From: Massilimicrobiota sp. An134
GTDB lineage: Bacteria > Bacillota_I > Bacilli_A > Erysipelotrichales > Coprobacillaceae
Length of the DNA stretch: 64,000 bases
Assembly: GCF_002160815.1 (NCBI RefSeq)
Contig: NZ_NFLH01000006.1
Location: 1 to 64,000 of the forward strand
Reading direction: 5' to 3'
Shown here: positions 1 through 64,000 of the stretch, piece after piece
Layout of the letters: each line of letters begins with the position of its first letter
How positions within the stretch are numbered: the stretch's first letter is position 1
Notes under the pieces: generated by a model
Seen by the model: the letters and a program-made list of their open reading frames with translations, nothing else
Told to the model about the DNA's origin: nothing
Databases searched by the model: none
Program-made: the position numbers and the translations under genes

Positions 1-80
1 TGTACCCATGCCGAACACAGAAGTTAAGCATCACAGCGGCGAAGATAGTAGGCAACTGCGAAAATAGCACGCTGCCAGTC
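1..80 (+). rRNA. rrf: 5S ribosomal RNA, 3' part
   Basis: The first bases carry the conserved 5S core (CCGAACACAGAAGTTAAGC at about 11-29) and end with the usual CGCTGCCAG near 70-79. The 5' end lies outside the window, so this is the tail of an rRNA operon or a lone 5S gene. A strong terminator follows directly. The 3' boundary is approximate. Confidence 0.93.
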
Positions 81-85
81 CATGT

Positions 86-119
86 GAGGGAATAGTCATT
101 CTATTCCCTCCCTTTTTTT
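86..119 (+). terminator. Terminator of the 5S/rRNA transcript
   Basis: A perfect 10-bp stem, GAGGGAATAG (86-95) with CTATTCCCTC (101-110), closes a 5-nt loop and is followed by a T-run. It is a classic Rho-independent terminator directly after the 5S gene. Confidence 0.93.
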
Positions 120-208
120 ATTCACTTATCTTTCCTTTTGTAGTAAAATGATTATAGGAAAGATATCCTTTATTCTTTGATATAATATTGTTTTAGATTG
201 ATTAAGAA

Positions 209-238
209 GGGAGGATTTAATAATTGTTTACAATTATT
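209..238 (+). promoter_or_regulatory. Shine-Dalgarno separated from its start codon by a hairpin
   Basis: GGGAGGA at 209-215 is a strong ribosome-binding site but has no usable in-frame start at normal spacing. An 8-bp stem, AATAATTG (219-226) with CAATTATT (231-238), sits between it and the flippase start (243/249/252). If folded, the hairpin would bring the site close to the start codon. The stem is AT-only apart from one G-C pair, so its stability is modest. Confidence 0.45.
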
Positions 239-242
239 ATGA

Positions 243-1274
243 GTGCCTATGATGAAAGGAAAGAAAAAATATCTTTTAAATATTGCTGTTATTCTTCTGA
301 TTGGTGGAACAGTTATTTATTTATCTATAGGAAATCAATGGAAACAAGTTGTTGATGCTTTTGCACATGCTAAGATTTCTTGGATTATAGCAATGGCTAT
401 TGTCATGTTTTTATATTATATTTTCGATGCTTTTTCATTGTTATATTTTGGTAGATTTTATAAAAAGGATTATACTTATAAACAATCTTTTATAAATGCT
501 ATTAGTGGAACTTTTTTTAATGGAATAACACCATTTGCAAGTGGTGGACAATTTGCTCAAGTGTATATTTTTAATAAACAAGGGATTGCCCCTACGTATT
601 CTGCAAGTATTTTATTGATGTGTTTTATTTGTTATCAGAGTGTACTTGTTATTTATACGGGTATTGTGTTAATATTTAAATATCAGTATTTTATAGAACG
701 TCCTGCTATATTTAGTTTGGTTGTGCTAGGATTCTTAATTAATTTTGTTGTGATTGCGGCTTTGTTTGGTGGTGCTAAATCTAAAACTTTACAGAATTTT
801 CTAACACATACTATTCTTAAATTTTTAACTAAAATTCGTATTATTAAAGATTATGAATCGACATGTTTTAAAGTTAAAACATATTTATCTGATTTTCGTA
901 ATCAATTAGGACTTTTACAACGTAATAAACCAGTTTTAATACGTTCTTGTATTTGTAATGTTATTAAGTTAACTATTATTTACAGTATGCCTTTTTTTAG
1001 TGCAAAGGCATTAAATTTAGATGTATCATTTTATGATTTTTTTGATTTTATTGGACTTTGTTCATGCATATATTTAATTAATGCATTTTTACCTATTCCT
1101 GGATCAAGTGGTGGTAGTGAAGGTGTTTATCTTTTACTATTTAGTTTTTTAGGACCAGTAGGTGTGTCTTCTTCTATGTTCTTATGGCGCTTTATGTCAT
1201 ATTATATGGGACTTATTATAGGAGCATTAGTTTTTTCTCTTGATAAAGAAATAAATCGAACGAGATTGGAGTAA
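243..1274 (+). CDS. Flippase-like integral membrane protein (LPG synthase TM / YbhN family)
   Basis: A 343-residue polytopic membrane protein with about eight hydrophobic segments. It matches the lysylphosphatidylglycerol synthetase TM-domain family (UPF0104/YbhN type), including the conserved NAFLPIPGSSGGSEG stretch near residues 280-295. It lacks the C-terminal MprF synthase domain. In this family such stand-alone proteins are thought to move lipids across the membrane; the substrate here is inferred from the glycosyltransferase gene 4 nt downstream. The reading frame opens with GTG at 243, but ATG at 249 or 252 is more likely the start. The only good Shine-Dalgarno (209-215) is far upstream, separated by a hairpin. 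Confidence 0.82.
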   Translation: MPMMKGKKKYLLNIAVILLIGGTVIYLSIGNQWKQVVDAFAHAKISWIIAMAIVMFLYYIFDAFSLLYFGRFYKKDYTYKQSFINAISGTFFNGITPFASGGQFAQVYIFNKQGIAPTYSASILLMCFICYQSVLVIYTGIVLIFKYQYFIERPAIFSLVVLGFLINFVVIAALFGGAKSKTLQNFLTHTILKFLTKIRIIKDYESTCFKVKTYLSDFRNQLGLLQRNKPVLIRSCICNVIKLTIIYSMPFFSAKALNLDVSFYDFFDFIGLCSCIYLINAFLPIPGSSGGSEGVYLLLFSFLGPVGVSSSMFLWRFMSYYMGLIIGALVFSLDKEINRTRLE

Positions 1275-1278
1275 TTTT

Positions 1279-3264
1279 ATGAATATAGCTTTATTTAGTG
1301 ATACTTATTTACCCGATATTAATGGTGTAGCGACATCTACACATATTCTAAAAAAAGAATTAAAAAAACATGGGCATCATGTTTTAGTTGTGACAACTAT
1401 ATTACCTCATAATAGTGATTATATTGATGAGGATGATGGAGTATTACGTTTGCCTGGTATTGATTTAAAAAAATTATATGGTTATCGTGCATCCAATATC
1501 TATTCTTTTAAAGGTATGAAAGAATTGAAAGAATTCCAGCCTGATATTATTCATATTCAGACAGAATTTGGGATAGGTATTTTTGGGAAGATAGCTGGTG
1601 AAATTTTAAACATTCCAGTTTGTTATACTTATCATACAATGTGGGCTGATTATTCTCATTATATTACGCCTGGGAATTTAAAAGCTGTGGATCAGGCGGC
1701 TAAAAAAATTATTGAAAAAATTTCTAAGATATATGGAAATAGCTGTTCTGAGCTTATTGTACCTTCACAAAAGACAGCTGATGCATTGAGAAAATATGGT
1801 ATTTCTAATTCTATTCATGTGATTCCAACTGGTTTGGAACTAGAGGCATTTGCATTAGAAAATAAAAATCAAGGTTTAGTGGATCAGATTTTGCAGGAAT
1901 ATCATTTACAGGATAAGTTTGTTGTTATTTTTTTAGGTAGAATTGCTCCTGAGAAAAGTATTGAAATTTTAATAGATGCAATGTCTGATATTGTGAAAAA
2001 AGAAGATAAGATATGTCTTATGATTGTTGGCGGTGGGCCACAACTTGAAGAATTAAAAACTTTGGTTCATCAAAAAGGATTAGAAAGTCATATATTCTTT
2101 ACAGGACCAAAAGAGAGTGAGTATGTCCCTTCGTTTTATCATGCAGCACAATTATTTGTTTCGGCATCAGTAACGGAAACACAGGGGCTGACTTTTATTG
2201 AGGCTATGGCTAGTGGGTTACCTGTTTTAGCAAGATATGACAAAAATCTGGATGGTGTTATTGTCGATGGTCATAATGGTTATTTCTTTAAAGACCAACA
2301 AGATTTAGTTGAGAAAATTATTCATATGTATCATTCTGATTTAACACAACTTTCTACTTGTGCGAGAAACGATGCACAAAAATATAGTAGTGAGAATTTT
2401 TATCAGCATATTCTACGTACATATGAACAGGCATTAGCAAAACATCATTATTGTTATAAAGTTGTTTCTATTACTCCTGAAAATAATCATCTATACACTG
2501 TTGCTTTTCAATTTGATCATCATCAAATTCTATTGAGTCTATCTGGACAGGTTATTGAACGTTATGGCTTATCTGTTGGACAAGTTGTAGATAGAGAAGA
2601 ACTAGATGCTTTAAAAGATCAGGAACAAGTTTCTAAAGCTTATAAATTGGCATTAAAGTATTTAACATATAAAGATTATACTTATGCGAAAATGCAAAAG
2701 AAACTTATGGATAAAGGAGATTTTGATGATATTCAAGTAGAGATGACAATGGATTTATTGATGCAAAAAAATCTTATTGATGATGCTGAATACACTAGAA
2801 ACTATTTTCAAAAGGCAAAACGATTGGGAATGGGAATGAACAAAATTATTTATCATCTCAAAAAAGAAGGTGTTTCACCATTTATCATTGATGAGTATTT
2901 GGAAGAATATTCCCAAGATTTGGAATATGATAAAGCTGTGGAGTTGGTACAAAAACTTTATAATGAAAATACCACAAGACCACAATACGCATTAATACAA
3001 AATATTAGAAATAAATTGTTTAATAAAGGTTTTTCACAAGATGTAGTGGAAAGAGCCATTGAAAATTTTGATTTTTCAATACCTAAAGAACATACTATGA
3101 ATTTACTGACAAAAGAATATTATCGTGTATATAATCGTTATAAAAATAGATATCAATCTCATATTCTTAAAAGTAAAATTATTACTTTTTTAGTTCAAAA
3201 AGGCTATGAATATGATGATGTTATGGAAATTATTCAACAATTATGGGAGGACACAAATGATTAA
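1279..3264 (+). CDS. Fusion of a family 4 glycosyltransferase with a RecX regulatory protein
   Basis: A single 661-residue frame. Residues 1 to about 390 are a complete GT4 glycosyltransferase (N-terminal SDTYLPDINGVATS, donor-binding GRIAPEKSIEILI, and an E-x7-E-type region around ETQGLTFIEAMASGLPV), most like monoglycosyl-diacylglycerol synthases. Residues about 393-661 look like a full-length RecX (basic start, VERYGL-type strand, then the three-helix repeats ALKYLTYKDYTYAKMQKKL, MDLLMQKNLIDDAEYT and further repeats). RecX modulates RecA filaments; the glycosyltransferase works at the membrane. No stop codon, frameshift or internal ribosome-binding site is visible at the junction. The next gene overlaps its end by 8 nt. 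Confidence 0.85.
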   Translation: MNIALFSDTYLPDINGVATSTHILKKELKKHGHHVLVVTTILPHNSDYIDEDDGVLRLPGIDLKKLYGYRASNIYSFKGMKELKEFQPDIIHIQTEFGIGIFGKIAGEILNIPVCYTYHTMWADYSHYITPGNLKAVDQAAKKIIEKISKIYGNSCSELIVPSQKTADALRKYGISNSIHVIPTGLELEAFALENKNQGLVDQILQEYHLQDKFVVIFLGRIAPEKSIEILIDAMSDIVKKEDKICLMIVGGGPQLEELKTLVHQKGLESHIFFTGPKESEYVPSFYHAAQLFVSASVTETQGLTFIEAMASGLPVLARYDKNLDGVIVDGHNGYFFKDQQDLVEKIIHMYHSDLTQLSTCARNDAQKYSSENFYQHILRTYEQALAKHHYCYKVVSITPENNHLYTVAFQFDHHQILLSLSGQVIERYGLSVGQVVDREELDALKDQEQVSKAYKLALKYLTYKDYTYAKMQKKLMDKGDFDDIQVEMTMDLLMQKNLIDDAEYTRNYFQKAKRLGMGMNKIIYHLKKEGVSPFIIDEYLEEYSQDLEYDKAVELVQKLYNENTTRPQYALIQNIRNKLFNKGFSQDVVERAIENFDFSIPKEHTMNLLTKEYYRVYNRYKNRYQSHILKSKIITFLVQKGYEYDDVMEIIQQLWEDTND

Positions 3265-4204
3265 AATTAAAGATATGAAATGTGGTGACGATAATGTGGA
3301 ATTTACAGCAATGATTTCACATGTCACTTTAGGAAAAACAAATGGTGCTCATAAAAGTAATTACTTGAGTATTGTTTTTCAAGATGATACTGGGACAATT
3401 GATGCCAAGTTATGGAATGCCAGTCAGGAACATATTGAATCTTTAAAAACAGGTGCTGTTGTAAGAGCAAAAGGTGATATTATTAAATATAGCGATGATC
3501 GTCAAATGAAGCTTATATCTATTGATGATGTTTCATATCAACGTTCACAACAAATTCAGTTTTTGGTTAAGGCACCAATGGATAGTGAAATGATGATGAA
3601 AGAATTAAAACAATATATTCAGCGTATTTCTAATACAAAATTATATGTTTTAACGAAACATCTTTTTGAAAATAATTTTGAAAAACTTAAAGTTTATCCT
3701 GCTGCCAGTAAAAATCATCACGAATTTGTATCTGGTTTAGCTTTTCACACATTGTCTATGTTAAGAGTAGCTGATGCTTTAATGAATGTTTATCCTGAAT
3801 TAAATGCTGATTTGTTATATTCTGGTATTTTGCTTCATGACATTGGAAAAACAGTTGAATTAAGTGGACCAGTTGTTCCAAGCTATACATTTGAAGGACA
3901 GATGTTAGGACATATCTCTATTGCACAATCCATGGTTTATGCTGCAGCACAGGAGCTTCATATTGAAGGTGAAGAAGTCACATTATTACAACATATGATC
4001 TTATCTCATCATGGGAAAAATGAATATGGTTCACCAGTACTTCCACAAATTAGAGAAGCAGAAATGTTGCATATGATTGATAATATGGATGCCAGAATGA
4101 ATATGTTTAATAAAGCTTTAGATACATTGGAATCTGGAGAAACTTCAAAACGTATTTTTTCATTAGAGAATAGAACGATTTATAAACCAAAAATGTATGA
4201 ATAA
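3257..4204 (+). CDS. yhaM: 3'-5' exoribonuclease YhaM family (OB fold plus HD domain)
   Basis: 315 residues, matching the length of Bacillus YhaM (about 314). The N-terminal OB fold binds nucleic acid (FQDDTGTIDAKLWNAS, roughly 50-65). The HD phosphohydrolase domain shows HHEFVSGLAFHT, LLHDIGK and LSHHGKNEYGSP, the metal-binding histidines and aspartate. It trims RNA 3' ends. ATG 3257 was chosen over the upstream in-frame ATGs because GGGAGG lies just before it and it gives the family length. It overlaps the glycosyltransferase-RecX gene by 8 nt, so the two are translationally linked. Confidence 0.92.
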   Translation: MIKIKDMKCGDDNVEFTAMISHVTLGKTNGAHKSNYLSIVFQDDTGTIDAKLWNASQEHIESLKTGAVVRAKGDIIKYSDDRQMKLISIDDVSYQRSQQIQFLVKAPMDSEMMMKELKQYIQRISNTKLYVLTKHLFENNFEKLKVYPAASKNHHEFVSGLAFHTLSMLRVADALMNVYPELNADLLYSGILLHDIGKTVELSGPVVPSYTFEGQMLGHISIAQSMVYAAAQELHIEGEEVTLLQHMILSHHGKNEYGSPVLPQIREAEMLHMIDNMDARMNMFNKALDTLESGETSKRIFSLENRTIYKPKMYE

Positions 4205-4244
4205 AAAAGAATTTATAAGTTTAATCACTTATAAATTCTTTTTT
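4203..4244. terminator. Bidirectional terminator between yhaM and the minus-strand glycosyltransferase
   Basis: An 18-bp near-perfect stem, left arm 4203-4220 and right arm 4227-4244, with a 6-nt loop, A-run on the left and T-run on the right. It serves both convergent genes and overlaps the stop region of the minus-strand gene. Confidence 0.9.
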
Positions 4245-5260
4245 TTAGCAATATCGAGATAAAATTCTTTCCACATTTCTTTAACATGTTCTTTAGAATA
4301 ATATTGACTGATTTCATATGAATAGTTTTGATATTGAGAATAGAACTGAGGATCATTTTTCAGTTTTAAAATATTTTTGATAAATCCTTCGTTGTCATCA
4401 GCAACAAGATATTTTTGAAATAAAATATCTTGATAAAGCTCTAAATTTCTTAATAGAAGCGGTTTTTGACTATTAATGGCTTCTAGGATAGACATTGGAA
4501 AAAGTTCGTTATATGAGGGCATAAATAGTATATCAGCCATATTATAGATGTCATTCATTGATTCACGAGGAACGATACCGATAAAATGAACATTATGAGG
4601 TGGGTTTTCATATATTTCCTTGAGTTCTTCATAACCATCAGTAATTTTTCCAAAAGAAAATCCACCGGCCCAAACGAAAGTTATATCAGGTAATTTTTTA
4701 GCAACTTCAATAAAATCTTTGACACCTTTTCGTGTTTGAACTTGTCCAACTCCTAATACAACAAAAGCATTTTCATCAATATGATATTGAGATCTCGTTT
4801 GTTGAATATGTTCTTTTTCCTGTTTATAGAAAGTTTCTTTAGATACAAAATTAGGAATATATTTAATTTTATGTTCATCAATTCCAAAACGTACCAAATC
4901 CTTTATAAAGATAGGATTAACAACAATCAGATAATCAGCAGTATTATAAAAATGAGTAATGTATTTTTTGAATACTGTTAAAGCTGAATGAGGTAATTGG
5001 ATACTTCCATCTAATGTATCTGGTAAGAAATGAACATAAGCAACATTAATACCTTTGTTTCTTTTCATTTTCATGAGATACTGAGGTAAAATTGTATGAC
5101 AATGGATAATATCGGCAGGTTTGGAATCATTAATCACAACATCAAAATAATCACTTAACTCGTTTTTAACTAAAGCAACTTGTTCAAGATAAGCACTCCC
5201 CACACCTTGACCACGAACTTTATCAGCATTCGATAACATATTAATTCTTATTTTATGCAT
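4229..5260 (-). CDS. Family 4 glycosyltransferase, probable diglycosyl-diacylglycerol synthase type
   Basis: 343 residues with a two-domain GT-B layout. The C-terminal half carries GVGQVQTRKGVKDFIEVA (donor-domain start) and MPSYNELFPMSILEAINSQKPLLLRN (the E-x7-E-like motif; here ELFPMSILEA). It resembles second-step enzymes that extend monoglycosyl- to diglycosyl-diacylglycerol (alDGS/CpoA type). That function is inferred from similarity and from the convergent first-step-type gene and flippase nearby. AAGGAG precedes ATG 5260. Other acceptors, such as exopolysaccharide, cannot be excluded. Confidence 0.75.
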   Translation of the reverse strand: MHKIRINMLSNADKVRGQGVGSAYLEQVALVKNELSDYFDVVINDSKPADIIHCHTILPQYLMKMKRNKGINVAYVHFLPDTLDGSIQLPHSALTVFKKYITHFYNTADYLIVVNPIFIKDLVRFGIDEHKIKYIPNFVSKETFYKQEKEHIQQTRSQYHIDENAFVVLGVGQVQTRKGVKDFIEVAKKLPDITFVWAGGFSFGKITDGYEELKEIYENPPHNVHFIGIVPRESMNDIYNMADILFMPSYNELFPMSILEAINSQKPLLLRNLELYQDILFQKYLVADDNEGFIKNILKLKNDPQFYSQYQNYSYEISQYYSKEHVKEMWKEFYLDIAKKKNL

Positions 5261-5304
5261 AATCTTCTCCTTTTTGATAATTTTCTACTCAATATAAAAA
5301 CACA

Positions 5305-5330
5305 AAACAAGAGTTATCAAACTCTTGTTT
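5305..5330 (-). terminator. Terminator of the hit gene
   Basis: An 11-bp stem, AAACAAGAGTT (5305-5315) with AACTCTTGTTT (5320-5330). On the minus strand it is followed by a T-rich tract. It lies between hit and the glycosyltransferase gene, giving each its own transcript end. Confidence 0.75.
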
Positions 5331-5333
5331 CTC

Positions 5334-5738
5334 TTATTTTGTTATTTTTTGATAAATATCATCTAAATTCACATCTTGGCTGCGATCTTGATAGTGAGCT
5401 TGAAAACCATCATCGCGATTGTAACGTGGAATAATATGAATATGAAAATGATGTACAGTTTGACCTGCAACTTCATTCATATTTGTTATTATATTAAAAC
5501 CTTTTGCATGAAGCTGATTTTGAAGCTGTAATGCGACCTTTTGAACAACTTCCATCATATGTGCTAAAGTTTGGCTGTCAACTTCTAAAATGTGAGCATA
5601 ATGATTTTTAGGAATAACAAGTGTATGTCCATCAGTTGTTTGGCTTAAATCAAGGAAAGCCATACAAATATCATCTTCATAGATAATTTTACCAGGAATT
5701 TCATGATTGGCAATCTTACAAAAAATACAGTTATCCAT
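5334..5738 (-). CDS. hit: HIT family nucleotide hydrolase
   Basis: 134 residues, typical of the Hint branch. The zinc-type cysteines CIFCKI open the protein and the histidine triad is HHFHIHIIPR near residues 94-103. Family members hydrolyse phosphoramidates such as AMP-lysine; a precise cellular role is not known. AGGAGG lies just before the ATG at 5738. The gene is followed by its own terminator. Confidence 0.95.
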   Translation of the reverse strand: MDNCIFCKIANHEIPGKIIYEDDICMAFLDLSQTTDGHTLVIPKNHYAHILEVDSQTLAHMMEVVQKVALQLQNQLHAKGFNIITNMNEVAGQTVHHFHIHIIPRYNRDDGFQAHYQDRSQDVNLDDIYQKITK

Positions 5739-5768
5739 TTTTCATACCTCCTATATTTCATTTTACAA

Positions 5769-5798
5769 TAAAAAAGGAATAAGGAAAAGCCTTATTCC
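5769..5798 (-). terminator. Terminator of the foldase lipoprotein operon
   Basis: Stem GGAATAAGG (5776-5784) with CCTTATTCC (5790-5798). On the minus strand it is followed by a T-run (plus-strand A-run at 5769-5775). It overlaps the stop codon of the second foldase gene. Confidence 0.85.
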
Positions 5799-6649
5799 AA
5801 ATAATTATCAGAAATCTCTTTAATTTCTGTTTTTAATAAATCATCGTGAACTTCAAAATGATATTTCTTTAAATAAGCTCCTTCGGCTTTTTCTTGAACC
5901 TCTCCATCACTAGCAAGTGCTGAAACGATGCCATCCGTATTTTTATGAGCAGTATCATATAGATAAACAACAGCATAATTATCATCACTTAATTTAATAG
6001 CTTGACTGTAAACACCATCTTTTTCTACTTTATTAAGATCAGATAATTTATCTTTTAAATTATCGTCTAAAGAAGAATTTTTTGTGACAACGCCTGCATC
6101 TTCACCGTCACTGCCATAATCTTCTAATAATTGATCAAAAGCTTTTTCATCAGTTGATTTTTCAATGATTTCTAGCGCTTCAGATTCTTTTTCTACAACA
6201 ATTTTTTTCATGCTGCAAACCTGATATTCTGCAATTAAATCATCTAAATGTTCTTCAATATATTTTTGACGTAATAATTCTTGTTTAACTTCAGGAATCA
6301 AAGATTCATTTAAATAATCTTCTTTTGATTCATAACCAAGATTCTGAGCATATTTTTCTAAATCTCCATCAGCATATTCTGCATATTCATCTTCTCTTTG
6401 TTGTACGAGTTTATCAATTTCTTCTTGATCAGTAATTTCTTTATCAGCAATATTATCAAGAATAGTTGTGACAATTTCTTGAGCACCATAATTATCTAAT
6501 AAATATTCAAAATAATCTTGTTTTGTAATATCTAATTGACTTCCACTCATAAGTGAATCTTGAGCATCAGAAACTTGAACACTATAACTTGAAGAAGAAC
6601 AACCATACAATAAACTACCGCATAATAACAACATGATTAGTTTTTTCAT
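5792..6649 (-). CDS. PrsA-like peptidyl-prolyl isomerase lipoprotein (second copy)
   Basis: 285 residues with a lipoprotein signal peptide: MKKLIMLLLCGSLLYGC with lipobox LYGC, Cys at about residue 17. Then comes a SurA/PrsA-type helical N-domain rich in acidic residues and a parvulin-like stretch (about 145-235: MKKIVVEKESEALEII to YAVVYLYD). PrsA proteins fold exported proteins at the outer membrane face. The parvulin domain is short and lacks clear catalytic signature residues, so it may be a chaperone only. Its start overlaps the stop of the upstream paralogue by 1 nt (TAATG). Confidence 0.78.
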   Translation of the reverse strand: MKKLIMLLLCGSLLYGCSSSSYSVQVSDAQDSLMSGSQLDITKQDYFEYLLDNYGAQEIVTTILDNIADKEITDQEEIDKLVQQREDEYAEYADGDLEKYAQNLGYESKEDYLNESLIPEVKQELLRQKYIEEHLDDLIAEYQVCSMKKIVVEKESEALEIIEKSTDEKAFDQLLEDYGSDGEDAGVVTKNSSLDDNLKDKLSDLNKVEKDGVYSQAIKLSDDNYAVVYLYDTAHKNTDGIVSALASDGEVQEKAEGAYLKKYHFEVHDDLLKTEIKEISDNYLE

Positions 6650-7626
6650 TATGAGTTCTCCTTTCTTAAATCATTGCGAATATCTAAATTCTCATCAACA
6701 ATATCTTGAATAGTCTGTTTAATTGTATCATCATGGTAATTGATTTCATAAGTGTTAAAAGCAAGATAAACCATATAATCATCATAAGTTAATAATGGTG
6801 AATCAACATCAACAGTTTTTAATTCTTTTTTAATTGATTCTTGATCTGTACTTGTACATTTTACAAAATAAACTCCATCTGATCCCTGAATAGCTTCACT
6901 GACTTCTCCTTCTTTTAGTGTTCTGGCAGCAGTCTGCACTTCTTCACCATAGGTACTTGATAAATCCGTATTAGCATCAATAATACCAAGACTTCCTTTT
7001 GCGCTTTTTGTATTTTCATCATTAGAATAATCATAGGCGATATCTTCAAAACTCTTATTTGTTTTTAATAAAGATTGAACTTCCTTTAATTTGTCATTTT
7101 CTTCATTAGTTGGATTTTCTGGATCGCTCATAGATACTTTAATGATATGAACCATACGAGGAGAAGCTTGTTGATAATAATCTTCAAAGACTTCATCAAA
7201 ATGATCATTAATATAATCTTTCAAGAATTCTGCATATTGTAAAGATTGAATCAAAGAATCTCTATATTCATCTAAATCTTCTACACCTGATGCTTCTAAA
7301 GCGCTTTGTAATTCTTCTTCAGCGCTATCTCCATATTGATTTTGATAGTTTGTTTCAATGTTTTTAACAATTTCATCAGCATTTTCTTCCATGTCATCGT
7401 TGGCTGGAAAATTATTACGAATAAGCTGGTCTAATACATACGAAAATAAAGCTTGCTTACCTTGAGTAGATGAAGCTAAATCCTGATATAAATCATCAGC
7501 TAGAAGACTGACATCATCAATTGAAGCAACAACATCTTTACCATCTTTCTGGACTGTTTTTGAACTACAACCACTGAGTAATAGAATGCTTGCAAGTGCC
7601 AAACTTATAAGCTTTTTTTGTTTCAT
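6649..7626 (-). CDS. prsA: PrsA-like foldase lipoprotein with parvulin domain (first copy)
   Basis: 325 residues. The signal peptide MKQKKLISLALASILLLSGC carries lipobox LSGC. A helical N-domain is followed by a canonical parvulin region (about 155-270: PRMVHIIKV, FEDIAYDYSND, KGSLGII, GEVSEAIQGSDGVYFVK). It should assist folding of secreted proteins outside the membrane. ATG 7626 was chosen because AAGGAGG lies directly upstream and the lipoprotein signal starts there. It is first in a two-gene operon with a shorter paralogue. Confidence 0.9.
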   Translation of the reverse strand: MKQKKLISLALASILLLSGCSSKTVQKDGKDVVASIDDVSLLADDLYQDLASSTQGKQALFSYVLDQLIRNNFPANDDMEENADEIVKNIETNYQNQYGDSAEEELQSALEASGVEDLDEYRDSLIQSLQYAEFLKDYINDHFDEVFEDYYQQASPRMVHIIKVSMSDPENPTNEENDKLKEVQSLLKTNKSFEDIAYDYSNDENTKSAKGSLGIIDANTDLSSTYGEEVQTAARTLKEGEVSEAIQGSDGVYFVKCTSTDQESIKKELKTVDVDSPLLTYDDYMVYLAFNTYEINYHDDTIKQTIQDIVDENLDIRNDLRKENS

Positions 7627-7749
7627 AAGAACCTCCTTAGTATAAACAATATTATTATACACAATCTTTAGATTTTTTCAACTTTTGTAGGCAAGAACAC
7701 AAAATTTACGATGATTTTACCATAATATATAGTGTGTATAGGAGGAATC

Positions 7750-7857
7750 ATGATGGTAGAAAATTCGAATTGTTTTCATAGTGAGATTACGATAGCTTTA
7801 TTTATTTTATTAATCATCTTATTTTTAATCAATATAAAGGGGGAATGGATATGTTAG
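7750..7857 (+). CDS. Tiny single-pass membrane protein (35 residues)
   Basis: A 35-residue frame too short for usual callers: MMVENSNCFHSEITIALF opens it, then a hydrophobic helix of about 16 residues and IKGEWIC. GGAGG (7741-7745) lies 4 nt before the ATG. It overlaps the next tiny gene by 7 nt and the pair shares a terminator, which argues that both are real. I do not recognise the family; by context it is related to the neighbouring YjcZ-like peptide. Confidence 0.6.
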   Translation: MMVENSNCFHSEITIALFILLIILFLINIKGEWIC

Positions 7858-7928
7858 CACATCAAGGGTCTTTTACACTCATTTTAGTTTTATTTATTTT
7901 ATTGGTTATTATTTGTGGAATCTGCTAA
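7851..7928 (+). CDS. YjcZ-like tiny transmembrane protein (25 residues)
   Basis: A 25-residue frame (MLAHQGSFTLILVLFILLVI then ICGIC). The F-x-L-I-L-V-L-F-I-L-L-V-I-I core is the hallmark of the YjcZ/tiny-TM family found in spore-forming Bacillota, several members of which are linked to sporulation. GGGGG at 7839-7843 is the ribosome-binding site. It overlaps the upstream tiny gene by 7 nt and is followed by a terminator at 7939. Confidence 0.65.
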   Translation: MLAHQGSFTLILVLFILLVIICGIC

Positions 7929-7938
7929 CGCAGTGATA

Positions 7939-7969
7939 AGACAGCAAAATCAATCTGCTGTCTTTTTTT
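7939..7969 (+). terminator. Terminator of the tiny membrane protein pair
   Basis: Perfect 8-bp stem AGACAGCA (7939-7946) with TGCTGTCT (7956-7963), then a T-run. It isolates the small-protein transcript from the suf operon. Confidence 0.88.
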
Positions 7970-8033
7970 AGAAAGTTTTTTTCAAAAATGGGATATAATA
8001 AATTTAATTATCGTATTGCTTGACTGAACAGGC

Positions 8034-8047
8034 ATTTTACGTAAAAT
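8034..8047. promoter_or_regulatory. Palindrome in the suf operon leader
   Basis: ATTTTACGTAAAAT is a perfect 14-bp palindrome between a TATAAT box (7994-7999) and the sufC ribosome-binding site. It lies in the 5' UTR and could be an operator for an iron or redox regulator, but it matches no consensus I can name with confidence. Confidence 0.35.
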
Positions 8048-8070
8048 ATATCTTCGAAAGGGGCGATTTT

Positions 8071-8874
8071 ATGTCGACTTTAAAAATAGAAAATTTACAT
8101 GTTGAAGTAGGAGAAAAAGAAATCCTGAAAGGATTAAATCTAGAAATAAACACTGGTGAAGTTCATGCGATTATGGGACCAAATGGAAATGGAAAGTCAA
8201 CTTTACTTTCTACTATTATGGGGCATCCTAAATATACGGTAACACAAGGAAAAATCACACTTGATGGACAGGATGTTTTAGCTATGAGTGTTGATGAACG
8301 TGCTAGAGCTGGATTGTTTTTAGGAATGCAGTATCCTCAGGAAATCCCTGGTATAACAAATTCTGATTTTTTAAGAGCAGCGATAAATGCTAAAAGAGAT
8401 GAACCAATATCTTTATTTAAATTTATTAGAACGTTAGATAAAAACATTGAAGAATTAGGAATGGATGAAAACTTAGCTCATCGTTATTTAAATGAAGGAT
8501 TTTCAGGTGGAGAAAAGAAACGTAATGAAATTTTGCAAATGAAGCTTTTACAGCCACGTTTTGCATTGTTAGATGAAATAGATTCTGGTTTAGATGTTGA
8601 TGCTTTAAGAGTCGTTGCTGGAGCTATCAATTCAATGCGTAGTGATGAGTTTGGATGTATTATGGTTTCTCATTATGAAAGAATGTTTGAATTGGTAAAA
8701 CCAACACATGTTCACGTTCTTGTTCAAGGACAAATCGTTATGAGTGGTGGATATGAATTGGTTGAAAAGATTGATCAAGAAGGATATGAATGGGTAAAAG
8801 AATTAGGTTATGATATCGAACAAAACGAAAGACAACCTATTATATTAGAAGCTTGTGGTAAAAAAGGACAATAA
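8071..8874 (+). CDS. sufC: Fe-S cluster assembly ATPase SufC
   Basis: 267 residues. It is an ABC-type ATPase with Walker A GPNGNGKST, signature FSGGEKKRNEI, Walker B ALLDEIDSGLD and H-loop VSHYE. SufC drives the SufBCD scaffold that assembles Fe-S clusters in the cytoplasm. ATG 8071 is used because GAAAGGGG lies just upstream; the longer frame adds 17 unlikely residues. First gene of sufCDSUB; sufD begins 4 nt after its stop. Confidence 0.96.
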   Translation: MSTLKIENLHVEVGEKEILKGLNLEINTGEVHAIMGPNGNGKSTLLSTIMGHPKYTVTQGKITLDGQDVLAMSVDERARAGLFLGMQYPQEIPGITNSDFLRAAINAKRDEPISLFKFIRTLDKNIEELGMDENLAHRYLNEGFSGGEKKRNEILQMKLLQPRFALLDEIDSGLDVDALRVVAGAINSMRSDEFGCIMVSHYERMFELVKPTHVHVLVQGQIVMSGGYELVEKIDQEGYEWVKELGYDIEQNERQPIILEACGKKGQ

Positions 8875-8878
8875 AAGA

Positions 8879-9805
8879 ATGCAAGCACAATTATTATCAA
8901 AGATTAAGCCCATTATTGATCTTCAGCAAGATCAGCTATCTTACTATATGATTCTTTCATCACAATCATCTATTGAAACCCGCTTGCCTCAAGATGTATT
9001 GTTTCAAGATGGTGTTTTAATGTTTCAAAATAAAAAGCCACTCACTTTTTATATGATTTATGCAGGAGATGAAGATTTACATATTGATATCCATTTTCAG
9101 GCTTATTGTCAGGTGAATCTGATTGAAATCAGAGTTCTTTCATCAAATTGTACGTTACATAAAACAATGAAACTTGATGAAGGAGCTACTGTTCATGCTT
9201 TCAGTGAAAATTTATCAGAGTCTGCCAAGAGTCTGGAAGATGTTTATTTACAGGCATATGCTAACTGTCAGTATGGTTATTCAGAACTGTCAGATGATGC
9301 ATTTGAAGGTCGCTATCATTTTTATTTAGATGGACCAGAAGCCAACGCAAAAGTCAGAACGGCAATTCTTTCTAAGAATCAGGAAAATAAACATTATGAA
9401 ATTTTAATTCAACATAATCAACCTATGACTTATGGTCAGATGGATAATTATGGTGTTGTGAAAGATAAAGGACGATTGGTTATTGATGGTATTGGAACGA
9501 TTACCAAAGGACAACATGGGTCTTCTGCACATCAGACAAATAAAATTATGATGTTTGATGAATCTTGCTATGCATGTGCAAATCCTTATCTGTATATTGA
9601 TGATTATGATGTTCAGGCTTCTCATGCAGCAGCAGTAGGAAAAATGGATGAAGAACATCTTTATTACTTACAAAGTAGAGGTTTAACAAAAAAACAGGCT
9701 ATGCAATTGATTACTTATGGTTATTTAATGCCTGTTGTAGAGGTTATTGATAATGACATGATTAAAAAACATTTTGAACAGTCCTTATCAAAGGTAGGTG
9801 CCTGA
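8879..9805 (+). CDS. sufD: Fe-S cluster assembly protein SufD
   Basis: 308 residues, somewhat shorter than many SufD proteins. The beta-helix core and C-terminal helix motif EEHLYYLQSRGLTKKQAMQLITYGYLMPVVE are typical of SufB/SufD. It forms the scaffold with SufB and SufC. ATG 8879 is preferred to GTG 8855, which lies inside sufC, since AAAAAAGGAC is well placed. The N-terminal half is divergent. Confidence 0.92.
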   Translation: MQAQLLSKIKPIIDLQQDQLSYYMILSSQSSIETRLPQDVLFQDGVLMFQNKKPLTFYMIYAGDEDLHIDIHFQAYCQVNLIEIRVLSSNCTLHKTMKLDEGATVHAFSENLSESAKSLEDVYLQAYANCQYGYSELSDDAFEGRYHFYLDGPEANAKVRTAILSKNQENKHYEILIQHNQPMTYGQMDNYGVVKDKGRLVIDGIGTITKGQHGSSAHQTNKIMMFDESCYACANPYLYIDDYDVQASHAAAVGKMDEEHLYYLQSRGLTKKQAMQLITYGYLMPVVEVIDNDMIKKHFEQSLSKVGA

Positions 9806-9806
9806 G

Positions 9807-11036
9807 ATGTTTGATGTATATCAGGTAAGAAAAGATTTTCCTATGTTAAATGGAAAAACGATGCAAGGACATCCATTGATTTATCTAGACAATGGCGCAA
9901 CAACATTAAAACCACAGATTGTTATTGACAGTGTCTGCGATTATTTAACAAATTATTCTGGTAACGCCCATCGTGGTGATTATGATCTATCTCACGAGGT
10001 AGATGAGCACTATGAAAAAAGTCGAGAAATTGTTCAACAATTTATCAATGCAAAAAGAAAAGAAGAAATTGTTTTTACTTCTGGTTCAACAGATTCATTG
10101 AATATGGTTGCATATGGTTATGGATTGACTCATCTTCAACAAGAAGATGAAATTTTAATCACAGTTGCTGAACATGCTTCTAATACTTTACCATGGTTTG
10201 ATGTAGCTCGTATAACGGGTGCTGTTGTGCATTATATTGATTTAGATGAAACAGGACGATTAACTTTAGAAAATGTGAAAAAGGCTGTGACTGATAAAAC
10301 GAAAGTCATTGCAGTAGCTCAAGTCACAAATGTATTGGGATATCAGGCACCGATGCAGGAAATATGTGATTTCGCCCATGAACGCGGTATTGTTGTAGTC
10401 GTGGATGGAGCTCAAAGTGTTCCCCATCAGGTGACAGATGTACAAAAAACGGATATTGATTTTTTAGCATTTTCAGGACATAAAATGTGTGGACCCACAG
10501 GTATTGGGGTGCTATATGGTAAATATGAGCTTTTAAAAAATATGCAACCAACACGATTAGGTGGAGGATCAAATTCACGTTATAATAGTTGTGGTGTTGT
10601 GACATTAAAAAATCCTCCATATCGTTTTGAAGCAGGAACACCTCATATTGAAGGGGCTATTGGTTTAGGCGCAGCTATTCAATATTTGATGGGTATTGGC
10701 ATGGATAATATTCATCGTTATGAATTGGAACTGAGAAAATATTGCATTGAAAAAATGCAACAATTAGATAATGTTGATATTTATAATCCAGATTCACAGG
10801 GTGCTATAGCTTTTAACATTAAGGGTGTCTTTTCACAAGATGCAGCCAGTTTATTTAACAGTTATGGAATTGCTATAAGGGCTGGACAGCATTGTGCTAA
10901 AATCTTAGATGAATTTTTAAAAGTTTCAACAACTTTACGCGCTTCATTTTATTTTTATAATACCAAAGAAGAGATAGATGCTTTTATTGACGTATGTAAA
11001 AAAGGAGATGACTTTTTAGATGCATTCTTTAAATGA
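9807..11036 (+). CDS. sufS: Cysteine desulfurase SufS
   Basis: 409 residues. It is a PLP-dependent group II desulfurase: PLP lysine in FSGHKMCGPTGIG (about residue 225), catalytic cysteine in IRAGQHCAKILDEF (about 362), and DNGATTLKP near the N-terminus. It releases sulfur from cysteine and passes it to SufU. ATG 9807 with AAGGTAGG upstream is preferred to GTG 9798. It overlaps sufU by 17 nt. Confidence 0.97.
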   Translation: MFDVYQVRKDFPMLNGKTMQGHPLIYLDNGATTLKPQIVIDSVCDYLTNYSGNAHRGDYDLSHEVDEHYEKSREIVQQFINAKRKEEIVFTSGSTDSLNMVAYGYGLTHLQQEDEILITVAEHASNTLPWFDVARITGAVVHYIDLDETGRLTLENVKKAVTDKTKVIAVAQVTNVLGYQAPMQEICDFAHERGIVVVVDGAQSVPHQVTDVQKTDIDFLAFSGHKMCGPTGIGVLYGKYELLKNMQPTRLGGGSNSRYNSCGVVTLKNPPYRFEAGTPHIEGAIGLGAAIQYLMGIGMDNIHRYELELRKYCIEKMQQLDNVDIYNPDSQGAIAFNIKGVFSQDAASLFNSYGIAIRAGQHCAKILDEFLKVSTTLRASFYFYNTKEEIDAFIDVCKKGDDFLDAFFK

Positions 11037-11457
11037 TCCTCAATTATTGAGAGAAATTATTATGGATCATTATGAACACCCACGTAATCGTGGCCTTGTT
11101 GATGATGATTCTTACCATAAAATTAATATGAATTCAGAAACCTGTATTGATAATTTAGATATTCAGGTGAAGTTTGATGGTGATAAGATTGAAGATGTTC
11201 GTTATGATGGAGAAGCATGTGCCATCTGTACGTCTTCAACTTCTATTATGAGTGAGTTGGTTAAAGGAAAAACCAAAGATGAAGCACAAAAAATTATTGA
11301 TAATTATATGAATATGATTTATGAAAAGGATTATGATCCTGATATTTTGGAAGAGGCTATTGCTTTTCAAAATACACATAAACAGGCAAATCGTATTAAA
11401 TGTGCTACACTTGGATGGAGTGGTCTTATTGCATTAATGAAAGAAAGTGAGGAATAA
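11020..11457 (+). CDS. sufU: Zinc-dependent sulfurtransferase SufU
   Basis: 145 residues, IscU-like fold. Conserved cysteines occur in SETCIDN, GEACAICTSSTS and IKCATLGW. In Bacillota, SufU accepts persulfide from SufS rather than acting as a classical scaffold. AAAGGAGA precedes ATG 11020. sufB starts 3 nt downstream. Confidence 0.95.
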   Translation: MHSLNDPQLLREIIMDHYEHPRNRGLVDDDSYHKINMNSETCIDNLDIQVKFDGDKIEDVRYDGEACAICTSSTSIMSELVKGKTKDEAQKIIDNYMNMIYEKDYDPDILEEAIAFQNTHKQANRIKCATLGWSGLIALMKESEE

Positions 11458-11460
11458 ATC

Positions 11461-12867
11461 ATGGCAACAATAGATATTGATATTCCTACAACGAATACTG
11501 ATTATGATTTTAAAGATGAAGATGTTTCTGTTTTTAAAACACCTAAAGGTTTAAATGAAGATATTGTCAGAGAAATTTCTGCTATAAAAAATGAACCAGA
11601 GTGGATGTTAGAATATCGTTTAAAATCTTTAAAATGTTTCTTGGAAAAACCAATGCCAACATGGGGTGTTGACTTGAGTCAGATGAATTTTGATGAATAT
11701 ACATATTATAATCGACCAAGTGATCATTTATCAGATAAGTGGGATGAGGTTCCAGAAACAATCAAAAATACATTTAATAAATTAGGAATTCCAGAAGCTG
11801 AACAAAAGTTTCTAGCTGGGGCTTCAGCACAATATGAATCAGAAGTTGTTTATCATAATATGTTAGAAGAAGTTAAAGAAAAAGGTGTTATTTTCTTAGA
11901 TATTGATAGTGGATTAAGAGAATATCCTGAAATCTTTAAGAAATATTTTGATACTGTCATTCCTTATAATGATAACAAGTTTTCTGCTTTGAATGGAGCT
12001 GTATGGTCTGGAGGTTCATTTATATATGTTCCACCAGGAGTTAAACTTGATAAGCCTTTACAGTCATATTTTAGAATTAATAGTGAAAGAATGGCTCAGT
12101 TTGAAAGAACTTTGATTATAGTAGATAAAGGTTCAGATATCCATTATGTAGAAGGATGTACAGCACCATCTTATTCTAAAGATTCCTTACATGCAGGAGT
12201 TGTTGAGATTGTTGTTTTAGAAGGAGCAAAATGTCGTTATACAACGATTCAAAACTGGTCTAAAAATATTTATAATTTAGTCACACAACGAGCTAAAGTC
12301 GCTAAAAATGGCTCAATGGAATGGGTTGATGGAAATATTGGTTCAGCTGTGACTATGAAATATCCAACTTGTATACTCGCTGGTGAAGGGGCTAAAGGAA
12401 CATGTATTACAATTGCTGTGGCTGATAGTCATCAGATTTTAGATTCAGGTGCTAAAATGATTCATTTGGCACCAAATACATCAAGTCAGATTATTTCTAA
12501 ATCCATTTCACGCAATGGTGGAAAAGTTAATTATCGTGGATTAGTGAGACATCAAAAGAATGCGACAAATGCTAAAAGTAAGGTTGAATGTGATACTTTA
12601 ATTTTAGATGACAAATCAACGAGTGATACTGTTCCAACAAATATGATGATGAATAACGAATCCATTATTGAACATGAAGCAACAGTATCAAAAGTTTCAG
12701 AAGATCAGCTTTTCTATTTAATGAGTCGTGGATTGACAAAAGAGCAGGCTACAGAAATGATTGTCATGGGATTTATTGAACCATTCTCTAGAGAATTACC
12801 AATGGAATATGCTGTAGAGTTAAATCAGCTCATTAAATTAGATATGGGAGAAAACAGCATTGGATAA
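11461..12867 (+). CDS. sufB: Fe-S cluster assembly scaffold SufB
   Basis: 468 residues, the usual SufB length. Typical blocks are [22 protein letters not shown], the [17 protein letters not shown] region and the C-terminal [28 protein letters not shown]. It forms the cluster-binding scaffold with SufC and SufD. The stop overlaps the following folate gene by 8 nt, so transcription continues. Confidence 0.97.
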
Positions 12868-13396
12868 ACAAAAGTTGCGTTCTATCATGAAAGAAAAACG
12901 TCAGGCTTTATCGCCAAAGACGTTTTCTTTATATAATCAAAATATCTTGTCAAAAGTATTATCCCATCCTCTCATTCAAGAAGCCAAAATCATTGGTTGT
13001 TATGTATCTTTACCAGGTGAAGTTGATACCTTTAACATGATTGAAAAACTTTTGACTGAAAAACGAATTTGTGTTCCTAAAGTTATTGGAAATGAAATGG
13101 AATTTTATGAAATCCATTCTTTCAATGATTTACAGGAAGGATGTTTTCATGTCTTAGAACCATTCAATTGTGTTAAAATATGCCCACAAGAGATTGATTG
13201 CATGCTTGTTCCATTACTTGCTTACGATCAGGATAACTATCGTGTTGGATATGGAAAAGGTTATTATGATCGTTATTTTCAAAAAGATTTTCAAGGTTAT
13301 AAGATAGGTTTGGCTTATTCTTTTCAATATGTTGATCATATTGATTATGATGAATTTGATCACCCATTAAATGAAATTATTCATGAAGTGTCATAG
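12860..13396 (+). CDS. 5-formyltetrahydrofolate cyclo-ligase
   Basis: 178 residues. ATP-binding basic N-terminus ([12 protein letters not shown]), VSLPGEVDT, and the signature [14 protein letters not shown] near residues 128-141. It converts 5-formyl-THF to 5,10-methenyl-THF. It starts with TTG at 12860 after GGGAG and overlaps sufB by 8 nt. A short terminator at 13389-13412 spans its stop codon and ends the operon. Confidence 0.93.
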
Positions 13397-13412
13397 TCAT
13401 ATGACATTTTTT
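13389..13412 (+). terminator. Terminator of the suf operon
   Basis: Stem TGTCATA (13389-13395) with TATGACA (13400-13406), loop GTCA, followed by T6. It overlaps the stop codon of the folate gene. Confidence 0.75.
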
Positions 13413-13444
13413 GTTTTTAGAAACATATAATATTTTGGTGAAAT

Positions 13445-14101
13445 ATGATGAAAAAATGGATAATCATTGCCACTTGTATATGTATCTTTTTAACAGTGAC
13501 TTTAGGAATCATTTATATTCAGCTTATTCCTTTATTAAAAGATTATGGAAAGATGGAAATTGAACGTTTCAATCAGCTTATTATTTCGCATTGTTATATG
13601 ACTGATCAAAAACAATATGATGATTTGGTTATTATTGAAAGAAATGAAAATAATGAAATTGAATTGATAGATTTTGATATGATTAAAGTTAATCAGTTAG
13701 CATCACAAATCGTTTTAGATATTGAAAAAACATATGCTCAAATTGAAGAAGGAAGTTATCAGGCAAAAGATGAAAGTGCATATCAAAAAAGGGTGGAAGA
13801 AGTGAGTCAGACTGGAATTATAGCTTCTATATCATTGAATACATTATTTCATTTACCATCTTTTTTCTTACTGCCTAGCATACCTGTCAATTATAAACAT
13901 CTTTCCAGTGTAGGAAGTTCAATAGTTAAAAACATTGAAAATTATGGTGTGAATCATGTCATGATAGAATTATCCATTGAAATTAGAATGAATATTGCGA
14001 TGGTTTATCCGTTCTTTGAACAATATCATACACAAGTTATTTCTATTCCCATTTTATTAGAGATTTTTCAAGGACAAGTTCCTTTGGTTTATTCATCATA
14101 G
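13445..14101 (+). CDS. yunB: YunB-like sporulation protein
   Basis: 218 residues with an N-terminal membrane anchor (about residues 5-30). The C-terminal half matches YunB: SIPVNYKHLSSVGSSIVKNIENYGVNHVMIELSIEIRMNIAMVYPFF, followed by a strand pair. YunB is a mother-cell sporulation protein needed for normal spore formation in Bacillus. The similarity is by motif memory, not by search. The next gene starts 8 nt downstream and looks like a spore coat kinase-fold protein. Confidence 0.72.
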   Translation: MMKKWIIIATCICIFLTVTLGIIYIQLIPLLKDYGKMEIERFNQLIISHCYMTDQKQYDDLVIIERNENNEIELIDFDMIKVNQLASQIVLDIEKTYAQIEEGSYQAKDESAYQKRVEEVSQTGIIASISLNTLFHLPSFFLLPSIPVNYKHLSSVGSSIVKNIENYGVNHVMIELSIEIRMNIAMVYPFFEQYHTQVISIPILLEIFQGQVPLVYSS

Positions 14102-14109
14102 AAAGAAGA

Positions 14110-14976
14110 ATGTTTATGCAAGATTTTTTAAAGATGTATTATCATATGGATTGTCATCTTCATTCAACGGGCTACTTTTATATAGAGAAACAACTTTATT
14201 ATTTATCCTATATTCCAGATCCTCATGAATTTTTAAATCGATATCATTATTATCGCTATTTAATGCATCAGTGTGGTATACAAGGTTATGATATAGTTAA
14301 AAATATTTATCAGGAACTTTTGACTCAAAACTATGTGTTGTTGCTTTATCATAAAGAACCATTATCAATAGAACGATATATTCAACAAACGATGATGGTT
14401 TATCCATTTCCTAAAATGAAGGTTCAACAAATTAAAGAACAATGGATTTGTAAAATAGACCAGGCCAGAGAAAAGGCAAAAGATTATGCTTATAGTTTTA
14501 AACATGACCAGGATATTTTATCATTAATCTATTATTATTGTGGATTAGCTGAGAATAGTATTAATATTCTTAATTATTTATTACAGATTGATAATCAGGC
14601 GACTTTGCCAGTATCTTTATCATTATCACAACCAGGTTTTCAATATATTTATGAACTGATCAATCCATGTTCATATATTTTTTCAACCCGTATGCGACAT
14701 CTTGCCTGTTTAATGAAAAGTCAGATGTTGACGTTTTCACAGCTCCAGCAACTGTTAGAATCGCATTATTTTGATGTTTATGAAATTATTTATTTTTATG
14801 CCAGAATGTTATATCCATCTCACTTTTTTCACTGTCTGCTTTGTGGAAACCTTGATGAAAAAATGACATCATTTTTTTATCAACAGATGAAACAGGAGCG
14901 AGAAATGTACTATCAAATTTTTCATATTTTATCTTTTTATGTGACTCTACCCAAAATAAGTTGGATAAATCGTTAA
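14110..14976 (+). CDS. Putative YutH/CotS-type spore coat protein, degenerate kinase fold
   Basis: 288 residues, soluble, rich in Tyr and His. No catalytic HxD or DFG motif is visible. The C-terminal layout (NPCSYIFSTRMRHLACLMK, YEIIYFYARMLYPSHFFHCL) resembles the end of CotS/YutH spore coat proteins, where a kinase-like fold has lost activity. Its position right after yunB supports a sporulation role. Recognition is weak: it could be an unrelated lineage-specific protein. Confidence 0.5.
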   Translation: MFMQDFLKMYYHMDCHLHSTGYFYIEKQLYYLSYIPDPHEFLNRYHYYRYLMHQCGIQGYDIVKNIYQELLTQNYVLLLYHKEPLSIERYIQQTMMVYPFPKMKVQQIKEQWICKIDQAREKAKDYAYSFKHDQDILSLIYYYCGLAENSINILNYLLQIDNQATLPVSLSLSQPGFQYIYELINPCSYIFSTRMRHLACLMKSQMLTFSQLQQLLESHYFDVYEIIYFYARMLYPSHFFHCLLCGNLDEKMTSFFYQQMKQEREMYYQIFHILSFYVTLPKISWINR

Positions 14977-14989
14977 AATATGGTATAAT
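14961..14989 (+). promoter_or_regulatory. Promoter of the HEAT-methyltransferase gene
   Basis: TTGGAT (14961-14966), 17-nt spacer, TATAAT (14984-14989) with an extended -10 TGG just before it. It overlaps the end of the upstream coat-like gene, so the methyltransferase has its own start. Confidence 0.7.
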
Positions 14990-15019
14990 ATTGCACAGTT
15001 AATTGAGAGGGTTGTATGT

Positions 15020-16468
15020 ATGGATTTGATAAATAGTATAAAAAAGAATGAACATATAAGAGAGTCATTGATTCGTTTGAAATCATTAGAACAATGTGAT
15101 TCTTTGCTTCAAAAAGATCAGCAATTCAAGCAGACATTAATTGAATTCTTATCTCATGAAGATCCTAAGATTCGAAAAAATAGCGCCATATTATTAGGAA
15201 AGTATGATGATACGGTTGATATATTATTAGATGCTTATGATAAAGAAAAAACAGAATATGTCAAAGAAGCTTATTTAGCAGGTATATCTTGTCATAATTG
15301 TCGTAGCTATATGAACAGACTCAAAGAGATTCAAAATAAGCTCATTCATGCTTCTGAAATGACAAAACATATTCAAGCCCAATTAAAGATATTAAATTCC
15401 CTGATTTTAAAAAATCAGGTACATAAACGTAAAATTATTAAATTAAAACATGAACCTGTTGATGTGGTATTAACATCATTGCCATACTATCAGTTTGTCT
15501 TATTTGAATCTGTGTTGCATTTAAAATACAAACCTGTTACACAAGGTGTATTGGTTCGTAGTGATTCATTATATGATTTATTGAATATTAGAACATATCG
15601 TGATATGTTGATTCCTTTGTCTGGTGCTACTGGATTAAATATTGATTTAGAAAGCATTATGGCTGGTTTTCAACGATGTCATTTGGAAGATATTTTAGAT
15701 AAACTTTATGATGATCAGTCTATTTTTTATTTTAGAGTGGCTGATGAAACAAGAGAAAAACATCCAACTCTTATTAAAAAAGTTTCACAAGCTATATTTG
15801 AACTATATCCACAACGCTTGTTGAATACAACAGATGGTTATGATATTGAAATTGTTTTAAAAGAAATGAAAAAAGATAAGGTTAATGCTTATTTGCGTTT
15901 GACACATTTGAAAAGTTCTCGTTTTGAATATCGTCGAGAAATCATTTCTAATTCTATGCAGCCTTATATTGCTGCAACACTTGTTCAACTTGCAAAACCA
16001 TATATGAAAGACCATGGAAAAGTTTTGGATCCATTTGTTGGATGTGGGACATTATTGATAGAAAGAAATTATGTCGTTCCTGCAAAGTTTGCGATGGGAA
16101 TTGATGTTTTTGGTAAAGGTATTGAAGCTGCCAGAAAGAACAGCAAAGCAGCGGGACAGAATATCTATTTTGTGCATAAGGATGCATTACGTTTTGTGAA
16201 TAATGAAATGTTTGATGAGATCATTACAGATATGCCAACATTACCACAAATGAATGATTATCAGCAACTGCAGGAACTTTATGATCGCTTCTTTGAGCGT
16301 ATTCATCGTTTAGTTAAACCTAAAGGATATGTTTTTCTTTACACAAGTGAAATTTCCTTAGTTAGAAAGAATTTAAGACTTCAAGAGGGATATTTAACTC
16401 TTGTCGAACATTATGAAATTCCTCGAGGAAAAAATATGTTTTATTTCTTTATTATGCAGTTAAAATAA
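15020..16468 (+). CDS. HEAT-repeat / THUMP-like / SAM-dependent RNA methyltransferase
   Basis: 482 residues in three parts. Residues about 1-130 are HEAT-like helical repeats (LSHEDPKIRKNSAILLGKYD). Residues about 140-300 are a THUMP-like RNA-binding region. Residues about 310-482 are a Rossmann methyltransferase with KVLDPFVGCGTLLIER (SAM loop) and MGIDVFGKGIEAARKN. Motif IV reads ITDMPTLPQ where RlmL/Trm14-type N2-guanine enzymes have NPPY, so specificity is uncertain. It probably modifies tRNA or rRNA. Confidence 0.8.
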   Translation: MDLINSIKKNEHIRESLIRLKSLEQCDSLLQKDQQFKQTLIEFLSHEDPKIRKNSAILLGKYDDTVDILLDAYDKEKTEYVKEAYLAGISCHNCRSYMNRLKEIQNKLIHASEMTKHIQAQLKILNSLILKNQVHKRKIIKLKHEPVDVVLTSLPYYQFVLFESVLHLKYKPVTQGVLVRSDSLYDLLNIRTYRDMLIPLSGATGLNIDLESIMAGFQRCHLEDILDKLYDDQSIFYFRVADETREKHPTLIKKVSQAIFELYPQRLLNTTDGYDIEIVLKEMKKDKVNAYLRLTHLKSSRFEYRREIISNSMQPYIAATLVQLAKPYMKDHGKVLDPFVGCGTLLIERNYVVPAKFAMGIDVFGKGIEAARKNSKAAGQNIYFVHKDALRFVNNEMFDEIITDMPTLPQMNDYQQLQELYDRFFERIHRLVKPKGYVFLYTSEISLVRKNLRLQEGYLTLVEHYEIPRGKNMFYFFIMQLK

Positions 16469-16490
16469 CCTACAATGTAGGTTATTTTCT
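16463..16490 (+). terminator. Terminator after the methyltransferase gene
   Basis: Stem AAAATAACCTAC with GTAGGTTATTTT around a 3-nt loop (16463-16489). It overlaps the TAA stop codon and is followed by a T-rich tract. Confidence 0.72.
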
Positions 16491-16518
16491 ATTTTTCTAG
16501 TTTGGAGGTGTGTCGTTC

Positions 16519-17601
16519 ATGTTTGCTTTACTTTCATTGCTTTTGATTCCTGTCATTATTTATTTTGCTTTTTATTTTCAAAGAATTATTTCCTTTTTTT
16601 ATCCACAAAAGAATATTTTTATATCTATCATTTGTTTTTTGATAGCTGTTCTTTTTGTTTATCCAGCACGTAACTTTTTTAGCTTTTGGGCAGTCATTGT
16701 TTTGCATTTATTTGCTTTTTCATTATTAACTGATATGATCATGTGGTTGATACATAAAAAGAAAAGTAATCATATACTTGATTCTATTTATCGTTTAGGA
16801 CTCATTCCGCTGTTATGTGTATGCATATTATTAGGGTATGGATATATAAATATGAAAGATGTTCATGCTGTTCAATATACGATTGAAACACAAAAACAGC
16901 TTTCACAAAATTATAAGGTTGCATTTATAAGTGATTTGCATTTTCCTAATACTATGAATAAAAATGAATTGATACAATATTGTAATGACATTTCAAAAGA
17001 AAATCCTGATTTTGTCTTATTAGGTGGAGATATTGTTGATGAACGAACAACTTTGCAGCAAATGCAGCAAACTTTCCAGGCTTTATCAACCATTCAAAAT
17101 CAATACGGTATTTATTATGTTTATGGAAATCATGATCAGGCATTATATGCAAGTCAACCTGCTTTTACGCCTGAAATATTAAAACAGACAATTGAACAAA
17201 ATAATATCCATATATTATGTGATGATAGTATCCGTATTCGGGATGAAATCACATTGATTGGACGAGATGATCGTAGTCATCAGCGTGTTTCAACTTCAGA
17301 CTTATTACAGAATGTTTCCTCGGATGATTTTTTGTTGTTGGTGGATCATCAGCCTGTGGAACTAGATACAAACAATCAATTACAAATTGATTTACAAGTT
17401 TCAGGTCATACACATGGTGGACAAATGTTTCCTGTTGGCATCTTGAGTGAATGGCTTGGATTTGGTGAAATGAATTATGGCTATCGTCAATTATCACACA
17501 TGCAAGTTGTTGTATCTTCAGGTATTGCAGGATGGGGATATCCGTTGCGTACAGGCTCTCAATCAGAGTATCTGATTATAAATATTCAAAGTCAACCATA
17601 A
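16519..17601 (+). CDS. Membrane-anchored metallophosphoesterase (YkuE/YaeI type)
   Basis: 360 residues. Three or four hydrophobic helices fill the first 120 residues. The calcineurin-like domain carries all metal-binding blocks: ISDLHFP, GGDIVDE, YGNHDQ and SGHTHGGQMFP. The family includes UDP-2,3-diacylglucosamine hydrolase-like and other phosphodiesterases; the substrate here is unknown. ATG 16519 sits 10 nt after GGAGG and is favoured over GTG 16510. It converges on a minus-strand gene with a shared terminator. Confidence 0.88.
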   Translation: MFALLSLLLIPVIIYFAFYFQRIISFFYPQKNIFISIICFLIAVLFVYPARNFFSFWAVIVLHLFAFSLLTDMIMWLIHKKKSNHILDSIYRLGLIPLLCVCILLGYGYINMKDVHAVQYTIETQKQLSQNYKVAFISDLHFPNTMNKNELIQYCNDISKENPDFVLLGGDIVDERTTLQQMQQTFQALSTIQNQYGIYYVYGNHDQALYASQPAFTPEILKQTIEQNNIHILCDDSIRIRDEITLIGRDDRSHQRVSTSDLLQNVSSDDFLLLVDHQPVELDTNNQLQIDLQVSGHTHGGQMFPVGILSEWLGFGEMNYGYRQLSHMQVVVSSGIAGWGYPLRTGSQSEYLIINIQSQP

Positions 17602-17630
17602 AAACCAGCTATCCTTGGATAACTGGTTTT
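17601..17630. terminator. Bidirectional terminator between convergent genes
   Basis: Left arm 17601-17614 (AAAACCAGCTATCC) and right arm 17617-17630 pair with one mismatch, with A-run and T-run ends. It terminates the phosphoesterase gene and, on the minus strand, the low-complexity membrane protein. Confidence 0.85.
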
Positions 17631-18268
17631 TATGGTGCTGTATTTTGTGTTGATGAATGATCTTCATTAGGTATATCTTGATTGGTGTCATCAGTTTCTT
17701 CTTGTACAGGATCTTGAGATGGTGTGGTATCTTCTGGAACCTGATTATCTTCTTGAGAATTCTCTTCCTGATCTTGATTTTGAATATCTTGTTGAGATTG
17801 TTGGTCTTGTGAAGGTTGTTGATTTTGTGAAGATTGTTCTTGAATCTGTTGTTGTAATTGTTCGATTTCATTTTGTTGTTTCATGTAATATTGATAGCCA
17901 ACATAACCAGCAAGACATAATGCTATTATAATAACGATAATAAATAGGAATAAAAAGAATTTTGAAAGAAACGAATGTTTCTTTTTTTCTTTAATGACTT
18001 TTGTATGATGTTTAGTTTTCTTTTTCGTTTTTTTCTTAACTTTGGTTCTTGGTTTTTGTTTTTTAGAAACAGGTTTATTTTGTGTTGAATGAGAGTTGAT
18101 ATATTCAGTTTCTTTTGGATCTTCATGAGAAGTGTCATGAAGATGTTCATCAAAATCATTATGAAGATCACTATTAAGATCATCATGATAATCATTGTTT
18201 TGCTCTTTTAAATCATTATCGTATGCAAAGTCATCATCTTCATCATCAAATGTAAATTTTTTTACCAT
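17630..18268 (-). CDS. Single-pass membrane protein with acidic, basic and Gln/Asn-rich segments
   Basis: 212 residues, no family recognised. Residues 1-60 are highly acidic (DDEDDDF, DNDL, NDFDEHLHD). Residues about 65-100 are strongly basic (KVKKKTKKKTKHH). One transmembrane helix follows (FFLFLFIIVIIIALCLAGYVGY), then a short coiled coil and a Q/N/S/D/E-rich tail to the C-terminus. The basic stretch suggests N-in topology with the tail outside. ATG 18268 has AGGTGA at normal spacing. It is divergent from the PadR operon. A role in surface or septal anchoring is possible but unproven. Confidence 0.75.
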   Translation of the reverse strand: MVKKFTFDDEDDDFAYDNDLKEQNNDYHDDLNSDLHNDFDEHLHDTSHEDPKETEYINSHSTQNKPVSKKQKPRTKVKKKTKKKTKHHTKVIKEKKKHSFLSKFFLFLFIIVIIIALCLAGYVGYQYYMKQQNEIEQLQQQIQEQSSQNQQPSQDQQSQQDIQNQDQEENSQEDNQVPEDTTPSQDPVQEETDDTNQDIPNEDHSSTQNTAP

Positions 18269-18318
18269 TTTTATCACCTGTGTATAGTATGAACATTTTC
18301 TATGACTTTTATATTAAC

Positions 18319-18362
18319 TTGATAGTTAATTATGTATTAAAATATATTTAGTAATACTAAAT
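18319..18362 (+). promoter_or_regulatory. PadR operon promoter with overlapping palindromic operator
   Basis: TTGATA (18319-18324) and TATATT (18343-18348) form a promoter with an 18-nt spacer. ATTTAGTA-A-TACTAAAT (18346-18362) is a perfect 8+1+8 inverted repeat covering the -10 and start site, 17 nt before the regulator's ATG. PadR dimers bind such palindromes, so autorepression is likely. Confidence 0.65.
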
Positions 18363-18379
18363 AGAAAAGAGCTGATTGA

Positions 18380-18727
18380 ATGGATGAAAGATATGAAAGA
18401 CAATTAAAAAAAGGAATTTTAGAAATTTTGGTTTTACAGCTTCTTTCACAAGAAAGGATGTATGGCTATCAGATGATTATGTGTATGAAAGAAAAAAGTC
18501 ATGGTATGTTTGAAATGAAAGAAGGAACACTCTATCCTATTTTATATCGTTTAGAGGATAATGAATTGGTTGAGAGTCAATGGACGCCACCACAAAATAA
18601 AGAATTATCACGTAAATATTATTGCTTGACAGATAAAGGGAAAGAACAGCTCAAAGCATTGAAACAATTATGGAAAAATTTTTCAATGGTTGTTAATGAG
18701 ATATTAGAGGAGAATGAATATGAATAA
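18380..18727 (+). CDS. PadR family transcriptional regulator
   Basis: 115 residues. The winged helix shows ILEILVLQLLSQERMYGYQMI, the KEGTLYPILYRLEDNELVES wing and YYCLTDKGKEQLKALK, all typical of PadR subfamily-1 proteins, with a C-terminal dimer helix. Such regulators usually repress an adjacent membrane gene. It overlaps the next gene by 14 nt and a perfect palindrome lies over its promoter. Confidence 0.93.
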   Translation: MDERYERQLKKGILEILVLQLLSQERMYGYQMIMCMKEKSHGMFEMKEGTLYPILYRLEDNELVESQWTPPQNKELSRKYYCLTDKGKEQLKALKQLWKNFSMVVNEILEENEYE

Positions 18728-19361
18728 AGAAAAATATATAAAAAAAGTTATCAGATTATTAAATTGTTCTCAACAACAAAAGAAAAAAATTAAATTGGAT
18801 TTAGAAAATGACATTGAAATGGCATTAAAAAATGGTGAATCATTTGAAGAAGTCATTCAAAGAATGGGGATACCAAAAGAATTGGCTCATGAATTTAATG
18901 AAAACATGGGTGTGAAAACACGTCGTTCTTATAAAAAAATAATTGGCATTATTATGGGTGTTGTCGCTGTATTGATTTTAGGTGTCTATTTATTGGTACG
19001 TTCTCTTATTCCTGAGTATCAGACATTAGGAACATCTGGATTATTTGATCAAAAAACAGTTGAACAGCATATGGAAGAAACAATTTTAGATGTATCACAT
19101 CTTGACATACAAGCCATACTTGAAAATTGTGATGAAAAAATGAAAGAATCTATGTCAGAAAGTCTTCTCAAAGAATCAATTTTATCGTTAGGAGATTTGG
19201 GAGATTATCAACGTATAACAAGTCAGAGATATACAGAAATTAAACAAAACAATGATATTTGTGTTGTGGGAGAAGTTGTTGCATTATATGAACAGCGTAG
19301 TGTAACATACACAATAACTTTTAATGAAAATTATGAATTAATGGGGTTATATATGAAATGA
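18714..19361 (+). CDS. HAAS/DUF1700-like membrane protein partnered with PadR
   Basis: 215 residues. The N-terminal 65 residues (KKVIRLLNCSQQQKKKIKLDLENDIEMAL, FEEVIQRMGIPKELAHEFNEN) form a HAAS-type helical domain common in proteins encoded beside PadR regulators. One transmembrane helix (about 78-98) is followed by an extracytoplasmic domain of about 115 residues with no family I recognise. The HAAS domain may act as a regulatory partner of PadR. It overlaps the genes on both sides. Confidence 0.8.
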   Translation: MNMNKEKYIKKVIRLLNCSQQQKKKIKLDLENDIEMALKNGESFEEVIQRMGIPKELAHEFNENMGVKTRRSYKKIIGIIMGVVAVLILGVYLLVRSLIPEYQTLGTSGLFDQKTVEQHMEETILDVSHLDIQAILENCDEKMKESMSESLLKESILSLGDLGDYQRITSQRYTEIKQNNDICVVGEVVALYEQRSVTYTITFNENYELMGLYMK

Positions 19362-19666
19362 TGAAGAATATAAGTTATCTGTTAATGTCAATCACATGCT
19401 TTGTTTTTGCGTATGCACACTTTAAAGGAAATGTTTCGTTGGTTCATAGTTATCATAAAAGAAAAATAGAACAAGAGAATCTGATGTCATATTCAAAGAC
19501 AATGGGAGTAGGTATGTTGATGTGTGGTTTGGGTTGTTTGATGAATCTTTTAGCTCGTTTATTACGTTTATTTGTGTTGGGTGAAATATTCATGGTTATT
19601 GGCATAATAGCGGGTGTTGGAATCATGCTTTATGCTCAATTGAAGTATAATCATGGTATCTTTTAG
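19358..19666 (+). CDS. Small membrane protein, DUF3784-like
   Basis: 102 residues with three predicted membrane helices. The layout (an N-terminal helix, a charged HSYHKRKIEQENLMSYSKTMG loop, then two helices) matches the DUF3784 pattern. It starts with an ATGA overlap on the upstream gene. Function unknown; it is the third gene of the PadR operon. Confidence 0.75.
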   Translation: MMKNISYLLMSITCFVFAYAHFKGNVSLVHSYHKRKIEQENLMSYSKTMGVGMLMCGLGCLMNLLARLLRLFVLGEIFMVIGIIAGVGIMLYAQLKYNHGIF

Positions 19667-19677
19667 GAGGCGATAGA

Positions 19678-20406
19678 ATGGGACTTGTGATATCTATCAT
19701 ATTTTTAATAATATCCATCTTATTATTAATGGGAAAAGGATCGTTTTTGATTGCTGGTTATAACACTGCTAGTGAAAAAGAAAAAGCAAAGTATAATGAA
19801 AAGAAATTATGTCGTATTGTAGGATTAGGTTTTCTTGTTATGACTTGTGGCTTGTTTTCTTTGTTTATGCTAAAAGATATAGGACTATATATAATGATAG
19901 GAACTTTTATTGTTGGAATGGCGATTATTTTTATTGGCAGTGAGTATGCCAGTGTAGAGCGTAATCAAAAGAAAACGAAAATGTCTATAGGAATAGGGGT
20001 ATTGATTACTGTTATTTTGGGAGCTTTTATTATGGGTGTTATGTTTATAGGTGATATTGATATAGAATATAATGATGACTATGTTCAACTATCAGGAACT
20101 TTTGTATCATCTTCAAAAATTGATTATGATGATATTTTAAAAGTAGAATATTGTGATGATTTTGATATTGGTCGTAAGAAAAATGGTATCAATAATGCAG
20201 TTGTTGAAGCGGGCAGATATTATAATGATGAATTTGAGAATTATCGTCTTTATGCATACACGCATAGTTCACACTATGTTATTATTTATACAGAAAATGA
20301 AATTTTTGTTGTAAGTGGAGAAAATGAAAAACAGACTCAAAATATTTATAATCAACTAAGTTCATATAAAAAAGCAACGTTATCTCACGTTGCTTTTTTT
20401 GGCTAG
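19678..20406 (+). CDS. DUF3784 membrane protein with a PH-like C-terminal domain
   Basis: 242 residues. The N-terminal third is a clear DUF3784 unit (LIAGYNTASEKEKAKYNEKKLCRIVG, then two helices). After a further transmembrane helix near 105-125 comes a beta-rich domain of about 110 residues (LSGTFVSSSKIDYDDILKVEYCDDF, HYVIIYTENEIFVVSGENEKQT) resembling bacterial PH-like domains. The last dozen codons contain a terminator hairpin. AGGAGG precedes the ATG. It is the fourth gene of the PadR operon; function unknown. Confidence 0.75.
   Translation: MGLVISIIFLIISILLLMGKGSFLIAGYNTASEKEKAKYNEKKLCRIVGLGFLVMTCGLFSLFMLKDIGLYIMIGTFIVGMAIIFIGSEYASVERNQKKTKMSIGIGVLITVILGAFIMGVMFIGDIDIEYNDDYVQLSGTFVSSSKIDYDDILKVEYCDDFDIGRKKNGINNAVVEAGRYYNDEFENYRLYAYTHSSHYVIIYTENEIFVVSGENEKQTQNIYNQLSSYKKATLSHVAFFG
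20368..20400 (+). terminator. Terminator embedded in the 3' end of the DUF3784/PH-like gene
   Basis: A perfect 13-bp stem, left arm 20368-20380 and right arm 20387-20399, loop TATCTC, ending in T7. The reading frame runs through it to TAG at 20404-20406, so the hairpin is coding as well as terminating. Confidence 0.88.
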
Positions 20407-20540
20407 TTAAATAGATGAAATTTTGAAAAAGGGAATAATTTTGAAAAACTAGCACAGTTGAAGTAATGCTCACATTTTATCCAAGAAGGACAAATTTCAT
20501 AATTGTGAGCTAATAAGAAATAATTATAAGAAACATTCAT
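20403..20540 (-). CDS. Small Cys-rich protein (45 residues)
   Basis: A 45-residue frame: MNVSYNYFLLAHNYEICPSW then IKCEHYFNCASFSKLF and so on. AAAGGAGGG lies 7 nt before the ATG, one of the best ribosome-binding sites in the window, and a TATAAT is present upstream on the minus strand (20583-20588). Three cysteines are spaced C-x5-C-x5-C, suggesting metal binding or disulfides. No family recognised. It is convergent with the PadR operon and divergent from pucR. The longer 84-codon frame is unlikely. Confidence 0.55.
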   Translation of the reverse strand: MNVSYNYFLLAHNYEICPSWIKCEHYFNCASFSKLFPFSKFHLFN

Positions 20541-20640
20541 GAAAAGACCCTCCTTTGATAATAGATCATTTTTTACACTTTTATTATATGATTTTTTATG
20601 TAAAAGAAAAGGGTCTGAGAATCTAAATATGATGATTGAT

Positions 20641-20661
20641 TTTTGTGCATATTGCACAAAA
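20641..20661. promoter_or_regulatory. Perfect palindrome at the pucR promoter
   Basis: TTTTGTGCA (20641-20649) and TGCACAAAA (20653-20661) form a perfect inverted repeat with a 3-nt centre. It overlaps the -35 region of the promoter whose -10 is TATAAT at 20668-20673, and lies between the divergent small gene and pucR. A likely operator for the PucR regulator itself. Confidence 0.6.
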
Positions 20662-20690
20662 GAAGAGTATAATAAAAGAAAGTAGGTGAG

Positions 20691-21851
20691 ATGATGGGAT
20701 TTACAATAGAAGATGCATTGAATGAAACCAAAGAATTATATCAGCTTACACTATTATGTGGACAAAAAGGGTGTGCCAATGCTATGAGCTGGGTTCACCT
20801 TATTGAAGATACAACGACAATTCAACAATTGTGGGGAAAAGAATTGATTGTGACAAGTGGTTTAGGATTTCAAAAAGAAGGAGCACTTTTAAACCTTGTA
20901 GAATATTTGGTTAAGTATCATAGTGTCGGGCTTATTATTAATACTGGAAAGTATATTTTTGATGTTCCTCAAGATGTTCTTGATTATTGTGAAAACAATG
21001 ATTTTCCACTGTTAATTTCACCATGGCATATTCATATGGTTGACCTGATTAAAGATTTTTGTATGCGTTGTTTGTTTTCGCAAAAAGAGGATTATTTGGT
21101 TACACAGTATTTTCAAAATATTTTTAGTGATCCACGCACTATTGAAGAAAATAGGAATGAATTAATGCGTAGTTTTGATGTAGATGGAGATTTTCAGGTT
21201 TTGTTGATAGATATTGAGGACGCCAGTCAGTATAGTGAAATTGAAAGAAGAAGATTATCTTTACAATTACAGCTCTATTTTGAAAAAATAGAGTGTCCCT
21301 ATAGCTTTTTTTGGTATGATGGATATTATGTGCTGATTGTCAATAATTTATCTCAAAAGGTCTTTTATCAATTAGTGGAGTCCATGTATCATCGTGCTAA
21401 AAATAGAATGAGAGTATCTGCTTTGCATATTGGAATGGGTACCCAATTAAAAGATATCAGAGAATTGAATTTAAGTTATCAACGCGCTTTATCAGCAGTA
21501 ACATTTGCCAGAATGTTTCAAAAAAATATTATTTGTTTTGATGATATGGGTATTTATCAGATTTTATTTTCTATACAGGATCAAAAAATATTATCTGATA
21601 TGTATCATCATTTATTAGATACATTGATTCAATATGATCAAAAACATAATAGTGAATTAGAAAAAACATTATATTATTATTTGAAATATGATGGAAGTCC
21701 ACAAAAAATTGCGAGATCAACATATACGCATCGTAATACTGTTCATTATCGTATTGAAAAAATAAAAACACTTTTAAATTGTGAACTTGCAACTTTTGAA
21801 GAAAAATTTCCTTATATGATAGCCTTTTATATTGCTAAAATGATGAAATAG
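20691..21851 (+). CDS. PucR family transcriptional regulator
   Basis: 386 residues. The N-terminal purine catabolism regulatory domain (MSWVHLIEDTTTIQQLWGKELIVTSGLGF) is followed by a GGDEF-like middle part and a C-terminal PucR helix-turn-helix (LKYDGSPQKIARSTYTHRNTVHYRIEKIKTLL). Members sense small metabolites and often control purine, amino-acid or sugar-acid use. No catabolic gene lies next to it. AGGTGAG precedes ATG 20691. It is followed by its own terminator. Confidence 0.92.
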   Translation: MMGFTIEDALNETKELYQLTLLCGQKGCANAMSWVHLIEDTTTIQQLWGKELIVTSGLGFQKEGALLNLVEYLVKYHSVGLIINTGKYIFDVPQDVLDYCENNDFPLLISPWHIHMVDLIKDFCMRCLFSQKEDYLVTQYFQNIFSDPRTIEENRNELMRSFDVDGDFQVLLIDIEDASQYSEIERRRLSLQLQLYFEKIECPYSFFWYDGYYVLIVNNLSQKVFYQLVESMYHRAKNRMRVSALHIGMGTQLKDIRELNLSYQRALSAVTFARMFQKNIICFDDMGIYQILFSIQDQKILSDMYHHLLDTLIQYDQKHNSELEKTLYYYLKYDGSPQKIARSTYTHRNTVHYRIEKIKTLLNCELATFEEKFPYMIAFYIAKMMK

Positions 21852-21853
21852 AA

Positions 21854-21893
21854 GAAAACAGAAAAATGAGACATGATTTCTGTTTCTTTTTTA
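21854..21893 (+). terminator. Terminator of the pucR-type gene
   Basis: Stem AAACAGAAA (21856-21864) with TTTCTGTTT (21877-21885), 12-nt loop, then a T-run. Confidence 0.75.
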
Positions 21894-21907
21894 TTTTCAT
21901 TTTTTTC

Positions 21908-21936
21908 TTGACGTGTTCATAGTCGTATGCTATTAT
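21908..21936 (+). promoter_or_regulatory. Promoter of the tRNA cluster
   Basis: TTGACG (21908-21913), 17-nt spacer, TATTAT (21931-21936), 18 nt upstream of tRNA-Val. It is close to the sigma-A consensus, as expected for a stable RNA operon. Confidence 0.78.
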
Positions 21937-21954
21937 AAGAGGGCACTAGAAATT

Positions 21955-22030
21955 GGAGGTTTAGCTCAGTTGGGAGAGCATCTGCCTTACAAGCAGAGGG
22001 TCAGCGGTTCGAGCCCGTTAACCTCCACCA
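21955..22030 (+). tRNA. tRNA-Val (anticodon TAC)
   Basis: 76 nt with encoded CCA. The acceptor stem GGAGGTT pairs with AACCTCC; the anticodon loop reads CTTACAA within CTGCC/GCAG arms; the T arm has GGTTCGAGCC. First of six clustered tRNAs. Confidence 0.96.
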
Positions 22031-22035
22031 TTTAT

Positions 22036-22111
<76 letters not shown>

Positions 22112-22116
22112 TATAC

Positions 22117-22200
22117 GGGGAGGTAGCGAAGTGGCTAAACGCGGCTGACTGTAACTCAGTTCCTTTCGGTTCGGTGGTTCGAATCCGCCCCTCCCCACCA
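22117..22200 (+). tRNA. tRNA-Tyr (anticodon GTA)
   Basis: 84 nt, class II tRNA with a long variable arm and encoded CCA. Acceptor GGGGAGG with CCTCCCC; the anticodon loop contains CTGTAAC, giving GTA. Confidence 0.95.
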
Positions 22201-22207
22201 TTTCTGT

Positions 22208-22283
22208 TGGGATATAGCCAAGCGGTAAGGCAACAGACTTTGACTCTGTCATTGCGCTGGTTCGAATCCAGCTATCCCAGCCA
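22208..22283 (+). tRNA. tRNA-Gln (anticodon TTG)
   Basis: 76 nt with encoded CCA. Acceptor TGGGATA with TATCCCA; anticodon arm CAGA-CTTTGAC-TCTG gives TTG. Confidence 0.95.
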
Positions 22284-22286
22284 TTT

Positions 22287-22362
22287 GACCCGCTAGCTCA
22301 GTAGGTAGAGCATCTGACTTTTAATCAGAGGGTCAGGCGTTCGAGTCGCCTGCGGGTCACCA
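22287..22362 (+). tRNA. tRNA-Lys (anticodon TTT)
   Basis: 76 nt with encoded CCA. Acceptor GACCCGC with GCGGGTC; anticodon arm CTGA-CTTTTAA-TCAG gives TTT. Confidence 0.96.
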
Positions 22363-22369
22363 TTCTTTT

Positions 22370-22443
22370 GCGGGTGTAGTTCAATGGTAGAACTTCAGCC
22401 TTCCAAGCTGACTACGTGGGTTCGATTCCCATCACCCGCTCCA
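22370..22443 (+). tRNA. tRNA-Gly (anticodon TCC)
   Basis: 74 nt with encoded CCA. Acceptor GCGGGTG with CACCCGC; anticodon loop CTTCCAA gives TCC. Last gene of the six-tRNA cluster. Confidence 0.95.
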
Positions 22444-22474
22444 ATTGAATGAACACAAACTTTGATGAAATATG

Positions 22475-22518
22475 AGATATCAAGCAAAATTATACAATTC
22501 TGTTTGGTATCTTTTTTT
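22475..22518 (+). terminator. Terminator of the tRNA cluster
   Basis: AGATATCAA (22475-22483) pairs with TTGGTATCT (22504-22512) with one G-T pair and a 20-nt loop, followed by T7. It sits 32 nt after tRNA-Gly. Confidence 0.7.
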
Positions 22519-22817
22519 ATTTATAAAAAGTATAGATGTAAAAAGACTTAATTGAAAAACAAGTTAATCTATTAAATTTATAGTTTTCTAATAGATTATT
22601 TCATTTGTATAAAAGTCATATTAATAAATGTTAAGGTATCCTTAATGATTTGAATTGTTTGATTGTTGTTATGTTTTTATGTAAAATGAAGTTTTATCTT
22701 ATGTAATTCTGGAGATGATTGTTATATTTTGATAAAATGATATTAGAAAAGTCATTAAGATGTAAACCAATAGAACTGGAAGTAAAATGATAATTGAAAA
22801 GAAAGGTGGGATGGTCA
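22519..22817. other. Non-coding stretch with one inverted repeat
   Basis: About 300 nt of very AT-rich sequence without a supportable gene. TAATCTATTA (22565-22574) and TAATAGATTA (22589-22598) form a perfect 10-bp inverted repeat with a 14-nt loop and no following T-run. Its role is unknown. The rest is presumably the promoter region of the small gene at 22818. Confidence 0.5.
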
Positions 22818-23183
22818 ATGTTAAAATTAAAAAAGATCATATGTTTTATAGTTTGTCTATTGGTTTTTATAGTGGTTCTTGTTTTTATAGACCAGCAAAC
22901 GACTTATATGGTTGCGGTAAATCAAAATAACGTCGAAGTTTCCAATGAAAATATTGTCATAGAGATGAGTTCAGGAACTTCGGTAGGTTATTTTAAGAAG
23001 GCTGAGCTAGAAGAAATAGATGATGGTATTTATAGAATTGAAGCATATTTTTCGTTATTATCAGGGGAATCTTCAGGATATCAATACACAATTGACAACT
23101 CAGACAAGCATATTAAAGAGATAAGGCAATATCATTTAGATGAACCTGATGAGTATACTGTCATATATCAAAATAATAACTAA
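22818..23183 (+). CDS. Small membrane-anchored or secreted protein of unknown function
   Basis: 121 residues. An N-terminal hydrophobic helix (IICFIVCLLVFIVVLVFI) follows a short basic start, with no lipobox cysteine after it. The remaining roughly 95 residues are acidic and beta-rich (VSNENIVIEMSSGTSVGYF, GIYRIEAYFSLLSGESSGYQY). No family recognised. ATG 22818 has AAGGTGGG 7 nt upstream. It is monocistronic, with a terminator at 23207. Confidence 0.75.
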   Translation: MLKLKKIICFIVCLLVFIVVLVFIDQQTTYMVAVNQNNVEVSNENIVIEMSSGTSVGYFKKAELEEIDDGIYRIEAYFSLLSGESSGYQYTIDNSDKHIKEIRQYHLDEPDEYTVIYQNNN

Positions 23184-23206
23184 GGTGTGATCTATTTATT
23201 AATTTT

Positions 23207-23234
23207 TGTTCTCTTTTCAAAGAGAACATTTTTT
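23207..23234 (+). terminator. Terminator of the small secreted-protein gene
   Basis: TGTTCTCTT (23207-23215) pairs with AAGAGAACA (23220-23228), loop 4 nt, then T6. Confidence 0.85.
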
Positions 23235-23253
23235 ATTGTGAAATGATAGGAAT

Positions 23254-23279
23254 AAAAAAAGAAGTGATCGCTCACTTCT
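23254..23279 (-). terminator. Terminator of the S1 protein-pgi operon
   Basis: AGAAGTGA (23260-23267) pairs with TCACTTCT (23272-23279), loop TCGC. The plus-strand A7 to its left gives a T-run on the minus strand. It overlaps the pgi stop codon. Confidence 0.85.
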
Positions 23280-24561
23280 ATACACCTGGCTTACCAAGTA
23301 ATTTAAACATATTTTTCTTATAAACTTCAACACCTGGTTGATTGAATGGATTGACACCTAATAAGTATACTGATAAAGCACAAGCTTTTTCAAAGAAGTA
23401 TACCATGTATCCAAATGAGTATGGAGTTAATTCATCAAGTGTAATTTGAATGTTAGGAACATTTCCAGTGTTGACATGGGCATCAATTGTTCCTTCACAT
23501 GCTTTTTTATTAACATAATCAACAGTTTTTCCTGCAAGATAGTTTAAGTTATCTAAGTTATCAGGATCACTAGGAATTTCTAAATCAGAAATTGGATTTG
23601 CAATTTTTAAAATAGTTTCATATAAAACTTTACTTCCTTCTTGAATAAATTGTCCAAGTGAATGTAAATCAGTTGAGAAAGTTGCACTTGTAGGTAAGAT
23701 TCCTTTTCCTTCTTTTCCTTCTGATTCACCGAATAATTGTTTCCACCATTCAGCAGTTTGTGCTAACTGTAATTCATAAGTCACAAACATTTCGGCAGGA
23801 TAACCTTGTTTTGATAACATTTGTCTTGCAACACCATATTGATAAGCACTGTTTTTGTCTAAGTCAGGATTGCTGTATTCTTCTCTTGCATCAGCAGCAC
23901 CTTTCATCATAGCATCAATATCAATACCAGCCATAGCGATAGGGAATAAACCAACAGCAGTTAAAACAGAATAACGTCCACCAACATCATCAGGGACAAC
24001 AAATGTTGTATATCCTTCGTTAGTAGCTAAAGTTTTTAATGCTCCTTTTTCTTTATCAGTAGTTGCAACAATTCTCTTTCTTGCAACTTCTTTACCTTTT
24101 GTTGATTCTAGTAATTCTTTAAAGATTCTAAATGCAATAGAAGTTTCAGTTGTTGTTCCAGATTTAGAAATAACATTAATTGCGAATTCTTTATCTTTTA
24201 CATATTCTTTGACTTGAGATAAGTAGTTAGAAGAGAATGTATTTCCAATATAAATAATTTGCACAGAATGAGTAGGGTATAAACCGTTTAAGGCTTCAAT
24301 GGCAGCTCTTGCGCCTAAATAAGAACCACCAATACCACATACTAATAAAACATCAATTTCATCTTTTAACTCATTAACTTTTGCTTTAATAGCTTCAACT
24401 TCATCTTTATCATAGTTTACAGGTAAGTCAACCCATCCTAAGAAGTCACTTCCTTGTCCAGTTTTGTTATGGATCATATCATGAATTTGAGCAACTTGTT
24501 CTTTGTATGAGTCCATACTTTCAGTTAATTTTGCTTTTGATAAATCAACTTTAATCATCAT
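23278..24561 (-). CDS. pgi: Glucose-6-phosphate isomerase
   Basis: 427 residues, the short Bacillota form. Signature blocks are [39 protein letters not shown] (phosphate-binding SxT loop), [19 protein letters not shown] (PGI signature) and the C-terminal [21 protein letters not shown]. It interconverts glucose-6-phosphate and fructose-6-phosphate in glycolysis. ATG 24561 overlaps the upstream stop as ATGA and follows AAGGAGGA. Confidence 0.97.
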
Positions 24562-24932
24562 TCTTCCTCCTTGATTACGCCTAGAGTTATCCACTCAGGC
24601 AATTTTTCTTTTAATGGATAAAATCCTAAAGGTGTTTCTTGTATCTTTTCTCTCTGGTTTTTATAAGCTCTTTTGTATTTTCTTTTTGCCATATGAACAG
24701 CTTTTAAAGAAAGCTTGGCTTGATGTGTTGTATGATCAATATCAATCACTTTTACACGAATGACTTCGCCAACATGTACAAAATTTTCAACATTTCTAAC
24801 GAATTTATCAGATATTTCAGAGATATGAATTAAACCAGAAGATTGATCGGGTAAAGATGCAAATGCACCATAAGGTTGAATTCCCGTAATGGTTACATCA
24901 ATAATATCACCAGTTTTGACACGATGCTCCAT
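24558..24932 (-). CDS. S1-domain RNA-binding protein (YugI/CvfD type)
   Basis: 124 residues. One S1 domain fills residues about 3-75 ([62 protein letters not shown]), then a basic tail [14 protein letters not shown]. Such proteins bind ribosomes or RNA and tune translation under stress. ATG 24932 follows GGAGGG. It is translationally coupled to pgi by a 4-nt overlap, the same pairing seen in several Bacillota. Confidence 0.88.
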
Positions 24933-25060
24933 TGACAGCCCTCCAATCATACTCATTATAGCATAAAGTCATATTTGTGGAAAGTGAAATCAAAGCATTG
25001 GACTTTTATTCTTAAAAAATTGTGGTATAATAAGAAAGATTTATAGAGGAGGCTGAAATC

Positions 25061-25285
25061 ATGGATCAAGAAGCAGAAATTAAAAAAGTGATACATAAAT
25101 TAAGACCTTATTTACAAAGAGATGGTGGAGACATTGAATTTGTAAAATTTGAAGATGGAATTGTTTATGTACAAATGCATGGTGCCTGTGCTGGATGTAT
25201 GATGTTGGATGCAACTTTAAAAGATGGTGTCGAACAGATTTTAATTGAAGAAGTTCCAGGAGTTTTAGAAGTTCAGGCTATTTAA
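25061..25285 (+). CDS. NifU-like Fe-S carrier (Nfu type)
   Basis: 74 residues, a stand-alone NifU C-terminal domain. Signature RPYLQRDGGDIEFV, then the cluster-binding CxxC in GACAGCMMLDATLKDGVEQIL. It probably delivers clusters made by the Suf system. GAGGAGGC precedes the ATG. An extended -10 promoter (TGGTATAAT, 25023-25031) lies just upstream. Confidence 0.95.
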   Translation: MDQEAEIKKVIHKLRPYLQRDGGDIEFVKFEDGIVYVQMHGACAGCMMLDATLKDGVEQILIEEVPGVLEVQAI

Positions 25286-25449
25286 TAAAAATTGAGAAAA
25301 ATTTGAGAAAAAAACGACGAAAAATATATTATAATTATATTATGTGATAATATCACTTGATTTATAACAAATATTCTTATATACTTAGAAAGTCTTGTTT
25401 TGTAGAATAATGTCTACTTATTACGGTTAAAATAAGATTGGTGATAAGA

Positions 25450-25572
25450 ATGAACAGAAAACAAGAACAATTAAAAATTGCATCAATTCTTTATGACTTA
25501 GGATTAGACATAGAATTAATTGAAGCTATGACATCTTTAAGTCATGAGGATTTAAAAAAATTATATCAATAA
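25450..25572 (+). CDS. Small helical protein (40 residues)
   Basis: A 40-codon frame: MNRKQEQLKIASILYDLGLD then IELIEAMTSLSHEDLKKLYQ. Regular hydrophobic spacing suggests two amphipathic helices. GGTGAT lies a few nt upstream. It ends 7 nt before the SAM riboswitch P1 helix. No family recognised; reality rests on its composition and the ribosome-binding site. Confidence 0.5.
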   Translation: MNRKQEQLKIASILYDLGLDIELIEAMTSLSHEDLKKLYQ

Positions 25573-25578
25573 TAAAAG

Positions 25579-25708
25579 CTCTTATTAAGAACCACGAGAT
25601 GAGGATCTATGAAGTGGTGGCAACCCTTGTGTAAAGAAGGTGCCTTACCTAGCAAGTTAGACTTGAACAATAAGAGGAAAGAAGGCTTTCCTCTTGAAAG
25701 CTTTTTTT
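25579..25708 (+). ncRNA. SAM-I (S-box) riboswitch with terminator, upstream of metK
   Basis: P1 is CTCTTATT (25579-25586) with AATAAGAG (25669-25676). The core shows TATGAAGTGGTGGCAACC (25608-25625), AAGGTGC and CTAGCAAG, matching S-box landmarks, though the usual GGAGGGA segment is replaced by GAGATGA. AAGAGGAAAG (25672-25681) can pair with CTTTCCTCTT (25686-25695) as an antiterminator. The competing terminator is GCTTTC (25685-25690) with GAAAGC (25696-25701), then T7. SAM binding should favour P1 and termination. Confidence 0.88.
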
Positions 25709-25730
25709 ATTGAAAAGTGGGAGGAAAAAA

Positions 25731-26873
25731 ATGAAGAAAATTTTATTTACGTCTGAATCAGTTTCAGAAGGACATCCTGATAAAGTCTGTGATCAAATCA
25801 GTGATGCTATTTTGGATGCCTGTTTGGCTGAAGATCCATATTCACGTGTAGCATGTGAATGTTTTACAACAACAAATCTTTTGGTCATTGGTGGTGAAAT
25901 TACAACACAGGCACAGGTTAATTATGAACAAATTGCCAGAAATGTATTATGTCAAATCGGATATACAAGTGATGAGATTGGGATTGATGGTCATCATTGT
26001 GAAATTAAAAATGTTATAGGTGTACAGTCAAGCGATATTGCTTTAGGAACGAATAAAGAAGTTGGAGGAGCAGGCGATCAGGGAATTATGTTTGGCTATG
26101 CTTCCAATGAAACAGAAGGATATATGCCTTTACCAATTTCTATTGCGCATCACTTGGTACGTTATGCAACTGAAAAACGCCATAGTGGTGAATTCCAATG
26201 GGCTAGACCAGATATGAAATCACAAGTGACAGTTGATTATACAGATGCTTTGCATCCCCGTATTGATACGATTTTAATGTCTATTCAACATGATCCTGAT
26301 TTTGATGAAAAAGCTTTTAAGGATTATATTCAAAATGTCATTATGCAAGATGTTGTGAAAAAATATGGCATGAATACAGATTATAAAGTTTTGATTAATC
26401 CAACAGGACGTTTTGTCATTGGAGGTCCTCATGGCGATACAGGACTAACAGGTCGTAAAATTATTGTTGATACTTATGGTGGTTCTGCAAGACATGGTGG
26501 AGGTGCTTTCTCTGGAAAAGATCCTTCTAAAGTTGATCGTAGCGGTGCTTATATGGCAAGATATATGGCTAAAAATATTGTGGCAGCCGGACTTTGTGAA
26601 CGTATTGAAATTCAATTGTCTTATGCTATTGGGGTCAAAGAGCCAACAAGTGTCTTTGTCGAAACTTATGGAACAGAAAAAGTATCAAAAGATGTTATTT
26701 TACAGGCTATTGAAAATGAATTTGATTTGACACCACAAGGTATTATTGAAACTTTACAATTGCTTAGACCTATTTATCAAAAAACAGCAGTCTATGGTCA
26801 TTTTGGTAGGGGAGATATTGATCTTCCATGGGAAAAATTAGATCGAGTAGAAAGTTTAAAAAAATATTTATAA
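25731..26873 (+). CDS. metK: S-adenosylmethionine synthase
   Basis: 380 residues. Blocks FTSESVSEGHPDKVCDQISDAILDA, the GAGDQGIMFGYA signature, the glycine-rich P-loop-like GGAFSGKDPSKVDRS and the C-terminal DLPWEKLD are all present. It makes SAM from methionine and ATP. ATG 25731 follows GGGAGG; the TTG 21 nt upstream is not used. Expression is controlled by the SAM riboswitch just upstream, giving product feedback. Confidence 0.97.
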   Translation: MKKILFTSESVSEGHPDKVCDQISDAILDACLAEDPYSRVACECFTTTNLLVIGGEITTQAQVNYEQIARNVLCQIGYTSDEIGIDGHHCEIKNVIGVQSSDIALGTNKEVGGAGDQGIMFGYASNETEGYMPLPISIAHHLVRYATEKRHSGEFQWARPDMKSQVTVDYTDALHPRIDTILMSIQHDPDFDEKAFKDYIQNVIMQDVVKKYGMNTDYKVLINPTGRFVIGGPHGDTGLTGRKIIVDTYGGSARHGGGAFSGKDPSKVDRSGAYMARYMAKNIVAAGLCERIEIQLSYAIGVKEPTSVFVETYGTEKVSKDVILQAIENEFDLTPQGIIETLQLLRPIYQKTAVYGHFGRGDIDLPWEKLDRVESLKKYL

Positions 26874-26894
26874 GCTCCTAACGGGGCTTTTTTA
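26871..26894 (+). terminator. Terminator of metK
   Basis: AAGCTCC with GGGGCTT (one G-T pair) around a 4-nt loop, followed by T6; it overlaps the metK stop codon. Confidence 0.75.
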
Positions 26895-26965
26895 ATTTTT
26901 GAGCGAAATGAGTGTTTTTTATATGACAGAAATGGTATAATAAGATTAACGAAGGAGGAATATTT

Positions 26966-27505
26966 ATGAAAGTCAGTATAAGAGGAAAAAATATTGCACT
27001 AACTGAAGGGATTGAAACAAAAATCAATAAAAAGCTCAGCATGTTAGATAAGTATTTCATTGTCAGTGATAATGTTGAAGCAAAAGTTTTGATTCGTACT
27101 TATCCAGTTGGTCAAAAAATTGAAGTGACTATTCCAACAGAATATGTATTATTAAGAGCAGAAGTTGTTGATAATGATCTTTATAATGCTATTGATTTAG
27201 TTATCGACAAATTAGAAGGACAAATTAGAAAGTATAAAACGAGATTAAGTCGTAAATCTAAAGATAATAAACTCGCATTTAATGTTGCTTCTATTGAACC
27301 TTTAGAACATGAGGAAGAAGATGTTATTGTCAAAACAAAATCAATCAGTCCTAAACCAATGGATATGGAAGAAGCGATTATGCAAATGGAATTGATTGGA
27401 CATTCATTCTTTGTTTATCGTGATGTAGAAACAAATGAAATCAGTGTTGTTTATAAAAGACATAATGGTGGTTACGGACTTATTGAAACTCATGAAGCAC
27501 AATAA
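26966..27505 (+). CDS. hpf: Ribosome hibernation promoting factor, long form
   Basis: 179 residues. The N-terminal RaiA/HPF domain (VSIRGKNIALTEGIETKINKKLSMLDKYF to IDKLEGQIRKYKTRL) is joined by a linker to the C-terminal dimerisation domain (VKTKSISPKPMDMEEAIMQMELIGHSFFVYRD). The long form pairs 70S ribosomes into 100S dimers in stationary phase. GGAGGAA precedes the ATG. An extended -10 (TGGTATAAT, 26933-26941) marks its own promoter. Confidence 0.96.
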   Translation: MKVSIRGKNIALTEGIETKINKKLSMLDKYFIVSDNVEAKVLIRTYPVGQKIEVTIPTEYVLLRAEVVDNDLYNAIDLVIDKLEGQIRKYKTRLSRKSKDNKLAFNVASIEPLEHEEEDVIVKTKSISPKPMDMEEAIMQMELIGHSFFVYRDVETNEISVVYKRHNGGYGLIETHEAQ

Positions 27506-27506
27506 A

Positions 27507-27526
27507 AAAGCTCTATACAGAGCTTT
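27507..27526 (-). terminator. Terminator of the radical SAM gene
   Basis: AAAGCTCT (27507-27514) pairs with AGAGCTTT (27519-27526); the A-run on its left is a T-run on the minus strand. It overlaps the end of the minus-strand gene. Confidence 0.75.
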
Positions 27527-28457
27527 CTAGAAGATACCCTTGATGGGTATCTTTTTCTTTCATCAATTTATCAATATCATTAAGAATTGTTACTTTTTTG
27601 ATTGACCATAAAGGTGCGACTAAATCTTGTAATGGGGCATCTCCGGTCAGTCTTTCAATCACAACATGACTAGGGATATACTGCAATTGGTCAACAACTA
27701 ATGAAATATAGTCTTCACGCGTTAACATAGGAAAAGGTTGTTTTTGATATAAACGATGTAAAGCGGTATTTTTCAGCATATAGAGATTGTGAATTTTAAG
27801 TCCTTGGATATCTAATTGACCAACCTGTTTTGCTGTTTCTAACATCATATCATATGTTTCATAGGGTAGACCATTAATGATATGAACACAAACATCTAAG
27901 TGGCGTTTTCTTAAACGATCAAGTCCTTCTAAAAAAGTCTGATAGTCGTGTCCACGATGAATCAGTTTGGCCGTCTGATCATGGATAGTCTGTAAACCAA
28001 GCTCTATGTATAAATCACATTTTTGAGATAATTGATACAGATAATCACAAATTTCATCATCTAAACAGTCAGGACGTGTTGCAATCGCAATGCCAACAAC
28101 ATCTTTCATATCAACAAATGGTTCAAATCTTTCTTTGAGTTGAGCGACAGTACCATATGTATTGCTGTTGGCTTGAAAGTATGCAATAAACTGACAATCA
28201 GGCCATTTTTGACGCATTATCGAAGAAATGTCGTGAAATTGTTTTTGTAAAGAATCTTGGACATTTCCAGCAAAGTCACCTGAGCCAGAATCTGAGCAGA
28301 AAATACAGCCTCCATACCCGCATGTTCCATCTCGGTTAGGACAGGTAAAGCCTGCATTTAAAGATACTTTCGCAACTTTATGATGATATTTATTTTTTAA
28401 AAAGTAGTTATATGTATGATAGCGTTTGTTATCTAATGTATAAGGAAATTGATTCAT
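27513..28457 (-). CDS. Radical SAM protein, TIGR01212 (YhcC/YtqA) family
   Basis: 314 residues. The cluster-binding region reads FTCPNRDGTCGYGGCIFC, the characteristic long-spaced cysteine motif of the family. Later blocks DCLDDEICDYL, YIELGLQTIHDQTAKLIHRGHDY and VHIINGLPYET fit a radical SAM TIM barrel. The reaction is not established; tRNA or small-molecule modification has been suggested for relatives. It sits divergently 39 nt from the ABC transporter pair. Confidence 0.92.
   Translation of the reverse strand: MNQFPYTLDNKRYHTYNYFLKNKYHHKVAKVSLNAGFTCPNRDGTCGYGGCIFCSDSGSGDFAGNVQDSLQKQFHDISSIMRQKWPDCQFIAYFQANSNTYGTVAQLKERFEPFVDMKDVVGIAIATRPDCLDDEICDYLYQLSQKCDLYIELGLQTIHDQTAKLIHRGHDYQTFLEGLDRLRKRHLDVCVHIINGLPYETYDMMLETAKQVGQLDIQGLKIHNLYMLKNTALHRLYQKQPFPMLTREDYISLVVDQLQYIPSHVVIERLTGDAPLQDLVAPLWSIKKVTILNDIDKLMKEKDTHQGYLLESSV
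27531..27556 (+). terminator. Terminator of hpf, inside the convergent radical SAM gene
   Basis: AAGATACCC (27531-27539) pairs with GGGTATCTT (27545-27553), then T-rich. It lies within the last codons of the opposite-strand gene, so the convergent transcripts overlap slightly. Confidence 0.72.
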
Positions 28458-28496
28458 AGCATCACCCGCTAAGATTATAACATAAAGGAGAATAGA

Positions 28497-30281
28497 ATGT
28501 TAGAGTTAAAAAATATTTATAAACAATATGAAACAACCCCAATTCTCAATCATATTTCTATTTGTTTTCCAGACACAGGAATGATTGGAATTCAAGGAAA
28601 AAGTGGTTGTGGAAAAAGTACACTTTTGTATATTATGGGATTATTGGATGAAGATTATGAAGGAGATATTCTTTTTAATCATGAAAAAATTGAAGATAAA
28701 GAAAAGTTTATATGCGAACATATGTCTTTTATGATGCAAAATAAAGATTTTATTTCTTCTTTAACCATTAAAGAAAATATCATTTTGCCTTGCCATATCA
28801 GTCATCTTCATTATAGTTCGTCATTGCTTCAAAAAGTCGTGAAACGACTTGGTATACAAGATTTGTTGTCCCGCTATCCTTCGCAATTATCTGGTGGTCA
28901 AATGAAAAGAGCATCTCTTGCGAAGGCATTATTAAAGCAGTCCGATATTATTTTATGTGATGAACCGACTGGGGCTTTATATCACCATCAGGCTCAAGAC
29001 GTTATGAAATATTTAAAAATGATTTCTCAAGATGCTTTGGTTATTATTGTTTCACATGATCCACAGTTGTTACAGACATATTGCGATAGTGTATTGACAT
29101 TAGAAGATGGTCAATTAAAAGGACATATGAAGCAATCTCAAAAGCCAAAAGAAATATCTTTAAAGAAACATCAGCATCATACTTTATGGTTTTATCCTAT
29201 CAGACAAATAGTCTATCAAAGAAACAAACTCATGTTTCTTTTTTTATTTCAATGGATAGTGATTGTAGCGTTCTTTTTGATTGTAACAGCTATTTTTGGT
29301 GCGTTTGAAGCAACGTCTCAAAGTGAGCAACAAGCTGTTTTAAAAAATATCATCAATGTTGAAAACAAAGATGGGATGCCATTTGAAACAATGCTTTCTC
29401 ATGAAGATATTGGTTATATAGATTATGGTTATCAATTAGAACAGTGTCAGCTTTGGCAGTCCCAACAGGAAATCGAAGATACTGCCTTATATTTTTTACC
29501 AGTGCAACACACACATGTTCGTTTATTGAAAGGACGTTTTCCACAGGAAGCTCATGAAATTGTTGTCAGTCAGTCATTTGATCAAAAATATCATCAGCAG
29601 TCCATTGTTTTAACATATCAACAAAAAAGTATATCTTTAACAGTTGTGGGCGTTCTTCAAAAAGATTTTTTCAGTCAAAGTGAAATTTATCTCAATCATA
29701 CATTGAAACAAGAAATGCCAGAGTTGATGAATAATCGTGAATTGATTGTAGAAAGTCAATTCAATAAAAATGAAAGTTTATATCAAGCATTATCTAAAGA
29801 CTATATTGTTTATAGTGAAATTCAAGAAAGAGTATCAAGTTATCAATCTTTATTGTCTTTAGCACAAATTGTAGCAATGATTTTCATTGGAATGAGTTTG
29901 TTGATATCACTGATATTAATTGGAATCGTAGAATCCATTATTTATTTTGAAAGAAAACATGATATTGCATATTTATTATCACTAGGTATTTCATCTTTCA
30001 GACTGTTTATATTATCTCTTTTTGAGGCAGTACTATTGGGATTGATGATTGCTGGTGGAGGTTGTTTGCTGGCGATGGTTATATATGAATATATCAATCA
30101 TGTTGTGAATATTTCGCAATATGTTTCTTTTTCATTGTTGTTAAAGCCTATCTTTTATTCACGTTATGATTTATATGTGATTATTTTTATGATTTATCTT
30201 GTGATGAGTGTTTTATCTGTTTTGCATCCTGTTAGAAAAATGATGAAAATGACGAAGATTGATGTTTTAAGGGAGGAATAA
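28497..30281 (+). CDS. Fused ABC transporter ATPase-permease, MacB-like (first of pair)
   Basis: 594 residues. Residues 1-220 are an ATPase with Walker A GKSGCGKST, signature LSGGQMKRASLAKALL, Walker B IILCDEPTGAL and H-loop VSHDP; the D-loop reads GALYHHQ rather than GALD. Residues about 240-594 are a FtsX-type permease: one helix near 250, a large extracytoplasmic domain and three C-terminal helices. Such transporters export or sense peptides such as bacteriocins and antibiotics. The partner gene starts 1 nt after its stop. Confidence 0.88.
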   Translation: MLELKNIYKQYETTPILNHISICFPDTGMIGIQGKSGCGKSTLLYIMGLLDEDYEGDILFNHEKIEDKEKFICEHMSFMMQNKDFISSLTIKENIILPCHISHLHYSSSLLQKVVKRLGIQDLLSRYPSQLSGGQMKRASLAKALLKQSDIILCDEPTGALYHHQAQDVMKYLKMISQDALVIIVSHDPQLLQTYCDSVLTLEDGQLKGHMKQSQKPKEISLKKHQHHTLWFYPIRQIVYQRNKLMFLFLFQWIVIVAFFLIVTAIFGAFEATSQSEQQAVLKNIINVENKDGMPFETMLSHEDIGYIDYGYQLEQCQLWQSQQEIEDTALYFLPVQHTHVRLLKGRFPQEAHEIVVSQSFDQKYHQQSIVLTYQQKSISLTVVGVLQKDFFSQSEIYLNHTLKQEMPELMNNRELIVESQFNKNESLYQALSKDYIVYSEIQERVSSYQSLLSLAQIVAMIFIGMSLLISLILIGIVESIIYFERKHDIAYLLSLGISSFRLFILSLFEAVLLGLMIAGGGCLLAMVIYEYINHVVNISQYVSFSLLLKPIFYSRYDLYVIIFMIYLVMSVLSVLHPVRKMMKMTKIDVLREE

Positions 30282-30282
30282 T

Positions 30283-32139
30283 ATGCTTGAAGTTCAACAT
30301 ATTTCAAAAAGATATCACTATCAAAAAGTTTTGGATGACATATGTATGTGTTTTCCAACTTCAGGCATTGTTGCGATTGTGGGTCCTAGCGGTTGTGGAA
30401 AAACAACCTTATTACATATTCTAGGAGGCATTGATACTGATTTTCAAGGTGATATTTTATGGAAAAACAAGAGTGTTAAGCATCATTTGACACGTTATCG
30501 ACGACATCATGTCAGTTTTATCTTTCAACAGTTTCATCTGATTATGTGGCTATCTGTAAAACAAAATATAAGTTTACCACGTTTTTTTCATAAACAGGAA
30601 AAAGCATCATTATCACTGGCTTTAGAAACATTAAAAAATCAGTCTTTGCATTCACTTTCACTTGGACAAAGACAGCGTCTGGCATATTTAAGAAGTCACT
30701 ATCACCGTAGTGATATTCTTTTATGTGATGAACCTACCGGATCGCTTGATCCCCAATATGCACAAGCCGTTATGGAATTATTAAAAGAAGAATCTCAACA
30801 TCGCTTAGTTGTTTTGGTATCTCATGATGAAAAGCTGGTAAGCCAATATAGTGATGAAGTTTATAAAATGCAGGACGGACAGATTATTGAGCATATATGC
30901 TTTCATGAAACAGAAAAAATTGAACGTTTTCCAACTGTGCAAAAGAAGTATTTCTTATGCCATATGCGCCTTGCGTTTGCATCATTATGTTCACATAAGG
31001 CACGTTCATTTCAATTGATGATAGGTTTACTATTATCATTATTAAGCATTGTTTTAGCATTAACACTCACTCGTCATCTTGAAGGGCAGTTTCATCAATA
31101 TATTTACTCACTTGTTCCTGCATCAGGAATCAGTTTTCAATCACGTTATCAGCAATCTCTGTCTTTAGATTTATTAGATCAGATAAAAAATCAACCTGGA
31201 ATTATGAAAAGTGAGATGTTTTTAGATGATTATGAATGTTTAGGAATTGGTTTTCAATCTGAAAGATATGAACAATCTCAGACTTTATTTATTGGAGATG
31301 ATACTTCTCCTTATACATATCTGTCATTAAAATACGGGAATTATCCACAGGCACATCATGAAATTTTATTATCTCTTTCAACAGCTAGACATCTTTGTGG
31401 ACAGCAGGATGTCGCTTCTTTGATTGGGCAGAATGTTTATGCCTGGTATCAACATGATTGGGAAGTGAAAGGTATTTGTTATAAAATTGTTGGTATTACA
31501 AATCAAACCACCGCTCTAGATACACTCTATCAGATGGATCATGCTTACATTTATTTATTGAAAGATATTTATCAATATGAGCTTGAACAGGTGTCATCAC
31601 ATTTAGGAATTGTTTATGTACATCCTGACTATCATAGAGATCATGTTATGAAACAGTTGAAAAAACAATTTCCAGATTATGAATTTTTAGCGATAGGAGA
31701 ATCGACAACTCAAAATGTATCACAAGTTTTAAATCAAGCGAATATCATCTTGCTGTTTTTTTCTCTTTTGGCTATTTTATCTTCTTTATTTTTGATTGGT
31801 GAAGTTATGTTTTTAAATGTGATACAAAAGAAAAAAGATTTAGCTATCATGAAATGTTTTGGAGCCAGTTCTTTAGATATTATTAAAATTGTGCTTTATG
31901 AGTCTTTCCAAATTCTTATATTAACACAGTCTATATGCATGATTTTGTATTATCAATTGATTCATATGATGAATATCTTTTTACAGAATATGTTTGAAAG
32001 TGAATTGTTTTCTATACAGGTAGATATAAATATTATTGCTTTTGTTTTTATTGTTAGTGACTTACTTGTTTTGATAAGTCAGTTACCACCATTGTTGTAT
32101 ATTTTAAAAATGAACACTGTTCAGGCATTAAAAGAGTAA
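30283..32139 (+). CDS. Fused ABC transporter ATPase-permease, MacB-like (second of pair)
   Basis: 618 residues, same architecture as its upstream paralogue. Walker A GPSGCGKTT, Q-loop FIFQQFHLI, Walker B LLCDEPTGSLD and H-loop VSHDE are intact. The signature motif is altered to LSLGQRQRL and the helical subdomain before it is shortened. The FtsX-type permease follows with its large outer domain. Together the two proteins probably form a heterodimer in which the ATP sites are unequal. No substrate peptide gene is adjacent. Confidence 0.86.
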   Translation: MLEVQHISKRYHYQKVLDDICMCFPTSGIVAIVGPSGCGKTTLLHILGGIDTDFQGDILWKNKSVKHHLTRYRRHHVSFIFQQFHLIMWLSVKQNISLPRFFHKQEKASLSLALETLKNQSLHSLSLGQRQRLAYLRSHYHRSDILLCDEPTGSLDPQYAQAVMELLKEESQHRLVVLVSHDEKLVSQYSDEVYKMQDGQIIEHICFHETEKIERFPTVQKKYFLCHMRLAFASLCSHKARSFQLMIGLLLSLLSIVLALTLTRHLEGQFHQYIYSLVPASGISFQSRYQQSLSLDLLDQIKNQPGIMKSEMFLDDYECLGIGFQSERYEQSQTLFIGDDTSPYTYLSLKYGNYPQAHHEILLSLSTARHLCGQQDVASLIGQNVYAWYQHDWEVKGICYKIVGITNQTTALDTLYQMDHAYIYLLKDIYQYELEQVSSHLGIVYVHPDYHRDHVMKQLKKQFPDYEFLAIGESTTQNVSQVLNQANIILLFFSLLAILSSLFLIGEVMFLNVIQKKKDLAIMKCFGASSLDIIKIVLYESFQILILTQSICMILYYQLIHMMNIFLQNMFESELFSIQVDINIIAFVFIVSDLLVLISQLPPLLYILKMNTVQALKE

Positions 32140-32147
32140 AGAAAAAC

Positions 32148-32176
32148 TTGTTTTTATATAAAAAGTTAGTTATAAT
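32148..32176 (+). promoter_or_regulatory. Promoter of the pheST leader
   Basis: TTGTTT (32148-32153), 17-nt spacer, TATAAT (32171-32176), just upstream of the T-box leader. Confidence 0.72.
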
Positions 32177-32185
32177 AGTAGCGTT

Positions 32186-32396
32186 AATACGATGAAGAGG
32201 ACAAGTAGATAAAGAATTTGTATCAGAGAGGAAAACGGTGGCTGAAAGTTTTCTTACAATGCATTTATTGAATTCACCTTGGAGTGCGACTAATCATCGC
32301 CGCGAAGCAGCGTTATTGCAGTAAAGGTGCATAACATTTGTTATGAATTAGGATGGTACCGCGATACAATCGTTCCTATGTGGAACGATTTTTTTA
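32186..32396 (+). ncRNA. T-box riboswitch, Phe-specific, upstream of pheS
   Basis: The leader shows the stem I apical sequence GGTGGCTGAAAG (32237-32248), the specifier codon TTC at 32273-32275 followed by ACCTTGGAGT, and the T-box AGGATGGTACCGCG (32350-32363). Its TGGT would pair with an ACCA tRNA end, fitting tRNA-Phe. The terminator is AATCGTTCC (32368-32376) with GGAACGATT (32382-32390) plus T7. Uncharged tRNA-Phe should switch on pheST. Confidence 0.95.
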
Positions 32397-32412
32397 TTTG
32401 AAGGAGGATATT

Positions 32413-33447
32413 ATGGACGAATTATTAAAGATTAAAGAAGAAGCTTTATTGAAGATTCATGATTGTTCATCATTAAAAGATTTAAATGATTTAAGGGTTT
32501 TCTATCTAGGGAAAAAAGGCCCAATGCAATCTGCAATGAAGTCAATGAAAGATATGTCTAAAGAACAACGTGCGTCTTTTGGACAAGTATCAAATAAAGT
32601 TAAACAAGAGATAACACAAGCTATTGAGGAAAAGAGAAAAGTATTAGAAGAAGCTGAAATGCTTAAGAAAATTCAAAATGAAAAAATTGATATTAGTTTA
32701 CCTGGTAGTCAATTGCCACTTGGAACAATTCATCCTTTAACAATGATTAGAGAAGAATTAGAAGATTTATTTATTGGAATGGGATATAGTATCGCAGAAG
32801 GTCCTGAAGTTGAAAGCGATCATTTTAATTTTGAGCTTATGAATTTACCAAAGGATCACCCTGCAAGAGATATGCAAGATACTTTCTATATTGATGAAAA
32901 TACTTTATTAAGAACACATACATCACCAGTTCAGGCACATGTTATGTTAGCGGCTAATGGAAGAGGACCAATCAAAGTTATTTGTCCAGGAAAAACATAT
33001 CGCCGTGATGATGATGATGCAACACATTCGCATCAGTTCAGTCAATGTGAAGGATTGGTTATTGATAAAAATATTACTATGGCTGATTTAAAAGGAACGT
33101 TGGAATTATTTGCGAAAAAGATGTTTGGTGAAAAACGTGAAATTCGTTTAAGACCTTCATATTTCCCATTTACAGAACCAAGTGTTGAAGTTGATATTTC
33201 ATGCTATAACTGTAATGGAAAAGGATGTTCAATGTGTAAAAATACAGGTTGGATTGAAATTTTAGGTGCTGGTATGGTGAATCCTAAAGTTTTAGAAATG
33301 TGTGGATTTGATAGCCAGGTTTATCAGGGATTTGCATTTGGTATTGGATTAGAACGTGTGGCTATGTTGAAATATGGTATTGATAATATTAGAGATTTTT
33401 ATAGTGGTGATTTAAGATTCTTAAATCAATTTGTAAGAAAGGATTAG
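32413..33447 (+). CDS. pheS: Phenylalanyl-tRNA synthetase alpha subunit
   Basis: 344 residues. A coiled-coil N-terminal domain (1 to about 90) is followed by the class II core: motif 2 region [45 protein letters not shown] and motif 3 [36 protein letters not shown] insertion carries four or five cysteines, likely a zinc site. It charges tRNA-Phe with PheT. ATG 32413 follows AAGGAGG. Confidence 0.97.
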
Positions 33448-33451
33448 ACAT

Positions 33452-35842
33452 ATGGAAGCAAGTTTAAAATTATTAAATCAATATGTAAAAGTTGATGATT
33501 TTTCAGCTCAGGAAATTGCTGATCAATTGACATCTATAGGTCATGAAGTTGAAGGAATGCATGTCTTTGCAAGAGGTGATAAACTTGTTGTTGGATATGT
33601 AAAAGAAAAGGTTCCTCATCCTGATAGTGACCATTTAAATATTTGTCAAGTAGAAGTAGGAAATGGAGTCACTCAACAGATTGTTTGTGGAGCTCCTAAT
33701 GTTGCTGCTGGGCAAAAAGTGATTGTGGCTTTACCAGGATGTGATTTAGGTGATGGGTTTAAAATTAAAGAAGCCAAAATACGTGGTATAGAATCAAATG
33801 GTATGATTTGTTCTATTGCTGAACTTGGAATTGATCAAAGATTATTACGTGAACAAGATAAAGCAGGAATCCATGTTTTAGATGCTGATGCTCCAGTGGG
33901 TGAAGAGGCTTTAAAATATATGGGGTATGATGATACTGTTTTAGATATTGGTTTAACACCAAATCGTGCTGATTGCATGGCAATGATTGCTTTGGCTTAT
34001 GAAGTAGGAGCATTGTTAAAAAGAGATGTTCATGTTCCAGAAATGAAAACTTTAAATGAATTAGAAAGCGATATTGAAATTGATGTACAAACAGATTTAT
34101 GTCCATGTTTTGGGGCTAAATTAGTCAAAGGGGTGACAACAAAGGAGTCACCTGAATGGTTAAGAACATTTTTAATGGCAAGTGGTATTAAGCCAATTAA
34201 TAATATTGTAGATATTTCTAACTTTGTGATGTTAGAAACAGGACAACCTATTCATATGTATGATTATGATAAGTTAAAAGAAAAACGTTTTGTTATTAAG
34301 ACTGGATTCCATCAAAAAGCAACATTATTAGATGGTAAAGAATATGAAATCTTACCTGAAGATATTATTGTTTCTACTGATCAGGGAATTGGATGTGTTG
34401 CTGGTGTCATGGGTGGTGATGACACAAAGATTGATGAAAATACAGTGAATATTGTCATTGAAGCTGCAACATTCCATGGAGCTACATTAAGAAATACAGC
34501 CCGTCGTTTAAATTTATTAACAGATGCTTCTCAACACTATATCAAAGGAGCTATTGATACAGCAAATACACCTCGTGTTCTAAATCGTTGTGCTGCTTTA
34601 CTTGAAGAATTGGCTGATGCTAAAGAAATTTATCAAACAGTCATGACTGATTATGAAATGGCAGAAAAAGTGATTACATTGACAACATCACGTGTCAATG
34701 GATTACTAGGAACAACAATTTCAACTGAAGATATTGAAGATATATTAACAAGATTACATTTTACATATACATTAGATAATGAAACATTTACTGTTCATGT
34801 TCCATCATATCGTAATGATATGTCAATGGATGCGGATGTCATTGAAGAAATTGCAAGAATGTATGGTTATGATCATATTCCATCTACATTACCGTTAATG
34901 GAAATGACAAAAGGGGCTTTAACACCTGTTCAAAGTCATACAAAAGCAATAAGACATTTATTAACAGATTTAGGATTACATGAAGTTATAACATATACGT
35001 TGACTTCACCATCTATGGTGGATGATTTTAATCTTTTCCATAAAGATGATCATATTGCTTTAATGTTGCCAATCGGTGAAGAAAGAAGTGTAACAAGAAA
35101 ATCATTAATTCCATCTTTATTACAGGCAATCAATTATAATACAGCTCATTCTCAAAAAGATGTTATGATTTATGAAATTTCTAATACTTATTCTCAAGGT
35201 CATGAAATTCAAAATTTAGCTATTGCATGCACAGGTATGTATCATGATGTGACATGGCAACAAATTCAACAAAAAGCTGATTTCTATTTAGTTAAGGGAT
35301 TTGTGGAAACAATTTTAAAGAAATTAGGAATTAAAGAATCACGTTATACATTAAAACGTGTTGAAGAAGATAATCAAAACTTCCATCCTGGAAGAAGTGG
35401 ATATTTAATGATGGGTAATGACATTGTTGGTGTTATTGGTGAAATTCATCCTCGCCTTGCGAAAAAATACGATGTCAAAGATGTTTATGTTGCAGAATTA
35501 AATCTATCTGTTTTATTAAATTTAAAGAAACCAGCAATTAAATTTACAGATATTCCACAATATCCTTCAGTAACAAGAGATATTGCTTTGGTTATGGATC
35601 AAGATATTCCTGTTCATGATGTTGTACGCTCTATTTGTAAAGCTGGTCAACGTTTCATTGTTGATACAAAGATTTTTGATATTTATGAAGGGGAACGTAT
35701 TGAAAGTGGTAAAAAGTCTGTTGCTATTGCGTTAACATTCCAGGATGCTTCAAAAACATTGGATGATGCAACAATTAATGCAACTATGGAACAAATTTTA
35801 AATGTTGTTTCTAAAGAATATGGAGCACATTTAAGAGTTTAA
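33452..35842 (+). CDS. pheT: Phenylalanyl-tRNA synthetase beta subunit
   Basis: 796 residues, normal length. N-terminal EMAP-like tRNA-binding domain (about 40-150: VVGYVKEKVPHPDSDHLNICQVEVG), B3/B4 editing domain, B5 domain, synthetase-like core and C-terminal ferredoxin-fold anticodon-binding domain (FTDIPQYPSVTRDIALVMD to the end). It starts 4 nt after pheS and shares its T-box control. Confidence 0.97.
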   Translation: MEASLKLLNQYVKVDDFSAQEIADQLTSIGHEVEGMHVFARGDKLVVGYVKEKVPHPDSDHLNICQVEVGNGVTQQIVCGAPNVAAGQKVIVALPGCDLGDGFKIKEAKIRGIESNGMICSIAELGIDQRLLREQDKAGIHVLDADAPVGEEALKYMGYDDTVLDIGLTPNRADCMAMIALAYEVGALLKRDVHVPEMKTLNELESDIEIDVQTDLCPCFGAKLVKGVTTKESPEWLRTFLMASGIKPINNIVDISNFVMLETGQPIHMYDYDKLKEKRFVIKTGFHQKATLLDGKEYEILPEDIIVSTDQGIGCVAGVMGGDDTKIDENTVNIVIEAATFHGATLRNTARRLNLLTDASQHYIKGAIDTANTPRVLNRCAALLEELADAKEIYQTVMTDYEMAEKVITLTTSRVNGLLGTTISTEDIEDILTRLHFTYTLDNETFTVHVPSYRNDMSMDADVIEEIARMYGYDHIPSTLPLMEMTKGALTPVQSHTKAIRHLLTDLGLHEVITYTLTSPSMVDDFNLFHKDDHIALMLPIGEERSVTRKSLIPSLLQAINYNTAHSQKDVMIYEISNTYSQGHEIQNLAIACTGMYHDVTWQQIQQKADFYLVKGFVETILKKLGIKESRYTLKRVEEDNQNFHPGRSGYLMMGNDIVGVIGEIHPRLAKKYDVKDVYVAELNLSVLLNLKKPAIKFTDIPQYPSVTRDIALVMDQDIPVHDVVRSICKAGQRFIVDTKIFDIYEGERIESGKKSVAIALTFQDASKTLDDATINATMEQILNVVSKEYGAHLRV

Positions 35843-35966
35843 ATTCAATGCTTTGAGTTCTCTTTATGCGGTTTATACTGTTATTTGAAGAACGGATTGA
35901 AAACGAACTGATGAAGGCTTACTTTAGAAGTTAAAGGTTTTCAAGCTATCATGATTGATCATGAAT
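35843..35966 (+). ncRNA. Structured non-coding stretch after pheT (possible small RNA or 3' UTR)
   Basis: No gene fits in these 124 nt. TTGAAAAC (35897-35904) pairs with GTTTTCAA (35937-35944), with AACT (35906-35909) and AGTT (35929-35932) nested inside. TCATGA-TTGA-TCATGA (35949-35964) forms a second hairpin, and a strong terminator follows. The whole could be a structured 3' UTR or a processed RNA. No known family was recognised. Confidence 0.35.
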
Positions 35967-35995
35967 GGAGATGATTTTGTTCATCTCCTTTTTTA
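35967..35995 (+). terminator. Terminator of the pheST transcript
   Basis: GGAGATGA (35967-35974) pairs with TCATCTCC (35981-35988), loop 6 nt, then a T-run. It lies 125 nt after the pheT stop. Confidence 0.88.
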
Positions 35996-36089
35996 TTTAT
36001 TATATAATGATATGATTTTATGAATGTGTATAAAATAAAAAGTCATAATACATAGATGCTCATCATCTTAGCATTATAACTTCTTTTAT

Positions 36090-36545
36090 TTATCCCATAT
36101 CAATAAAATTCTTTGTTTTGATTCTTTTATAAACTTGAAATGCTGTAGAGGAAATTAAAATAGCTAAAGCTAGTGAAAGACTGGTTCCTAAAGTGGATAA
36201 AAAGCTTTTCATAAAAAGGTCATTCATCCCTTGTACAGCATACAGCATTGTATAGTAAATACCACTACCAGGAACTAATGGAAAGCAACCGATAACAATA
36301 AAAATGGTAGCAGGGGCTTTGAAAAACCTAGCAAAACATTCAGCAAGCAATGATACGCAAAGCATTGCAATAAAACTTTGTAGGAAAATATTGTTGAGTG
36401 AAGCAGTTGCTAAATAAATAAACCATCCTAGCGCACCAATAAGAGATCCTGTTAAAGAAAATCGAATATTTTTCTGTATTCTAAATATAAAAGTAAAACC
36501 AAAGCAGCCTATAAAAGCTGATAAACACTGTATAAACCCTTCCAT
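36090..36545 (-). CDS. Threonine/serine exporter family, small subunit (DUF3815 part)
   Basis: 151 residues with about four membrane helices and the SIYYTMLYAVQGM-like conserved stretch (GCFPLVPGSGIYYTMLYAVQG). It matches the C-terminal half of ThrE, here a separate protein. Only 1 nt separates it from the partner gene upstream, so the two likely form one exporter. Confidence 0.85.
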   Translation of the reverse strand: MEGFIQCLSAFIGCFGFTFIFRIQKNIRFSLTGSLIGALGWFIYLATASLNNIFLQSFIAMLCVSLLAECFARFFKAPATIFIVIGCFPLVPGSGIYYTMLYAVQGMNDLFMKSFLSTLGTSLSLALAILISSTAFQVYKRIKTKNFIDMG

Positions 36546-36546
36546 T

Positions 36547-37299
36547 TTAAACTCCTTGTAAAATCATCATCATAATCCCTACACCAATAGCAATGCTGGC
36601 AGCTATTAAAATAGCTTCAATCATACGAGATAATCCAGAAACAAAGTCACCGCCAATAATATCCCTTAGACTATTTGTAATAGCAATACCAGGAACAAGA
36701 ATCATTAAAGTTCCTGTAATCACTGCCTGTTGATTAGTAATGAAATTTATTTTTTGTGCAATAATAGCAATACTGGCTAAAACCATACTTGCTAGAATTG
36801 TACGAACGATTCCATTAACATCAAGCTTTTCTAAAAGATATATAAAATAGTATAAAATAAACCCAATAAAAGCAGAAACAATCATTTCATTGATATGTCC
36901 ACCAAAAAATGCACAGAACATGGCTGCGGATACAATATAACCAATAAGTATGAGACGATAATTCAATCTTTCGGATTCAATTATCTCAATTTGATTTTTG
37001 ATTTCATCTAGAGATAATTCTTGATTACTGATTTGTCTGACTAAGCAATTGAGTTCATATAAATGATCCAGATGAGTACGATTACTACGTGATCGCCTGG
37101 ATGATTGATAGGGTGTTCCATCATGCAAAGTTAATGATAAAGTAAAATATGATGGGATTGCGAAAACTTCAATATCAGTAAAGCCAAATCCTTCACACAT
37201 TCTTTTTAAAGATTCTTCTACACGGTATATTTCTGCACCATGTTTTAATAACAATTGTCCAATTTTATTGATTTGTTGTAAAATGTCTAAATCGTTCAT
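36547..37299 (-). CDS. Threonine/serine exporter family, large subunit (DUF1212 part)
   Basis: 250 residues. The cytoplasmic N-terminal region (LLKHGAEIYRVEESLKRMCEGFG, SYFTLSLTLHDG) is the DUF1212 signature; five helices follow with PGIAITNSLRDIIGGDFVSGLSRM. With the downstream small subunit it is a split ThrE transporter, common in Bacillota. GGGGTGA precedes ATG 37299. The substrate is inferred from the family. Confidence 0.88.
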   Translation of the reverse strand: MNDLDILQQINKIGQLLLKHGAEIYRVEESLKRMCEGFGFTDIEVFAIPSYFTLSLTLHDGTPYQSSRRSRSNRTHLDHLYELNCLVRQISNQELSLDEIKNQIEIIESERLNYRLILIGYIVSAAMFCAFFGGHINEMIVSAFIGFILYYFIYLLEKLDVNGIVRTILASMVLASIAIIAQKINFITNQQAVITGTLMILVPGIAITNSLRDIIGGDFVSGLSRMIEAILIAASIAIGVGIMMMILQGV

Positions 37300-37335
37300 T
37301 TTTTCACCCCACAGATAATTGTTATATCATAAACC

Positions 37336-38487
37336 TCATGATTGAATCAATGGAATATGTGAAAATTCTTCTTGAATAAGTGCTTGTGGGTGAGAAGATA
37401 AAAGTGAAAGTAAACGTGTTGCTTTCAGTTCTATTTCTAAAGCAGGGTGATGATATTTTGGCAGGTTGGTAATTAAAGAATAAGGACATGTTTTTTTAAT
37501 AGTAGATAAATATTGTCTTCCCTTTTGATTCATAGCTAAGACTCTTAAATAATCGACATGCATGGCATTATGAATATCATTTTTTGTGTTCTTCATTAAA
37601 ATATGAATAAGCATACGCGAAATACGTGGACGTGTATAACGTTTAGAGGATAACTGATTGATGAATTCTTCCATTGATGAACAGGATTGGATATGTTTAT
37701 ATAATAAATTTTCTAAACCTTCATCGACCATATGATAGCTTTTTAGTTCCTGTAAACTGGATGTACAAATTTGATATTGTAAATATGGAAAAAAATCTTC
37801 AAGTTGAAAAAGATCACAATGATGATAAAGATCGGCATGAGGCAAGGAATGAGAAAAATCTTGCTTATTTCTTATAGCATTTCTGATAGCTGATGCACTG
37901 GCAATGGTTTGAAGATTTAATCCATGATAAGCATTTGTTCTTGGAAAACAATGAGGAGTTATAGGATATTGATGGAAAATAATTTCTTTGACATAACTGA
38001 GTCCTAATAAATCATTGGGTGTTTTAATTTCTTTATTCATAATGTATTGAAGTGCCTGATTGCAGGCATCAGCATAGCGTAATCCTTTTTTCATAGCTTT
38101 TTGAACATATTCATTATAGATATCTTGATGTTGAAAAATGGCTTGAGCGATATCAACAAAAGTTGAAATACGACCATCTTCACTACCAAAACATATATCA
38201 GTGACCCCTATAGCTGCTAATAAATCTATAGCTCCTTTTGCAAAATAGTCTGCACTTTGACAAGTATAAACAAAAGGTAATTCAATCACTAAATCTACAC
38301 CAAATTCGATTGCTAACTGACTGCGTTTCCATTTATCAATAATAGCTGGTTCACCTCTTTGTACAAATGATGACGACATAATCGCAATTGTATAATCAAA
38401 TTGTGCCAGAGACTTTGCTTTTTGGATATGATAAATGTGTCCATTATGAAAAGGATTATATTCAACAATTAATCCTAATATTCTCAT
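37336..38487 (-). CDS. tmcAL: tRNA(Met) cytidine acetate ligase TmcAL
   Basis: 383 residues. The N-terminal nucleotidyltransferase fold shows GLIVEYNPFHNGHIYHIQKAK (HxGH-type motif), SSFVQRGEPAIIDKWKR and LPFVYTCQSADYFAKGAI, the hallmarks of YlbM/TmcAL. It acetylates C34 of elongator tRNA-Met using acetate and ATP. ATG 38487 follows GGAGGTGA; the ten residues upstream in frame are rejected. It is divergent from yceD-rpmF. Confidence 0.94.
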   Translation of the reverse strand: MRILGLIVEYNPFHNGHIYHIQKAKSLAQFDYTIAIMSSSFVQRGEPAIIDKWKRSQLAIEFGVDLVIELPFVYTCQSADYFAKGAIDLLAAIGVTDICFGSEDGRISTFVDIAQAIFQHQDIYNEYVQKAMKKGLRYADACNQALQYIMNKEIKTPNDLLGLSYVKEIIFHQYPITPHCFPRTNAYHGLNLQTIASASAIRNAIRNKQDFSHSLPHADLYHHCDLFQLEDFFPYLQYQICTSSLQELKSYHMVDEGLENLLYKHIQSCSSMEEFINQLSSKRYTRPRISRMLIHILMKNTKNDIHNAMHVDYLRVLAMNQKGRQYLSTIKKTCPYSLITNLPKYHHPALEIELKATRLLSLLSSHPQALIQEEFSHIPLIQS

Positions 38488-38585
38488 GGCTTTCACCTCC
38501 AAGGGATAGTTTAACATAGTTTAGGAAATAAACATAGTTTTACTTGAAAAGAGTAGAAATATTCAATGAAATATTTAAATTTAGA

Positions 38586-38614
38586 TTGACATATTTCTTA
38601 CTTTTATATATAAT
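38586..38614 (+). promoter_or_regulatory. Consensus sigma-A promoter of yceD-rpmF
   Basis: TTGACA (38586-38591), exactly 17 nt, TATAAT (38609-38614): a perfect sigma-A consensus, fitting strong expression of a ribosomal protein operon. Confidence 0.92.
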
Positions 38615-38642
38615 GGGCTATGCGATGTAAAGGGTGATTTTT

Positions 38643-39155
38643 TTGAAATGGAATTTACAATGGATTATTAAACAAAAAGATGGTTGTTTTCATTTCGATG
38701 AAAAATTAAGTTTTCCATCAGAAATGTTCCATAATTTATCCCAAATTAATGGTTTAAAGGATGTTCATGTTCAAGGACAGGGACGTTTAGACACAAAAAA
38801 TCATCAATTATACGTTGATTTCCAAATAGATGGAGAAATGATTTTACCATGTGCCATATCATTGGAAGATGTGGATTATCCTTTCCATATTGAATCAAAT
38901 GTTATTTTTGCTTTTTATAAACCACAAGATGATGAAGAGGTTATAGAAGTTAAGAAAAACATTGTTGATTTAACACCTGTCATTTTCCAGGAGATTATGC
39001 TGGAAGTTCCAATGAGAGTTGTTAAGGAAGGTGCTTCTTTAAAGACTCAAGGTCATGGCTGGAAAGTATTAAGTGAAGAGGATGAAAAACATGATGAGGA
39101 TTATATTGATCCTCGTTTAGCGAAGCTTAAAGATTATTTTAAGGATAAGGAATAA
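38643..39155 (+). CDS. yceD: YceD/DUF177 family protein
   Basis: 170 residues from TTG 38643, chosen because AAAGGG at 38629-38634 gives an 8-nt spacing; GTG 38634 would add three residues. The family core includes the LPCAISLEDVDYPFHIE strand and the acidic C-terminus LSEEDEKHDEDYIDPRLAKLKDYF. In bacteria it is linked to 23S rRNA processing and always precedes rpmF, as here (12 nt gap). Confidence 0.9.
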   Translation: MKWNLQWIIKQKDGCFHFDEKLSFPSEMFHNLSQINGLKDVHVQGQGRLDTKNHQLYVDFQIDGEMILPCAISLEDVDYPFHIESNVIFAFYKPQDDEEVIEVKKNIVDLTPVIFQEIMLEVPMRVVKEGASLKTQGHGWKVLSEEDEKHDEDYIDPRLAKLKDYFKDKE

Positions 39156-39167
39156 GGAGGTGTACCT

Positions 39168-39335
39168 ATGGCAGTACCACAAAGAAGAGTTTCAAAAACA
39201 AGAAGAAACAAAAGAAGAACACATGACAAGTTAACAGTACCAAGTGTCGTTGTTTGCCCAGAATGTGGAGAATATAAATTATCTCATAGAGTATGCAAAC
39301 ATTGCGGAACTTACAACGGACAAAAAGTGTTATAA
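39168..39335 (+). CDS. rpmF: Ribosomal protein bL32
   Basis: 55 residues: [20 protein letters not shown] opens the protein, with the zinc motif CPEC (about 30-33) and CKHC (about 43-46). AAGGAGG lies 7 nt before the ATG. It is a cysteine-containing (zinc-binding) L32, co-transcribed with yceD from a consensus promoter. Confidence 0.97.
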
Positions 39336-39340
39336 AAACT

Positions 39341-39366
39341 GCCCCTTATTTCAAGGGCTTTTTTTA
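39341..39366 (+). terminator. Terminator of rpmF
   Basis: GCCCCTT with AAGGGC (one bulged C), then T7; it directly follows the rpmF stop. Confidence 0.75.
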
Positions 39367-39377
39367 TGAATAAATGA

Positions 39378-39417
39378 AAATAAGAGAATAGCGATTTAGC
39401 TGTTCTCTTATTTTTTG
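39378..39417. terminator. Terminator of the GNAT operon, bidirectional
   Basis: AAATAAGAGAATAGC and GCTGTTCTCTTATTT pair with one G-T pair around a 5-6 nt loop, with A- and T-rich flanks. It lies just downstream of the minus-strand acetyltransferase gene. Confidence 0.78.
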
Positions 39418-39421
39418 AAAA

Positions 39422-39946
39422 TTATTTTCGTTGATGAATAAAATTTTGAGGTAACAGTTCATAAAAAATAGCTGAATGCATTTCTCCTTGAGGATCTTTC
39501 CAATAATTATATTGAATATCATATTTTTGAAAACCTATTTTTTCATAAACATGTTGCGCACGAAGATTATTCAAATCTGTACTTAAAACTATTTTGGGTA
39601 CACCTTTTTGAAAGAGTTCATGAATGAATAATGTGAGTATGGTATGACCTAAACCTTGATTTTGCATATTTATTTCACATATTTTAATACCAATTTCAAC
39701 TGCGTCATGACAAGGAAAAAAGCACATCTCCCCAATGGGGCAATCTTTATATTCGATAATAAGACGATGCTTATGATTTTTTATTTCTTCTTGGAGCTGG
39801 TGCTTAACTTTTTGAACGGTCGTATTGATACCTTCTGGAAATCCAGCATGAGCCATTATTTTTCCGTCATTCCACCATTTTGTAAGAATTGTTGCATCAT
39901 TTTCTTTTGCATCACGAATGAGTATATTTTTATAAAGAATTTTCAT
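39422..39946 (-). CDS. GNAT family N-acetyltransferase
   Basis: 174 residues. Residues KENDATILTKWWNDGKIMAHAGFPEG, the acetyl-CoA loop INMQNQGLGHTILTLF (Q-N-Q-G-L-G-H) and LSTDLNNLRAQHVYEKIGFQKYD fit the GNAT fold. The substrate is unknown. It starts 2 nt after the upstream rhodanese-like gene and is the second gene of that pair. Confidence 0.88.
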   Translation of the reverse strand: MKILYKNILIRDAKENDATILTKWWNDGKIMAHAGFPEGINTTVQKVKHQLQEEIKNHKHRLIIEYKDCPIGEMCFFPCHDAVEIGIKICEINMQNQGLGHTILTLFIHELFQKGVPKIVLSTDLNNLRAQHVYEKIGFQKYDIQYNYWKDPQGEMHSAIFYELLPQNFIHQRK

Positions 39947-39948
39947 TA

Positions 39949-40314
39949 TTATCTTTTTCTTCTACGATTTTTTCTTGTCGCTTGAAATCCTTCTTCTCTT
40001 TCTCTATAATTTAAAAAACTTCCTAGATCATAAACATCATAATCTTTCTTTAATAGTTTTTTACAGGCTTTTTCACTGAGTGCCTTGTTAATGGCATATA
40101 AATAATATTTCATGTTTTTATTAGGATATGATTCTTCAAATCTATCTAATAAACGAAAAGGAAAACATTCTGCATCAGCAATATGTAATTCATCATAGTC
40201 TTTTAATTCATCTAAACATATAATTGTGATTTTATCAGGATTTTTTTCATATTGACGAAATCCTTCATTAATATCTATTTTCTTAATTTCTACTTTTTTT
40301 CCAAAACCAAACAT
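39949..40314 (-). CDS. Rhodanese-like protein without the catalytic cysteine
   Basis: 121 residues. The fold outline (ELHIADAECFPFRLLDRFEE, KYYLYAINKALSEKACKKLLKKDYDVYDLGSFLNY) follows a rhodanese domain: substrate entry strand, active loop, closing DLG. At the active loop, where a cysteine is expected, the sequence reads YAINKALS, so sulfur transfer activity is unlikely. The C-terminus is basic. It is probably a binding or regulatory derivative. Classification is by pattern. Confidence 0.6.
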   Translation of the reverse strand: MFGFGKKVEIKKIDINEGFRQYEKNPDKITIICLDELKDYDELHIADAECFPFRLLDRFEESYPNKNMKYYLYAINKALSEKACKKLLKKDYDVYDLGSFLNYREREEGFQATRKNRRRKR

Positions 40315-40413
40315 TTTATTTCCTCCAATACTTATCTATAATATCACTATTTCTTTATTTTTTCTATTGCTTTTCTATATTTTATATGTTATTATTACAA
40401 AGCAAAATCAATT

Positions 40414-40489
40414 GGCCTGTTGGAGAAACGGTTAACTCACATGCCTTTCACGCATGCATTCACGGGTTCGAATCCCGTACAGGTCACCA
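40414..40489 (+). tRNA. tRNA-Glu (anticodon TTC)
   Basis: 76 nt with encoded CCA. Acceptor GGCCTGT with ACAGGTC (one G-T pair); anticodon loop CTTTCAC between ATGC and GCAT gives TTC; T arm GGGTTCGAATCCC. Confidence 0.95.
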
Positions 40490-40492
40490 TAT

Positions 40493-40566
40493 AGGGGCGT
40501 GGTTCAATGGTAGAGCATCGGTCTCCAAAACCGTGGACGCGGGTTCGATTCCTGCCGCCCCTGCCA
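40493..40566 (+). tRNA. tRNA-Trp (anticodon CCA)
   Basis: 74 nt with encoded CCA. Acceptor AGGGGCG with CGCCCCT, discriminator G; the anticodon loop in CGGT-CTCCAAA-ACCG gives CCA. Confidence 0.95.
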
Positions 40567-40576
40567 TCAGTAAGTT

Positions 40577-40599
40577 AGAGCGATTGATCGCTCTTTTTT
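40577..40599 (+). terminator. Terminator of the tRNA-Glu/Trp pair
   Basis: AGAGCGAT (40577-40584) pairs with ATCGCTCT (40587-40594) around a tight TG centre, followed by T6. Confidence 0.85.
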
Positions 40600-40935
40600 C
40601 TTATTCAAATATATTATTTACGACAGAAGTCATCTCATTGCGATAAATAGTAATTGGGTGGCTTTTTATTCAATGAAATCTATATATGATTAATGTAAAA
40701 AAATATTTGATAATTTTGTTATTATTTATAGAGATTTCATGTTTTTTAATTGACTTGCAATATCATTTCTCAAATAGAAGTATTTACTTTAACAGGAAAT
40801 AAACGAGAAATTAAAAAGTATGGTATAATATTTTTATAAAATATAGAAATAGTTATTTTCATGAAATAATCAATGTATCATAAACATGAGTTTTATAAAC
40901 AATAAATTGAAAATAGAAGAGGAAAGTGATGCTTT
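40600..40935. other. Non-coding stretch with a long-loop inverted repeat
   Basis: About 335 nt without a supportable gene. ATGAAATCTATA (40673-40684) can pair with TATAGAGATTTCAT (40727-40740, 2-nt bulge) around a 42-nt AT-rich loop, followed by GTTTTTTAA, so it may be a terminator-like or structured element. An extended -10 TGGTATAAT at 40821-40829 is the likely promoter of the RpiR gene downstream. Confidence 0.5.
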
Positions 40936-41769
40936 ATGAGTCTGATTTTAGAAAAAATAGCACAAGATTATAAATTGAATGATAATGATTTATATTTAGC
41001 TCAATATATTATTGATCATAGTGATGAAGTGATTCATCTGTCTACGCATCAACTTGCTAAAAATACATACACCAGTGCAACAGCTGTTGTAAGATTCGTA
41101 AAAAAACTTGGTTTTGTAAGTTATAATGATTTTAAAATTCATATTCATTCTTTTTTAAATCAATATTACTTGAAAGATATGGAAATTTTATCTCATGAAA
41201 GCTTATTTTCAATTAAGGAGAAGTTGTCTGAAATTGAAGTGGGTATTATGAATCAGACAAAGCATATGCTTTCAGTAGATACTTTAAAAGAAGTTATGTT
41301 CCATATTTCGCAAAATCAATATATTGATATTATTGCTAATGACACAAATGCCTGCATTGGTGAATATGCTAGTCATTTATTGTTGAGTACAGGAAAAATA
41401 ACAACGGTTTACCAAAACAGGGATAAACAGTTATGGCTGAGTTTGAATGTGGATTCTCATCATACAGTCATTATGATAAGTAAAAATGGCAAAAATGAAC
41501 ATCTTTTAAATATTGCTGATATTTTGATCAAAAGAAAAATTCCTTTTATTATCATTACAAGTCATAAAGAAAATCCTCTTTCAAAAAAGCAGGCTATTTT
41601 GTTACATGGTATGGTTCATGATGAATTTGAAAGCTTAAAGGATATGGTCTTTTATATTTCTTTAAAGTATATTTTTGATCTGATATACAGTATTATCATT
41701 TCAGACGATTTACAACAGGCTAAAGAAGTGGATCAGCTTTATGGGTCGCTATTTGATAAGAAGGTGTAA
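40936..41769 (+). CDS. RpiR family transcriptional regulator (beta-glucoside type by context)
   Basis: 277 residues. N-terminal HTH_6 domain (LYLAQYIIDHSDEVIHLSTHQLAKNTYTSATAVVRFVKKLGF) and a C-terminal SIS-like sugar-phosphate domain (about 115-270). RpiR regulators of this type often control phospho-beta-glucoside genes; the decayed GH1 6-phospho-beta-glucosidase directly downstream fits that. With the enzyme gone, the regulator may be a remnant or act elsewhere. Confidence 0.85.
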   Translation: MSLILEKIAQDYKLNDNDLYLAQYIIDHSDEVIHLSTHQLAKNTYTSATAVVRFVKKLGFVSYNDFKIHIHSFLNQYYLKDMEILSHESLFSIKEKLSEIEVGIMNQTKHMLSVDTLKEVMFHISQNQYIDIIANDTNACIGEYASHLLLSTGKITTVYQNRDKQLWLSLNVDSHHTVIMISKNGKNEHLLNIADILIKRKIPFIIITSHKENPLSKKQAILLHGMVHDEFESLKDMVFYISLKYIFDLIYSIIISDDLQQAKEVDQLYGSLFDKKV

Positions 41770-41943
41770 TCAAACAGATTATAAGCAGCTCTGACTACTT
41801 TTTTTGTTACAATGTAACATTTTTAAAAGGATTTGATTATCAATTTTGTAGCAATATTCCATAATCATTTCTGTGTATTGTATAATTATAAAAACAATGT
41901 ATGATAAATATGTCAACAGTTTTATGAAAAGGAGAAATTATAC
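41770..41943 (+). promoter_or_regulatory. Promoter region of the decayed GH1 gene with a palindrome
   Basis: TGTTAC-AAT-GTAACA (41805-41819) is a perfect inverted repeat, a candidate operator. A strong ribosome-binding site (AAAAGGAGAA) is still present just before the GH1 remnant's ATG at 41944, so the control region has outlived the gene. Confidence 0.45.
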
Positions 41944-42150
41944 ATGGTTTTAAGAAAGAATTTTTATGGGGTGGGACCTTAGATGCATATCAGTTTAAAT
42001 ATGTTATTGTGGAAACGTCAAAAGGGTTAAGTATTGCTGATGTAATGATGGTTAAAGCATAGAGTGTATCCTGAGAAACTATTATTTAGATTATGTAGAA
42101 ATTGAGTTTTATTATCGCTGTAAAGAAGTTATTAAGTCAAATGGAGAAGT
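41944..42150 (+). pseudogene. Decayed GH1 6-phospho-beta-glucosidase (N-terminal remnant)
   Basis: Read across frames, the stretch still spells GH1 landmarks: FLWGGTLDAYQF then SKGLSIADVMM, then HRVYPE, then YYLDYVEIEFYYRCKEVI, matching the N-terminus of 6-phospho-beta-glucosidases (FLWGGA-A--Q, KG-S--DV, HR-YP, DFYHRYKED). At least three frame changes and several internal stops disrupt it, parts are deleted, and only about the first 100 codons' worth remain. The ribosome-binding site and ATG survive. Confidence 0.82.
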
Positions 42151-42153
42151 ATT

Positions 42154-42663
42154 ATGAGAAGAAAAGATCGAGAAATAACAGATTTTAATGAAATCATGAA
42201 TATTATCAATAAGTGTGATGTGTGTCGTTTGGCATTATTTGATGAAGATTATCCTTATATCGTCCCATTGAATTTTGGTGTAGATAAAGAAGATGATCAA
42301 TTGTATTTGTATTTTCATTGTGCTAATCAAGGAAAAAAATTAGACTTGATTAAACAAAACAATAAGGCTACTTTTGAAATGGATTGTGAACATAATATTA
42401 TTCTTTATGATGAAAGAATGTCATGTACAATGGGATATGCAAGTGTAATTGGTCATGGAGAAATTGAATTCGTAGAAGATGAGGATAAATTTGAAGCATT
42501 AAAAATATTAATGAAACATTATCATAATGAAGAATTTCAATTTAATACAAATCTTATGAAAGCGACAACAGTCTTTAGATTGAAAGTTTTAGATATGGTA
42601 GGAAAAAGAAGAAATAATATTCATCCTGAAGAAAAGACAAAAAGACATATCTCGTTAGAATAA
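42154..42663 (+). CDS. Pyridoxamine 5'-phosphate oxidase family (NimA-like) flavoprotein
   Basis: 169 residues. Typical split-barrel start MRRKDREITDFNEIMNIINKCDVCRLALFDEDYPYIVPLNFG, then YLYFHCANQGKKLDLIKQNNKATFEMD and the GYASVIGHGEIEFVEDEDKFEALKILMKHY block. NimA-like proteins bind FMN; some reduce nitroimidazoles. The physiological role is unknown. It begins only a few nt after the GH1 remnant, which may have left it with a borrowed promoter. Confidence 0.9.
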   Translation: MRRKDREITDFNEIMNIINKCDVCRLALFDEDYPYIVPLNFGVDKEDDQLYLYFHCANQGKKLDLIKQNNKATFEMDCEHNIILYDERMSCTMGYASVIGHGEIEFVEDEDKFEALKILMKHYHNEEFQFNTNLMKATTVFRLKVLDMVGKRRNNIHPEEKTKRHISLE

Positions 42664-42762
42664 AAGTCTTGATATATGAAATCAAAAATAAAAACATCCT
42701 CATATTTTTTGGGTCTCTTAACAAAGTTGTAAATCATTATTTATAAATAAAATGACTTTGAT

Positions 42763-42797
42763 AAAAAAACAATCACTCATATAAAGGTGATTGTTTT
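42763..42797 (-). terminator. Terminator of the MerR-type regulator
   Basis: AAAACAATCAC (42766-42776) pairs with GTGATTGTTTT (42787-42797), with a plus-strand A-run on the left, so it acts on the minus strand (possibly both). Confidence 0.8.
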
Positions 42798-42801
42798 CTA
42801 T

Positions 42802-43659
42802 TTAGTATTTCTTTTTTAATGCCTTTTTTAATATCTTTAAACCAAAGATATCTTTTTTCTCATTTTTTTCTTTATTTTGATAGACTTCACTGTAATATGC
42901 AAAGTTATCTCTAGGATTATCTAAATGATATTTTTTTGCCCAATCTTTAAAATGATTATTAATATAATTATTTAAAGCAACAGGATCATGTTTTTCATGA
43001 TAAAGTTCAATAAGGTGAAGTGGATCATAGACTGTAATGTTATTTTTTAGAATATAATCAAACATATCAACGACAAGTTTATTATTTAAAATAGAATATG
43101 AATATGTATCATTTAATGTCACAATATCTAAATCAATAAAATACTGAAAGAAAACTCCGCCTATTCCATATGCGCCAACACCTGCATGACCTACTGACAT
43201 AGAACTATACATGGAAATGTTTATTTGTTGTATTTGAGATAAAGGGACAATCACTTCATTATATTTTATATGATCATCATTAAGATAGAGAGTATCATAA
43301 CCTTTCCATTGATCAAGAGTTTGATTATCAAATGACACTTTCACTCTTCTTCTTTTAATATAATCATTTATTTTTTTGTCTATGTCTTCTAACTTCTTTT
43401 TAGAGTTAGAAATAAATTCTTTTTTTGATTCTAGTGCTTCTCTTATAGAGAGTTTGTTGTTGAAAATAAGTTTAATATCATCTATGGATACTTCCATAGA
43501 ACGTAATAATAAAATTGTTTTTAAAATATTAATATCTTTTTGCATGTAATTTCTATAATTATTTTCATTTCTTTTTGGATGAATAAGACCTTCTTTTTCA
43601 TAATAGATTAATGATTGTTTTGTGATACCTAACATTTCTTCGACTTCATGTGTTGTCAT
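42802..43659 (-). CDS. MerR family transcriptional regulator with an extended C-terminal domain
   Basis: 285 residues. N-terminal MerR helix-turn-helix (MTTHEVEEMLGITKQSLIYYEKEGLIHPKRNENNYRNY) and dimer helix (about 75-105). The C-terminal 175 residues are not a known effector domain; a beta-rich segment (DTLYLNDDHIKYNEVIVPLSQIQQINI) looks PH-like and is followed by a helical tail. ATG 43659 after AAAGGAAG is preferred to an upstream TTG. Target unknown. Confidence 0.85.
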   Translation of the reverse strand: MTTHEVEEMLGITKQSLIYYEKEGLIHPKRNENNYRNYMQKDINILKTILLLRSMEVSIDDIKLIFNNKLSIREALESKKEFISNSKKKLEDIDKKINDYIKRRRVKVSFDNQTLDQWKGYDTLYLNDDHIKYNEVIVPLSQIQQINISMYSSMSVGHAGVGAYGIGGVFFQYFIDLDIVTLNDTYSYSILNNKLVVDMFDYILKNNITVYDPLHLIELYHEKHDPVALNNYINNHFKDWAKKYHLDNPRDNFAYYSEVYQNKEKNEKKDIFGLKILKKALKKKY

Positions 43660-43820
43660 AGTTTTTTTCTTCCTTTCCAATTTTACTTTACACTATATGC
43701 TAGCAATACTGTCAAGATTTTTTTCTATAAAAATTAATACTTTTTTCATTTGTGTGACAATGAACAAGATATTTAAAAATGTGTTATGATATTTTTATAA
43801 ATGAAATGGAAGTGATTCTT

Positions 43821-44198
43821 ATGAGTTCTAAAGGATTTGGCTATTGTGGATTAGCTTGTGATTATTGTCAGGATAATCCAAATTGTGTTGGCTGCAAAAA
43901 GGGAGGCTGTCCTGAAAAGGAAGCTTGTAAAAACTATCAATGCTGTACATCTAAAAATTATAAGTATTGTTTTGAATGTCCAGATTTTCCGTGTGAAGAT
44001 AGTATTTTACATAAACTAAGGATAAGAATATTTTGTCAATATATTCAAAGATATGGAGAAGAAGATTTAAAAAAGCATTTGGAAGAAAATTATAAAAAGG
44101 GAATTGTATATCATTATCAAAATAAGCATATAGGAGATTATGATCAATTTGACACAGAAAATGAAATAATAGAATTTATAAAAAATGGTAGAAAATAG
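43821..44198 (+). CDS. Cys-rich DUF3795 family protein
   Basis: 125 residues. The first half holds a dense cysteine pattern: GYCGLACDYCQDNPNCVGCKKGGCPEKEACKNYQCC and YCFECPDFPC. DUF3795 proteins are thought to bind metal or an Fe-S cluster; their function is unknown. ATG 43821 follows GGAAGTGA; the fourteen upstream residues in frame are discounted. Confidence 0.88.
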   Translation: MSSKGFGYCGLACDYCQDNPNCVGCKKGGCPEKEACKNYQCCTSKNYKYCFECPDFPCEDSILHKLRIRIFCQYIQRYGEEDLKKHLEENYKKGIVYHYQNKHIGDYDQFDTENEIIEFIKNGRK

Positions 44199-44506
44199 CT
44201 AACATAATAAAAAAATGGGTATATAAAAACCACGTATTCATGAAATGGAACCTTAAAAATAGTATAACAATAAGAGATATTCCATACTTTTAAACGTGGT
44301 TATCATTTGAAAATGACTATTACTTTTATGGTCTGTATTGAAATTCAGTAATCCATAAGAATGATTTTATGCTGTCATTGAGATTTAATTTCTTGAATAT
44401 TTGTATAAAATCATATGCCAAATATTTTTGGGTTCATTCATTTGATTTTTTAGTTATTGGATATATAGGGGTTTATTATTATCTATATTTTCATGAAATA
44501 GAATTT
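44199..44506. other. Non-coding stretch with a nested inverted repeat
   Basis: AACCACGT (44228-44235) pairs with ACGTGGTT (44294-44301), and ATGGAA (44245-44250) with TTCCAT (44280-44285) inside it. The roughly 75-nt element has no coding potential I trust. It could be a structured RNA, a mobile-repeat scar or an operator array. A 60-codon frame at 44369-44551 was rejected. Confidence 0.45.
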
Positions 44507-45049
44507 TTAAAGCAGTGCAAGTGTTTGGAAGTAGATGATAATTGTAAATAAACTCATTGATGTTATAACAAAGTATCCAAAATAACTTTTATGTTTTATA
44601 ATTTCTTCAATCATTTTAATCAAACCAAAGATAAGAGTAAATGGTGCCCAAATAACACCAAAAGATATAAATCCTTCTAAATATGGGAATAGACTAATTA
44701 TAACAATGAAGAACAATGGAAGAATCACGATAAAAAAGAGAATAAATTTATATGTCATAAAAGCTTCCTGATCAGTGATTTTATCTTTCATTAAATCAAT
44801 AATTAATTCATTAGATTCATTCAATAAATCTTTTTTCTCACAATATTCTCCCAACAATAATTCTTGTATTTCTATATCTAAGCATTGGCATAAAGGAATA
44901 ATCAATGAGCTATCTGGTAAATTGATGCCTCTTTCCCATTTGGATATTGATTTATCTGTAACACCAATTAATTCAGCCAATTCTTTTTGAGTCATGTTTT
45001 TTTCTTTTCTACAAGATGCAATAAATTTTCCTACTTTTTTTATATCCAT
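44507..45049 (-). CDS. XRE-type HTH regulator with C-terminal membrane domain
   Basis: 180 residues. HTH_3 domain (KVGKFIASCRKEKNMTQKELAELIGVTDKSISKWERGINLPDSSLIIPLCQCLDIEIQELLLGE), a short linker, then three membrane helices (ILFFIVILPLFFIVIISLF, ISFGVIWAPFTLIFGLI, YFGYFVITSMSLFTIIIYF). This layout is common in Bacillota membrane-tethered regulators of unknown signal. AGGAGG precedes ATG 45049. Confidence 0.9.
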   Translation of the reverse strand: MDIKKVGKFIASCRKEKNMTQKELAELIGVTDKSISKWERGINLPDSSLIIPLCQCLDIEIQELLLGEYCEKKDLLNESNELIIDLMKDKITDQEAFMTYKFILFFIVILPLFFIVIISLFPYLEGFISFGVIWAPFTLIFGLIKMIEEIIKHKSYFGYFVITSMSLFTIIIYFQTLALL

Positions 45050-45449
45050 ATCTAAAACCTCCTCCTAACTGAATTATAAAACATTTCAAAGTGTAAGTAT
45101 AGAAACGGAAAGTAGAATGAGTGGAATTTAAGTTCTTATGAGTGAAATAATCAGCTTAATTCTCTCGGTTTAGTGCGATAGTCAATAAAAAAATAAATAT
45201 ATCTAAGTTTTAGATGTTTATTATTATACAAATGTTTCTACAGATGATTGAATCATTGATTATTATTCTTTAAAAAACTAAGATTTCATAAATGTCAAAA
45301 TATAAATATACGTTATGACTGGTTATTTGATATAATTTCAATAGATTCATTATGAAAAAGCTATATTTTTTAGATAAATATTTGACATCAAGGATAATGT
45401 TAAAAAATGTGATGAATTTTCAAAAACAATATATGAAAGGAAAATATTT
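45050..45449. other. 400-nt non-coding region between divergent genes
   Basis: AT-rich; no gene, tRNA or strong terminator seen. It should hold the divergent promoters of the XRE-type regulator and of the SPL-like radical SAM gene (TATAAT at 45331-45336; TTGACA at 45382-45387 without a good partner). GAAAGGAAAA precedes the start at 45450. Confidence 0.45.
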
Positions 45450-46328
45450 ATGCATTATAAAAAAGTAAAAGGGATTTTATCTTCGTCAAATGGAATGAAC
45501 TTATATCGAGGATGTACTCATGGCTGTATATATTGTGACTCAAGAAGTCATTGTTATCGTATGGAACATGATTTTGAGGATATTGAAATTAAAGAAAATG
45601 CTATTGAATTGCTGGAACAGACTCTAAAAAATAAACGATCAAAGTGTATGTTGAGTACAGGTTCTATGACAGATCCCTATATTCCTCTTGAAAATGAAAT
45701 AGGTCATATGCGAAAAGCATTATCATTAGCATATAAGTATGGTTTTGGTTTTACTTTCATCACAAAATCTAATCGTGTATTAAGAGATTTAGATTTATTA
45801 AAAGCGATTAATGATAAAACAAAATGTGTTGTACAAATGACATTAACAACTTATGATGAAGATTTATGTCAAATGATTGAACCAAACGTCAGTACAACTC
45901 GTGAAAGAGTGGAAGTCTTAAAGCAACTTCGTGATGCTGGTATTCCAACAGTTGTCTGGCTTTGCCCAATTCTTCCATTTATTAATGATACGAAAGAAAA
46001 TATTATAAGTATTTTAAATGATTGTATTGAAGCCAAGGTTTATGGTGTTATCTGCTTTGGGATGGGGTTAACACTTCGTGAAGGTAATAGAGAATATTTT
46101 TACAATCAGTTAGATCATTTGTTTCCTCATATGAAAGAAAAATATATACGAACTTATGGAAATCAATATCAACTTTATAGTTTAAAGAATCATCAGTTAA
46201 TGGAGATTTTTCATCAGATGTGTGAGGAACATGGCATTATACATGATAATAAACAGATATTTGAGTATTTAAAGAAATTTGAAGATAAAACGAAAAATGT
46301 TCAATTGAGCTTATTTGATATAGACTGA
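45450..46328 (+). CDS. SPL family radical SAM protein
   Basis: 292 residues. Cluster motif GCTHGCIYCDSRSHCY (C-x3-C-x2-C), then LSTGSMTDPYIPLENE, FTFITKSNRVLRDLDLL and EPNVSTTRERVEVLKQLRDAGIPTVVWLCPILPFIND. It belongs to the SPL-like (spore photoproduct lyase/Rv2578c) radical SAM group. It lacks the extra C-terminal parts of true SplB, so DNA repair is not assured. Confidence 0.9.
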   Translation: MHYKKVKGILSSSNGMNLYRGCTHGCIYCDSRSHCYRMEHDFEDIEIKENAIELLEQTLKNKRSKCMLSTGSMTDPYIPLENEIGHMRKALSLAYKYGFGFTFITKSNRVLRDLDLLKAINDKTKCVVQMTLTTYDEDLCQMIEPNVSTTRERVEVLKQLRDAGIPTVVWLCPILPFINDTKENIISILNDCIEAKVYGVICFGMGLTLREGNREYFYNQLDHLFPHMKEKYIRTYGNQYQLYSLKNHQLMEIFHQMCEEHGIIHDNKQIFEYLKKFEDKTKNVQLSLFDID

Positions 46329-46416
46329 TAAAAGATGTAAGAATGAAGAAATATTTATGTTATTTTCTATAAAAAATATTCATGGTAAAATAGGATTTGT
46401 AAGTAAAGGAAGTGAA

Positions 46417-47055
46417 ATGGTGACTTTTGATTATAAAAAAGAATATAAGGAATTTTATATGCCTAAAAAGAACCCCAATATTATAACAATACCTCCAATG
46501 AATTATCTGGCAGTCAAAGGGAAGGGAAATCCTAATGATAAAAATGGAGATTATCAACAAACCATTAGTCTTTTATATAATATAGCTTATACAATTAAAA
46601 TGAGTTATAAAAGTTCGTATCAGATAGATGGCTTTTTTCAATATGTTGTTCCACCATTGGAAGGTTTTTGGTGGCAGGAAGGAGTCAAAGGAATGGATTA
46701 TCAAAGAAAAGATGATCTGCAATTTATTTCTTTGATTCGATTACCAGATTTTGTCAAAAAGGAAGATTTTGATTGGGCCATCCATACAGCAACGCAAAAA
46801 AAGAAACAAGATTTTTCAAGGGTGGAATTTTTAACCTATGATGAAGGGTTGTGTGTGCAGTGTATGCATATTGGCAGCTATGATAACGAACCTCAAACTG
46901 TATCACTGATGCATGAATATATGGAAAGTATGGGTTATGAGCTGGATATTCATGATCATAGATTTCATCATGAAATTTATTTAAGTGATCCTAGAAAAGC
47001 AAAGGTTGAAAAATTAAAAACAGTGATTAGACATCCTATCAAGAAAAAGTTATAA
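46417..47055 (+). CDS. GyrI-like small-molecule-binding domain protein
   Basis: 212 residues. The GyrI/SOUL-like core shows PPMNYLAVKGKGNPNDKNGDYQQTISLLYNIAYTIK, YVVPPLEGFWWQEG and CVQCMHIGSYDNEPQTVSLMHEYMESMGYELD ... HHEIYLSDPRK. Members bind hydrophobic or aromatic compounds, some hydrolyse them. ATG 46417 follows AAAGGAAGTGA. It may be co-transcribed with the SPL-like gene. Confidence 0.88.
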   Translation: MVTFDYKKEYKEFYMPKKNPNIITIPPMNYLAVKGKGNPNDKNGDYQQTISLLYNIAYTIKMSYKSSYQIDGFFQYVVPPLEGFWWQEGVKGMDYQRKDDLQFISLIRLPDFVKKEDFDWAIHTATQKKKQDFSRVEFLTYDEGLCVQCMHIGSYDNEPQTVSLMHEYMESMGYELDIHDHRFHHEIYLSDPRKAKVEKLKTVIRHPIKKKL

Positions 47056-47157
47056 AAGATATATAGTGATAGGGATTGATTAGTTTTAGATAAAATAAGA
47101 AAAGATGTTTATAAATTTTATCATTGAAAAGTTATATACATGAAAGGAGGTGTATAG

Positions 47158-47769
47158 ATGAGTTCGCTATTTGAAAATACTTGTAATACAAGGTTATTAT
47201 TTAAAAATGATACACGTTTTATAAGAAGTGATGTACCTATAAAGTTAACTGAAGATGAAATACAATGGCTCATTCATCATAGTGTACGTACTATCTTTGA
47301 TTTACGCAGTGAAAATGAACGTTTCAAGCAACCAAGTTTATTTGAAAACGATACACATTTTATTTATCATCATACACCAGTGACGGGTGGCAATCATATT
47401 CCACGTACTCCTGAAGAAGTCAGTTTATCATATATTCATATGGTAGATGAAAACATGTGGAAAATCATATACATGATGCTTCATGCTTCTACACATGTCC
47501 TTTATTTTTGTAATGCCGGTAAGGATCGCACAGGAATTGTGTCAGCCATTTTAATGCTTTATTTTGGAATGGATCATGAAAGTATTGTTGAGGATTATTT
47601 GATATCCAAAGATAATTTACAAAAAAGATTAGAAATGTATGTTCAAAATCATCCTCATATAGATATGAATGTGATTACACCACGACGTGAATATATAGAA
47701 CGATTTTTAGAAGATTTTGAACAGCAATATGATTTACAAATGATTAAAAAAATGGAAAATAATTTTTAA
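47158..47769 (+). CDS. Tyrosine-protein phosphatase (dual-specificity-like)
   Basis: 203 residues. The P-loop FCNAGKDRTGIVSAILM (C-x5-R) lies near residues 119-135; the general acid region is around GGNHIPRTPEE. The N-terminal FRTDVPIKLTEDEIQWLIHHSVRTIFDLRSENER-like stretch is typical of bacterial PTPs of the LipA/MptpB type, which often act on phosphoinositides or phosphotyrosine. AAAGGAGG precedes ATG 47158. Confidence 0.9.
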   Translation: MSSLFENTCNTRLLFKNDTRFIRSDVPIKLTEDEIQWLIHHSVRTIFDLRSENERFKQPSLFENDTHFIYHHTPVTGGNHIPRTPEEVSLSYIHMVDENMWKIIYMMLHASTHVLYFCNAGKDRTGIVSAILMLYFGMDHESIVEDYLISKDNLQKRLEMYVQNHPHIDMNVITPRREYIERFLEDFEQQYDLQMIKKMENNF

Positions 47770-47844
47770 TTAAAGAGTCATATTTTTTCGAATCTCCAAT
47801 ATCTTTATGTTATAATAATAGTATGAGTAAAGGAGGAATTTGAT

Positions 47845-48120
47845 ATGGCTCAAAATTTAAAATTTACTGTTACAGATCCAGTTGGTTTATATGCAACACC
47901 TACAACTGAATTGGTTAATACTGTGAAACAGTTTTATTGCCATGTAACATTAAATTATGGTAATAAAAGTGTCAATTTAAAAAGTATGATGGGAGTTTTA
48001 TCTTTAGGAATTCCAACGAAAGCACAAGTTGAAATTGTTACTGACGGTGAAGATGAAAAAAAGGCAATTGAAATAATTAAAGATAAAATTAATGAATTAG
48101 GAATTTCAACAATTGAATAG
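47845..48120 (+). CDS. HPr-family protein with Tyr in place of the phosphorylated His (Crh-like)
   Basis: 91 residues, HPr fold throughout. The active-site loop reads DPVGLYATPTTELV where HPr has GLHARPAT: His15 is Tyr (residue 16 with Met counted) and the Arg17 position is Thr. The regulatory Ser46 site is kept (NLKSMMGVLSLGI, Ser47 with Met). So it cannot pass PTS phosphate but could be phosphorylated by HPr kinase, like Crh of Bacillus (Gln15). AAAGGAGG precedes the ATG; it has its own terminator. Confidence 0.9.
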   Translation: MAQNLKFTVTDPVGLYATPTTELVNTVKQFYCHVTLNYGNKSVNLKSMMGVLSLGIPTKAQVEIVTDGEDEKKAIEIIKDKINELGISTIE

Positions 48121-48127
48121 TTATATA

Positions 48128-48155
48128 GGGTATTCAGTGATGAATACCTTTTTTT
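48128..48155 (+). terminator. Terminator of the HPr-like gene
   Basis: GGTATTCA (48129-48136) pairs with TGAATACC (48141-48148), loop GTGA, then T7. Confidence 0.88.
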
Positions 48156-48228
48156 GTAAGGGGAATCATTCAAAAGATTTGAGAAAAACGAATAGATGTG
48201 AGATACTAAACAAAAGGGGGTTTGATTC

Positions 48229-50532
48229 ATGATTCAATACATTAGAAAAAGAGATGGACGTATGGATGTCTTTGATGTCAATAAAATTGCAGGAGCTATT
48301 TATAAGGCGTTTCAGGCAACAGAAGCGAAATATGGTCTAGATGCAGCTATTCATTTGGCACATATTGTAGAGCAGAAATTAGAGGATCGTCATACAGAAT
48401 TGCCAACAGTAGAGCTGGTACAGGATACTGTAGAGGAAACATTAATAGAAAAAGGGTATGTACGTATTGCAAAAGCTTATATTTTGTATCGTGCTGAACG
48501 TACACGTTCTAGAGATCGAAAATCACGTTTAATGAAAACATTGGAAGAAATTACTTTTCAGGATGCTAAGGATAGTGATTTAAAACGAGAAAATGCGAAT
48601 GTGAATGCTGATGCACCAATGGGAACAATGTTAAAATATGGGGCTGAAGCAGCCAAACAGTTTAATGAGATGTTTGTTTTAAATCCTTTACATAGTGCAG
48701 CACATCGTTCTGGCGATATACATATTCATGATATGGATTTTTTGACATTGACAACAACCTGTACCCAAATAGATATTATTGATTTGTTTAAAGGTGGTTT
48801 TTCAACTGGTCATGGAGTTTTGCGTGAACCTAATAGTATTACGACATATTCTGCTTTAACTTGCATTGCGATTCAATCTAATCAAAATGATCAGCATGGT
48901 GGACAGGCTATTGTGAATTTTGATTACGGAATGGCTGAAGGAATTAAAAAATCATATCGTAAGTGGTATTTGAAAGCTATTGAAGAAGCATTAACATTAT
49001 TAACTGATGTCAATGTTGCAGATGTTATGGCACAGTTGAAATCATTAAATCATCAGCCTTCTTTAAGTTGTCAAAATTATGCTATAGAAGAAAAAGATGT
49101 ATTGATGCATAATCATATATCTCCACAAATTATTGAGCGTATTCAAAAATTTGCAAGTGAAAGAGCATATCAGGATACTGATAAAGAAACGTATCAGGCT
49201 ATGGAAGCATTAATTCATAATTTAAATACGATGAATTCTCGTGCAGGAGCACAAGTACCATTTAGTTCATTGAATTATGGCATGGACACATCAGTTGAAG
49301 GAAGAATGGCTATTCGTAATGTCCTTCTTGCAACGGAGGCAGGCTTGGGTGGTGGAGAAACACCTATTTTTCCAATTCAGATATTTAGAGTTAAGGAAGG
49401 CATTAATTATCAAAAAGGTGAACCTAACTATGATTTATTCCAATTAGCATGTCGTGTTTCAGCAAAGCGTTTATTTCCTAATTTTTCGTTTGTTGATGCA
49501 ACGTTTAATAAACAATATTATAAAGGAACACCAGAAACAGAAATTGCATATATGGGATGTCGTACTAGAGTTATGGGTAATATTTATGATCCAACTCGTG
49601 AGATTTCTCCAAGACGTGGGAATTTAAGTTTTACTTCTATTAATTTACCTCGTTTAGCGATTAAATCAAAAGGTGATATTGATGAATTCTTTATTAAGCT
49701 GGATCAATTAATAGATTTATGTATAGATCAATTATTAGAAAGATTTGAAATTCAGTGTAAAAGACGTGTGATGAATTATCCATTTTTAATGGGACAGGGT
49801 GTTTGGCTTGATTCAGAAAAATTAAAATCAACAGATGAAGTCAGAGAAGTATTAAAACATGGGACTTTAACGATTGGATTTATAGGTTTAGCCGAAACAT
49901 TAAAATCTTTGATTGGTTATCATCATGGTGAAAGTGAAAAGGCACAAATTTTGGGATTACAAATTGTAGCGCATATGCGTCGTCGTGTTGATGAAGCCTG
50001 TCAGAAATATCATTTAAACTTTTCTTTAATTGCCACACCTGCAGAAGGATTATCAGGACGTTTTGTAAAACTAGATAGACAATTATATGGAAAGATTGAA
50101 GGAGTCACAGATCGAGAATACTATACGAATAGTTTTCATGTTCCTGTTTATTATCCAATCAGTGCTTTTGATAAAATAAGAATTGAAGGACCTTATCATG
50201 AACTCACAAATGGAGGACATATTAGTTATATTGAAATGGATGGTGATCCAACAAAGAATTTACCAGCTTTTGAAAAAATTGTAAGAGCTATGCATGATGC
50301 CAATATGGGATATGGGGCTATTAATCATCCTGTTGATCGTGATCCTGTTTGTGGATATAATGGCATTATTAATGATGTTTGTCCTCAATGTGGTCGTAAA
50401 GAAGCACCTCATGAAGAATTTGAAAGAATTAGACGTATCACAGGTTATCTTGTAGGAACGCTTGATCGTTTCAATGATGCCAAAAGAGCAGAAGAAAAAG
50501 ATCGTGTTAAACATGGAATCAACAAAGATTAG
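48229..50532 (+). CDS. nrdD: Anaerobic ribonucleoside-triphosphate reductase
   Basis: 767 residues. N-terminal ATP-cone (IQYIRKRDGRMDVFDVNKIAGAIYKAF), the ten-stranded barrel with NSRAGAQVPFSSLNYG, and a C-terminal glycyl radical region DPVCGYNGIINDVCPQCGR that also supplies zinc-site cysteines. It makes dNTPs under anoxia. GGGGG-rich RBS precedes ATG 48229. The nrdG start lies 20 nt inside its 3' end. Confidence 0.96.
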   Translation: MIQYIRKRDGRMDVFDVNKIAGAIYKAFQATEAKYGLDAAIHLAHIVEQKLEDRHTELPTVELVQDTVEETLIEKGYVRIAKAYILYRAERTRSRDRKSRLMKTLEEITFQDAKDSDLKRENANVNADAPMGTMLKYGAEAAKQFNEMFVLNPLHSAAHRSGDIHIHDMDFLTLTTTCTQIDIIDLFKGGFSTGHGVLREPNSITTYSALTCIAIQSNQNDQHGGQAIVNFDYGMAEGIKKSYRKWYLKAIEEALTLLTDVNVADVMAQLKSLNHQPSLSCQNYAIEEKDVLMHNHISPQIIERIQKFASERAYQDTDKETYQAMEALIHNLNTMNSRAGAQVPFSSLNYGMDTSVEGRMAIRNVLLATEAGLGGGETPIFPIQIFRVKEGINYQKGEPNYDLFQLACRVSAKRLFPNFSFVDATFNKQYYKGTPETEIAYMGCRTRVMGNIYDPTREISPRRGNLSFTSINLPRLAIKSKGDIDEFFIKLDQLIDLCIDQLLERFEIQCKRRVMNYPFLMGQGVWLDSEKLKSTDEVREVLKHGTLTIGFIGLAETLKSLIGYHHGESEKAQILGLQIVAHMRRRVDEACQKYHLNFSLIATPAEGLSGRFVKLDRQLYGKIEGVTDREYYTNSFHVPVYYPISAFDKIRIEGPYHELTNGGHISYIEMDGDPTKNLPAFEKIVRAMHDANMGYGAINHPVDRDPVCGYNGIINDVCPQCGRKEAPHEEFERIRRITGYLVGTLDRFNDAKRAEEKDRVKHGINKD

Positions 50533-51043
50533 ACTATATGGTGTTGTTCATGATTCAATTGTAGATGGGCCTGGTTTACGTTATACTCTATTTACACAAG
50601 GATGCTTACATCATTGTCCTGGCTGTCATAATCCTCAAAGCTGGGATATAAATGGTGGATATGAAGAAGACATTGAAACTATTGTTGCTGATATTTTAAG
50701 CAATCCACTTTTAGATGGTATAACCCTTTCTGGAGGTGAACCATTTTTACAAGTGAAGCCTTTGAAAATATTGGTTTCTCAAATCAAAGCTCAAACTTCT
50801 TTACATATTATGATTTATAGTGGATATGTCTATGAAGACATTCTGAAACTTGGACAGGATGCCATTGATTTATTATCATTATGCGATACATTGGTAGATG
50901 GACGTTTTGTATTATCACTACGTAGTTTAGAATTGATTTATAAAGGTTCATCTAATCAAAGAATCATAGACATTCATAAAAGCCTCCAACAAGGACGTGT
51001 TTATGAACAAAAGGTGAGTGAATATGGAGAATTTATTGATTGA
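50513..51043 (+). CDS. nrdG: Anaerobic ribonucleotide reductase activating protein
   Basis: 176 residues from ATG 50513. Radical SAM motif CLHHCPGCHNPQSWD (C-x3-C-x2-C), then GITLSGGEPFLQ. NrdG cleaves SAM to install the glycyl radical on NrdD. The start overlaps nrdD by 20 nt and has only a weak ribosome-binding site, suggesting coupling. A terminator spans its stop. Confidence 0.95.
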   Translation: MESTKIRLYGVVHDSIVDGPGLRYTLFTQGCLHHCPGCHNPQSWDINGGYEEDIETIVADILSNPLLDGITLSGGEPFLQVKPLKILVSQIKAQTSLHIMIYSGYVYEDILKLGQDAIDLLSLCDTLVDGRFVLSLRSLELIYKGSSNQRIIDIHKSLQQGRVYEQKVSEYGEFID

Positions 51044-51062
51044 ATAAATTCTCTTCTTTTTA
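51027..51062 (+). terminator. Terminator of nrdDG
   Basis: GAGAATTTATT (51027-51037) pairs with AATAAATTCTC (51043-51053), then TTCTTTTTAT. It overlaps the last codons and the TGA stop. Confidence 0.78.
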
Positions 51063-51107
51063 TAAAAGTTATTTTACTGTATAATAAAAAAGACAAGGAG
51101 GACAAGT

Positions 51108-51890
51108 ATGAAGCCATTATTATGTTTTGATGTTGATGGTACATTAAGAGATAATGTTCATCATCAAGTGTCGTTATCAACACAAAAGGCGTTACGTCTA
51201 TTAAAGAAAAATGGATATCATATGATTATTTCCTCAGGGCGAGGAATTGATTCATTAACACGAACAGGACTTATGGATATGTTTGAATGGGATGGATTTG
51301 TTTGTAATAATGGTCAGGTTGTTTTAGATGCCTATAAAAAAGAAATTTTTCACGCATCCATGGATCCTCAGGCCGTACAGGAAGTTTTATCTATAGCGAA
51401 ACAATATAATTATGCTGTGACATTAAAATCTAAGCAACGTATTATTTCTAAGGAACCTGATGAATATGTTTTGCAGACACAAAGATATTTTCAAAATCAG
51501 ATTCCTCCAGTAGGAACATATTGTGGTCAAGAAGTCGATGCGATGATTGTATATGGACCACTTGGCTATGATTATGCACCTTTTCAAAAAGTATCTGGAG
51601 TTCATGTTTTGCCTGGAGAATCTACATATGCTGATATTACAATTGCTGGATTATCAAAAGCAACAGGAATTCAAAAACTGATGCATTTATTAGGACTTCA
51701 GGAATATATTGCTTTTGGAGATTCTTTAAACGATGTCGATATGTTTAAACATGCCTCTCAAAGTGTAGCAATGGGGCAAGGAAATGAAAAATTAAAATCT
51801 ATCGCTACTTTTATTACAAAACCTATTGATGAAGATGGTATATATTATGCATGTCTTCAACTGGGATTGATTCAAGAAGGAGAGTTATAA
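51108..51890 (+). CDS. HAD superfamily hydrolase (Cof-type)
   Basis: 260 residues. Motif I CFDVDGTLRDN, motif II ISSGRG, a type IIB cap (about 80-180), motif III lysine near GLSKATGIQKLM and motif IV FGDSLNDVDMFKHA. Such enzymes dephosphorylate sugar phosphates or cofactors. AAGGAGG precedes ATG 51108. The stop overlaps the next start as TAATG. Confidence 0.92.
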   Translation: MKPLLCFDVDGTLRDNVHHQVSLSTQKALRLLKKNGYHMIISSGRGIDSLTRTGLMDMFEWDGFVCNNGQVVLDAYKKEIFHASMDPQAVQEVLSIAKQYNYAVTLKSKQRIISKEPDEYVLQTQRYFQNQIPPVGTYCGQEVDAMIVYGPLGYDYAPFQKVSGVHVLPGESTYADITIAGLSKATGIQKLMHLLGLQEYIAFGDSLNDVDMFKHASQSVAMGQGNEKLKSIATFITKPIDEDGIYYACLQLGLIQEGEL

Positions 51891-52132
51891 TGACAAAAGA
51901 AGAAGCAACAAAAAAAGCGCATCAAATGAGCGCATATTTAGAAAGTGAGCAGGCTGATGAACAAACACATGATTTTGATGATTTATGGCAAAGTCTCTAT
52001 GATATTTGTCAGCTGGCGACTTATGGAATTGTAGAATTAACGCCAGAAGAAATAAATGAAGCAATAGACTGGCTTAAAGAAACACAATCACTCACAAAAT
52101 TATATCAGACAACAGAAATTTATTTTTCATAG
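51890..52132 (+). CDS. Small acidic protein of unknown function
   Basis: 80 residues from ATG 51890, which shares a base with the HAD gene's stop. It is acidic and helical (EEATKKAHQMSAYLESEQADEQTHDFDDLWQSLYDI, LTPEEINEAIDWLKETQSLTKLY). No family recognised. It sits 12 nt before the dipeptidase gene, in one operon. AAGGAGAG is the ribosome-binding site. Confidence 0.75.
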   Translation: MTKEEATKKAHQMSAYLESEQADEQTHDFDDLWQSLYDICQLATYGIVELTPEEINEAIDWLKETQSLTKLYQTTEIYFS

Positions 52133-52144
52133 GAGGGATTGGAA

Positions 52145-53134
52145 ATGAAAGTTGTTGATATGCATTGTGATACAATTTCTGAGATATATTTACAAAGACA
52201 ATCAAATCAAGATATATCATTAAAACAGAATAACCTGAATATAAGTTTAGAAAAAATGCAACAAGGTGATTACCTTTTACAAAACTTTGCCATGTTTACA
52301 CCTTTGCATAAAACTGATAATCCTTTTCAATATGCGCATGATCTGATAGACACTTTTTATCATGAAATGAATCAGTATTCAGATATGATAGGCGTCATTA
52401 AAAATTATCAGGATATTATCAATAATATGGATCAGCATCGTATGAGTGCTATGTTAACGCTTGAAGAGGGTGCTGTTGTACAAAATGATCTTCACTATTT
52501 ACAACATTATTATGATTTAGGTGTGCGTATGATTACGCTCACATGGAATTTTTCTAATGGTATAGGTTATCCTAATTTTTCAAGAGATGATGACAATCAT
52601 GGCTATCATGCCTGTGATACAAAAAATGGTTTAACTGAATTTGGCAAGGCATATGTTCAAGAATGTGAACGTTTAGGAATCATTATTGATGTTTCACATC
52701 TTTCAGACGCTGGATTTGAAGATGTTTATCGTTTGACTACTAAACCGTTTGTCGCTTCACATTCCAATGCGAGAAGTGTTTGTCCACATGCGCGTAATTT
52801 AACTGATGAGATGATTTTAAAACTCGCAAGTCGTGGTGGAGTCATGGGGATGAATTATGCTGCTGACTTTTTAACAGAAAATGATGAAGAAAAGTGTTTA
52901 TCAAAAATAGATGATATTGTCAAACACATTTTATATATTAAAAATTTAGCTGGTATTGACTGTATTGGTTTAGGAAGTGATTTTGATGGTATTCCACCAT
53001 ATTTAGAATTAAAAGATGCCTCTTATCTTCCAAAGTTAGAACAGGCATTAAAAGAAGCGGGATTATCATCGTTGGAGATTGAAAAAATATTCTTTAAAAA
53101 TGTTTTGAGAGTTTATCAAGATATTCTTCAGTAA
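52145..53134 (+). CDS. Membrane dipeptidase (peptidase M19 family)
   Basis: 329 residues. Zinc ligands in DMHCDT (H-x-D type), the bridging glutamate in LEEGAV, IIDVSHLSDAGFEDV and KPFVASHSNARSV, and GIDCIGLGSDFDGIPPYLE are the renal-dipeptidase signature. It hydrolyses dipeptides, often with D-residues. ATG 52145 follows AGGAGGG; the earlier TTG is less likely. No signal peptide, so cytoplasmic. Confidence 0.95.
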   Translation: MKVVDMHCDTISEIYLQRQSNQDISLKQNNLNISLEKMQQGDYLLQNFAMFTPLHKTDNPFQYAHDLIDTFYHEMNQYSDMIGVIKNYQDIINNMDQHRMSAMLTLEEGAVVQNDLHYLQHYYDLGVRMITLTWNFSNGIGYPNFSRDDDNHGYHACDTKNGLTEFGKAYVQECERLGIIIDVSHLSDAGFEDVYRLTTKPFVASHSNARSVCPHARNLTDEMILKLASRGGVMGMNYAADFLTENDEEKCLSKIDDIVKHILYIKNLAGIDCIGLGSDFDGIPPYLELKDASYLPKLEQALKEAGLSSLEIEKIFFKNVLRVYQDILQ

Positions 53135-53136
53135 AT

Positions 53137-53174
53137 AAAAAAGCAGATAGGTGGGAGTCCTCATCTGCTTTTTT
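53137..53174 (+). terminator. Terminator of the HAD-dipeptidase operon
   Basis: AAAAAAGCAGAT (53137-53148) pairs with ATCTGCTTTTTT (53163-53174) around a 14-nt loop with its own short pairing. Confidence 0.88.
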
Positions 53175-53203
53175 AATATCAGTTTGGGAAAGGATATCAT
53201 GAA

Positions 53204-53243
53204 GTAGTCAAATTTGAAGGGAAAACAAATTATTTTTGACTAC
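53204..53243. repeat. Inverted repeat upstream of the lipoprotein-RpiR operon
   Basis: GTAGTCAAA (53204-53212) and TTTGACTAC (53235-53243) are perfect 9-bp arms 22 nt apart, with no following T-run. It lies about 150 nt before the lipoprotein gene and may be an operator. Confidence 0.45.
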
Positions 53244-53393
53244 ACATATAATCTAACACATTATTTTGTATAAAATTTCATGCAATTGTCAAAAAATATG
53301 TGATTGTTTTTGATGTTACATAAATGGGACTATATTTCATAAATCATTTTGTGATATAATCATATAAAGTCGAAATATGGAGGTTAGCTCTTT

Positions 53394-53786
53394 ATGAAAA
53401 AGTGTGTAATGTTTTTGATATGTGTGTTTTTGTTGGTAGGTTGTCAAGTTCATTCCTCACAACCTCTATCATCTCAATCTCATGAAAAACCACTTGATAG
53501 AAAAGTTTATCAATATCATGATTATCTTTTATATATTTATGAAAACGATGAAAAGCAAAAGGGTTTTACTTTTGAATTTGAACTCAATCAATCTGGAATC
53601 GGGGATTTTGCTACTTATCAGGATGATTCTCATCAACAGGCAACATGTATACTATCTCATCAAAAAGACTGCCAATTGACATTTACTTTTGGCAAGGATT
53701 ATGTTATTGTGAAAACAACTGATGAAGAAAATTATTTGAGTGCTGATTTGTCTGGACATTATGTATTACAGGAGGATTTATCGTGA
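53394..53786 (+). CDS. Small lipoprotein of unknown function
   Basis: 130 residues. The signal MKKCVMFLICVFLLVGC has lipobox LVGC. The mature part is hydrophilic and beta-rich (YHDYLLYIYENDEKQKGFTFEFELNQSG, CQLTFTFGKDYVIVKTTDEENYLSADLSG). No family recognised. It overlaps the RpiR-type regulator by 4 nt, so they share a transcript. Confidence 0.8.
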   Translation: MKKCVMFLICVFLLVGCQVHSSQPLSSQSHEKPLDRKVYQYHDYLLYIYENDEKQKGFTFEFELNQSGIGDFATYQDDSHQQATCILSHQKDCQLTFTFGKDYVIVKTTDEENYLSADLSGHYVLQEDLS

Positions 53787-54607
53787 AGAATTTGTTTTAT
53801 AGACTGATTATCTTTTTAGATACAGCTCAAGAAAATGATACCAATTATAATATTGCCTGGTTCATGGCTAATAATTTTTATCGTATTGCGAATATGCGTA
53901 TTAGTGAGTTGGCCGCAGAATGTTTTGTTTCACCAGCAACGATTTCACGTTTTTGTCGTGCTTTAGGCTATGAAAATTTTGCGCATCTTAAACAGGAATG
54001 TTATACATTCCATTCACATGATAAAAAATTTAATAATCTTATTAATATTTCACTCGAAACAATGAAGGATTCTCCTTTACAGGCAACGCAACAATATATC
54101 CAACAAGTCATTCAATACATTTCTGACTTACCAAAGCTTTTAGATTGGAATGAAGTTGATGCAATCTTAAAATTAATTCATGATAGTGAATCAGTTGCTT
54201 TTTTTGGTACACAATTTTCACAAAGTGCAGCTTTACACTTACAAACAGATTTACTGATGTTAGAAAAGTTTACAATGGCATATATGGATTCTTCACGACA
54301 GCTAGAATGTGCAAAACAATTAAATCAAAACAGTGTAGCAATTATTATGACTGTTAATGGATATTTCGCAAACAGTAATGCAAAGATTTTACAGTATATA
54401 AAAAAATCAGGATGTCAGGTTGTTTTGATGACTTGTCATCCACAGTTGGATTTAAAAATACCAGTTCATCATAAGTTAGTATTAGGTCAATCTAAAAACA
54501 GAAAAACAGGTAAACATAGTTTGTTAACTGCAGTAGAACTTATGTCACTGAGATATTATTGTTTATATTATCCTTCACTTCAAGAATTAAAGGGGCATCT
54601 TCTTTAA
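53783..54607 (+). CDS. RpiR family transcriptional regulator (upstream of hydratase genes)
   Basis: 274 residues. HTH_6 domain (NNFYRIANMRISELAAECFVSPATISRFCRALGYENFAHLKQEC) and SIS-like domain (about 120-250: VDAILKLIHDSESVAFFGTQFSQSAALHLQTDLL). It resembles the second RpiR at 56068 in length and HTH. The ATG overlaps the lipoprotein stop. A terminator spans its own stop, separating it from the fumarase genes. Confidence 0.88.
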   Translation: MKNLFYRLIIFLDTAQENDTNYNIAWFMANNFYRIANMRISELAAECFVSPATISRFCRALGYENFAHLKQECYTFHSHDKKFNNLINISLETMKDSPLQATQQYIQQVIQYISDLPKLLDWNEVDAILKLIHDSESVAFFGTQFSQSAALHLQTDLLMLEKFTMAYMDSSRQLECAKQLNQNSVAIIMTVNGYFANSNAKILQYIKKSGCQVVLMTCHPQLDLKIPVHHKLVLGQSKNRKTGKHSLLTAVELMSLRYYCLYYPSLQELKGHLL

Positions 54608-54617
54608 TTCTTTTTTT
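54583..54617 (+). terminator. Terminator after the first RpiR gene
   Basis: AGAATTAAAG (54583-54592) pairs with CTTTAATTCT (54602-54611), then T7. It overlaps the RpiR stop codon. Confidence 0.82.
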
Positions 54618-54672
54618 CTTGTGGTAGGATAGAAAATTATATATAATAAACATAATAAAAGAAGGTGAAAAC

Positions 54673-55515
54673 ATGAGGGAAATAAAACAGGAAGATATTA
54701 TACAGGCAGTCAAAACATTATGCATAGAGGCTAATTATCAATTGCCTCAAGATGTTCGAAATGCGATTGATCAGGCAAGTCAAATAGAAGATGGTCAATT
54801 GGCTAAACAGACATTATCTATTTTAAAAGAAAATGCAAAAATGGCTCAATCATTGTCAGTCCCTATCTGTCAGGATACAGGGATGGCTTGTTTATTTGTT
54901 GAAATAGGACAAGATGTTCATGTGCAGGGATCTTTACAGGATGCTTTACAGGAAGGTGTTCGACAGGGATATCAGGAAGGATATTTAAGAAAAAGTGTTG
55001 TTGATGATCCTGTTTTTGATCGAATCAATACAAAAGATAACACACCTGCCTTGATTCACTATGAAATTGTGGAAGGTGACAAATTGAAAATCATTGTTGC
55101 TCCAAAAGGTTTTGGTAGTGAAAATATGAGTCAGGTCAAAATGCTCAAACCAAGTGATGGGGTAGAAGGAATTAAAGATTTTGTTTTAAAAGTTGTTGAA
55201 GAAGCAGGACCTAATGCTTGTCCTCCTATGGTGATTGGAGTTGGTATTGGAGGTTCTTTTGATTATGTCACATATCTTGCGAAAAAAGCGATGCTCAGAG
55301 ATATAGGAACACATCATAGTGATTTACGATATCAACAATTAGAAGAAGAATTATTAGAAAAAATTAATCAGTTAGGTATTGGACCAGCTGGCTATGGAGG
55401 GAAAACAACAGCTTTGTCATTGAATATTGAGACATATCCAACGCATATTGCAGGAATGCCAGTTGCTGTTTCTATCTGCTGTCATGTTGCCAGACATAAG
55501 GAGGTTATTTTATGA
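54673..55515 (+). CDS. Class I fumarate hydratase / tartrate dehydratase, alpha subunit
   Basis: 280 residues. The three [4Fe-4S] cysteines are visible in PICQDTGMA, NACPPMVIG and ICCHVARH, with the substrate region GGIGGSFDYVTYLAKKA-like (VGIGGSFDYVTYLAKKAMLRDIG). It hydrates fumarate to malate, or dehydrates tartrate; the sequence alone does not separate these. AAGGTGA precedes the ATG. The stop overlaps the beta subunit as ATGA. Confidence 0.93.
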   Translation: MREIKQEDIIQAVKTLCIEANYQLPQDVRNAIDQASQIEDGQLAKQTLSILKENAKMAQSLSVPICQDTGMACLFVEIGQDVHVQGSLQDALQEGVRQGYQEGYLRKSVVDDPVFDRINTKDNTPALIHYEIVEGDKLKIIVAPKGFGSENMSQVKMLKPSDGVEGIKDFVLKVVEEAGPNACPPMVIGVGIGGSFDYVTYLAKKAMLRDIGTHHSDLRYQQLEEELLEKINQLGIGPAGYGGKTTALSLNIETYPTHIAGMPVAVSICCHVARHKEVIL

Positions 55516-56081
55516 TTAAACATATGACAACACCTTTGACGCAATCACAGGCTCTTGCCTTGCAAGCTGGCGATCAGGTTTTATTATCAGGTGTTATTTA
55601 TACTGCCAGAGATGCGGCACATAAACGCTTGGTGGCTTTAATAGAAAAGGGAGAAGAATTACCCTTTGATGTTAAAGATCAAATTATATATTATGTTGGA
55701 CCTACTCCAGCAAAACCAGGACATGTTTTTGGCAGTGGGGGACCGACAACATCTGGACGCATGGATGCTTATGCGAAAGCACTTATGCAGCTAGGTTTGC
55801 GTGGAATGATTGGTAAAGGCTACCGTCAAGATCATGTCAAACAAGCTATTATGGACTATCAGAGTATTTATTTTGGAGCAATTGGAGGAGCAGGCGCTTA
55901 TATTGGACAATGTATTCAATCTTGTGAAGTCATTGCTTTTGAGGATTTAGGGCCTGAAGCTATTCGTCGTTTAGTAGTCAAAGATTTACCTTTAACTGTT
56001 GTGATTGACTGCTATGGACATGATTTATATGAAATGGGTAGAAGTCAGTATTTAAAGGAGCATAACCATGACAATTCATGA
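55512..56081 (+). CDS. Class I fumarate hydratase / tartrate dehydratase, beta subunit
   Basis: 189 residues. Signature YYVGPTPAKPGHVFGSGGPTTSGRMDAYAKALMQLGLRGMIGKG and GAIGGAGAYIGQCI. It forms the active enzyme with the alpha subunit. Its last 14 nt overlap the second RpiR gene, tying the enzyme to that regulator. Confidence 0.94.
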   Translation: MIKHMTTPLTQSQALALQAGDQVLLSGVIYTARDAAHKRLVALIEKGEELPFDVKDQIIYYVGPTPAKPGHVFGSGGPTTSGRMDAYAKALMQLGLRGMIGKGYRQDHVKQAIMDYQSIYFGAIGGAGAYIGQCIQSCEVIAFEDLGPEAIRRLVVKDLPLTVVIDCYGHDLYEMGRSQYLKEHNHDNS

Positions 56082-56892
56082 TTATAATGAAGTTGATATT
56101 TTATATACTCTGATGTCTTATGTGAATGTTTCTTCACCTCAAGACATGTATTATGCGATTGCTCATACTATTTTAACTCATATAGATCAGATTCCAAGTA
56201 TCAGTATTAATGATTTGGCAGACCTTTGTTATACCTCTCCAGCAACGATCTCACGTTTTTGTAAAGATATGAATTGTAAAAGCTTTGTGAATTTTAAAAA
56301 CGAAATTGCTATAGCTTTAGAAATTGCACGCAATGAAATTCATTTATCAACTCAGGATGCTCAAAAAGTTTCGGAAGATCCTGATTATTTAAAAAAGAAA
56401 ATGTATCATGAAGCAATGGAGTCTTTGGCACTTGTTGAAAAATCTATTGATATGAAAGATATTGATCGTATTTGTGAAATGATATACCAGGCTAAAAAAG
56501 TACATATGTTGGGTTATCAGTTTAACAAGATTATATCTAATGATTTTCAAATGAAGATGCTAAAACATCGTAAATTTGTTTATGCGTTTGTTGAACGTGG
56601 TGATGAAATTCAAAGATTGGATATTATAGATAAAGATAGTCTGGTTATTATTATTACTGTTCGTGCCAGAGAACAGCTGATGAAAGCATTAATAGATAAA
56701 ATTAAGGAACATCATCCAAAGATTTTATTATTAACAATGAATCAGACATATCAAAATGATGATATAGATTGGATTTATCGTATTGATGGTACTGAAAGTC
56801 AATACAGTGAATCTTCATTACAGGGAACAATGAATTTTTTAAGTTTATTGAATTTAATATATGTTCGATATGGATTGTTATATCGAGAATAG
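56068..56892 (+). CDS. RpiR family transcriptional regulator (downstream of hydratase genes)
   Basis: 274 residues. HTH_6 domain (ILTHIDQIPSISINDLADLCYTSPATISRFCKDMNCKSFVNFKNEI) and SIS-like domain (about 120-260). AAGGAG lies inside the upstream gene just before ATG 56068. It is translationally coupled to the hydratase beta subunit and sits 8 nt before the threonine aldolase gene. A metabolic effector is likely but unknown. Confidence 0.9.
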   Translation: MTIHDYNEVDILYTLMSYVNVSSPQDMYYAIAHTILTHIDQIPSISINDLADLCYTSPATISRFCKDMNCKSFVNFKNEIAIALEIARNEIHLSTQDAQKVSEDPDYLKKKMYHEAMESLALVEKSIDMKDIDRICEMIYQAKKVHMLGYQFNKIISNDFQMKMLKHRKFVYAFVERGDEIQRLDIIDKDSLVIIITVRAREQLMKALIDKIKEHHPKILLLTMNQTYQNDDIDWIYRIDGTESQYSESSLQGTMNFLSLLNLIYVRYGLLYRE

Positions 56893-56900
56893 GAGAAAGT

Positions 56901-57917
56901 ATGTATAGTTTTTTAAATGATTATAGTGAAGGAGCACATCCTCAAATTTTAGAAGCATTAAATCAGACAAATCTGATTCAGACTGTTGGTTATGGTAAAG
57001 ATGAATATTGTCATCTGGCTCAAAAAGTCATTAAAGAACGTATTCATAATGAACAGGCTGATGTTCATTTTCTTGTTGGTGGAACACAAACAAATATGTT
57101 AATGATTTCATATGCTTTGAAACATTATCAGGCTGTTATTGCCTGTGATGAAGGACATATTCAGGTTCATGAAACGGGTGCTGTTGAAGGAGCAGGACAT
57201 AAGATTTTAACACGTCCACATGTCCATGGTAAAGTGACATGTCAAATGATTGAAGACATTTGTCAGCAACATACAGATGAACATATGGTTCAACCTCGTA
57301 TGGTTTATATTTCTCAAACAACAGAATTAGGAACTTATTATACGCGTGATGAATTAAAAGCACTTTATGAAGTCACAAGAAAATATGATTTATATCTATT
57401 CTTAGATGGAGCAAGACTTGGAAGTGCTCTGGTTTTACCAGATGCTCCAACGCTTGAAGAAATTGCACAATATGTTGATGCCTTTTATATCGGTGGAACA
57501 AAAATGGGTGCTTTGTTTGGGGAAGCTCTCGTTATTATTCATGATGATTTAAAACCTCAATTTCGTTATCATATGAAAAATAAAGGGGCTATGTTAGCAA
57601 AAGGACGATTGTTGGGCATTCAATTTTATGAATTGTTTAAAGATCATTTATATGAAGATATTGGTCTTCATGAAAATCGAATGGCTGATATGATACGTCA
57701 GGCATTGATTAAAAAAGGAATTCCACTTTATGAGCCTTCTGCCACTAATCAGATTTTTGTGGATTTACCACAAAATGCTTTAGAGGCTATTGAAAAGGAG
57801 TTTATGGTGACGCATATGGGAGCTATTCCTGGTGGTGAGCGCGTACGTATTGTCACTTCATGGGCAACTTCTCAAGAAGCTGTATTATCGTTTGTTTCGC
57901 TTATTGAAAATCTTTGA
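56901..57917 (+). CDS. Low-specificity L-threonine aldolase family enzyme
   Basis: 338 residues, PLP fold type I. Blocks SFLNDYSEGAHPQILEAL, FLVGGTQTNMLMISYAL, the DGARLGSALVLP aspartate and the PLP lysine in YIGGTKMGALFGEALVI. It cleaves threonine to glycine and acetaldehyde (or a beta-hydroxy amino acid analogue). AGGAGAAAG precedes the ATG. It is the last gene of the hydratase-RpiR transcript. Confidence 0.92.
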   Translation: MYSFLNDYSEGAHPQILEALNQTNLIQTVGYGKDEYCHLAQKVIKERIHNEQADVHFLVGGTQTNMLMISYALKHYQAVIACDEGHIQVHETGAVEGAGHKILTRPHVHGKVTCQMIEDICQQHTDEHMVQPRMVYISQTTELGTYYTRDELKALYEVTRKYDLYLFLDGARLGSALVLPDAPTLEEIAQYVDAFYIGGTKMGALFGEALVIIHDDLKPQFRYHMKNKGAMLAKGRLLGIQFYELFKDHLYEDIGLHENRMADMIRQALIKKGIPLYEPSATNQIFVDLPQNALEAIEKEFMVTHMGAIPGGERVRIVTSWATSQEAVLSFVSLIENL

Positions 57918-58012
57918 TGGAAGATAGACGATTGCACTGTACAAGACATGAGACTTGTATTATAATAAGCTCTAGGGAATACCCTAATATACATAGAAAT
58001 GGAGATTATAGT

Positions 58013-58291
58013 ATGAATAAAAATGAATTATTAGAAAAAGTTTCTTTAGCATCAGGTTTAACAAAAAAAGAATCTGAAGCTGCAATTAATGCTTTTTTAG
58101 AAACTTTAACTGATGTATTAAAAGCAGGAGATAAGATTTCTTTAAAAGGTTTTGGAACTTTTGAAGTTCGTACAAGAGAAGCTAGAATGGGACGTAACCC
58201 AAGAACTGGTGAAACAATGGAAATCGCTGCTAGTAAAGTTCCTGCATTTAAAGCAAGTTCAGCTTTAAAGAATGTTGTTAATGGTAAATAA
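58013..58291 (+). CDS. hup: HU family DNA-binding protein
   Basis: 92 residues: MNKNELLEKVSLASGLTKKE opening, the FGTFEVRTREARMGRNPRTGE beta-arm and a short C-terminal helix. It compacts DNA. ATG 58013 follows GGAGAT; the 33 residues upstream in the same frame are not plausible HU sequence. It has its own terminator. Confidence 0.96.
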   Translation: MNKNELLEKVSLASGLTKKESEAAINAFLETLTDVLKAGDKISLKGFGTFEVRTREARMGRNPRTGETMEIAASKVPAFKASSALKNVVNGK

Positions 58292-58297
58292 TGAGAT

Positions 58298-58327
58298 AAA
58301 AAAGCTGTGATGACAGCTTTTTTTTAT
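58298..58327 (+). terminator. Terminator of the HU gene
   Basis: AAAAAAGCTGT (58298-58308) pairs with ACAGCTTTTTT (58313-58323), loop GATG, then T-rich. Confidence 0.9.
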
Positions 58328-58352
58328 TTTAAGAAATGATTCAACATAATAA

Positions 58353-58389
58353 TAAAAAACCTATAAAGATTTGATTAATCTTTATAGGT
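58353..58389 (-). terminator. Terminator of the PduL-type gene
   Basis: ACCTATAAAGATT (58359-58371) pairs with AATCTTTATAGGT (58377-58389), with a minus-strand T-run from the A-run at 58353-58358. Confidence 0.88.
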
Positions 58390-58395
58390 ATTATT

Positions 58396-58962
58396 TTATT
58401 TTATAATGATTCCTTCGCAAGGTGCACCAGCAGCATTTGATTCATCAGTATCGATATGCATTGCTAAAGCATAGCTATCGCTGACACGGCAGACAACATC
58501 ACCAAAAACAAGTGAACGGTCAGCTGATTTCACTTCAACACTGACAACATCTTTATCTTGTACTCCAAATTCTTGGGCATCAGCAGGTGTCATATGAATG
58601 TGACGTTTTGCAGCAATAACACCACAAGAAATTTCAACTTCACCAGCAGGACCAACCAATTTGCATCCAGCAGTTCCTTCGATATCTCCAGATTCTCTAA
58701 TTAATGCTTTGATTCCTAATGATCTAGCATCTGTTAAAGAGACTTCAACTTGAGTTTGAGCACGTGTAGGTCCTAAAATAGACATTTTTGTTTCGCCTTT
58801 TGGACCAATAACAGTGACTTTTTCCTGACAGGCAAATTGTCCAGGTTGTGATAAATCTTTTTTGTTTGTTAAAACATATCCTTTACCAAATAAAGTTTCT
58901 AAATCTGCTTGTGATAAATGTACATGTCTAGCAGAAGTTTCGACTAAAATTGTTTTTCCCAT
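58396..58962 (-). CDS. pduL: PduL-type phosphate acyltransferase
   Basis: 188 residues. Two PduL domains with zinc ligands in SARHVHLSQ and AKRHIHMTPADAQ, plus AMHIDTDESNAAG. It moves acyl groups between CoA and phosphate, here likely acetyl-CoA to acetyl-phosphate. It lacks an N-terminal microcompartment-targeting extension and no shell genes are nearby, so it is probably a cytosolic Pta replacement. GGAGGATA precedes ATG 58962. Confidence 0.92.
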   Translation of the reverse strand: MGKTILVETSARHVHLSQADLETLFGKGYVLTNKKDLSQPGQFACQEKVTVIGPKGETKMSILGPTRAQTQVEVSLTDARSLGIKALIRESGDIEGTAGCKLVGPAGEVEISCGVIAAKRHIHMTPADAQEFGVQDKDVVSVEVKSADRSLVFGDVVCRVSDSYALAMHIDTDESNAAGAPCEGIIIK

Positions 58963-59148
58963 AAAATATCCTCCTATAACATACTTATCTTACAACTTTT
59001 TTGTGTGTTTGCAAAGGAATTTGTTTCTTTTTGATAAAAAATATGAAGTTCACAAAATGAAGATATAGATTTTCAGGAAATGAAAAAGGTAACGTTTTAC
59101 TTTTGATGGAAAACTGATATAATAAAAAAGAAATGTAGGTGATAAAGA

Positions 59149-59943
59149 TTGAATCTTAGTGTTGTGATAAATTTTATAAGATCAGCGATAGATTTGATTG
59201 CAGTATGGTTTATTTTATATTACTTAATTTCAATGTTTAAGACAAATATGAAAACCATGCAATTATTTAAAGGTGTTCTTTTTATTTTGATTGTCAAAGT
59301 ATTAACAAGTTTGCTTGGATTAACGACACTTAATTATCTTGTTGATAGTATTATTAATTGGGGTGTATTAGCCATTATTATTATTTTTCAGCCAGAAATT
59401 AGAACTCTGCTGGAAAAGATGGGACAAACCAAATTAGAAGTTAAAAAAGAAATAAGTAATGATGAAAAGGAAAGACTGATGGATGAATTGGTAGATGCGA
59501 TTTCGACTCTTGCAAAAGAGCAGACAGGAGCATTAATTACTTTTGAAAGAGGTCAATCCATGATTGATTATATCAATACAGGAACAAAGATCAATGCCGA
59601 TATACGTAGTGAACTTTTCTTGACTATTTTCTGGGAAGGGACACCGCTTCATGATGGGGCAACAATTATTCAGGGGGATCGTGTAGCCTGTGCGGCAGCG
59701 TTTTATCCACCAACAAATAAGGAACTCAGTCCTAAATATGGAGCACGTCATAGGGCAGCGATTGGAATTAGTGAAATTACAGATTCATTAACTGTTGTTG
59801 TCAGTGAAGAAACAGGAACCATTTCTTTTGCAACGAATGGTGAATTAAGAAAGATTCCTATTAAGGAATTAAGGGCATCATTAGTGAATGAATTGCAATG
59901 GTTTAAATCTAGTGATGAAGGAGGTCAAGCTCATGAGTCCTAG
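59149..59943 (+). CDS. cdaA: Diadenylate cyclase CdaA
   Basis: 264 residues. Three N-terminal membrane helices (about 5-80), then the DAC domain with DGATI (about 176-180) and RHRAAIG (about 207-213). It makes c-di-AMP. It starts with TTG at 59149 after AGGTGAT. The cdaR start lies 11 nt inside its 3' end. Confidence 0.95.
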   Translation: MNLSVVINFIRSAIDLIAVWFILYYLISMFKTNMKTMQLFKGVLFILIVKVLTSLLGLTTLNYLVDSIINWGVLAIIIIFQPEIRTLLEKMGQTKLEVKKEISNDEKERLMDELVDAISTLAKEQTGALITFERGQSMIDYINTGTKINADIRSELFLTIFWEGTPLHDGATIIQGDRVACAAAFYPPTNKELSPKYGARHRAAIGISEITDSLTVVVSEETGTISFATNGELRKIPIKELRASLVNELQWFKSSDEGGQAHES

Positions 59944-61330
59944 AAATCAAAAAAATAACAGACCTTTAAAAGATACAACAACTGACTTTTTCTTGAAAAT
60001 TATTGAAAAAGAAAAAGACCAGACAAGTAAAGATACATCTAGTAAAGAAAGTGTCAATGAAAAAAAAGTGAAAGCTATTGATACGGGAGCACGCTTTTAT
60101 AACTATATGAATCAGCTTTTAGATAAAATATTATCAAGTAAGGTCTCAATTACAATTTTATCTTTTGTTATGGCTGCAGTTTTATTTTATAGTGTATCAG
60201 GAAAAGATATTCTCACAAGTCCAACTTCAGGAGCAACATTAGAAAATGTTCCTGTTTATGTAGAAAATCTTGATGATTCTTTGGAAGCATCAGGCATACC
60301 TGAAAGTGTATCAGTTGTTTTGGTTGGACCATCGCTAGATATATATAAAACGAATTTTTCTAGAGATTATCAGGTTTATCTAGATTTGCAGGATTTAGAT
60401 GAAGGAGATTATGTTTTGAATCTAAGAACACGTAATTTCCCTGAATCGTTACAGGTTGTATCCATTCCTAGTTCAATTAAGGTAACGCTTGCTAAAAAAG
60501 TAACGCGTACATTTGATTTAGGATATCGTTTTATTAATGAAGATCAACTGGATAGTAAATATTCGGTCAGTGTGAATCAAATGGATTTGGATACTGTAGA
60601 GTTACGAGCAAGTGAAGAAACTTTATCTAGAGTCGAAACGGTTGAGGCTTGCATTGATGTATCTGATAAGACTGAAGATTTTGAACAAAATGCAAGAATT
60701 AGAGCTTATGACAGTAATGGTGAAGAATTAAATGTAGAAATGAGTCCTGAGTCTGTCCATGTTACATGTCAGGTATCATCTTATAGTAAGACAGTTCCTA
60801 TTCATGTTAATCTTGTAGGGAACCTGCCAACGGGATATCAGGTATCTCAGTATACACTGTCACAAAGTGAAGTTACAATTTTTGGATTAGAAGAACAATT
60901 AAATGAAATTCAACAAGTTGAAGTTGATGTTGATATCACAGATTTAAAATCAAGTACAACAATGACGAATCTTGCATTGAAAAAGATAGCAGGTATTAAT
61001 AAATTTTCACAGGATGCAATTGATGTCAGTGTGGAAATTGAAAAAGTCATTACAAAAAAATTCGATAACATTCCTATTAAGGTGTTGAATAATTCGCGTG
61101 ATTATAAGGTTTCGTTTGCTGGCCAAGGACAGAATGCTTCAGTATCAGTGACGGGAACCGAGGATAAAATCAATACTTTAAAAGTTGATAATATTCAAGC
61201 AACAATTGATATTGATGGTTTGGATGTTGGAACACATCAGGTGAATGTTAAAATAGCTGGTGATGATGAAACATTAACGATGAAATTATTGTCATCATCT
61301 AAAGTTACAATTAATATAGAAAGGAATTAG
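59933..61330 (+). CDS. cdaR: CdaA regulatory protein with YbbR domains
   Basis: 465 residues from ATG 59933 (after GAAGGAGGTC). A basic cytoplasmic tail, one membrane helix (VSITILSFVMAAVLFYSVS, near residues 83-101), then four or so YbbR repeats (ENVPVYVENLDD, KTVPIHVNLVGNLPTGYQV, FDNIPIKVLNNSRDYKV) outside the membrane. It modulates CdaA. Confidence 0.94.
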   Translation: MSPRNQKNNRPLKDTTTDFFLKIIEKEKDQTSKDTSSKESVNEKKVKAIDTGARFYNYMNQLLDKILSSKVSITILSFVMAAVLFYSVSGKDILTSPTSGATLENVPVYVENLDDSLEASGIPESVSVVLVGPSLDIYKTNFSRDYQVYLDLQDLDEGDYVLNLRTRNFPESLQVVSIPSSIKVTLAKKVTRTFDLGYRFINEDQLDSKYSVSVNQMDLDTVELRASEETLSRVETVEACIDVSDKTEDFEQNARIRAYDSNGEELNVEMSPESVHVTCQVSSYSKTVPIHVNLVGNLPTGYQVSQYTLSQSEVTIFGLEEQLNEIQQVEVDVDITDLKSSTTMTNLALKKIAGINKFSQDAIDVSVEIEKVITKKFDNIPIKVLNNSRDYKVSFAGQGQNASVSVTGTEDKINTLKVDNIQATIDIDGLDVGTHQVNVKIAGDDETLTMKLLSSSKVTINIERN

Positions 61331-61334
61331 AAAA

Positions 61335-62684
61335 ATGGGAAAGTATTTTGGAACAGATGGATTTAGAGGAGAAGCAAATATAGATTTGACAGTAGAACAT
61401 GCCTATCAGGTAGGAAGATATTTAGGATGGTATTTTTCACGTTCTCATCGAGCAAGAATTGTGATTGGAAAGGATACAAGAAGAAGTTCTTATATGTTTG
61501 AATATGCTCTTGTAGCTGGATTAACTGCAAGTGGAGCTGATGCATATTTATTACATGTGACAACAACACCTTCTGTTTCTTATGTAGTAAGAAGCGAAGA
61601 GTTTGATTGTGGAATCATGATTTCTGCTTCACACAATCCTTATTATGATAATGGTATTAAAATTATCAATGGAAAAGGACATAAATTAGAAGCAACAATA
61701 GAAAACCTCATCGAGCAATATATTGATGGTTTAGCAGATCCTATTCCATTTGCTACAAAAGATAAGATTGGACGTACAATTGATTATTCAATGGGAAGAA
61801 ATCGTTACATTGGATATTTAATGAGTATTCCAACACGTGCTTTTAAAGATATCAAAGTTGGTCTTGATTGTGCCAATGGTTCATCAAGTGCCATAGCAAA
61901 AAGTGTTTTTGATGCTTTAGGTGCTCAAACACATGTGATTAATAATCAGCCTGATGGGTTGAATATCAATACAAATTGTGGTTCTACACATATTGAAGTT
62001 TTACAGAAATATGTGGTTGAAAATGGTTTGGATGTTGGTTTTGCTTATGATGGTGATGCGGATCGCTGTATTGCAGTAGATGAATTTGGACGTGTAGTCA
62101 ATGGTGATTTGATATTATATGTTTGTGGTTTAGAAATGAAACAAAAAGGTGAACTTTTAAATAACACCATTGTTACAACAGTGATGAGTAATTTTGGATT
62201 ATATAAATCATTGGATAAGGCTGGTATTCAATATGAAAAAACAGCTGTGGGTGATAAATATGTTTATGAAAATATGGTGAAAAATGGACATTGTATTGGT
62301 GGAGAACAGTCTGGTCATATTATTTTCTCTAAACATGCAACAACAGGTGATGGTATTTTAACATCATTGAAAATCATGGAAACAATGGTTGAAAATAAGA
62401 AAACATTAGCTCAATTAACTGAACAGGTTGAAATTTATCCTCAATTATTAATCAATGTAAGAGTGAGTGATAAAGCTTTAGCTCAAAATGATCCTGATGT
62501 TCAAAAAGCAGTCAAAGAAGTTGAAGAAGCATTAGGTGATGAAGGAAGAATTTTAGTACGTGAAAGTGGAACTGAGCCAGTTGTAAGAGTCATGGTCGAA
62601 GCACAAAGTGATGAAATCTGTCATGAATATGTCTTGAAAGTTGTTAATACAATCAAAGCAAAAGGGTATGCTGTAGAAAAATAA
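61335..62684 (+). CDS. glmM: Phosphoglucosamine mutase
   Basis: 449 residues. Phosphoserine loop ISASHNPYYDNGIKI, the metal loop DGDADRC and the sugar-binding GGEQSGHII, with the C-terminal RESGTEPVVRVMVEA. It makes glucosamine-1-phosphate for peptidoglycan. Third gene of cdaA-cdaR-glmM, 4 nt after cdaR; GlmM is also a known inhibitor of CdaA in other Bacillota. Confidence 0.97.
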   Translation: MGKYFGTDGFRGEANIDLTVEHAYQVGRYLGWYFSRSHRARIVIGKDTRRSSYMFEYALVAGLTASGADAYLLHVTTTPSVSYVVRSEEFDCGIMISASHNPYYDNGIKIINGKGHKLEATIENLIEQYIDGLADPIPFATKDKIGRTIDYSMGRNRYIGYLMSIPTRAFKDIKVGLDCANGSSSAIAKSVFDALGAQTHVINNQPDGLNINTNCGSTHIEVLQKYVVENGLDVGFAYDGDADRCIAVDEFGRVVNGDLILYVCGLEMKQKGELLNNTIVTTVMSNFGLYKSLDKAGIQYEKTAVGDKYVYENMVKNGHCIGGEQSGHIIFSKHATTGDGILTSLKIMETMVENKKTLAQLTEQVEIYPQLLINVRVSDKALAQNDPDVQKAVKEVEEALGDEGRILVRESGTEPVVRVMVEAQSDEICHEYVLKVVNTIKAKGYAVEK

Positions 62685-62703
62685 TATAATTTCACATATT
62701 ATC

Positions 62704-62738
62704 ACAAAATATTGCCATTTTATATGGCAATATTTTGT
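62704..62738 (+). terminator. Hairpin between glmM and the response regulator
   Basis: A 14-bp perfect stem, ACAAAATATTGCCA (62704-62717) with TGGCAATATTTTGT (62725-62738), loop 7 nt. The T content lies in the right arm rather than a separate T-run. A TATAAT (62740-62745) follows at once, so the hairpin also overlaps the next promoter's upstream part. Confidence 0.7.
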
Positions 62739-62765
62739 ATATAATGAATGAAAGAGGTGAGGAAT

Positions 62766-63422
62766 GTGAAATACCGTATTAATATCATAGATGATGAAAA
62801 AAATTTAAATGATCTTGTCAGAACTTATTTAGAAAAAGAAGGATATATTGTTTATTCTTTTTATACATATGAAGAAGCTTTTTTGCATAAAGATGATGAT
62901 GTCCATTTATGGATTGTAGATATTATGTTAGATAAAAATAGTGGTTTTGATTTACTGAATGAAATCAAAGCTTGTAAGCCTGATATGCCTATTGTTTTTA
63001 TGAGCGCCAGAGATCAGGAATTTGATCGTATTATTGGATTGGAAAAAGGCTGCGATGAATATATTACCAAGCCTTTTAATATTAAAGAATTGATTTTAAG
63101 AATACATAATGTCTTAAAACGTGTTTATAAGGATGATCCAGCCTTGATTAATATTGATGGATATGCCATTGATGAAGAAAAAAGAAAGGTTTTATTTCAA
63201 AATACTGAAATTGAATTAACGACAAAAGAATATGAGTTATTACTTTATTTTATTAAAAATAAAGGATTGGCTATTTCACGTGATCAGGTTTTATCTAAAG
63301 TTTGGGATGAAAACTATTTTGGTAGTGACCGAGTTGTAGATGATACATTGCGTCGTTTAAGAAAAAAGATGCCTGATTTAAATATTAAGACGATTTATGG
63401 ATTTGGATATAGATTAGATTAA
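62766..63422 (+). CDS. OmpR/PhoB-type response regulator
   Basis: 218 residues. Receiver domain with the acidic pocket IIDDEKN, phospho-acceptor Asp in IVDIMLDKNSG (about 52), conserved Ser and Lys in MSARD and ITKPFN. The winged-helix domain ends with RRLRKKMPDLNIKTIYGFGYRLD. GTG 62766 is preferred: AGAGGTGAGG precedes it, and the TATAAT at 62740 would place the transcript start downstream of ATG 62748. Paired with the histidine kinase 1 nt downstream. Confidence 0.94.
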   Translation: MKYRINIIDDEKNLNDLVRTYLEKEGYIVYSFYTYEEAFLHKDDDVHLWIVDIMLDKNSGFDLLNEIKACKPDMPIVFMSARDQEFDRIIGLEKGCDEYITKPFNIKELILRIHNVLKRVYKDDPALINIDGYAIDEEKRKVLFQNTEIELTTKEYELLLYFIKNKGLAISRDQVLSKVWDENYFGSDRVVDDTLRRLRKKMPDLNIKTIYGFGYRLD

Positions 63423-63423
63423 T

Positions 63424-64000
63424 ATGGAAAAAATAAAATCAAAATTATCTTTTTTTAAAAAATTATCGTTGGTTCAACAGTTGATTGTTGTATTATGTTT
63501 TGTTGGATTATTATTGGTTGCTGTATTAATGCCTATTGTTGATTATAATGTGACTTCAATTGTTGATAAGCAGATGTATGAACGTTTAACAATTTCTCAG
63601 TATTCTATCATATATAATAATATTATGCCCTATAAACAGGAAAAAGAGGTCTATCATATTATTTATGATACGTCCAATAATTCTTTTGTTCAATCTAATA
63701 TAGGGAGTGTTCAGGTTGTTTATGATTTATACTCTTATCTCTTTAAAGATGATTTAGCTAAAATTGTCAATACAGATCAGGAAGTTTTAAAGAATAAAGG
63801 GGAGTATGATGAAAGAACATACTATTATATGATCACGAAAATCAATAATACTTCAAAATATTTGATTTCACTTGTGGATAGTGAATACTCTGTTTCCTTG
63901 ATTACTTCATTACGTAATCAGATTATTTATATTCAATATGGTTTCTTTATTATTTTTGCATTAGTGATGATTCTATGGGTTTTAACATTAATCAATCCTT
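63424..64000 (+). CDS. Sensor histidine kinase, N-terminal part (cut by window end)
   Basis: At least 192 residues, open at the window edge. A basic start (MEKIKSKLSFFKKL), a first membrane helix (LIVVLCFVGLLLVAVLMPIV), an extracytoplasmic sensor of about 130 residues with Tyr- and Asn-rich sequence, and a second helix (YIQYGFFIIFALVMILWVLTL). HAMP, HisKA and ATPase domains should lie beyond the window. It overlaps the same operon as the response regulator, supporting the assignment. Confidence 0.85.
   Translation, partial: MEKIKSKLSFFKKLSLVQQLIVVLCFVGLLLVAVLMPIVDYNVTSIVDKQMYERLTISQYSIIYNNIMPYKQEKEVYHIIYDTSNNSFVQSNIGSVQVVYDLYSYLFKDDLAKIVNTDQEVLKNKGEYDERTYYYMITKINNTSKYLISLVDSEYSVSLITSLRNQIIYIQYGFFIIFALVMILWVLTLINP

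Follow-up and report, generated by a model that had tools for sequence, protein, structure and literature searches.

A fused gene for an Mgs-like glycosyltransferase and RecX in Erysipelotrichales and its likely origin from overlapping neighbouring genes

The fused gene and its neighbourhood

The window, i.e. the whole stretch of 64,000 nucleotides analysed here, carries on its forward strand a 661-codon open reading frame (1279..3264, +) which is free of internal stops and joins a GT4 lipid glycosyltransferase (GT) to RecX in one protein of 661 amino acids (ORF, Pfam and NCBIfam), just as the earlier note had read it. The glycosyltransferase half comprises residues 1-390 (1279..2448, +; Pfam, NCBIfam and alignment) and is followed by the RecX half at residues 392-661 (2452..3261, +; Pfam, NCBIfam, structure match and model), which consists of N-terminal strands and a helical C-terminal part. 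Residue 391 (2449..2451, +) marks the junction, lying between the last GT helix and the first RecX strand of the predicted model.

Directly upstream, a flippase-like membrane protein (LPG_synthase_TM / TIGR00374) is encoded at 243..1274 (+), ending 4 nt before the fused frame, and on the other side a yhaM-type 3'-5' exoribonuclease gene (3257..4204, +), with ATG 3257 as its likely start, shares 8 nt with the 3' end of the fused gene. This cluster of flippase, GT, RecX and yhaM is conserved and common to the order carrying the fusion and to the outgroups. Elsewhere, the window holds a partial 5S rRNA at its edge (1-80), a tRNA cluster (21955-22440), a SAM riboswitch (25579-25676) and a T-box leader (32183-32380).

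Domain content and family assignment

Both halves had been called complete, and domain searches of each part with Pfam and NCBIfam agree. In the window protein, the Pfam domains Glyco_transf_4 (residues 14-189) and Glycos_transf_1 (211-354) score above their cut-offs, as do RecX_HTH1 (454-490, 48.1 bits) and RecX_HTH3 (610-652, 48.9 bits; cut-off 26), with RecX_HTH2 (501-541) at 24.9 bits falling slightly below the same cut-off of 26. The best NCBIfam model for the whole GT half is that of the GT4 enzyme alpha-monoglucosyldiacylglycerol synthase (Mgs, NF049988), which covers residues 1-388 with 263.9 bits and does not reach its curated cut-off of 400. The RecX model NF010733 spans residues 400-654 (model positions 11-262 of 267) with 153.1 bits, below a curated cut-off of 240 which is reached in 0 of 244 genomes of the order. 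Since the equivalog cut-offs are missed by both halves, they are named Mgs-like and RecX by domain content and not as certified members of these families.

The assignments extend to related proteins. Among 36 aligned fused proteins, the Mgs model matches all 36, HTH3 is found in 35 and HTH1 in 33 (Pfam, E <= 0.001), and the catalytic-type EX7E pair E300/E308 is conserved without exception in an alignment of 28 fused proteins. A complete GT4 domain pair together with the EX7E residues, one of the criteria for the Mgs family, is hence present, and the GT half is predicted to be a complete, Mgs-like GT4 lipid glycosyltransferase of the MGlcDAG-synthase type. At the structural level, GT-B fold neighbours were found for this half using Foldseek. 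The search with the whole chain against the PDB gave glycosyltransferases and related sugar-transfer enzymes only, among the 50 matches listed, and is uninformative on RecX because the GT half dominates it; the RecX identity rests on Pfam, NCBIfam and the sequence-level match of this half to the solved RecX structures 3d5l and 3e3v.

In the genome of 2.56 Mb, searches with PF02631 and NF010733 returned the fused copy as the single RecX, which answers the question raised earlier of another recX; the idea of a dispensable copy backed by a second gene was rejected accordingly. RecA, the presumed partner of RecX, is present in one copy (458.7 bits). A close second Mgs paralogue was likewise absent from the same genome, the next relatives being distant GT4s (best E 1.3e-15). 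Compared with its families, the window protein thus differs from Mgs by its lower score and the C-terminal RecX, whereas it shares with RecX the model match, the similarity to 3d5l and 3e3v and the status of the only RecX, yet lacks an own start for this half, which is joined to a lipid enzyme. Strong purifying selection acts on either half: dN/dS was 0.05-0.10 for GT and 0.02-0.12 for RecX in all 11 close fused pairs compared (Nei-Gojobori), with several of the underlying dS values exceeding 1 and hence rough.

Distribution in the order

A survey for the same fusion, as the earlier note had proposed, was carried out in 244 genomes of the order Erysipelotrichales. GT and RecX share one open frame in 196 of them, with a RecX match present in 235 and absent in nine. 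In six further genomes, the frame runs over the junction, yet either a contig end truncates it or part of the GT is broken or missing (G040, G059, G135, G141, G181, G241), six carry adjacent but separate GT and RecX frames (G127, G150, G173, G178, G182, G188), and 27 have a RecX without an intact attached GT, a number which includes G240 with a GT piece beside recX at a contig end. Two of the separate cases, G182 and G127, do not match the beginning of the RecX profile and may reflect decay or misassembly.

The 196 fused cases are composed of 147 genomes with a match to the window protein at an E-value of 1e-80 or better (for 14 of these, the evidence consists of E-values <=2e-110 plus frame lengths of 665–711), 48 more and G004; at least three (G197, G206, G222) reach a contig end yet cover the junction. 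G004 (L152) is counted as fused in spite of its weak RecX half; a reading as GT only was discarded in view of its single 625-aa frame with a RecX half. Of 43 genomes in the family to which the window belongs, 40 are fully fused, the exceptions being G040 (contig end), G080 (69% complete, no match) and G059 (GT frame broken). The last of these, a single-contig genome from the window's genus, has its GT split into two overlapping frames near codon 220 with RecX intact (L159, G059:C1:2060000-2066500), which represents either a sequencing error or a real lesion.

That the fusion might be an artefact of assembly or a frameshift is suggested by the split forms in relatives. The recurrence of this open frame in 196 of the 244 genomes, single-contig ones such as G003, G027 and G068 included, shows, however, that the fusion is neither chance nor assembly error; an assembly artefact is ruled out by the survey, and the artefact explanation as a whole is given practically no weight. 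Convergent fusions elsewhere were sought in a class sample of 395 and a phylum sample of 392 genomes, which overlap, and were rejected: among the matches listed, those outside the order stop at the GT end and none passes query residue 410.

Origin from overlapping genes

In the outgroups, GT and recX are two distinct genes which lie side by side and overlap. Most commonly, the recX start codon is a GTG that lies in the +1 frame, 22 nt upstream of the end of the GT stop codon, and the GGAGGT-type Shine-Dalgarno sequence (SD) of recX sits inside the GT coding sequence. Of 20 outgroup rows, 17 have an SD 5-mer together with a start codon at the overlap, always in the +1 frame, although these rows are not independent counts because L112 and L167 are near-copies and most of the rows fall in one clade. 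At the corresponding place, SD and start were seen in 1 of 81 rows with fused genes (L045, frame 0). None of the 7 split rows from within the order has them, nor does any of the 22 rows that lack a recX partner; the 22 include, by score threshold, the fused G004 (L152), which has no such motif. L109 and other rows whose GT frame stops before the profile end are omitted from this count. A close counterpart of the fused gene is provided by the mgs-recX pair of uncultured Bacilli (for example L105, L116 and L164), which has the same flippase and yhaM neighbours where the contig shows them, while differing in consisting of two genes with the described overlap and a recX with its own SD and GTG in the +1 frame. 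In outgroup loci such as these, the 22-nt overlap with its conserved, nested SD also constrains both the residues and the codon choice at the C-terminal end of GT.

Relatives with two genes at the locus, which the earlier note had taken as a possible refutation, do exist; the fusion nevertheless stands, and they point to its origin instead. A frame change inside the overlap would be the simplest path from mgs and recX to the merged gene, and the recX start signal, useless after the merger, would then have decayed. Because GT and recX were operon neighbours beforehand, the pairing, which had been called unexpected, deserves that description only in part.

The number of fusion events was assessed with two trees, each built by a quick method. 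On the GT tree of 134 rows, the label "fused" needs 8 changes, a number which is inflated because contig-end fragments and G004 are labelled unfused. In the GT+RecX tree, comprising 77 rows chosen from the GT-tree loci, a branch with an SH-aLRT of 89 (not starred) separates the 54 rows of the order from the rest. A split clade with full support, made up of G173, G178 and G188, is nested within fused relatives, and G182 is nested within another fused clade. Most likely, one fusion was followed by several later losses, rather than fusion having occurred repeatedly, with the root and deep nodes not firmly resolved in these trees; the single event would date back to the ancestor of the order.

The junction and the number of products

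According to an AlphaFold2 prediction from 36 fused proteins (mean pLDDT 86.6, pTM 0.59), the final helix of GT (371-390) leads almost at once into the initial RecX strand (392-400) within a block of pLDDT 84-86, and a flexible linker is absent at the junction. As the pTM is modest, the relative orientation of the two halves is not confidently predicted.

Two products might arise from the locus, either by proteolytic cleavage of the fused protein or by additional synthesis of RecX from an internal start. The strong own start of outgroup recX inside the GT gene is in line with such an origin of a second product, as are possible in-frame starts with an SD near the junction in some fused genes. 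This signal is left, however, in hardly any fused row (the single case given above), the GT helix runs into the RecX strand with no exposed linker in the model, and in the window a scan for in-frame ATG, GTG and TTG from 25 codons before to 75 codons after the GT end gave 2 codons, neither of which reaches an anti-SD energy of -4 kcal/mol. The latter result bears out the earlier statement that no internal ribosome-binding site is visible, and two products appear distinctly improbable overall. As possible internal starts with a fair SD occur in some other fused genes (L004, L094, L102 and others), two products are conceivable there, and a single product is claimed for the window with moderate confidence only.

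Natural dissolution of the link

Members of the order have lost the link by more than one route. In the single-contig genome G084, a full RecX lies in frame behind a GT cut down to about 115 residues (L157:2761-3918, -), the GT part of which has no Pfam GT match and retains a GT-like start. A standalone recX is found directly upstream of yhaM in the examined cases G109, G133, G139, G157, G201, G221 and G227, so that at least there GT was lost from the same locus. Conversely, the 96% complete genome G114 has kept GT, with a RecX match absent. Hence, the halves can live apart in both directions, and the fusion has most likely been lost since by re-splitting, by loss of GT with RecX kept and by loss of RecX. 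In G186, a second, standalone RecX (G186:C35:3818-4555, +; 249-aa frame) occurs beside the fused gene in the same genome.

Functional interpretation

The preferred reading, to which a probability of roughly 0.6 is assigned, is that of a single bifunctional polypeptide with two largely independent activities, in which the fusion persists by descent owing to the later loss of the separate recX start signal. One transcript and one start codon would give rise to one protein, the N-terminal half of which would act at the inner membrane face and glycosylate diacylglycerol or a similar lipid, probably with glucose, possibly working with the flippase encoded directly upstream, which would handle its product. 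The C-terminal half, as the cell's only RecX, would limit or disassemble RecA filaments; for B. subtilis, RecX is described as a negative modulator which disassembles RecA filaments (PMC7031210). Both activities would stay separable. A tolerated gene fusion, one of the two options offered by the earlier note, is accordingly the best fit to the overlapping neighbours in the outgroups and the several ways of dissolution in the order.

The other option, a coupling of envelope status to recombination, is possible, but nothing in the data requires it. Here, the membrane-bound GT would tether RecX at the membrane, or RecX-bound DNA or RecA would modulate lipid glucosylation, thereby linking membrane state and recombination. 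Such a coupling is regarded as unlikely, even though it can draw on the retention of the fusion in 196 of 244 genomes with a junction that lacks a linker, a conservation which could alternatively be read as a sign that the covalent link is useful. It can also draw on the literature: bundles and DNA-free aggregates of E. coli RecA interact with anionic phospholipids (PMC6363387), MGS-type enzymes require anionic activator lipids (PMC3916417) and, by the title of Vikstrom et al. (2000), double-stranded DNA stimulates a lipid-balance enzyme of Acholeplasma laidlawii. On this basis, RecA filament control might take place at, or be gated by, an anionic-lipid surface, and the fused enzyme might sense DNA or RecA and adjust its glycolipid output, a proposal given slightly less credence still. 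Repeated dissolution (six split genomes, 27 with RecX but no attached intact GT, and G114 with GT but no RecX) argues against coupling, however, as does the inter-domain orientation, which the model does not predict with confidence.

Fusions of operon neighbours are known as "Rosetta stone" fusions. The present case corresponds to this concept, since the genes are separate and adjacent in relatives and form one frame here, whereas the usual inference of one common pathway is not obvious for GT and RecX; the fusion resembles a long-standing union of neighbouring genes and is no proof of a new pathway. In the full-text literature, judged by titles and the beginnings of abstracts and with most subscription papers outside its scope, no relevant description of a GT–RecX fusion was found, and in one match, PMC3814617, RecX and the co-searched term stand apart in the text passages concerned. 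While the component families are known, a joined form found across an order, with an origin that can be read, appears to be new.

The fusion is significant because it is fixed across an order of common gut Bacillota, most members of which encode both parts as one protein. Its birth can be read at the nucleotide level, from overlapping frames with a nested SD through the putative merger to signal loss, and nature has undone it several times. Fused, split, GT-less and RecX-less relatives hence constitute a ready series in which the effect, if any, of linking a RecA regulator to a membrane enzyme could be studied. Annotation is affected too: automatically assigned names may cover one half only, and a length-based search for recX would miss the fusion. 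A different C-terminal partner is seen in G133, where a divergent Mgs-like GT4 and a C-terminal VTT domain (PF09335) are encoded in one 628-aa frame that contains no RecX (L160:1280-3163, -).

Follow-up and report, generated by a model that had tools for sequence, protein, structure and literature searches.

HPr, the product of ptsH, docks through its basic surface and its His15/Arg17 region onto acidic residues in its complexes with Enzyme I (EI), Rsd, LsrK and MtlR (PMC6763467), and in the E. coli protein most of the contacts with EI are made by Thr16, Arg17 and Ala20 (PMC8509676). Crh has no His15; its Ser46 is phosphorylated by HPr kinase/phosphorylase (HPrK/P), and the protein serves and binds CcpA (PMC9631020; PMC4591507). 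Moreover, Crh also regulates methylglyoxal synthase (PMC10714963).

The window studied here, a stretch of 64,000 nucleotides from Massilimicrobiota sp. An134, carries the gene for an HPr homologue with tyrosine in place of the PTS histidine, referred to below as Tyr15-HPr (Table 1). This protein represents a real, conserved class of HPr paralogues, apparently not described before; no description of a Tyr15 HPr was found in the titles and abstracts of the open-access literature. We propose, and hold it somewhat better than an even chance, that Tyr15-HPr is a paralogue specific to the Coprobacillaceae that has left the PTS phosphotransfer chain to serve solely in signalling through Ser46, as a functional counterpart of Crh.

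The analogy with Crh, drawn in the initial annotation, is apt as regards function. Like Crh of Bacillus, Tyr15-HPr stands beside a normal HPr, has lost the PTS histidine but kept Ser46 and its helix, and occurs together with HPrK/P and CcpA. The analogy does not extend to descent, since the protein is no Crh orthologue: the Tyr15 sequences group with the ptsH products of Coprobacillaceae and not with the Crh clade. Further differences are the residue at position 15 (Gln in Crh), the loss of Arg17, which Crh keeps in QARP, and the stand-alone gene, as opposed to the glmR-whiA-crh operon. The structural model of Tyr15-HPr likewise resembles HPr, with a TM of up to 0.87, more closely than Crh, with a TM of 0.65-0.76. 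With canonical Firmicutes HPr, such as that of S. aureus (1ka5) or the genome's own copy, it shares the fold, the length and the Ser46 loop, whereas His15 is replaced by Tyr, Arg17 by Thr, and the basic charge of the EI-docking face is lost.

The gene, its product and its surroundings

Table 1. Features of the Tyr15-HPr locus (window coordinates)
Feature	Position	Strand	Remarks
Y_phosphatase3-family gene	47158..47769	+	upstream; neighbour only, outside the system
Extended -10 promoter element TGTTATAAT	47808..47816	+	putative promoter of the Tyr15-HPr gene
Ribosome-binding site AGGAGG	47831..47836	+	ahead of the Tyr15-HPr gene
Tyr15-HPr paralogue gene	47845..48120	+	91 aa, HPr family, GLYATPTT / KSMMG
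Codon TAT, Tyr16	47890..47892	+	position 15 of HPr, where the PTS His would stand
Codon AGT, Ser47	47983..47985	+	HPr Ser46, HPr kinase/phosphorylase site
Intrinsic terminator	48127..48155	+	10-bp stem and T run, directly 3' of the Tyr15-HPr gene
Anaerobic ribonucleotide reductase-like gene	48229..50532	+	nrdD by inspection; downstream, behind the terminator; neighbour only

The open reading frame is complete, with 91 codons, an ATG start and a TAG stop. Its product matches the Pfam family PTS-HPr (PF00381) with 78.6 bits (E 3.8e-22; gathering score 23) and shares 55-58% identity with the canonical HPr of the Coprobacillaceae. An AlphaFold2 model takes the HPr fold with moderate confidence (pLDDT 72.9, pTM 0.59); its topology, E-H-E-E-H-E-H, is the beta-alpha-beta-beta-alpha-beta-alpha order of the family. 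The best PDB match is HPr of Geobacillus stearothermophilus (1y4y, TM 0.86), and the top structural matches are Gram-positive HPrs, most of them with a TM of 0.80-0.87. The active loop, GLYATPTT, has Thr at position 17, and the Ser46 loop reads VNLKSMMGVLSLG.

If Tyr15-HPr were the only HPr of the organism, the initial annotation would lose its ground. This case is excluded: a search for other HPr genes found exactly two in the genome, the Tyr15 paralogue and a separate canonical copy, with GLHARPAT, on another contig (C34). The genome further encodes one full copy of EI, one HPrK/P (336 bits) with an intact Walker A motif, GDSGIGKS, and 10 matches to PTS_EIIC. Because of this set, a working PTS probably exists without Tyr15-HPr. 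The single CcpA-like regulator, at 262 bits, stays short of the equivalog cut-off for ccpA, but among solved structures its best relatives are CcpA; it keeps Y295, D296, R303, K307 and D99.

Lying between its own promoter and terminator, the Tyr15-HPr gene is a monocistronic unit. An extended -10 element of like kind precedes nearly all orthologues, and a recognisable terminator is found at most of them. No cre site was found 5' of the gene. At 48154-48169, with the terminator on one side and the nrdD-like gene on the other, is a cre-like site, TTGTAAGGGGAATCAT, that has a single mismatch; cre-like matches occur in the window at chance level (48 found versus 50.4 expected).

The initial annotation had also speculated on a link to the tyrosine phosphatase gene upstream. 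Tyr15 might be phosphorylated by a BY-kinase and the mark reversed by a tyrosine phosphatase, which would make the protein an HPr doubly controlled at Tyr and Ser. The invariance of Tyr15 (25 of 25 sequences), while residue 17 varies freely, is consistent with this scheme, as are the adjacent phosphatase-family gene and a BY-kinase-family protein encoded in the genome, the search for the latter having covered this genome only. However, an invariant Tyr is predicted equally well by a contact or helix-cap residue. The Y_phosphatase3 gene adjoins Tyr15-HPr in only three of five congeners (G000, G002 and G004), and is found at the locus neither in the other two congeners (G001 and G003) nor in any other genus. 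It evolves fast: where it is present it is about 49-55% identical, versus 97% for the neighbouring HPr, and the promoter-like -10 element that separates the two genes is also conserved at loci without the phosphatase. The link is therefore not supported, and phosphorylation of Tyr15 by such a kinase seems very unlikely. The same low probability attaches to the wider view that a PTS histidine switch was turned into a dual-kinase Tyr/Ser switch, through which BY-kinase signalling for capsule or cell wall would be wired into carbon catabolite control. The sequence is compatible both with a phosphorylated Tyr15 and with a contact residue at this place.

On the other side, the gene is followed by an nrdD-like gene in genera g1, g5, g15, g16 and g19, and, in g8, g12, g13 and g20, by mraY-murD, the names of these two being given from sequence. 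An operon or functional link to either is weakened by the orthologues' own -10 elements and, mostly, terminators; these genes are therefore neighbours rather than operon partners.

Conservation, origin and distribution

Conservation was compared by column between 25 Tyr15 sequences, chosen for having Tyr, and 20 canonical ones. Position 15 is the sole column fixed for different residues in the two groups (Tyr in 25 of 25, His in 20 of 20). No other column splits the groups so cleanly, and it was Tyr, not a mixture of residues, that took the place of His. Residue 17, an invariant Arg in canonical HPr, is Thr in 15 of the Tyr15 sequences, Ser in three, Gly, Lys or Ala in two each, and Arg in one. 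In helix 1, Ile21 has mostly become Glu or Lys, and Ser27 has become Lys; across residues 15-28 the net charge is about 0, as against +2 in canonical HPr. On the other hand, Lys45, Ser46 and Met48 are invariant in the Tyr15 sequences (25 of 25) and, together with Pro11, Gly13, Leu14, Asn43, Ser52, Leu53, Gly54, Pro56, Ala59 and Gly67, in both groups. By this pattern, the surface that faces the PTS was set free, that around Ser46 was held, and Tyr15 became fixed as a new feature. The claims of the initial annotation that the Ser46 site is intact and that the ordinary role of a His15 phosphocarrier is impossible are thus upheld, Ser46 being strictly conserved among orthologues and position 15 being Tyr in 34 genomes.

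Of these 34 genes, 30 have TAT and four have TAC as codon 15, and codon 46 always specifies Ser but draws on both codon families (22 TCN and 12 AGY). The dN/dS of about 0.03-0.2, well below 1, points to purifying selection, and a sequencing slip or gene decay as the source of Tyr15 is ruled out by the occurrence of the protein in 34 genomes of 15 genera. A functionless, decaying ptsH duplicate would fit the loss of His15 and the branch lengths, by which Tyr15-HPr evolves faster than canonical HPr, but it can hardly be reconciled with a frame kept open in 34 genomes, with invariant Tyr15, Lys45, Ser46 and Met48, with a Ser46 retained through both codon families, or with a conserved promoter, ribosome-binding site and terminator; purifying selection across 15 genera refutes it.

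In a tree that includes Crh and the clostridial paralogues, the Tyr15 sequences group with the canonical HPrs of the Coprobacillaceae (99/97) and form a clade of 26 sequences (98/85), one of which, from g09, has His. Crh groups apart from them, with clostridial proteins that carry Asp, Gln or Asn at position 15 (98/79). When HPrs of the sister family were added, a core of 23 Tyr15 sequences stayed together (94/99), while g18 and g02b fell outside the resolved core. A single origin is compatible with the data (AU p 0.51). With some 90 columns the alignment is short, and the support for one Tyr15 clade is moderate; a single duplication followed by losses is thus the simplest account rather than a proven one. 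These trees are best read as showing that Tyr15-HPr is distinct from Crh and had an origin of its own.

The Tyr15 paralogue occurs together with canonical HPr in 34 of 43 Coprobacillaceae genomes (15 of 20 genera). It is missing from g7, g11 and g17, from one g10 genome and from an incomplete g4 genome; the first three are well-covered genera, and Tyr15-HPr is therefore dispensable. About 88 of 113 sampled genomes of the sister family have a single HPr, and all 30 sequences read from that family show GLHARPAT. Searches with the DNA pattern GxYA...K(S/T)xMG, which has a fixed spacing and requires GxYA plus K-S/T-x-M-G, found no Tyr15 HPr outside the Coprobacillaceae in 316 genomes of the order, 395 of the class and 392 of the phylum, the phylum sample overlapping that of the class and the first pattern missing the Leu codons TTR after Ser46. 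A wide occurrence was accordingly rejected, the matches being confined to this family.

Two departures from the type were seen. A protein like those of the Tyr15 clade in g09 (G017; L100:4350-4658, minus strand) reads GLHANIAD, with His15 but neither Arg17 nor Pro18, and sits on a very long branch; it is possibly a reversal from Tyr to His. In addition to its canonical HPr, genome G005 encodes a divergent pair of paralogues, GMHAKS and GLYLTP (L086:4790-5149 and L087:4521-4832, both on the minus strand).

A proposed role in Ser46 signalling

The window protein lacks what a ptsH phosphocarrier needs, namely His15 and Arg17 with the basic EI-docking face, and the EI-type docking surface is gone. 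That it might still be an active phosphocarrier of an unusual PTS branch, with the phosphate on another residue, finds an argument only in its HPr fold and family membership; given the missing His15, the vanished Arg17 and basic charge, and the canonical HPr alongside, we consider this scarcely credible. What the protein does possess is Ser46 with the flanking Lys45 and Met48, the features expected of an HPrK/P substrate, and it is a putative substrate of that enzyme at Ser46.

In the Crh-like role proposed here, high levels of glycolytic intermediates and ATP would lead HPrK/P to phosphorylate Ser46 of Tyr15-HPr, and the Ser-P form may then bind CcpA or another metabolic target. Because EI could never His-phosphorylate the protein, PTS flux would not antagonise its Ser46 signal, so that Tyr15-HPr would signal the state of energy and carbon supply without regard to sugar uptake. 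As part of the same binding face, Tyr15 would probably be a fixed partner-contact residue rather than a phosphate carrier. The erosion of the basic EI-docking face (Arg17 and helix 1), the retention of Ser46, Lys45, Met48 and helix 2, and the presence of HPrK/P and of a CcpA whose pocket for Ser46-P is intact all argue for this role. Against it stand the three well-covered genera without the gene, the orthologue-like g09 protein, which has His again but lacks Arg17, and the possibility that loss of Arg17 weakens CcpA binding.

In the Bacillus complex, an HPr-type Arg17 contacts Asp69 and Asp99 of CcpA. By alignment, the CcpA of Coprobacillaceae keeps R303, K307, D296 (Asn in g02) and D99, and has Gln instead of Asp69 in all 14 aligned sequences. 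A co-adaptation of residue 69 to Tyr15-HPr was considered and set aside as unspecific, as Gln69 is also found in genomes without the paralogue.

Given the loss of Arg17, the chief alternative to the CcpA step is another partner. Tyr15-HPr may chiefly bind a metabolic or cell-wall enzyme directly, through Tyr15 and the reshaped helix 1, with phosphorylation of Ser46 switching the binding off; this we regard as a tentative and rather unlikely alternative. The loss of Arg17, the re-coded helix 1 and the fixed Tyr15 could together form a new partner face, the mraY-murD neighbourhood in four genera would suit a cell-wall enzyme, and Crh sets a precedent with methylglyoxal synthase (MgsA). However, a gene that has a promoter, and in most cases a terminator, to itself forms no operon with mraY or nrdD, and the neighbourhood varies between genera.

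If the Crh-like role is right, the solution found in Crh, in which the regulatory role of HPr is split from its role in transport, evolved at least twice, in the present case within a single family of anaerobes from the gut, where Tyr is the one fixed residue. Such a pair would be a clean natural separation of function, with one HPr serving PTS transport and the other Ser46 signalling. A further implication would be that ptsH by itself does not suffice to read catabolite repression in the gut bacteria of this family.

Further HPr-like proteins

Other HPr paralogues that depart from His15 were noted among the sequences collected. Clostridial proteins with Asp, Gln or Asn at position 15 (among L021-L056) resemble Tyr15-HPr in lacking His15 and keeping Ser46, but they group with Crh in the tree, belong to another lineage and carry another residue at 15. 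Those of Lachnospiraceae and Christensenella-like bacteria (L021-L047) have Asp or Gln (GFDGRP, GLDAKS, GLQARA), and such an Asp15 could imitate a His in a permanently phosphorylated state. A third small protein resembling HPr (L091, L102, L103, L107, L111, L113 and L115) keeps His15, while its Ser46 is replaced (mostly DLKKLL); it may be a PTS-only HPr, the mirror image of the Tyr15 paralogue.

Finally, an HPr domain that keeps GIHARPA and has lost Ser46 is fused to the N-terminus of a D-2-hydroxyacid dehydrogenase in L094:1262-2560 (plus strand), L092:655-1947 (minus strand) and L104. Further fusion frames, of about 430-460 aa, were seen in g7, g8, g10, g11, g14, g17 and g18 and in genome G168 of the sister family; the dehydrogenase families PF00389 and PF02826 were tested for two of the fusions. 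A literature search found no description of this fusion, by which a dehydrogenase, for instance D-lactate dehydrogenase, would be coupled to the phosphorylation state of the PTS.
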